Below, one piece after another: positions 1 to 34,227 of a stretch of DNA of 34,227 nucleotides (its first letter is position 1; every line of letters starts with the position of its first letter). The notes below the pieces were generated by a model. That model had not been told where the DNA came from. It made no database searches and was given only the letters and a program-made list of their open reading frames with translations. The position numbers were made by a program, and so were the translations under genes. This stretch comes from Rhodobacter sp. (GTDB taxonomy: Bacteria > Pseudomonadota > Alphaproteobacteria > Rhodobacterales > Rhodobacteraceae), in assembly GCA_026708635.1 (NCBI GenBank), contig JAPOUP010000083.1, positions 1 through 34,227 of the forward strand, written 5' to 3'.

Positions 1-129
1 CCGCTCCATCCGGGGAAAGGCATCCGGTATGGACATTATAGCGGGAACCCGGGAGCTCGGGAATCATGATATCGCGTCCCTTTCCTCTTTCTGGCCCATG
101 AAACTGGATCATGCCGACCGTTCTTCGCC

Positions 130-291
130 TCAGCGGCTTACGGGTGACAGTCTGTCCCGGCGCAAGGCATGCAGCGACGGCCCCGAAACGGATTCCGGGC
201 TCTCTTCTGGAACCGCGTCTTCGCGGTGCGCGGCCATGTCGGCCCGTGGCCGGTCCAGCGACGCCGAAAGGTCGGCCCGCATCGTTTTCAT
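130..291 (-). CDS. Possible small ORF, 53 aa, function unknown
   Basis: A minus-strand frame opens with ATG at 291, preceded by a strong GGAGG Shine-Dalgarno sequence five bases upstream, and stops at 130-132. The 53-residue product is charged (many Arg, Asp and Glu) with no membrane segment or known motif. The same frame stays open upstream of the ATG and reads as a heptad-like, coiled-coil-looking segment (NALDRRTAVLEERMK), so it may instead be the tail of a decayed longer gene. Third codon positions are mostly G or C, as in the neighbours. I do not recognise the family; this could be chance. Confidence 0.2.
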   Translation of the reverse strand: MKTMRADLSASLDRPRADMAAHREDAVPEESPESVSGPSLHALRRDRLSPVSR

Positions 292-514
292 ACGTTCCTC
301 CAGAACCGCGGTCCGCCGGTCGAGCGCGTTAACGGTCAGGGCGCGGGCGTCAGTCCCGTGGCGGTCTCCGTTCCTCGAGACGTGCGGGGCGCACGTCTGG
401 AGCGTGCACGCTTTCCCGGATCGCGCCGGCGGACCGGGTGGTCTCCGCCCAGGTCGTTCGGGCTTTCCTTCCCTGATTGGCCCGCCCGCCGGGGAAGCAA
501 CCGACGGGCGATTG

Positions 515-531
515 CCCGAAAGGATTTCGGG
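515..531. terminator. Small hairpin downstream of pufC
   Basis: CCCGAAA and TTTCGGG form a perfect 7-bp stem around a 3-base loop, about 100 bases beyond the pufC stop. There is no U-tract after it in the minus-strand direction, so it is at best a weak or factor-assisted terminator or an mRNA 3' end stabiliser. Confidence 0.25.
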
Positions 532-632
532 TCACCGCAACGCGGGAGGCACGGGGAGAGGCGGAGCGTGGAGACCCGCCGCTTTCTGACGGGTGGTCGG
601 GCTGGAGCGGTTGCCGAAGGGAACTATACCCG

Positions 633-1772
633 TCAGCGGGCCCGGTCGTAGACCGGCGCTTCACCCGTCCGGAGCTCAGGCCAGTCAGCGATCACGTTCG
701 CGCCCTGAAGCGGCCGCTGATACCCTTTGTGGCAGGTGTTGCAGGCAAGCTTCGGCGCGTCGGCATGGACGGGACCCAGTCTGTTTGCGGGCAGCTCGTC
801 ACCGAGCGGTATGAGAAACTCGGTGTTGAGCTCCTGAACCATCGCGATGCCGAGACTTGCGATACTCCATTGCGGTGTAACTTCCGCACCATCGTAGAAC
901 GCACGGCTGTTATGGCAGAAAACGCAGTTCACGCCGAGGGAATTGGCGAAATGGTTCATGAGGGCGTAAGTGCGCTCCGTATCCTGTATACTGGGCACGT
1001 CACGGCCCGGGACGCCAGGCACCCGACTCTCTAGGTCATGGACGGCAATCGTCTCGAAATCGGCCAGGTATTTCTCCAATGCGTCCGATGGCAGGGATGT
1101 TGACTGGCTGATTTCCGTCGCGAGGTTCTGGTTCGCCGACCAGCCGGAGGTCGCGTTCGTGACCGGCGCGACACGATACCAGATCCCGCTCGGCACCGGC
1201 TCTCCCCGATGGCAGGTGAAACATGTCACCCCGACTTCCCCGTTGGCGCTGACGTGATCGTCCCAGTTCTCGTTTATGTTCCGGGTCATCTCGATCATGC
1301 GCCTTGAGACGACCTTGGTATATAATGAATCGTCGCCGTAAGTCTCGACATCACCGTCGCCGTGGCAGTATGCGCAGCCTTCGTCCGGCGATACCCATAG
1401 CGTGATGGCGTTCATCAGGCGGAGGAAATTGTCCTCGGTCAGTTCGCCCAGAACCGGGACATTCTCGTAAATGTCCCTGGCGAGCGCCTCGCCGCCCTCG
1501 GGTATGAATGGTTCATCGGAAACGATTTCCTCGATGTCCGGATCGGGTTGGGTTACGCTGCGGACGAACTCGGGCCGCGACATGCCCGTACCGCGCGGCC
1601 CGGTCTGCAGGCTGTCCGTCGCGAAAGGCTGGCCCAGAACGACAAGCGCGGCCAGACCGATCAGTCCGGCGCCCAGCGCGCCGAAGACGATGACGGGCCC
1701 GTAATAGTCCGTCGGATTGTTCGCGTTCCACTCACTGAACCATTCGGGGAATCGAAACCACTTCTCGAACAT
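633..1772 (-). CDS. pufC: PufC, tetraheme cytochrome subunit of the photosynthetic reaction centre
   Basis: This periplasmic cytochrome docks on PufLM and passes electrons from cytochrome c2 to the oxidised special pair. The 379-residue protein has four CxxCH heme motifs, with histidines at 137, 188, 287 and 348. Likely axial methionines are M120, M162, M272 and M311. H173 lies in the stretch that supplies the sixth ligand of the bis-His heme in the Blastochloris subunit (family knowledge). Residues about 24-48 form one hydrophobic segment. No lipobox cysteine is present, so the protein is probably held by an uncleaved N-terminal helix rather than a lipid anchor. The start at 1772 has an AAAGGAG ribosome site and lies 5 bases after the pufM stop. 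A longer open frame upstream overlaps pufM and is rejected. It is the last gene of the puf operon and takes the place pufX holds in Rhodobacter. Confidence 0.96.
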   Translation of the reverse strand: MFEKWFRFPEWFSEWNANNPTDYYGPVIVFGALGAGLIGLAALVVLGQPFATDSLQTGPRGTGMSRPEFVRSVTQPDPDIEEIVSDEPFIPEGGEALARDIYENVPVLGELTEDNFLRLMNAITLWVSPDEGCAYCHGDGDVETYGDDSLYTKVVSRRMIEMTRNINENWDDHVSANGEVGVTCFTCHRGEPVPSGIWYRVAPVTNATSGWSANQNLATEISQSTSLPSDALEKYLADFETIAVHDLESRVPGVPGRDVPSIQDTERTYALMNHFANSLGVNCVFCHNSRAFYDGAEVTPQWSIASLGIAMVQELNTEFLIPLGDELPANRLGPVHADAPKLACNTCHKGYQRPLQGANVIADWPELRTGEAPVYDRAR

Positions 1773-1777
1773 CGGGC

Positions 1778-2764
1778 CTACTCCTTTCCGATGAAGGCTT
1801 CGTACGAACCGTAGCTTTCGTATCCGAAACTGCCGTCGTAGGTCGGGGCGAAATAATGTTCCTGCGCCCATATGAACCAGTTGTCGACGACGGTACCGGT
1901 GAGCAGGATCCCGATTCCGCCGGTGAGCGGCGTAAGAACCGCGAACCACCAGGCCCAACGGTGGATTCCCTCCATCGTCGCGTTGAACCCCATGGTCCAG
2001 CGCCAGAAAAGCGCGGCCCGTTCGGTCGCCGTACCCCGATCGACGATCTGCTCGAGCTCGCGGTCACCGCCGTAACGGGCCACCGCGAGAATGGTGCCAC
2101 CGTGCATCGCGAACAAAAGCACCGATCCGTAAAGAAAGACGATCGAGAGACAGTGGAACGGATTGTAGTAGAGGTTGCCGTACCTGATCGAAAACGCGGT
2201 GGTCCAGTCAAGATGGGGGAAGATCCCGTAAGGCACCGCCTCGCTCCACGATCCCATCAGTATCGGGCGGAAGAGACCCAGAACGAGAAAAAGCCAGATC
2301 GCCGAACCGAATGCCCAGAAGATGTGTTTGCCCATCTTCTGTTCCGCGGCCAGCTGCCACGAGCGGTACCACCACGCCATGACCGAAAACAGCAGGAAGA
2401 AGCTGGCGATCAGGTACCAGCCACCGTCATCCAGGGGCGGGAACCGCAGACCGTATTCCGGGCTGGGTGGCTCAAGGGCGAGCCAGAAAAGTTGACGGAT
2501 CAGTTCGGGAATCGACCAGTCAACCTGCGCCAGCATGTTGAAACCGATGATGTTGAACCAGAGCAGGCCACTCGCCAGTGACACGACCCCCGCCATTCCG
2601 AGATTGACGGGACCGAGCTGCGCGTTTCCCAGCCAACCCAGCAGGGACGAGAAACCCGCGCCCTTCGTCCGGTCCCCGCTCAGCGTGCCGTAATCGTCCG
2701 TACCCATCTCCGCCGGTCCGCGGATCTGCACCTGATTGAAAATATTCTGGTATTCCGTGATCAT
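1778..2764 (-). CDS. pufM: PufM, reaction centre M subunit
   Basis: This five-helix membrane subunit forms the reaction-centre core with PufL and holds special-pair bacteriochlorophyll, QA and the non-heme iron. The product has 328 residues. The conserved ligands are all present, shifted by two from Rhodobacter sphaeroides numbering: H184 and H204 (chlorophyll ligands), and H221, E236 and H268 (iron ligands). The tail beyond the last helix (about 305-328) is longer than in PufX-type species. Such an extension is usual where a cytochrome subunit docks, which fits the pufC gene next door. The start lies 3 bases after the pufL stop, implying coupled translation. Confidence 0.98.
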
Positions 2765-2767
2765 GAC

Positions 2768-3607
2768 TTACATCCCCGCCTGGCTGCCCCAGATCGGAAG
2801 CTCCAGCCACCAGTTCCACCATTCGGGCCAGCCACGGGTCCATACCGGACCCGAGATGATGATGCATACGGCCGAGAAAAACACCGCGTTGATCGCCAGA
2901 AGGAAACCCAGGCGGTGAATCCCGAGCGGGCCGATCGAGTAGCCTATGAAATCACGGAAGAACGTGTCCTCGTGGTCGGGCGTCTTGATCGCCTCTCCCT
3001 TTTCCGGGTTCGCGGCCGACAGAATCAGCGAACCGTGCAGCGCGAGCGCCAGACAGGTCGTGAAGAAAAGCGTGACGGCCAGCATATGCGCTGGATTGTA
3101 GTGGAAATGCAGGTAGGCGTAGCCGGTGTTCGACACCCAGTCGAGATGGCTGAAAATGCCGTATGGAAATCCATGCCCCCAGGCCCCCATCAAAAGCGGC
3201 CGGAATATCACCAGCGTCACATACGCCAGTATCGCGAAGCCGAAAGCGAACGGAACATGGTAGCCTATGCCCAGCTTTCTGCAGATTTCCACCTCGCGAA
3301 GGGCCCAGCTGCAGAAAGCCCCGACGGCGCAGATCGTGATGATCTGCCAGAGGCCACCTTCGTTCAGTGGCGCCGCGGACAGGCCATAGCTGAGATCGGG
3401 AGGCGCGATGTTTATCAGCCAGGGATTCCAGGTTCCCTGCTGCGCCGCGCCATAGAAAATCAGGACGGTTCCCAGAAGTCCGAAAAAGACCGTGGTCACC
3501 CCGAAGAAACCGACGTAGAACGGGCCGACCCAGAAATCAAAAAGATTCCCGCCGATCAACGTTCCGCCCGGAACCCGGTATTTTCTCTCGAAACTGAGCA
3601 ATGCCAT
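2768..3607 (-). CDS. pufL: PufL, reaction centre L subunit
   Basis: This is the five-helix L subunit, partner of PufM, carrying the active electron-transfer branch and the QB site. The product has 279 residues, the family's usual size. Key residues are present at +1 relative to R. sphaeroides: H154 and H174 (bacteriochlorophyll ligands), H191 and H231 (iron), and E213 and D214, equivalent to Glu L212 and Asp L213 in proton delivery to QB. It is separated from pufA by 115 bases that contain a strong hairpin, the usual arrangement that lets pufBA mRNA outlast pufLM mRNA. Confidence 0.98.
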
Positions 3608-3672
3608 AATCCTTACCCCGCGATTGGCGGTTTGGCTGACCGGTGCAGGACCGCGCGTTTTCCCTTCGATTG

Positions 3673-3700
3673 CCGCGGGCAGCCGTTAGGCTGCCCGCGG
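3673..3700. terminator. pufA-pufL intercistronic hairpin
   Basis: A perfect 12-bp stem (CCGCGGGCAGCC and its complement) encloses a GTTA loop, 22 bases beyond the pufA stop on the minus strand. It has no U-tract. In Rhodobacter, hairpins at this place protect the 3' end of the pufBA transcript and give the excess of LH1 over reaction-centre polypeptides. The same role is inferred here from position and strength. Confidence 0.85.
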
Positions 3701-3722
3701 TTCTCGGGCTTGGCTTCCGTGG

Positions 3723-3890
3723 TCACTCCGATATGGCGATGCGGGATTCAGCGGCGGTTTCGAACCAGTTCAGTCCGTTCGATAGCACCACCAGATGAAT
3801 CAGCACCGCCAGGAGAAATAGGAAAACGCCCTGCGCGATAAACACACGGCGCGGATCGAAGATCAGCCAGATCTTGTAGAATCGTGCCAT
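3723..3890 (-). CDS. pufA: PufA, light-harvesting 1 alpha polypeptide
   Basis: This 55-residue antenna polypeptide has the LH1 alpha layout: a cytoplasmic N-terminus ([17 protein letters not shown]), one membrane helix at about 15-40, and H32 within a LIHLVVLS stretch as the bacteriochlorophyll ligand. NWFE follows at the periplasmic end. The ATG at 3890 is preceded by GGGAG, and the gene begins 10 bases after the pufB stop. It pairs with PufB in the ring around the reaction centre. Its abundance is probably set by the hairpin just downstream. Confidence 0.96.
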
Positions 3891-3900
3891 CTCAATCTCC

Positions 3901-4050
3901 CTAGAACCACGGTGCCCAGAAGTAAGTGGCGATGTGTGCCACCAGCGCGATGAAGGCGAACAGCGTCAAGCCGCTCATATAAACCGCGTGCAACTCCTGA
4001 GCCTGCTCATCGTTGAGACCCGTAAAGGACAGGTCGTCGTTATCAGCCAT
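3901..4050 (-). CDS. pufB: PufB, light-harvesting 1 beta polypeptide
   Basis: This 49-residue LH1 beta chain has an acidic N-terminus, the family signature [19 protein letters not shown], one membrane helix at about 22-41, and H39 in [13 protein letters not shown] as the bacteriochlorophyll ligand. The ATG at 4050 has a strong GGAGGAAAG ribosome site. The frame is open for 13 more codons upstream, but that extension does not match the family and is rejected. It is followed by pufA after 9-10 bases. Confidence 0.96.
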
Positions 4051-4167
4051 CAACTTTCCTCCGGAAGGTTTCTGCTGACTCCGCGACACCCTCGCGGCGG
4101 GGTCCGGGAAAGCTTCCCTCCCGGTTTCTGACGTCCCTGGGGACAGACAGTTCGAACGCGGCTTGCA

Positions 4168-4380
4168 TCAAGCCGAGAAAATTATCGGCGTGATCCGGTC
4201 CGCCTCGGCCCAGGCCCGGGCGAACGGACCGCGGACATTCAGTGAACGCCGGCGGATAACATGGACGATCCATCGCCACATCTTGAACGGAATCGCCAAA
4301 AGGAAAATCATCGCGAAATAGACATGGAACTCCATGCTCCGACGTCGTCTCGCACCGTAGCGTTGCGTTATGCCTGACAT
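4168..4380 (-). CDS. pufQ: PufQ, bacteriochlorophyll-related assembly protein
   Basis: PufQ is a small membrane protein required for normal bacteriochlorophyll production in Rhodobacter; its exact action is unsettled. The 70-residue product has one hydrophobic helix (about 18-40). Its C-terminal signature, GPFARAWAEADRITPIIF, closely matches the Rhodobacter capsulatus protein as I remember it. The start at 4380 has a GAGGAGG ribosome site and lies 21 bases after the bchZ stop, tying puf to bchCXYZ. A 117-base gap separates it from pufB. PufQ is found mainly in Rhodobacterales-type clusters and so helps place the organism. Confidence 0.92.
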   Translation of the reverse strand: MSGITQRYGARRRRSMEFHVYFAMIFLLAIPFKMWRWIVHVIRRRSLNVRGPFARAWAEADRITPIIFSA

Positions 4381-4401
4381 ATGGTCGTCCTCCTCAGTCA
4401 G

Positions 4402-5871
4402 TCAGTTGTCCCGTGGCCCGCTTCCAGCGGCATCCAGGGCCATAAGGGTTTCCACCACGACCCGCCCGTCGCCATGGGCAAGCGCGGCCCGCTCCGCGGC
4501 GTCACGAAGTGACTTGGCCGCGGAAATGCGGGTCAGAACGGGGTGTGTGGCGACAATGCGGTCAAGTGCCGCCTGGGCCTCGGGATCCCAGGGCATGTTA
4601 CGTCTCAGTCTCGCTGGCGTCGCCTCGGCGGCATCCATCTCGCTGGCGAGCGGCAATACATGAAAGAGCGCGTCGAAGAGGCCGTTGCATACCTCCTGCA
4701 CCAGATAGGTCGCGCCCGCGTAGCCCATCATCGGGGTTCCGGTGGCTCGCCGGATCGCGGCTCCCGGGAAAGACGCCGGAATGAACGCCGGCTGCGGTCC
4801 GTGACCGCCTTTCATCTCCGCCAGATAGATCTTCTCGTTTATGCTGCCGAGCACGATGAGGGGACGGTCCCTGAGCAGCAGGGCCCGCACCTCTTCGTTG
4901 TTGGTTTTCGCGCCCGCGGTTCTGGCGACCGCGAACGCGCAGGGCAATCCGAGATCGCTCTCGAGAAAATGACGGATGCCGCGCGCGTAGGTTTCGTTGG
5001 CGACGATCGCGAAAGACGCGGTCGCGAAGAAATCCTGGGTCACCGAGCGCCAGAGATCCCACAGTGGCTTGACCGTGCTGTGCTTCTCGCGCTCAATGAA
5101 AGGTTCCGGATCGACATCGAGAAGCTCACCCAGCGCGCGGAGGAACTTCGTCGTGCTGTCAAGGCCGATCGGGGCCTGCAGGTAAGGCTTGCCCAGAAGC
5201 TCGGAAAGACCGCGTCCAAACTCGCGGTACATGCAGATATTGACGTCCGCATTGACGAGGCCGCGCATCTCCGCCAAATGGGCGCCGATTGGCATGACCA
5301 TGTTGACTTCCACCCCGATCCCCTCGACCAGGCGGCGGATCTCGGCGAGGTCGGAGGGCATGTTGAACATTCCGTACATCGGACCGAGAATGTTGACGCG
5401 CGGCTTCGAACCCTTCTCCCTAACGGACTCTTTGGGCATTCGGCCCTTCGTCATGCCAAACTCGGTGAAGACCCATGTCATCGCCCGGTCGGCCGCTTCC
5501 CATTGATCCTCGTCGATGGTCCTCGGCAGGAAACGCTTGATTCCGGTGCCCTCGGGAGTGACTCCACCGCCGATCATCTCCGCGATCGAGCCCGTGACGA
5601 CCACCGCCGGCAGGGCCGGGTCCAGCGCGCCCCAGGCCCGTTTCATCGAACCCTCCGTACCGTCGCGACCGAGCTCTTCCTCGCCGAGACCGGTCACGGC
5701 GATCGGCAGTTCGTGGGGGGGCAGCGCGTCGGTGTAATGCAGGACGGACGTGACCGGCAGGTTCTCGCAGCCGACGGGACCGTCGATCACGACCTGCAGA
5801 CCCTTGACGGCGCAGAAGCAGTAAACCGCACCCCAGTATCCGCCCGCCCGGTCATGATCCTGGATCAGCAT
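4402..5871 (-). CDS. bchZ: BchZ, chlorophyllide a reductase subunit Z
   Basis: BchZ forms the catalytic component of chlorophyllide reductase with BchY. The nitrogenase-like enzyme reduces the B ring of chlorophyllide (C7-C8), using electrons from BchX. The product has 489 residues. Family marks include the N-terminal [13 protein letters not shown] stretch, C35 in [10 protein letters not shown] as a probable cluster ligand, and the [14 protein letters not shown] motif. The start at 5871 overlaps the bchY stop by one base (TGATG), implying coupled translation. A long open frame on the opposite strand is a shadow of this gene. Confidence 0.97.
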
Positions 5872-7436
5872 CAGATCATCCGCTCCGCTTCCCTGGAACG
5901 CGCCGCCCTGTCGAGTTTCCTCTGGTGCAGCGCGCGAAAATCCGGCCTCAGGTTCGGGTCGCCTTCCCAGATGCCGGCGCTGTCGCCATCACCCACACCG
6001 GAAAAGAAATCCCGCATCCGTTCCATACGGTCCTTTCCGGCGATGGCGGAATTGACCACGTCGATCAGGCTGCCCGCGCCGGCGGGACCCATTAGCGGCC
6101 GGGCGGAAATCAGGTTGGTGAAATACAGCGCGGGAACGCCGAGCTCCTTGGCCTTCTGGACCACGGGAGTCGTTCCGATGGCGAGGCTCGGACGCAGCGC
6201 CTCCATGGCCGCGCAGTCGTCCTCCAGCGAGACGCGGAACCTGACCGCCGCGCCCTTGCCCTCAAGCCACTCGGCGTCCGCCGCGTTCCACGGCGTCTTC
6301 GGACAGGCCGTGCCCACGTAAGGAACGCTGGCGCCGCTCTCGATCAGAAGTCGCGCCACGAGAAGCTCGCTGCCTTCATAACCCGATACCGTCACGCTTC
6401 CGTCAATCCGGGCCTGTGACAATGCCTCCCTGATGGCCGGGAGGAACGCGTTCTGGGACGCGGCCACCCGTTTCGGGGGCAGTCCGAGGGCGTCGCCGAC
6501 CCCGGCAAGCCAGGCCGCGGTGCCGTCATGGCCCACGGGCGCCGAACCGACGACCGCGCGTCCGCTCGCCTCGAACTCACGGACCGCCGAAGTGTAGAAC
6601 GGATGCGTCGCCGCCACCGCGCCGCAGTCAAGCGCGGCGTAAAGCTCCCGCCACTCGCGGCACGGCACGACAGGACCCGCCGCCAGACCCATGGGCGCGA
6701 GCATCTGGCCGATCATTACCGGATCGGCGGGGAACATTTCGCCCAGCAGTGATACGGTGGGCAGATCCGAGACGCCGGCTTCGGGCCGGGCGACGGGTCC
6801 CGCCTCGATCTCCCGGCGCGCGTAGTTCAGCATCGCGCCGGCGAGCACGTCCTTTGCCTCGGCGTGTGTCGGAACGCCAAAACCCGGCACGTCGATTCCA
6901 ACGATCCGCACCCCGTTTATCTCATCCGGAAGAAGCCTCAGCGGGACGCCCGACGCGGTCGGCACGCATAGGTTGGTAACCACGATCGCGTCGAATCTCT
7001 CCGGGTCGGCGAGATCGTGGACACCATCCCGTATGTCCTCAAAGAGCTTTCCGGTCACCAGGGTTTCCGAACTGAACGGCACATAGCCGACCGAACGCCG
7101 CGCGCCGTAGAAATGGCTGACGAACGTCAGTCCATAGACACAGCAGGCCGAACCCGACAGCACCGTCGCAACGCGCCTCATCCGCAGCCCCACGCGCAGC
7201 GAACCGAAGGCCGGACACATGGACTGCGGTTTGTCGTGCGGGCCCTGCGGGTAGTCAGCGGCGAAACGGTCAAGCAGCTCTGACTGACCGGCCTCCCGGG
7301 CGGCGAGCTCCATCGTCGCGCCCGAGTGACAGCCGGACGCCGGGGCCCCCGGGATCGGCTCCGGCGCGTCCGGCCGGGCTTCGCCGTGGATTACCTGGAC
7401 GTCGGCCGCGTCATCGTAAGTGACTTCACTTTTCAC
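5871..7436 (-). CDS. bchY: BchY, chlorophyllide a reductase subunit Y
   Basis: BchY is the second catalytic subunit of chlorophyllide reductase. C74 (MCPAFG), C98/C99 (SGSACCVYG) and C157 (NLCVPTASG) match family cluster-ligand positions. The frame is open far into bchX, but that part is antisense-like and matches nothing. I place the start at GTG 7436, directly after the bchX stop (TGATGTG). The ATG formed by this overlap is unusable because TGA follows it at once. This gives 521 residues, the normal family size, with conserved homology beginning near residue 35 ([12 protein letters not shown]). Confidence 0.94.
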
Positions 7437-7437
7437 A

Positions 7438-8439
7438 TCAGGCCTCGTCGTAGACAACTTCCAGGCTCTGTTTCGGCGCGGCGTTCTTGCCCCGCATGTC
7501 CTGTTCGGTCGCCGGCTCCAGCACGACGCCCGCTCCCGTTTGGTCACTGTCGAACAGTTCCAGAAGCGCGTCCTGGCTAAGCGCCTGCGGCTGAAGCGGC
7601 GCGGCTTCGGCCACGTTGGTCCCCAGTTCGGCGAACAGCGGTCCCCAGGATCCGCTTTCGGTACCGACAATCTGGTAGTTCGCGGACTTCCTGCGGAGAT
7701 CCTCATCCGCCGGAATCGACGCCAGAACCGGAATGTCGACGGCCCGGGCGAACGCCTGCGCCTCTCCGGTCCCGTCATCCTTGTTGATGACCAGTCCCGC
7801 GACCCCGACATTGCCGCCAAGTTTGCGGAAATACTCCACGGCGGAGCATACGTTGTTCGCCACATATAGAGACTGGAGGTCATTCGAACCGACAAGTATT
7901 ACCTTCTGCGCCATGTCGCGGGCGATCGGCAGGCCGAAACCGCCGCAGACCACGTCGCCGAGAAAGTCCAGCAGGACGAAATCGAAATCCCAGTCGTGGA
8001 ATCCGAGTTTCTCAAGCAGCTCGAAACCATGGATGATGCCGCGGCCGCCGCAGCCGCGCCCGACTTCGGGACCGCCAAGTTCCATGGCGAAGACGCCATT
8101 GCGCTTGAAGCAGACATCGCCGATGCGGACCTCTTCGCCCGCCAGCTTCTTCCGGGTCGATGTCTCGATGATCGTCGGGCACGCCTTGCCGCCGAACAGC
8201 AGGCTGGTCGTATCCGATTTCGGATCACAGCCGATGAGAAGCACGCGCTTGCCCTGTTCGGCCATCATGTGGCTGAGATTGGCCAGCGTAAAGGACTTTC
8301 CGATGCCACCCTTTCCATAGATCGCGATGATCTGGGTTTTCTTGGTCACCTCACCCTTCGGCACTTCCGGGGGCGGCTCGGCGGCCTCGTCGCGGAGACG
8401 GTCACCGTAGTTCCCGAATTGCCAGGCTTGATCCTTCAT
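7438..8439 (-). CDS. bchX: BchX, chlorophyllide a reductase iron protein
   Basis: BchX is a NifH-like ATPase dimer carrying one 4Fe-4S cluster; it delivers electrons to BchYZ. The 333-residue protein has the P-loop GKGGIGKSF at 42-50, cluster cysteines C130 (GRGCGGRGI) and C165 (DVVCGGFG), and an N-terminal extension of about 35 residues, as usual for BchX compared with BchL. Its start overlaps the bchC stop (ATGA), with a GAAGGA ribosome site inside bchC. The paralogue BchL is also in this window. Confidence 0.97.
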
Positions 8440-9377
8440 TTCACGTCCTTCCAGTTAAGGATCATCTTTAGGCACTCTGGCTCCTCGAAGGCCCGCGGAT
8501 AGGCCTGCCGGGCGTCCGTCGCCGGGCATTGATGCGTGATGAGACCGCCAAGCGAGAGAACCCCGTTCTCGACCATGGCCCGGGTCGCGGCCATATCATC
8601 CGGCTTCCATTCAGCCGCCACGCGTATCCGGGCCTCTTTCATGAAAGCGGGGGGATAGAAAAAGCTGAGCGGTTCGGAATAGAAACCGCACAGGACGATC
8701 TCTCCGCCCCGGGCGATCCGTCCGATCAGGTCGTTCAGGAGGCCGCCGTTTCCGCTGGCGTCATATATTGACCGGTAGTCACGGCGCGGGTCGTCCTCAG
8801 GGTGACGGACCTCATAGCCGGTGGCGCCGCGCCGCCGCCCGGCGTTGACTTCCCATACCGTCGGGGCGGGACCGCCCGCGGCGACCGTGATCCGCGCGAG
8901 CAACCGGCCCAGGACGCCGTGACCGACGATCAGTTCCGGGAAGTTCCGGTCCGTTGCGGCGATGGCGTGCCGCGCCGTGGCGGCCAGCGCCAGCAGCGTG
9001 GCCTCCGCTCCCATCTCCCGGTCAACCCGGGTCACGCGACCGGCCGGTGCGACAACGCGTTTCGAGGACGCGCCGAAAAGACCGCGCGCTGCCGCGAAAC
9101 AGTCGGCGCCGGGCACGAAGACCCGCTCACCCGCCCGAAAGCCCGTTCGGGAACCCGCCTCCAGCACGGTGCCGACGGCCTCGTAGCCAGGTACCAGCGG
9201 ATAGCCCATGCCGGGAAACTCCGGCATCGTGCCATTCCAGAACAGCTTCTCGGTACCTGTGGAAATTCCGGAGTGGCTGACTTCAACGACGAGATCCCCG
9301 GGGCCCGGCTCGACCAGGTCCAGGGTTTCGAGCGAAAGCGACTTCGCTTCCTCAATAAGAACGGCCACTGTGTCCAA
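8436..9377 (-). CDS. bchC: BchC, bacteriochlorophyllide dehydrogenase
   Basis: BchC oxidises the 3-hydroxyethyl group of bacteriochlorophyllide to the 3-acetyl group of bacteriochlorophyll a. It belongs to the zinc-type alcohol dehydrogenase family: [25 protein letters not shown] and a nucleotide-binding region after GHGVLG. The frame is open to 9446, but TTG at 9377 is the best start. A perfect AGGAGGT lies 6 bases upstream, the protein then begins DTVAVLIEE like other BchC proteins, and the length becomes 313 residues. The longer version would run into the promoter and PpsR sites. It is the first gene of the bchCXYZ-puf unit. Confidence 0.93.
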
Positions 9378-9440
9378 AGCGATACCTCCTCTAAGGCTGC
9401 GTCCCGGCGCTTTGGCTTCCACACGGACGCACCCGATATA

Positions 9441-9458
9441 TGTCACTTTAATCTGACA
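9441..9458. promoter_or_regulatory. PpsR/CrtJ operator 1 of bchC
   Basis: An exact TGT-N12-ACA palindrome, the known binding consensus of the photosynthesis repressor PpsR/CrtJ. It lies 64 bases upstream of the bchC TTG start and covers the probable -10 element (TAAAGT on the minus strand, 9445-9450). It is 8 bases from the second site, the tandem spacing described for Rhodobacter bchC. PpsR itself is encoded at 29150-30565. Confidence 0.85.
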
Positions 9459-9466
9459 AAACGGAC

Positions 9467-9484
9467 TGTCAATAAAAATTTACA
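9467..9484. promoter_or_regulatory. PpsR/CrtJ operator 2 of bchC with -35 element
   Basis: A second exact TGT-N12-ACA palindrome with an AT-rich core. Its half-site is part of a perfect TTGACA -35 hexamer on the minus strand (9467-9472). A TAAAGT -10 candidate lies 16 bases on, inside operator 1. A bound PpsR tetramer would therefore cover the whole core promoter. This promoter would let bchCXYZ-puf be transcribed apart from crtEF. Confidence 0.85.
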
Positions 9485-9586
9485 CTTTCGGCGGAAGTCT
9501 TCGGGAAGCCTGGATTCTGGCTTATCGATCAATGCCATATCTCTCCGCCGTCCGGCATTCCGCGCGGGACCGGCATCGACCATGGC

Positions 9587-9619
9587 GCGGTCAGGCCCGG
9601 TTCAGCCGGGCCTGACCGC
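9587..9619. terminator. Very stable hairpin at the crtF 3' end, stop codon in the loop
   Basis: A perfect 14-bp GC-rich stem (GCGGTCAGGCCCGG and its complement) has a 5-base loop, TTCAG on the plus strand. The crtF stop codon (9602-9604) lies inside the loop. No U-tract follows on the minus strand. It sits between crtF and the bchC promoter, so it may act as a partial terminator or protect the 3' end of crtEF mRNA. Confidence 0.8.
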
Positions 9620-10726
9620 CGTCAGAACCGATGTAATGTAGGGCCGCGCCGGCCGCGGGGTCGCGATGCCGTCGAAACCGGCGTCACGGACCATGCCGGC
9701 GATGGCTTCACGCGAACGCGTTCGCCCCGTACGCATGGCCAGGGTGTAGAACGCGAAATATACGTCCGTGATCGGATCGGGCCTGTCACCGCCCGACATG
9801 GGTTCGGAAATGATGATCCGTCCGCCGGGCGGCAGTGACGCGAAACAGGCGTCAAGGAGCCCGGCGACCGTCGATTCATCGTGGTCGTACAATACGCGGA
9901 CCAATGATATCGCATCAGCTCCCCCGGGCAACGGATCCTCGCGGAATGAACCCGGAAGAACCTCGATCCGCCCGGCGAGCCCCGCCGCCTCGATCCGTTC
10001 GCGCGCCACCGTCTCGACGGCGGGCAGATCAAAGAGGCAAAGTTCGATATCGCGCCTCTCGCGGGCCAATTCGACCAGAAAGGCGCCCGTGCCGCCACCG
10101 ACATCCATCAACCTCCTGACGCCATGGAGATCGACCGCGCGCAACGTGTCCTGTGCCACCAGCTTCTGGGTCTCGGCCATAAGTTCCGAATAGGCTTCCA
10201 CCACCCGGGGCCGCATCGCGCCCGTCTCGCCAAGCACGTAGGGCCAGGCGGCGGCCACTTCGGTGCGCACATCTCCGCGGAGAAGCGATACGGGGTTCCC
10301 CATGTCGCGGTAGAGCGCCCCGTTGTGAAGGATCATCGCCCGCAGTCCGGGTACCCCGCACAGGACGGCGCCCCTTCTCGACAGCGCGAACCTGCCGTCC
10401 CGGCGCCTCTTCAGGATACCGATTCCGGCGCCGGCCTGCAGGAGCAGGGACAGCCTGTCGGCGGGGATACCCGCCTGTATCGAGAGATCCTCCGCTCCCG
10501 CGGCCCCGGCCATCAGCCGCTCGGGAATGTCAAGCGACACGATGGCGAACAGCACCTGCGAGCGTACGAAACCCTGGACGATCTCGAAAAGCCGAACGCC
10601 GTCACGGGCGGCCAGACGGGACAGGCCGGGCGTTCGGCCGACCCAATCCTGAAAGCGCGGACTTGCGGCGAGGCGCGGGAGCCATCCCTCGGGCCAGACG
10701 CGCCGGACGAGATCCGTCACGTTCAT
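9602..10726 (-). CDS. crtF: CrtF, demethylspheroidene (hydroxyneurosporene) O-methyltransferase
   Basis: CrtF transfers a methyl group from S-adenosylmethionine to the C1 hydroxyl of acyclic carotenoids in the spheroidene or spirilloxanthin pathway. The 374-residue protein has an N-terminal helical dimerisation and winged-helix region (about 45-130). A methyltransferase domain follows, with the SAM motif [11 protein letters not shown] at 207-216 and RVLYDHDE further on. The ATG at 10726 overlaps the crtE stop (ATGA). Its stop codon is in the loop of a 14-bp hairpin. The hydroxylase that makes its substrate (CrtC) is not in this window. Confidence 0.94.
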
Positions 10727-11613
10727 CGGGCATCGGATCCGGCATCCCCGGAAAGGTACGGCATCATACGGCGGGCCTCCGCGGTCACCATCTCGGCGAG
10801 CATGGCGTCGCCCGGGCAGGAGGGTATGCTGGTCTTTGCGCTGTCAAGGATTTCGCCAAGCCGCTCCATCGCTCCGGATACCCCAAGTTTCGCCACCGCG
10901 TTCGGCCGCTCCATGCGATCGTCCTGACCGGACGGCTTGCCCGTTGTCTCGGCGTCGGCAAGCGCGTCGCGCAGGTCATCGGCAACCTGAAAGGCCTCGC
11001 CGATCCTGTCGCCTAACCCAAACCACGGCTCCGGCGGCTGACCGGCCGCGATGGCCCCCATCTGCGTCGCCGCGATAAAGAGCGCGCCGGTTTTCGTGCG
11101 ATGGTACGTACCGAGATCGATGCGGTCCTCGCTCTCCCAGCCCTGTCCGGCGCAGATTCCATCCGGCATCCCGCTCCTGCGCGCGAGTGTCAGGATGAGC
11201 GCGGCGGCGCGGGTGGCGTCCAGCTCCGCGGTCCCCGCAAGCGTTTCGAAGGCCGCCATGATCAGGCAGTCGCCCGCAAGCACCGCGAGCGGTTCCGAAA
11301 ACGCGTTATGGACCGACGGTTTCCCGCGCCGGAATCCGGCGTCATCGAAACATGGAAGGTCATCATGGACCAGGCTGGCGCAATGCATCAACTCAAGCGC
11401 GGCCGCGGCGGCGTCGGAAATCGCCGGCCTGTCGTCTCCGCACGCCATCGCGACCGAGAGAACGATCCTGGGACGAATGCGCGCGCCTCCCGGCCGCATC
11501 GCGTAATCCACCGCCGCCGAAAGCCGCTTGGGCGCGGTTTCCGCCTGAACGATGGCGAGGGAATCATTAATGGCGTTTTCGATCCGTTCGCGAATTCTCT
11601 CGTTTATATCCAT
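10723..11613 (-). CDS. crtE: CrtE, geranylgeranyl diphosphate synthase
   Basis: This prenyltransferase makes C20 geranylgeranyl diphosphate, the precursor of carotenoids and of the bacteriochlorophyll tail used by BchG and BchP. Both aspartate-rich motifs are present: DDLPCFD at 84-90 and DDLRD at 212-216, plus GGARIRP at 42-48. I favour ATG at 11613 (296 residues). An in-frame GTG at 11628 would add five residues and has a poorer ribosome site. The gene overlaps crtF by 4 bases. A 0.5 kb spacer precedes it, without a consensus PpsR site, and no crtDC genes stand beside it as they do in Rhodobacter. Confidence 0.93.
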
Positions 11614-11628
11614 GCCCTCGACCTTCAC

Positions 11629-12141
11629 CCGGACTTGAGGTTAGCTCCGCGCCCTTCGCATGAATACCGGAACCGCGCGAACGCGGGCGAGACCGCCACC
11701 CCGTGAACACCCGCGTCCCGCCGCGCCGTTCCGGGGCGTGTTTCCCGACGGGTTTCCCGAAAAACCCGGCGATTGCGCGGACCGGACCAATACCGTAACC
11801 AACCCGCTCCGTCGATAGCCTGACCGGAAGCGGTATCTCAACCGAAAATGTCAGGTCACGATACGCCTGAAACCCGCTCCCATCCGTTCCCGTAAGCCAT
11901 GCGCGCCACGCGGGCGATCAATGGCGCGTCCCGCGCACCCCACCCACCCGTCGCGGATCCCCGGGACCGCCCCGGAGTCCTCATGGCGGCCGTAACGGGG
12001 GACGGATCCCCAGCCATTCAGGATCCGCCACGGGACAGCATATTTTGGGAGATTACTATGTTAGTAATCTCCATATTTTGAGGAAACGCATCCCAGGAAG
12101 GAATGTCCGGGATCAGGGACGAAAGCGCAGGGAAGGCGAGC
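11629..12141. other. Non-coding spacer between cycA and crtE
   Basis: About 510 bases without a convincing gene; the short open frames on either strand lack codon bias and recognisable products. It contains a 7-bp hairpin at 11749-11768 (CGGGTTT/AAACCCG), a CGGATCC/GGATCCG inverted repeat at 12003-12027 and the 41-bp repeat structure at 12040-12080. A weak minus-strand promoter candidate for crtE pairs TTGAGA (11836-11841) with TATCGA (11812-11817), 18 bases apart. I found no exact TGT-N12-ACA site. The nearest, at 12104 onwards, has ACG in place of ACA. Confidence 0.6.
12040..12080. repeat. 41-bp composite: 8-bp direct repeats flanking a perfect inverted repeat
   Basis: ATATTTTG at 12040-12047 and again at 12073-12080 immediately flank GGAGATTACT (12048-12057), ATGTT (loop) and AGTAATCTCC (12063-12072). 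The whole is strikingly AT-rich for this region. It lies about 60 bases past the cycA stop on the minus strand, so it could be a transcription end for the bchF-cycA run. The lack of a U-tract and the exact direct repeats also suit an operator or the scar of a small mobile element. Confidence 0.6.
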
Positions 12142-12582
12142 CTAACTCCCGGGCTCCGGCGAAACCGAGGATATGAAAGACCATATATCGGCCGCGTCCC
12201 CCTCGTCTCTCAGCTTGAACGTCATGCCTGAACGCGCCTTTTTGTCCCCCAGTCGTTCCCGGAGGAATTCGGTCGGGTCCTGCGCGTAAGCCAGAAAATC
12301 CGCCTCATTCCAGACCAGTCCGGCTTCGCCGGCCGCGACAAGGGCTTTCTTGTAGCGTTTGAAGTTCGGTTCGGTTCCCGCCGTGCGGCCCGGCAGACCC
12401 CAGAGATTCGGACCGGTCTTGCCGCCCTTGACGATGGTGGCGCCATCGGCATCGACGATGGCGTGACAGGCCTTGCACTTGTTGAACGTCTTTTCTCCCG
12501 CCGCCGGATCCCCGGACGCGGCGGCCGCCGAAGAAACCGCGGTGATACCCGCGACGATCGCAGTGACAATAATCCGTTTCAT
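12142..12582 (-). CDS. cycA: CycA, periplasmic cytochrome c2
   Basis: This soluble class I cytochrome c carries electrons from the cytochrome bc1 complex to PufC or the reaction centre. The 146-residue precursor has a signal peptide (MKRIIVTAIV then a hydrophobic stretch ending AAAA at about residue 22). The heme motif CKACH has its histidine at 40, GKTGPNLWG follows, and M120 in SGMTFKL is the sixth ligand. The length and the insertions relative to mitochondrial cytochrome c fit cytochrome c2 of Rhodobacter. The start at 12582 is preceded by GGAGAAAG; an upstream 11-codon extension is rejected because it would mask the signal peptide. It follows hemA after 75 bases, a linkage seen in related clusters. 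Confidence 0.92.
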   Translation of the reverse strand: MKRIIVTAIVAGITAVSSAAAASGDPAAGEKTFNKCKACHAIVDADGATIVKGGKTGPNLWGLPGRTAGTEPNFKRYKKALVAAGEAGLVWNEADFLAYAQDPTEFLRERLGDKKARSGMTFKLRDEGDAADIWSFISSVSPEPGS

Positions 12583-12657
12583 TGGCTTTCTCCGCTGGAC
12601 AACCCGCCGCATCAAAGCGAACGGCCATTCAGGCAGTAATCCAACCTCACCGGAAAC

Positions 12658-13872
12658 TCAAGCCACCGCGTGCGCGATGGCGCACTGTTTCCAAAGCACG
12701 GTAAGCGCGTTGACCACCCTGTCGATATCCTCGTCGCTGTGCAGCGGCCCCGGCGTGAAACGTAACCGCTCGGTACCCTTCGGAACGGTCGGATAATTGA
12801 TCGGCTGGAGATATATTCCCCATTCACGCATCAGGTAGTCGCAGATCATCCGGCACTTGACCGGATCCTTGATCAATACCGGTATGATATGACTGGGATT
12901 GTCCATGTGGGGAATTCCGGCCGCGTCAAGCTTCGCGCGAAGCCGGGCCACCTGGCGGCGCTGCATGAGACGTTCGGCGTCGCTTGTTTTGAGGTGGGCG
13001 ATTGACGTGCGGGCGGCGGCGGCGACGGCCGGGGGAAGCGCGGTGGTGAAGATGAAGCCGCTCGCGAAGGACCGGATGAAGTCGCAGAGCGCTGCGGAGC
13101 CGGTGATGTAGCCCCCCATGCAGCCGAAGGCTTTGCCGAGCGTACCCTCTATGAGGGTTATCCGGTCCATCAGACCTTCCCGCTCGGCGATACCGCCGCC
13201 ACGTGGACCATAAAGCCCGACCGCGTGGACCTCGTCCAGATACGTCATCGCCATGTGCCTCTCGGCCACCTCGACGATTTCTTTCAGCGGGCAGATGTCA
13301 CCGTCCATCGAATATACGGATTCGAACGCGACGATCTTGGTCGCGTTGGCGGGAGTCTCCGCGAGCTTCCGGTCAAGGTCCTCGGGATCGTTATGCCTCC
13401 AGATCACCTTTGGGCATCGCGCCTGCCGTATGCCCTCGATCATCGAGGCGTGGTTCAGGCTGTCCGAGAAGATGACCGCGTCAGGCATTCGGGCGCCGAG
13501 AGTGGAGAGCGAGGCCCAGTTCGATACATAGCCCGACGTGAAGAGCAGCGCGGCCTCCTTGCCGTGGAGATCGGAAAGCTCGCGTTCCAGAAGCATGTGC
13601 TCGTGGTTGGTTCCCGAAATGTTCCGGGTGCCGCCGGCGCCGGTGCCGCCAACGTCAATGGCGTCCTTCATGGCCTGCCGGACCTTTTCGTTCTGGCTCA
13701 TGCCCAGGTAGTCGTTCGAGCACCAGACCGTAACCTCGTCGGGCGTGTCCTCACCGTAGCTTCTGGCGCGTGGCGAAGAACTGCAGAAGCGTTCCAGCTC
13801 GGCGAAGATACGGTAGTTGCCCTCTTTCTTGAGCGCATCCAGCTCCTGATTGAAAAGGCGGTCGAAATTCAT
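12658..13872 (-). CDS. hemA: HemA, 5-aminolevulinate synthase
   Basis: This PLP-dependent enzyme condenses glycine and succinyl-CoA to ALA (the C4 route of alphaproteobacteria) and so feeds bacteriochlorophyll and heme synthesis. The 404-residue product has the PLP lysine K247 in EGTLGKAFG, the glycine-rich [14 protein letters not shown] loop at 75-88 and YLDEVHAVG at 211-219. The ATG overlaps the puhE stop (ATGA). A copy inside the PGC is probably the one dedicated to phototrophic pigment demand. Whether a second hemA or hemT copy exists elsewhere cannot be seen here. Confidence 0.97.
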
Positions 13873-14675
13873 GGATCCACTCCGTAACAGTTTTCTCTGC
13901 GTTCGGCGTCAGGCTTGGGAAGCATCCAGCGCCAGAGCTTCGCGTCCGGCCAGGGAAGAATGAGAAACCAATGCTCCAGCAGGGCGAGGGCGGTAAGCGC
14001 CGCGAGGAGGGCGAAGCCCGCCTCCGCGCCGGGTATGCCGGCGTCGATCAGCCTCTCGATAAAGCAGGCGAAGGCGAACGTCATAAGGGTTATCGACACG
14101 GGAAACAGCCAGTTCAGCCGGGCGGTGCCGAAATGGCTGGAAAGATGTGAAAGCTGGCGGGGCAGGAATTCCGTGTTCGCGTGGGCGACGCCAAGGAACA
14201 GGTTCAGTTTGGCGGAGACCCGGGCGAAGTAGAGGATGAGCAACGTCCACATGCCGACCGCGTTTGGCGCGTTCCGGCAAAGCTCGACCACCAGGACGAC
14301 GAGTACCGCCAGCAGCACTTCGTGATGCGCCACGGTACCCCAGGCGCGCCGGAAACGTCGCCAGCCGCCGAGACCCGGCGGGCAGGCTGACCGGACGGGA
14401 CCGGTGACCGTACCGGACAGGAAAGCCAGCTCGCACCAGGCCCAGAGCGCCAAAGCGGACAGAAAGCCCGTATAGGCGCCCTGCACGGTAAGCTGGGTGA
14501 GCGAGGCCCAGAGACCCCAGACACCCAGTAACGGCAGTGGAAGCGCGGCGATGGCCATGAGAACGCCGGCCCGTTGCCCGCCGCGCTCGGCCAGGCGGAC
14601 CGCCACGAGGATCACGCCGGTGGAGAGCCACCAGACCAGGCATGCCGCCGAAAGGGCCGTAAGCGCGGGCGCCAT
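13869..14675 (-). CDS. puhE: PuhE, photosynthetic complex assembly membrane protein
   Basis: PuhE proteins are polytopic membrane proteins conserved in PGCs; in Rhodobacter they modulate reaction-centre and bacteriochlorophyll levels, but the mechanism is unknown. From ATG 14675 the product has 268 residues with about six or seven hydrophobic helices and the conserved [24 protein letters not shown] stretch near residues 140-165, given here only as a landmark. The frame is open 62 codons further upstream, but that part lies within acsF and is Arg-rich shadow. It starts 4 bases after the acsF stop and overlaps hemA by 4 bases. Confidence 0.92.
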
Positions 14676-14679
14676 CAGC

Positions 14680-15807
14680 TCAGTAGACCGGCTCGAGCCG
14701 CGTGTTTTCGGGCACGCGGTGTTTCCTGACGGGAATCGTGAACAGCGTCGCGAACGCGAACGCCGCGCGCGCCGACGCGGTGATCCGGCCAAGCCGACCG
14801 CCGACACCGCCGGCTTCCCGGGCCTTCGCGATGTCAACGTTGGCATGGTGCAGCCGGTCAAGGGTCCGGTGCCAGCGCGGATGGTCGATGTCGAGCGTGA
14901 TCGGGAAAATCTGCTCGCTCAGCTTGGACGTCTTGGTGAAGACCTCCTGCGCGTACCAGTCGGGGTCGACACCCAGCGCCGCGTGAAACGCCGGCCGCTG
15001 GTGATCCCGGATATACATGGTGGCGTAGACGGCGGTAAGGAAGAACTTGATCCACCAGAGGTTAACGCCACGCGTGAGCCTGGGATCGGTCTTCATGAGA
15101 AGCGCGAAAGCCTCGCCATGGTTGAACTCGTCATTGCACCATTCCCTGAACCACTTGAAGATCGGGTGGAACCGGTGCTCGGGATTCGCCTCCAGATGCC
15201 GGTATATGGTGATGTATCGGGCGTAACCGATCTTCTCCGAGAGATATGTCGCGTAGTAAATGAACTTTGGCCTGAAATATGTGTATTTCTTCTTCTGGGT
15301 CAGGAATCCCAGGTTGACCCTCAGTCCGGCCTCACGGAGCGCGTCGTTGATGAAACCGGCATGACGCGCCTCGTCCCGGGCCATGAGCTGGAAGAGCTGG
15401 GTGATGTCTTTGTTGGCGCCCCGGCGTTTCATCTCCTTGTAGAGCACGCAGCCGGAAAATTCGGCCGTGCATGAGGAGATCAGGAAGTCGATGAACTCCT
15501 TCTTCAGCTGGGGGTCCATCCCCTCCCAGTCGACGTGGTCCCAGTCCTCGTTCTTCTTGAAGTGACCCTTGTTCGGATCGGAAAGCATGCGTTCGATCAA
15601 CTCGTCCCAGTCCTCGCGCACCGGACCGACGTCAACCGCGTCCAGCTCGTCGAAATCCGTGGTATAGAACCGCGGGGTCAGAAGCGTGTTCTGCATCGCG
15701 GTTTCGGTCGCCATCTCGTTGTCGTAGAGCCTGTCCTGCGCCTCCTGGATGGCAAGACCCTCCTCGACGGTCGTCGCGTCGGCGGTGTGCCCGGCAAGCA
15801 CGTTCAT
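14680..15807 (-). CDS. acsF: AcsF, aerobic Mg-protoporphyrin IX monomethyl ester oxidative cyclase
   Basis: This di-iron enzyme uses O2 to close the fifth ring, giving divinyl protochlorophyllide. The 375-residue product has the expected carboxylate and histidine motifs: ...SSCTAEFSGC (E116), ARDEARHAGF (E146, H149) and EWCNDEFNHGEAF further on. The ATG at 15807 has a strong GGAGGAGG site and overlaps the preceding gene's stop (ATGA); an 11-codon extension is rejected. Presence of AcsF with no BchE in the window points to pigment synthesis under oxic conditions, as in aerobic anoxygenic phototrophs, although bchE could lie elsewhere. Confidence 0.96.
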   Translation of the reverse strand: MNVLAGHTADATTVEEGLAIQEAQDRLYDNEMATETAMQNTLLTPRFYTTDFDELDAVDVGPVREDWDELIERMLSDPNKGHFKKNEDWDHVDWEGMDPQLKKEFIDFLISSCTAEFSGCVLYKEMKRRGANKDITQLFQLMARDEARHAGFINDALREAGLRVNLGFLTQKKKYTYFRPKFIYYATYLSEKIGYARYITIYRHLEANPEHRFHPIFKWFREWCNDEFNHGEAFALLMKTDPRLTRGVNLWWIKFFLTAVYATMYIRDHQRPAFHAALGVDPDWYAQEVFTKTSKLSEQIFPITLDIDHPRWHRTLDRLHHANVDIAKAREAGGVGGRLGRITASARAAFAFATLFTIPVRKHRVPENTRLEPVY

Positions 15808-16100
15808 AGCGTCACCTCCTCCGAGAAGGAAAACTCGCACAGCTCCATGATCTCCAGATCTCCGGTGAGGCGGGTCCAGAGCCGTTCGAGCTTCGAGGCC
15901 CGGATGATGGTCGCGACCCGTTCCTCCCGGACAACCGCGCCGAAAGGCGCCATTATCTCCGGACCCTCGACCTGCACCTCGTCACCCGGATGGACAACCG
16001 CGCCGTTGTCGAAACGGACATGCGCGTGAAGGCTGTCGAAACAATGCGAAACCTCGACGGTACACGGGGCTTTCTCGATTTCCCTCGTCAGTATTCCCAT
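15804..16100 (-). CDS. Conserved small PGC protein of unknown function, 98 aa
   Basis: A soluble 98-residue protein without signal peptide or membrane helix. It overlaps the puhC end by 13 bases and the acsF start by 4, so it is surely translated with them. Short unnamed genes occur at this place between puhC and acsF in many alphaproteobacterial clusters (recalled, not searched). The sequence has SHCFDSLHAHVRFDNG, a PGDEVQVEGPEIMAPFG stretch suggesting a small beta-barrel, and three cysteines (13, 20, 88). Location suggests a role with AcsF or in reaction-centre assembly; no function is known to me. Confidence 0.85.
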   Translation of the reverse strand: MGILTREIEKAPCTVEVSHCFDSLHAHVRFDNGAVVHPGDEVQVEGPEIMAPFGAVVREERVATIIRASKLERLWTRLTGDLEIMELCEFSFSEEVTL

Positions 16101-16588
16101 CTGGGTTGGTTCCCTTTCTGCGAATATGCCAGCAAACGGGCGAACGCGTTCGCGTTGTCGGCGCCGAAACCCATCAGGTCAGCGCGCCAGCCGGTTGCGG
16201 GATCGGTAATTGCCATACGGCCGTTCACGAAACTCTGAAGGACCACCGGGCTGTCAAGGCTCACGCGGTGCCTGATACGCTCCCGCAGGATCACGCGGTG
16301 GACGCCGGCGACGAAGCCACCCTCCTCCGGAGAGAGGTCGGCGACCGGCGCGCCGTCCATATCGCTCACGGCGACGGCGCCCGAAGCGGCGTCGGACTCC
16401 AGGATAAGCCGGGCCTCGGCGATGACGGGAGAGACCGGAGGCACGCTTTCGAGCGGCCGGTCGGTGACGCGCGCGAAAGTGACGAGCGCCAGCACGGCGC
16501 AGACGAGCCCCAGCATACCGCGAACCAGACCGCGGGGCAGCATACTGTCCCGATCGGAATAGACGCGGGCGGTGGCGTAACCTGACAT
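16088..16588 (-). CDS. puhC: PuhC, photosynthetic complex assembly protein
   Basis: PuhC helps assemble or reorganise the RC-LH1 core in Rhodobacter. From ATG 16588 the product has 166 residues. One N-terminal membrane helix (about 21-40) is followed by a periplasmic domain of roughly 120 residues with no cysteines. The open frame extends 55 codons upstream into puhB and is rejected there. It starts 11 bases after the puhB stop and overlaps the following small gene by 13 bases. Confidence 0.9.
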   Translation of the reverse strand: MSGYATARVYSDRDSMLPRGLVRGMLGLVCAVLALVTFARVTDRPLESVPPVSPVIAEARLILESDAASGAVAVSDMDGAPVADLSPEEGGFVAGVHRVILRERIRHRVSLDSPVVLQSFVNGRMAITDPATGWRADLMGFGADNANAFARLLAYSQKGNQPRWEY

Positions 16589-16599
16589 TCCCCGCACTC

Positions 16600-17235
16600 C
16601 TAACGCGCGGCCATCGTAGTCACCGGGACCGTTCCCGGGCGACGGGAGATCCGCGGGGTCGTGATGCGGGCCGTCGCGGCCTCGGCGATCATGTCCGCCA
16701 CCCGACGGGCCTCCGGTATGCACCGAAGCGACGGTTTCGCGTGAATGTGCCACGGCCGGACATGCGGCCAGAGCATGAGATAGCTTAGCCGCGCATCACC
16801 GACGGTCGAGAGGGCGATGGTGCCGGTGCCGTCGTTCCGAAGATCGAGATCCGCGCTGCCGATCTGGGTATATGGCAGGTTGAGCGTGACGGTAAGCGCC
16901 GCTCCTATCCGCATGGCGACCCGGCGGTCGGTAAGCGTATAGACGGTCGCGCGGGCCTGGATGAGCGCGGTGAGCAACAGCAGCGCTCCCACGATCATGC
17001 CGAGAACCACGAGGGGAACCGAAGCGCCGATGGCCTGCGGAAGCGGCATGTGATCGACAACCGAGAGGAAACGCCAGAGCGCGAGCAGCGCGAAATAGCC
17101 CGCGACCCACCAGAACGCCAGCGCGGATTTTGTCAGCGCCCACCAATCGGGGCGGCCCTGCCAAAGGATGCGCTCCCCGTCGGGCGGGAGATCGGGCAGT
17201 CCCTCGATCGGCTCCTTGATGGGCTTCCCGTCCAT
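16600..17235 (-). CDS. puhB: PuhB, reaction-centre assembly protein with PH-like domain
   Basis: PuhB is a membrane protein that promotes reaction-centre assembly. The 211-residue product from ATG 17235 shows the ERILWQGRPDWW motif near 21-32, typical of bacterial PH-domain membrane proteins. Two hydrophobic helices follow (about 37-60 and 70-92), then the PH-like segment RATVYTLTDRRVAMRIG. The 30-codon upstream extension overlaps puhA and is rejected. It lies 10 bases after puhA. Confidence 0.92.
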   Translation of the reverse strand: MDGKPIKEPIEGLPDLPPDGERILWQGRPDWWALTKSALAFWWVAGYFALLALWRFLSVVDHMPLPQAIGASVPLVVLGMIVGALLLLTALIQARATVYTLTDRRVAMRIGAALTVTLNLPYTQIGSADLDLRNDGTGTIALSTVGDARLSYLMLWPHVRPWHIHAKPSLRCIPEARRVADMIAEAATARITTPRISRRPGTVPVTTMAAR

Positions 17236-17245
17236 GGCGCGTCCC

Positions 17246-18010
17246 CTAGATCTGCGGCTCGAAGCGGTGCTTCGAGGCATAAAGATATCCGCCGCCATAA
17301 TAGGCGCAGATGCGTTCCTCCTCAAGCAGGGTGATCCGCTCCGACGAAGCCGTGACGGGCACGTCGCCGAAATGGTCGGCGTAGATGGACTGAACCAGCA
17401 CCCTGCCGAACCAGATCCGAACCATGCCCATCGGCACGAGGCGACGGCCCGCCCCGCCGTCGAGATCGATTTCCAGGTACCGGACCAGATGCTCGGGCTC
17501 GTCGATCCACATGTCGGAAACCGTACCGACCTTCATCCTGTCGCCGGAGATCACCGGCATTCCCCTCGGGTCGGATCCCGCCGATACGAAGAAATCGGTG
17601 GCATGGCGCAGCGGAACGATTTTCGGATTCCCCTTCGCGTCCAGTTCCGGCTCGTCACGACGCGGCGCCCATGAGGCGGGTCCGACGCCATCCGTCATCG
17701 GGTTTCCGGTCGGCTCCAGCGGAAAGCCGCTTCCCCCGGACGTCTTGCGCAGGGCGAGGTTTCCGCGCTCCGGCTTCTGGCCCGACGGAACGACAAGCGA
17801 ACCGCGTCCGTGCGGCAGGACAAAGCTCTTGTCGGAAGGCATCGCGAACGGCCCCTGGCTGGCGGCGGCGTTTCCGTCGTCGTCCTCCAGGGGATAGCCC
17901 TCGCGCATATTCTCGCGCTGAAGGTAGTAAACGAGCAGGGCGAAGAAGATCCAGAACAGCCAGATCGCCAGACTGGCCAGATCGAAGTTCGCGAAGAAGG
18001 CGTTATGCAT
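17246..18010 (-). CDS. puhA: PuhA, reaction centre H subunit
   Basis: The H subunit caps the cytoplasmic face of PufLM and supports proton transfer to QB. The 254-residue product has one N-terminal membrane helix (about 12-30) ending in the conserved YYLQRENMREGYPLE. A large cytoplasmic beta-barrel (PRC-type) domain follows, with PLRHATDFFVSAGSDPRGMPV and DMWIDEPEHLVRYLE. The length matches the family. It follows lhaA after 20 bases and heads puhABC. Confidence 0.98.
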   Translation of the reverse strand: MHNAFFANFDLASLAIWLFWIFFALLVYYLQRENMREGYPLEDDDGNAAASQGPFAMPSDKSFVLPHGRGSLVVPSGQKPERGNLALRKTSGGSGFPLEPTGNPMTDGVGPASWAPRRDEPELDAKGNPKIVPLRHATDFFVSAGSDPRGMPVISGDRMKVGTVSDMWIDEPEHLVRYLEIDLDGGAGRRLVPMGMVRIWFGRVLVQSIYADHFGDVPVTASSERITLLEEERICAYYGGGYLYASKHRFEPQI

Positions 18011-18030
18011 GATCGTTTCCTTTCAGCGCC

Positions 18031-19470
18031 TCACGTAGGGAAGTCGGCCAGACCGATTCCACCTGATCCGGTCTTCGTCTCGGGACGGAAGGATCGCCGG
18101 ACGAGGGGACCCAGCGCGACGAGAGTCATGAAAATAAGCGCTATCTCGACGTGATAAACGACGGAATAGCCGGTGGCCGGAGAGGCCAGCGCGTCCCCGA
18201 GACGCCCGGCGACCGCCTGGGCGGTGACCGCGTCGCGGAGCGTGCCCCCGATGGCGATCGACACCCCGACCGCCGTCGCCTGGGCGGCGCCCCAAGCGCC
18301 GAGCGCGAGGCCGCGGCCCGACCGCCCCTCGGACGGTAGCGCCATGGCGGCCGTCAGGGTGGCGACGGCGAACAGGCCTCCGCCGAGACCGATCAGCCAC
18401 GCTCCAAAAAAGAAGAGCGCCGGCGAACCGAAAGGCGCCGAGAGGATCACCGCCGAAAACGCGGCGAGCCCGACCAGAAGTCCTGAGGACGCGAGGCGGA
18501 AATGACAGGCCCCGCCGCCAAGCTTGCGGGCCGCGAACCCGAAGCCCAGAAGCGCGCCGCCCGCCCAAAGGGCCGTCAGCAGCGTCGTCGCGGAAACCGA
18601 AAGGCCCAGAACCTCGCCACCGTAAGGCTCCAGCAGCACGTCCTGCATGTTGAAGGCCATGGTGCCAAGGAAAACGGTGACCAGAAGCCGCCCCGCCTGG
18701 CCGCCGTTCAGGAAATCGTTCCACGCATCCGAAAAACGCGGCCGCGGCGCCAGGCGCTCCCGCCGGGTCATTGGAGTCACGCGCTCCTGCTTCCAGAGCG
18801 CGACGAGGTTCAGGACGAGGCCCGCGAGCGCCACGCCCTGGACGACCCTTACCAGGAGAATCGGGTCGAAGTCACGCAGGAGCCAGCCCACGAGCAATGC
18901 GGATACCCCCATGCCTACCAGGAACATGACGTAAAGAAGCGCGACGACACGCGGGCGCGTCTCGTCCGTCGCGCGGTCGGAGGCCAGGGCAAGACCGGCG
19001 GTCTGGGTCATGTGCAGCCCAAGCCCGGTCATCAGGAACGCGAGCGCGGCCAGCACCTCGCCCGCGAAGGGAACGTCATGAACCGGATCGCCTCCCAGCA
19101 CGAGGAGGGCGAAAGGCATCACCGCGAGCCCTCCCATCTGCCAGAGCGAGCCGAACCAGAGATAGGGGATGCGTTTCCAGCCGATCGCGCTGCGGTAGGT
19201 GTCTGAGCGAAACCCCAGAATGGCGCGGAAGGGAGCGATGAGGACGGGCAGGGCAATCATGACCGCGACGATCATCGCGGGCACGCTAAGCTCCACGATC
19301 ATGACGCGGTTCAGCGTGCCCAGGAGCATAACCGTGGCCATTCCGACCGAAACCTGGAAAAGCGAAAGGCGAAGAAGCTCTCCCATCGGCAGCGCGTCGC
19401 TGGCCGCGTCCGAAAACGGCATGAACCTGGTTCCGAGGTTCTTCAGCCCATGCGCCCGAAGGAAGGTCAC
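18031..19470 (-). CDS. lhaA: LhaA, PucC-family LH1 assembly factor
   Basis: LhaA is a 12-helix membrane protein of the major facilitator type, needed for LH1 assembly, probably by delivering bacteriochlorophyll to antenna polypeptides. I place the start at GTG 19470, overlapping the bchM stop (GTGA) with GGAG upstream, giving 479 residues, the usual size. The longer open frame lies within bchM and is rejected. Motifs include LGTLNRVMIVEL in the first helices, LGFRSDTY and MQDVLLEPYGGEVL. A shorter paralogue of the same family is at 31531-32814. Confidence 0.94.
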   Translation of the reverse strand: MTFLRAHGLKNLGTRFMPFSDAASDALPMGELLRLSLFQVSVGMATVMLLGTLNRVMIVELSVPAMIVAVMIALPVLIAPFRAILGFRSDTYRSAIGWKRIPYLWFGSLWQMGGLAVMPFALLVLGGDPVHDVPFAGEVLAALAFLMTGLGLHMTQTAGLALASDRATDETRPRVVALLYVMFLVGMGVSALLVGWLLRDFDPILLVRVVQGVALAGLVLNLVALWKQERVTPMTRRERLAPRPRFSDAWNDFLNGGQAGRLLVTVFLGTMAFNMQDVLLEPYGGEVLGLSVSATTLLTALWAGGALLGFGFAARKLGGGACHFRLASSGLLVGLAAFSAVILSAPFGSPALFFFGAWLIGLGGGLFAVATLTAAMALPSEGRSGRGLALGAWGAAQATAVGVSIAIGGTLRDAVTAQAVAGRLGDALASPATGYSVVYHVEIALIFMTLVALGPLVRRSFRPETKTGSGGIGLADFPT

Positions 19471-20138
19471 GCCCTGTACTCCAGCGCTTCGGAAAAATAG
19501 AATCCACCGGTCACGCGGCCTACGGTCGAGATTCCGCCCCTCCCCGCCAATAGCGCCGACAGGCGCCGCGCCGAATGCGGAACAATCGCGGGGGACCGCT
19601 CGGACCGCGGAAAGAGCCTCCCGGCGCGCCACATGAACACCAGGAGCGGCGTCCTCGGCGCGACGGAGAAAACGATGTTGGCGCGGGTCCGTTCCCCGAG
19701 ACCCTCAAGCGCCGCAAGGATGTCCGTGGCGTCGTAGTAGATCAGGCTGTCCATCGCCACCACATGGTCGAATTCGCCCAGTTCCCGAGAGAGCATGTCA
19801 CCCACGAAAAACCGCACGCGTCCGTGGTGGCGCCCGTCAAGGCGACGGCGCGCGATACCGACAAGCGAGGGCGATATGTCGGCCGCCACCACATCGGCCC
19901 CGCGCCGGGCCAGTTCGGCGGTCATCTGTCCCGCCCCGCAGCCCGCGTCCAGAACGCGCGCCCCGGCCAGATCCCTAGGCAGACGCGAGAGCATGAGCTC
20001 ACGCATCCGATCACGGCCGCGCCGGACGGTCTCGCGGATGGAACTGACCGGCGCGTCGCTGGTAAGACGCTCCCAGGTGCGCGTCGCCGTTCGGTCGAAA
20101 TAGGTTTCGACACGCGAGAGTGTGGCTTCATACGTCAT
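19467..20138 (-). CDS. bchM: BchM, Mg-protoporphyrin IX O-methyltransferase
   Basis: BchM methylates the ring-C propionate of Mg-protoporphyrin IX using SAM, making the substrate of AcsF. The 223-residue protein has the SAM motif VLDAGCGAGQ at 62-71 and the FDHVVAMDSLIYYD motif of the family. It follows bchL after 88 bases that contain a small 6-bp hairpin (20182-20197), and overlaps lhaA by 4 bases. The ribosome site is weak. Confidence 0.95.
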   Translation of the reverse strand: MTYEATLSRVETYFDRTATRTWERLTSDAPVSSIRETVRRGRDRMRELMLSRLPRDLAGARVLDAGCGAGQMTAELARRGADVVAADISPSLVGIARRRLDGRHHGRVRFFVGDMLSRELGEFDHVVAMDSLIYYDATDILAALEGLGERTRANIVFSVAPRTPLLVFMWRAGRLFPRSERSPAIVPHSARRLSALLAGRGGISTVGRVTGGFYFSEALEYRA

Positions 20139-20226
20139 GCGGAGTGCCCGGATGGCGACACGGCTCCCGCCCGGAAACCGCCGCGCCGGCAGGCGCGTCC
20201 CTTCGTTACGTCACGGCCCGCCGCCA

Positions 20227-24661
<4,435 letters not shown>

Positions 24662-24662
24662 T

Positions 24663-27970
<3,308 letters not shown>

Positions 27971-28025
27971 CTAAAATTCACTCCCGCAGCCGATCGCAAG
28001 CAGCGTAACGGTCATTATAAAGATG

Positions 28026-28043
28026 TGTCAACCAAAACTTACA
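28026..28043. promoter_or_regulatory. PpsR/CrtJ operator of bchF
   Basis: Exact TGT-N12-ACA. The symmetry extends to TGTGT...ACACA (28024-28045). It lies 66 bases upstream of the bchF start and includes TTGACA on the minus strand (28026-28031), a probable -35 element, so PpsR binding would block polymerase. This would place the head of the bchF-cycA run under PpsR. Confidence 0.8.
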
Positions 28044-28162
28044 CATTGATCGAGAGATTTTTGCGGATACGCCCCGAAAGCCATATTGGCTGGGAAATAA
28101 TCCATTGATAGTTAATGTATAACTTCATAAATCACGCGAATTTTCCATGCCCCGCCGCCAAC

Positions 28163-28180
28163 TGTCTAATTTCTTTGACA
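28163..28180. promoter_or_regulatory. PpsR/CrtJ operator facing ppaA
   Basis: Exact TGT-N12-ACA whose right half is part of TTGACA on the plus strand (28175-28180). It lies about 100 bases upstream of the first ppaA start. This suggests that PpsR controls ppaA, and possibly its own gene downstream. Confidence 0.65.
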
Positions 28181-28196
28181 TCGCGGTCCTTTTGAA

Positions 28197-28384
28197 AGAG
28201 ACTATGCGCGCTGACATCCACAGGGTCACCGCCGACGCCGTAGCGGTGGCCTTGCCAGTTCCTTGAGGATCGGTGCCATGGCGGGAAAAAAGAGACTATC
28301 AGCGCTGACATCCATAGGGTCACCGCCGATACCGGAGCGGTGGCCTTCCGGTTCCTTGAGGATCGGTGCCGTGGCGGGAAAGAT
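28197..28384. repeat. Tandem duplication (94 + 93/94 bp) covering the ppaA start
   Basis: Two head-to-tail copies, 28197-28290 and 28291-28384, agree at most positions. They share AGAGACTAT, GCGCTGACATCCA, AGGGTCACCGCCGA, AGCGGTGGCCTT, TTCCTTGAGGATCGGTGCC and TGGCGGGAAA. One base is missing in copy 2, so the two start codons (ATG 28278, GTG 28371) lie exactly 93 bases apart and in frame. Each start has the same GAGGAT ribosome-site candidate. Copy 1 differs by carrying an extra ATG at 28204. Confidence 0.9.
28204..28266 (+). CDS. Possible 20-codon upstream ORF before ppaA
   Basis: ATG 28204 opens a 20-residue frame ending in TGA at 28264-28266, 11 bases before the ppaA ATG and overlapping its ribosome-site candidate. 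AAAGAG lies just upstream. The copy 2 equivalent has lost the ATG. It may couple or regulate ppaA translation, or may be chance. Confidence 0.2.
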   Translation: MRADIHRVTADAVAVALPVP

Positions 28385-29153
28385 CGGCAAGTCCAAGCCG
28401 GGCTCCGGAACCGGGCTGCCCGTCGATGGGCTGGCCCGGACGGTTATCAGGACATTGAGCGAAAAACCCCTTGCGCACCGCAGGAAGCGGCTGGACGAGG
28501 CGCGCGCGGCGCTTTTGGAGGCGTCGCGCGCCGATGAGCCTTTCTCCAACGAGGGGCTTAAGGAGGCGATGGAGTCGCTCGGGATCGGAGAGAACGACAT
28601 CATCGACTTCTGCATCCCCGACGCCGCCCGTGACCTGGGTGAGGGTTGGGTCGATGACACGATGAGTTTCGCGGAGGTGTCGCGCGCCTCCGCGCGCCTT
28701 CATGGGTTCTGCAGGTTTCTCGAAGGGGATTACGGTCACGTCGACCCGCTCGCCGAGGGGTTTTCGATCCTTCTGGTTTCGCTGAGGCGCGAGGATCACT
28801 TCATCGGGCCGGCGGTCCTGGCGAAACAGCTCCGCAGGACGGGCAATTCCGTTGCCCTTATGTCGAACTGTACCGTGGACGAGCTGCTGAAACGGCTGAG
28901 CGTGAAGAGCTATGACTGCCTGATGATTTCCCTTTCATCGCTCGTCGGTCTGGAAAGGGCGGCGACCGCGATCAGCCGCGTCCGGCAGCTGACGGACCGG
29001 CACCTGCCCATATTCCTTGGCGGAGCCGTTCTCGATCACCGTCAGGCGCTGGAGCGTGAGACCGGAGCCGATCTCGTCACGAAAGACATCGACGTCGCAC
29101 TGGACGCCCTGCGCAGGCGACGCGGCCTCGAAAAAGAGGGGATAAGCCAATGA
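28278..29153 (+). CDS. ppaA: PpaA/AerR, cobalamin-binding antirepressor of PpsR
   Basis: PpaA/AerR proteins bind cobalamin and relieve PpsR/CrtJ repression of photosynthesis genes in response to light or oxygen. From ATG 28278 the product has 291 residues; from GTG 28371 it has 260. After a basic linker comes a helical region (about 60-155). A Rossmann-like B12 domain follows with EDHFIG (H174 in the long form) as the probable cobalt ligand, and ISLSSLVG and IFLGGAVL loops. The N-terminal 31 residues of the long form are encoded by the tandem duplication, so the true start is uncertain. The frame also permits TTG 28263. The stop overlaps the ppsR ATG (ATGA). Confidence 0.9.
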   Translation: MAGKKRLSALTSIGSPPIPERWPSGSLRIGAVAGKIGKSKPGSGTGLPVDGLARTVIRTLSEKPLAHRRKRLDEARAALLEASRADEPFSNEGLKEAMESLGIGENDIIDFCIPDAARDLGEGWVDDTMSFAEVSRASARLHGFCRFLEGDYGHVDPLAEGFSILLVSLRREDHFIGPAVLAKQLRRTGNSVALMSNCTVDELLKRLSVKSYDCLMISLSSLVGLERAATAISRVRQLTDRHLPIFLGGAVLDHRQALERETGADLVTKDIDVALDALRRRRGLEKEGISQ

Positions 29154-30565
29154 ACAACGAAGGCCATTACAGCCGGGTCCACGGGTCGGCTCCCGGTATC
29201 GCCCCGCGGTGTTTCAACGACATACTGGCCGCGGCCTCCGATCTGACCTTCGTCGTTTCCGCCGAAGATATGATAGAATCCGTCGTCATCGGCCGCGAGT
29301 CGCGGGATAGCGGTCGGCTGGGCGACTGGGTCGGGCGGCCGATGCGGGAATTCCTGACATCGGAGAGCATTCCCAAGTACGACAGGGCGCTCAGCGCGCT
29401 GCGGGACAATGGGCATGTCCCCAAACGCGTGGAGCTCAACCATACCGACGGCGAAAACTGGCAATACCCGGTACGCTATTCGTTCCACGCCTTTGGACGG
29501 GAAGCGGCGGTTCTGATGGTCGGGCATGATCTTCGCGCCGTCGCCGAAACACAGGAGCAGCTCGTTCTGGCCCAGATCTCGCTCGAGGAGGGATACGAAC
29601 GGCGGCGGGAGTTCGACGCGCGATACCGGATGCTTATGGCGAATACGGCCGAGGCGCTTGTTTTCATGTCGTCGGATGGACGGGTCAGGGATGCCAATAC
29701 GGCCGCCGCGATGCTATTCGGTACGACGGTGGACTCCCTTGTCGGCGCTTCGCTCGCGAAGCAGTTCGAAGGGTTCGCTGACGGTGACTTCGTCGAGAAG
29801 CTGCATTCGGTGGCGGTATCGGAGTTCGAATCCGAGATGTCCCTGCAGACGGTCCGGACGCGTGAAGCCGTCAATGTGGCGCCGAGGATCTTCCGTACGA
29901 TCGGCGAGAGACTGTTTTTCTGTCGGATTTCGCCCGCCGCCGTCGTGAAGACGGAGCCGGACCGGCTGGTCCGGAACCTGCACGCGCTCTTCCTGAAGAG
30001 TACCGACGCCATCGTCATCTGCACTCCCAAGGGCGTCATCAAGGATGTGAACGAGGCCTTTCTCGACCTGACTGGCTTAAGCGGCCTCCAGGAGCTTAGA
30101 GCAAGAAGTCTGGCCGATTTCCTGCAGCGGGGACAGGTCGATCTCAAGATCCTGCTGGACAATACCCTGAGGCTGGGCCGCATGCAGGTCTATTCGACGC
30201 GTCTGTCGAGCGAATTCGGTCCGAAGCGTTCCGTGGAGATCTCGACCGTCTACCTGGATGAGCAGGACAGGCCCGCGGTGGGCCTTGTGTTCAGGGACAT
30301 CGGGCGCATGGAGGCGATGCGCGGCGTCAGGCAGGCCGCGAACCAGACCGATGCGCCCAACCAGAACGTCGTCGACCTCGTGGGGTCCGCGACACTGAAG
30401 GAAATCGTCGCCGAAACCAATGACGTCGTCGAACGGATGTGCATCGGAGCGGCTGTCGAGCTGACGGGAAATAACCGCACCGCTGCGGCGCAGATGCTGG
30501 GTCTGTCGCGGCAGAGCCTATATCTGAAACTCCGCAAATGCGGACTTCTGGAGCGGGACGGCTGA
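29150..30565 (+). CDS. ppsR: PpsR/CrtJ, redox-responsive repressor of photosynthesis genes
   Basis: PpsR binds TGT-N12-ACA palindromes and represses bch, crt and puc genes under oxic conditions; PpaA antagonises it. The 471-residue protein has three PAS-like regions (about 25-130, 157-260 and 275-385) with a helical Q-linker between the first two. A C-terminal Fis-type helix-turn-helix follows (ELTGNNRTAAAQMLGLSRQS, about 437-456). C258 and C431 sit close to the positions of the two redox cysteines of Rhodobacter PpsR/CrtJ; C431 lies at the start of the DNA-binding domain. C21, C291 and C464 are additional. It is translated from an ATGA overlap with ppaA, and the stop codon lies in a hairpin loop. 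Confidence 0.95.
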   Translation: MNNEGHYSRVHGSAPGIAPRCFNDILAAASDLTFVVSAEDMIESVVIGRESRDSGRLGDWVGRPMREFLTSESIPKYDRALSALRDNGHVPKRVELNHTDGENWQYPVRYSFHAFGREAAVLMVGHDLRAVAETQEQLVLAQISLEEGYERRREFDARYRMLMANTAEALVFMSSDGRVRDANTAAAMLFGTTVDSLVGASLAKQFEGFADGDFVEKLHSVAVSEFESEMSLQTVRTREAVNVAPRIFRTIGERLFFCRISPAAVVKTEPDRLVRNLHALFLKSTDAIVICTPKGVIKDVNEAFLDLTGLSGLQELRARSLADFLQRGQVDLKILLDNTLRLGRMQVYSTRLSSEFGPKRSVEISTVYLDEQDRPAVGLVFRDIGRMEAMRGVRQAANQTDAPNQNVVDLVGSATLKEIVAETNDVVERMCIGAAVELTGNNRTAAAQMLGLSRQSLYLKLRKCGLLERDG

Positions 30566-30578
30566 CCGGCCGTCCCGC
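30553..30578. terminator. Hairpin at the ppsR 3' end, stop codon in the loop
   Basis: GCGGGACGGC and GCCGTCCCGC form a perfect 10-bp stem around TGACCG, whose TGA is the ppsR stop. CGTTTGTT follows, a weak U-rich tail. It may terminate part of the ppaA-ppsR transcript before bchG, or protect its 3' end. Confidence 0.65.
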
Positions 30579-30625
30579 CGTTTGTTCCGCTCCCGACCAA
30601 ACGGGTTGAAAGGCAGGTCCGGCGA

Positions 30626-31534
30626 ATGGGCTTAACCGCAGATCCGAAGACCATGGCCATGCCCCAGCCGACGGCGATGCTGAGGCTGATCAAGCCGGTG
30701 ACATGGTTTCCGCCCATGTGGGCCTATCTTTGCGGCGCGGTATCGGCGGGGGTTTCGCCGGCCGGCAAATGGGATCTGGTCATTCTCGGAATCGTTCTCG
30801 CCGGCCCGGTCGTCTGCGGGATGAGCCAGGCGGCGAACGATTGGTGCGACCGTCACGTCGATATGATAAACGAGCCCGACCGTCCCATTCCCTCGGGCCT
30901 GGTTCCGGGTCGCTGGGGGCTTTGGATCGCCCTCTTCATGAGCCTGCTCGCGTTTTTTCTGGGATGGTGGCTTGGACCCTGGGGGTTCGGCGCGACGGTT
31001 CTCGCCGTGTCGGCGGCCTGGGCCTATTCGGCGAAGCCGGTGCGGCTGAAGCGCTCGGGCGTGCTCGGTCCCGGTGTGGTGGGGCTGAGTTACGAAAGCC
31101 TGCCGTGGTTCACCGGAGCCGCGGTGCTGGCCTCGGGCGCGCCGGGATGGCCCGTCGTGGCGGTCGCGCTGCTTTACGGAATCGGCGCGCACGGAATCAT
31201 GACCCTCAACGACTTCAAGGCCCTCGAGGGCGACCGGCGGACCGGGGTGAACTCGCTGCCGGTTACGCTGGGACCGGAGCGCGCGGCGCGTCTCGCGTGC
31301 TGGATGATGGCATGGCCCCAGCTTGCGGTGATCGCGATGCTGGTTTACTGGGACCGACCCTGGCACGCCCTATCCGTTCTCTCGGCGCTGGTCGGCCAGT
31401 TTCTGGCGATGAGGGTGCTGCTGCGCGACCCGAAGCTCAAGGCTCCCTGGTATAACGGGACGGGCGTGGCTCTCTACATCACGGGCATGATGATCACGGC
31501 TTTCGGGATCCGCACCCTGGGGATCATGCCGTGA
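30626..31534 (+). CDS. bchG: BchG, bacteriochlorophyll a synthase
   Basis: BchG attaches geranylgeranyl (or phytyl) diphosphate to bacteriochlorophyllide a in the membrane. The 302-residue UbiA-family protein has about eight helices and both polyprenyl-diphosphate motifs: NDWCDRHVDMINEPDRP at 71-87 and LNDFKALEGDRRTG later in the chain. The ATG at 30626 is 60 bases after ppsR. In-frame ATGs at codons 10 and 12 are alternative starts. The next gene overlaps its stop. Confidence 0.96.
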   Translation: MGLTADPKTMAMPQPTAMLRLIKPVTWFPPMWAYLCGAVSAGVSPAGKWDLVILGIVLAGPVVCGMSQAANDWCDRHVDMINEPDRPIPSGLVPGRWGLWIALFMSLLAFFLGWWLGPWGFGATVLAVSAAWAYSAKPVRLKRSGVLGPGVVGLSYESLPWFTGAAVLASGAPGWPVVAVALLYGIGAHGIMTLNDFKALEGDRRTGVNSLPVTLGPERAARLACWMMAWPQLAVIAMLVYWDRPWHALSVLSALVGQFLAMRVLLRDPKLKAPWYNGTGVALYITGMMITAFGIRTLGIMP

Positions 31535-32814
31535 CGCTGTCCTGGATTTCGATTGTCCGGCTAGGGCTTGTGCAGATGTGTCTTGGCGCGATTGTCGTAA
31601 TCGCCACCTCGACGCTCAATCGCCTTATGGTAGTGGAACTGGCGTTGCCCGCGGTCATGCCCGGCCTTCTCGTGGCCCTGCACTACGGCATCCAGATCTC
31701 GCGTCCTAAATGGGGCTTTGCGTCGGACAGGGGTGGCAGGCGAACGCGCTGGATCGTCGGCGGCATGCTGGCGCTGGCGCTGGGGGGTATCGGCGCGGCT
31801 TCAAGCATCGCGGTGCTGGCAGAAAGCTTTCCACTTGGACTGGCGTTGTCGATCATGTCCTACGCGTTGATCGGGGTCGGGGTCGGGGCCTGCGGAACGT
31901 CCCTGCTGGCGCTGCTTGCGACCTCCACGGCCCCCGAGAGGCGCGCGGCGGCGGCAACGATCACATGGCTGATGATGGTTGCCGGCATAGCCGTCTGTGC
32001 CGGCGGTATGGGCGCGGCGCTGGATCCTTACAGCGCAGAGCGCCTGATCTGGATCGTTGCGGCGATATGCGCCGCGGCGTCCCTGTTGACATGCCTCGCC
32101 GTCGCCGGGGTCGAACGGGGGCTTGGGATCGTTCGCAAACGGGAATCCATGCCCTTCCTGGAAGGGCTCCGTGAAGTCTGGTCGGAACGGAAAACGCGCG
32201 ATTTCACTATCTTCGTGTTCCTGTCGATGACCGCCTATTTCATGCAGGAACTGATCCTCGAGCCATACGCGGGGCTTGTATTCGCTTTCACGCCGGGTCA
32301 GTCGACAACGCTCTCGGGCGCGCAGAACGGCGGCGTGTTCGTCGGGATGGTATCGGTTGGTGTCGCGATCTCCGGCCTGGGTATCGGCACGTTGCGCGGA
32401 TGGGTGATCGTAGCGTGCGTCGGGTCGGCGCTCAGTCTTACGGCGATAGCGGCGCTTGGATCGCAGGGACCCGGGGCACCGCTTATCCATGCCGTTGTTC
32501 TCCTTGGTTTTTTCAACGGAATGTTTGCGGTCGCGGCGATCGGTTCGATGATGGCCCTTGCCGGGCAGGGCCGAAGCTCCCGGGAAGGAACGCGTATGGG
32601 GCTCTGGGGCGCGGGGCAGGCGCTCGCGGCGGGTTTCGGGGGTCTTCTGGGTGCCGCGGCCGTTGACATACTGCGCCGGGTGATGGCCGATGCGGAGGCA
32701 TTTGGCATAGTCTTTTTTGCGGAGGCGCTGCTCTTCGCCTGTACGGCATTTATGGCGGCCAGGATCATCGAGACGCGCAGTCCAGGATCGAGCGGGGTGC
32801 TGGTGGGAGAATGA
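31531..32814 (+). CDS. PucC-family (BCH) membrane transporter-like protein
   Basis: A 427-residue protein of the same family as LhaA and PucC, with about 12 hydrophobic helices. It matches the gene found between bchG and bchP in Rhodobacter (ORF428, also annotated bch2; recalled). Shared family marks are STLNRLMVVELALPA in the first helix pair, MQELILEPYAGLVF, and the GLWGAGQALAAGFGG stretch. Likely role: handling or delivery of bacteriochlorophyll or its precursors, by inference from family and neighbours. The start is GTG 31531, overlapping the bchG stop (GTGA). It overlaps bchP by 4 bases. Confidence 0.88.
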   Translation: MTLSWISIVRLGLVQMCLGAIVVIATSTLNRLMVVELALPAVMPGLLVALHYGIQISRPKWGFASDRGGRRTRWIVGGMLALALGGIGAASSIAVLAESFPLGLALSIMSYALIGVGVGACGTSLLALLATSTAPERRAAAATITWLMMVAGIAVCAGGMGAALDPYSAERLIWIVAAICAAASLLTCLAVAGVERGLGIVRKRESMPFLEGLREVWSERKTRDFTIFVFLSMTAYFMQELILEPYAGLVFAFTPGQSTTLSGAQNGGVFVGMVSVGVAISGLGIGTLRGWVIVACVGSALSLTAIAALGSQGPGAPLIHAVVLLGFFNGMFAVAAIGSMMALAGQGRSSREGTRMGLWGAGQALAAGFGGLLGAAAVDILRRVMADAEAFGIVFFAEALLFACTAFMAARIIETRSPGSSGVLVGE

Positions 32815-33998
32815 GCGTGGATTTTGACGTTGTCGTCGTGGGTGGCGGCCCTGCGGGAGCGACGGCCGCCGAGGACCTGGCGCGTAGCGGTCACAGGGTT
32901 TCGCTTCTTGACCGGGACGGGCGGATCAAGCCCTGCGGCGGCGCGATTCCACCGCGCGCGATTGCGGACTTCGACATTCCGGACACCCAGCTCGTGGCGC
33001 GGATCACCACGGCGCGGATGATTTCGCCCTCGGGACGCAGGGTGGACATCCCGATAGAGAACGGATTCGTCGGCATGGTTGAGCGGGAGTTCTTCGATGA
33101 ATTCCTGCGGTCCCGCGCCGCAACCGCCGGTGCGGTGCGTCGGACCGGGACTTTCCTGCGGATAGAGCGGGACGCGGGTTGCGCCCGCGTGTTCTACCGC
33201 GACAAGGCGGGCGGCGGCGAGAATCATCTGGACGCCAGGTTTGTGATCGGGGCCGATGGCGCGCGCTCCAAGGTGGCGCGGGCCGAGTTGAAGGGCGGCG
33301 ATACCATTCCCTATGTCATGGCCTATCACGAGATCGTAAAGGCGCCCGGACCACGTGGCGAGTATCACCCCGACCGCTGCGACGTTGTCTATGACGGGGC
33401 GATCAGTCCGGATTTCTACGGCTGGGTCTTTCCGCATGGAGCGTTGGCCAGCGTCGGCATGGGAACCGCGGTGGGCGCCGTCGACCTAAAGAGGGCGACG
33501 GCCGATCTCAGGGCCGCCAGCGGCCTTGATGACTGCGAGACCGTGCGGGCCGAGGGCGCGCCGATACCGCTGAAGCCGCTCAGCCGATGGGACAACGGGC
33601 GCGATCTTGTGCTCGCGGGAGACGCCGCGGGTGTCGTGGCGCCCAGTTCCGGCGAAGGCATATACTACGCAATGGTCGGGGGCCGCGTGGCGGCCAAGGC
33701 GTGCGCGACGGCACTGAAGTCAGGACGGGCCCGCGATCTCCGGCTCGCCCGCCGCCTCTTCATGGACGAGCACAAGACCGTATTCCGGGTTCTCCGTTCG
33801 ATGCAGGACGCCTATTACAGGTCGGACACCCGGCGCGAGCGTTTCGTCTCACTATGTCACGACATTGACGTCCAACGCCTGACTTTCGAAGCGTACATGA
33901 ATAAGCGGCTTGTCCGCGCGCGGCCGTTCGCGCATCTGAAAATCGGCATCAAGAACATCGGCCACCTGACGGGTCTCGTTCCACCGGATCACGTATGA
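32811..33998 (+). CDS. bchP: BchP, geranylgeranyl reductase
   Basis: This FAD-dependent enzyme reduces three double bonds of the geranylgeranyl tail of bacteriochlorophyll to phytyl. The 395-residue protein has the dinucleotide fold GGGPAGATAAEDLA at 11-24, KPCGGAIPPRA as the family signature at 40-50, FVIGADGARSKVARAEL, and the FAD motif LVLAGDAAGVVAPSSGEGIYYAM. The ATG overlaps the preceding stop (ATGA), with GGGAGA upstream. It is the last recognised gene on the plus strand in this window. Confidence 0.97.
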   Translation: MSVDFDVVVVGGGPAGATAAEDLARSGHRVSLLDRDGRIKPCGGAIPPRAIADFDIPDTQLVARITTARMISPSGRRVDIPIENGFVGMVEREFFDEFLRSRAATAGAVRRTGTFLRIERDAGCARVFYRDKAGGGENHLDARFVIGADGARSKVARAELKGGDTIPYVMAYHEIVKAPGPRGEYHPDRCDVVYDGAISPDFYGWVFPHGALASVGMGTAVGAVDLKRATADLRAASGLDDCETVRAEGAPIPLKPLSRWDNGRDLVLAGDAAGVVAPSSGEGIYYAMVGGRVAAKACATALKSGRARDLRLARRLFMDEHKTVFRVLRSMQDAYYRSDTRRERFVSLCHDIDVQRLTFEAYMNKRLVRARPFAHLKIGIKNIGHLTGLVPPDHV

Positions 33999-34023
33999 CT
34001 GAAGTGATTCCCGTCTAGGCAAC

Positions 34024-34043
34024 CGACGTGCCGCGGCACGTCG
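34024..34043. repeat. Perfect 20-bp palindrome after bchP
   Basis: CGACGTGCCG is followed directly by its reverse complement, with no spacer, 25 bases beyond the bchP stop. As RNA it could form an 8-bp stem with a small loop, but no U-tract follows; as DNA it is a fully symmetric site. It may be a weak terminator or a protein-binding site. The remaining bases to 34227 show nothing I recognise. Confidence 0.5.
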
Positions 34044-34227
34044 AGGAAGCCCATCCGAGGGGCCTTTGGCGGGGTTCGCCCTGGCCGCGCGCGTCGCCCC
34101 AACTGCCGGGACGGTGGCGGCGCGAGCGAATGAGGCGAAGGGCGGGCGACCCCGGAACCCGTGTGGGCCAATATGGTCGACGGGCGTTATTCACGGATGC
34201 AACGGCACCGTCGCGGCGCCATAGATC

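Follow-up and report, generated by a model that had tools for sequence, protein, structure and literature searches.

Production of two isoforms from a single gene has been described for the antirepressor AerR of R. capsulatus. Its short form, SAerR, starts at a CTG corresponding to Leu41 inside the long form, LAerR, and has its own transcript (Yamamoto et al. 2018, PMC6199135). SAerR is devoid of the upper ligand His10 and binds cobalamin regardless of light (Yamamoto et al. 2018, PMC6199135), and it is established that the AerR isoforms have opposite effects (PMC6199135). Two isoforms have also been reported in R. centenum, and a single large form in the case of R. sphaeroides PpaA (PMC6199135).

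Here we analysed a ppaA/aerR gene with a duplicated start region in a Rhodobacter sp. contig (the window, that is, the whole stretch of 34,227 nt). By homology, motif and linkage to ppsR/crtJ, the gene is assigned to ppaA/aerR, coding for a B12-binding antirepressor of the AerR/PpaA family. The canonical ORF matches the B12-binding domain of Pfam (PF02310) at 1.6e-7, just below the cut-off, and among solved proteins AerR comes closest to it (structure 7te2, E 6e-20, residues 76-244). It contains the lower cobalamin ligand motif ExHxxG (E141 D H143 F I G146), in which H143 and G146 are invariant in 18 sequences. The gene sits in the photosynthesis gene cluster, with bchF upstream in divergent orientation and a PAS-PAS-Fis regulator directly downstream. 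Light-dependent cobalamin binding and PpsR antirepression may be predicted for the protein as family traits. The ORFs are:

28278-29153, forward strand: ppaA/aerR long ORF, an open frame from ATG, 291 aa (31-residue tail MAGKKRLSALTSIGSPPIPERWPSGSLRIGA plus the canonical protein)
28371-29153, forward strand: canonical ppaA/aerR ORF from GTG, 260 aa, with the B12-binding domain and ExHxxG at residues 141-146
29150-30565, forward strand: ppsR/crtJ, with PAS domains and a Fis-type HTH; the next gene downstream and the PpaA/AerR partner

The first-pass annotation had placed a head-to-tail repeat at the ppaA start, at 28197-28384. The repeat is indeed there, in two tandem copies of 94 and 93 nt, with a tandem self-match score far above chance (best 41, where 100 shuffles gave no more than 12); its exact ends had to be corrected to 28195-28381:

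28195-28288, forward strand: repeat copy 1, 94 nt, with the -10 box, leader, ribosome site, ATG and first codons
28289-28381, forward strand: repeat copy 2, 93 nt, with GAGACT, leader, ribosome site, GTG and first codons

The duplicated unit thus extends from the -10 box as far as codon 4 of ppaA. The copies are identical at 85 of 94 alignment columns, the rest being eight mismatches and one 1-nt gap, which lies in copy 2. They are recovered as two direct-repeat segments, one of 59 nt (28195/28289, 90% identity, spacing 94) and one of 34 nt (28255/28348, 94%, spacing 93). No tandem repeat of comparable size was found elsewhere in the 34-kb window, and a dispersed element was ruled out, as the repeat DNA occurs at one place only in the genome. 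Near the ends of the unit there are short direct repeats, GAAAGA. A simple crossover at GAAAGA does not account for an extra AAA at the repeat ends, a point against the reading that we favour below.

An assembly artefact, in which one real copy was doubled or two strain variants were joined, might be suspected, since this is a single record from a draft genome of 337 contigs. We consider it highly improbable: 9 of the 94 columns (about 9%) are not the same in the two copies, unlike a simple mis-assembly, the geometry typical of the family is kept on both flanks, and estimated contamination is 0.16%.

The two start codons of the duplicated region, ATG 28278 and GTG 28371, are 93 nt (31 codons) apart in the same frame, with no stop codon between them in that frame. 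Both are preceded by TTGAGGATCGGTGCC, and the ribosome site CCTTGAGGATCGGTGCC is present in each repeat copy:

28265-28268, forward strand: ribosome-site core GAGG of the upstream start, 9 nt before ATG
28358-28361, forward strand: ribosome-site core GAGG of the downstream start, 9 nt before GTG

A TGA at 28212-28214, within copy 1, closes the frame of the ATG on its upstream side. The matching letters of copy 2 read ..GCG CTG ACA..: with one base fewer between them and the GTG, the TGA there falls out of frame. This bears out the earlier claims that ribosome site and start codon were copied, once as ATG and once as GTG, and that a single-base difference sets the starts 31 codons apart in frame.

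The sequence MAGKKRLSALTSIGSPPIPERWPSGSLR would belong to the product of the upstream ATG. As had been proposed from the sequence, the extension of this product is translated leader: its codon usage is non-coding, with a log-odds of -0.35 bits per codon, whereas 31-codon pieces taken from the window's own, real genes have +0.39 +/- 0.17 and none of them scores as low. At the composition of the tail, a stretch of 31 codons would be open with a chance of 0.36, and in frame and open with a chance of about 0.12; the openness of the tail is therefore no evidence of selection or function. Folding does not pick a winning start, since both ribosome sites are predicted to be accessible to a similar and only moderate degree (unpaired 0.22-0.46 and 0.26-0.34).

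Upstream of the starts there is a promoter with two PpsR-type sites:

28026-28043, forward strand: distal PpsR-type site TGTCAACCAAAACTTACA, TGTN12ACA, 234 nt upstream of ATG and 327 nt upstream of GTG
28163-28180, forward strand: proximal PpsR-type site TGTCTAATTTCTTTGACA, 97 nt from ATG and 190 nt from GTG
28175-28180, forward strand: -35 box TTGACA, overlapped by the proximal PpsR-type site
28198-28203, forward strand: -10 box GAGACT, 17 nt after the -35 box, inside copy 1 at its left edge

In relatives, the distal site lies on average 233.8 nt from the start (sd 16, range 192-270, n=24) and the proximal site 91 nt (sd 8, range 68-104, n=21). The distances of the ATG, 234 and 97 nt, are thus the standard of the family and those of the GTG, 327 and 190 nt, are not; the upstream ATG retains the ancestral promoter spacing. 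In the relatives, too, the proximal site overlaps a TTGACA -35 box. The relatives have a -10 consensus GACACT (also GACACT/GACAAT) at a spacing of exactly 17, where the information of the box, 8.6 of 12 bits, peaks over spacings 6-31. We do not expect copy 2 to hold a second promoter for a separate transcript of the short form: GAGACT is kept there, but ATCGGT occupies the -35 slot, and there is no -35 box at the right spacing. The promoter is conserved in relatives L009-L036, where the distal PpsR-type site lies some 140 nt farther upstream, close to bchF. Whichever start is used, the family comparison yields a well-defined ppaA promoter, with a PpsR site over the -35 box, a spacing of 17 and GACACT.

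Of the family's 395 genomes, 168 gave a PpaA-type match. The best 29 of these 168, other than the window, were taken for comparison, and 28 had a usable start region. In the family alignment nearly all 28 have their N-terminus at the position of GTG 28371. The nearest relative among those compared (56% identity) has a single upstream start at that position, an ATG, although relatives' starts were assigned by rule as the nearest ATG before the match, and their use of ATG is partly by construction. Its N-terminus is MKNKDSGQRSGLPVDDVA, to be compared with MAGKIGKSKPGSGTGLPVDGLA in the canonical form of the window. The first conserved Ala is preceded by 22 residues in the canonical form and 53 in the long form; nearly all relatives have 16-31, the outliers being one with 52 (from a doubtful TTG start) and one with 5 (from an internal ATG). 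Judged from these alignments, the GTG retains the junction with the conserved protein; judged from the promoter geometry, the ATG retains the ancestral distance to the promoter.

The repeat was looked for in these relatives, and none of the 28 carries a duplication of the ppaA start region. The tandem self-match score of the homologous upstream regions is 7-12 in 27 of the 28. The exception, L035, scores 23 (shuffles of the window region reach at most 12), at another place and with another period: a direct repeat with a 43-nt shift, which precedes its ppaA-like start by some 300-340 nt and is unrelated to the repeat of the window. The only congener compared had no ppaA match; not every member of the genus, then, has ppaA, or perhaps even the photosynthesis cluster as a whole. 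A search of plasmids returned only distant PpaA, with at most 33% identity.

The canonical GTG could be the only start in use, copy 1 being inert leader and the effect of the duplication a longer 5' untranslated region. The conserved protein of the relatives does begin at the GTG position and the codon usage of the tail is non-coding, as this account would have it. However, copy 1 offers an ATG behind the same ribosome site at the ancestral spacing, and we see no reason in the sequence why it should be skipped. We therefore hold exclusive use of the GTG to be unlikely.

An Rfam scan of the leader returned no meaningful match, which argues against a known riboswitch, and the folding of the two-copy leader is not significant (z -1.6). 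Immediately ahead of the ribosome site, both copies have a 9-bp hairpin, GGTCACCGC/GCGGTGGCC (28224-28251 and 28318-28345). The changes between the copies hit its loop and never its stem, an outcome (0 of 9 in the stem) expected about 15% of the time. We do not claim a conserved role for the hairpin, as the stem result is insignificant and the hairpin is absent from the leader of the nearest relative. We also discarded a 20-codon upstream ORF in copy 1 (ATG 28204, MRADIHRVTADAVAVALPVP): with the conserved -10 box reaching to 28203, the ORF would begin ahead of the expected transcript start.

The locus is the outcome of a lineage-specific duplication that looks accidental. We think that it probably makes a tailed PpaA from the ATG, likely the main product, and a minor canonical PpaA from the GTG, with no evolved switch between them. 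One tandem duplication, lineage-specific among the genomes searched, copied the segment that extends from the -10 box through codon 4. In relation to the promoter, ATG 28278, the original start, has stayed at the ancestral distance; in relation to the protein, 31 codons of leader have been inserted after codon 4, bringing a second ribosome site and GTG 28371. Initiation at the ATG would give a 291-residue PpaA with a leader-derived tail of 31 residues, and initiation at the GTG the ordinary PpaA of 260 residues. The tailed form is expected, probably as the main one, because ATG is the better codon, with the same ribosome site and the ancestral promoter distance. The tail is probably tolerated, since the segment behind it already varies in length across the family.

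This gene resembles AerR of R. capsulatus in that it codes for an orthologous B12-binding antirepressor beside crtJ/ppsR, with ExHxxG and possibly two products. The first-pass annotation had drawn a parallel with LAerR and SAerR. Two possible starts are indeed present, but the parallel does not hold: the boundary between the forms lies elsewhere and no equivalent of His10 was found. The histidine of ExHxxG is His145 in LAerR and His143 in the canonical protein of this locus, whose short form is therefore the counterpart of the long form of R. capsulatus. Relative to the LAerR start, the starts are at -31 and 0 here and at 0 and +40 in R. capsulatus, and the extra-long form has no counterpart in that species. 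Neither the 31-residue tail nor canonical residues 1-35 contain a histidine; the duplication therefore cannot reproduce the light/B12 difference based on His10. At canonical codon 41 there is a CTG (28491-28493) with AGGA just upstream (AGGAAGCGG), the same codon and number as for SAerR. This candidate SAerR-like start, which the closest relatives do not share, may be a coincidence.

It could be argued that the duplication gave birth to two PpaA isoforms, both functional and each with a regulatory role of its own, in the manner of LAerR and SAerR. That two starts in the same frame stand behind identical ribosome sites fits this idea, as do the opposed isoforms of R. capsulatus and the pair reported in R. 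centenum (PMC6199135). It is set back by the displaced boundary (-31/0 here, 0/+40 in R. capsulatus), by a tail that lacks a histidine for the upper ligand and has non-coding codon usage, by the absence of the duplication from all 28 relatives compared and by the one form of R. sphaeroides PpaA (PMC6199135), and we find it quite improbable. Apart from the anatomy nothing speaks positively for an isoform switch, the analysis found no sign that the two starts are regulated, and we give such a switch little credence. We would regard it as equally doubtful that an extra-long PpaA is functional, its tail altering the interaction with PpsR or cobalamin and the ratio of ATG to GTG initiation being tuned by conditions, as in a newborn isoform pair.

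We thus return to a lineage-specific duplication that probably yields a mostly tailed PpaA. If both starts are used, it would be a natural case of non-coding leader becoming protein, with a second N-terminus gained in one step, and in a regulator whose isoforms act oppositely in a relative. If they are not, it would be an ordinary lineage-specific duplication.

In summary, the gene is an ortholog of R. sphaeroides PpaA, for which, by comparison with the literature, no duplicated start region has been reported. In its head-to-tail arrangement, with GAAAGA near the ends and nested starts, the locus resembles any short tandem duplication that doubles a ribosome site and start codon in frame. It differs from the generic case in that here the duplication has fallen on a photoreceptor gene.
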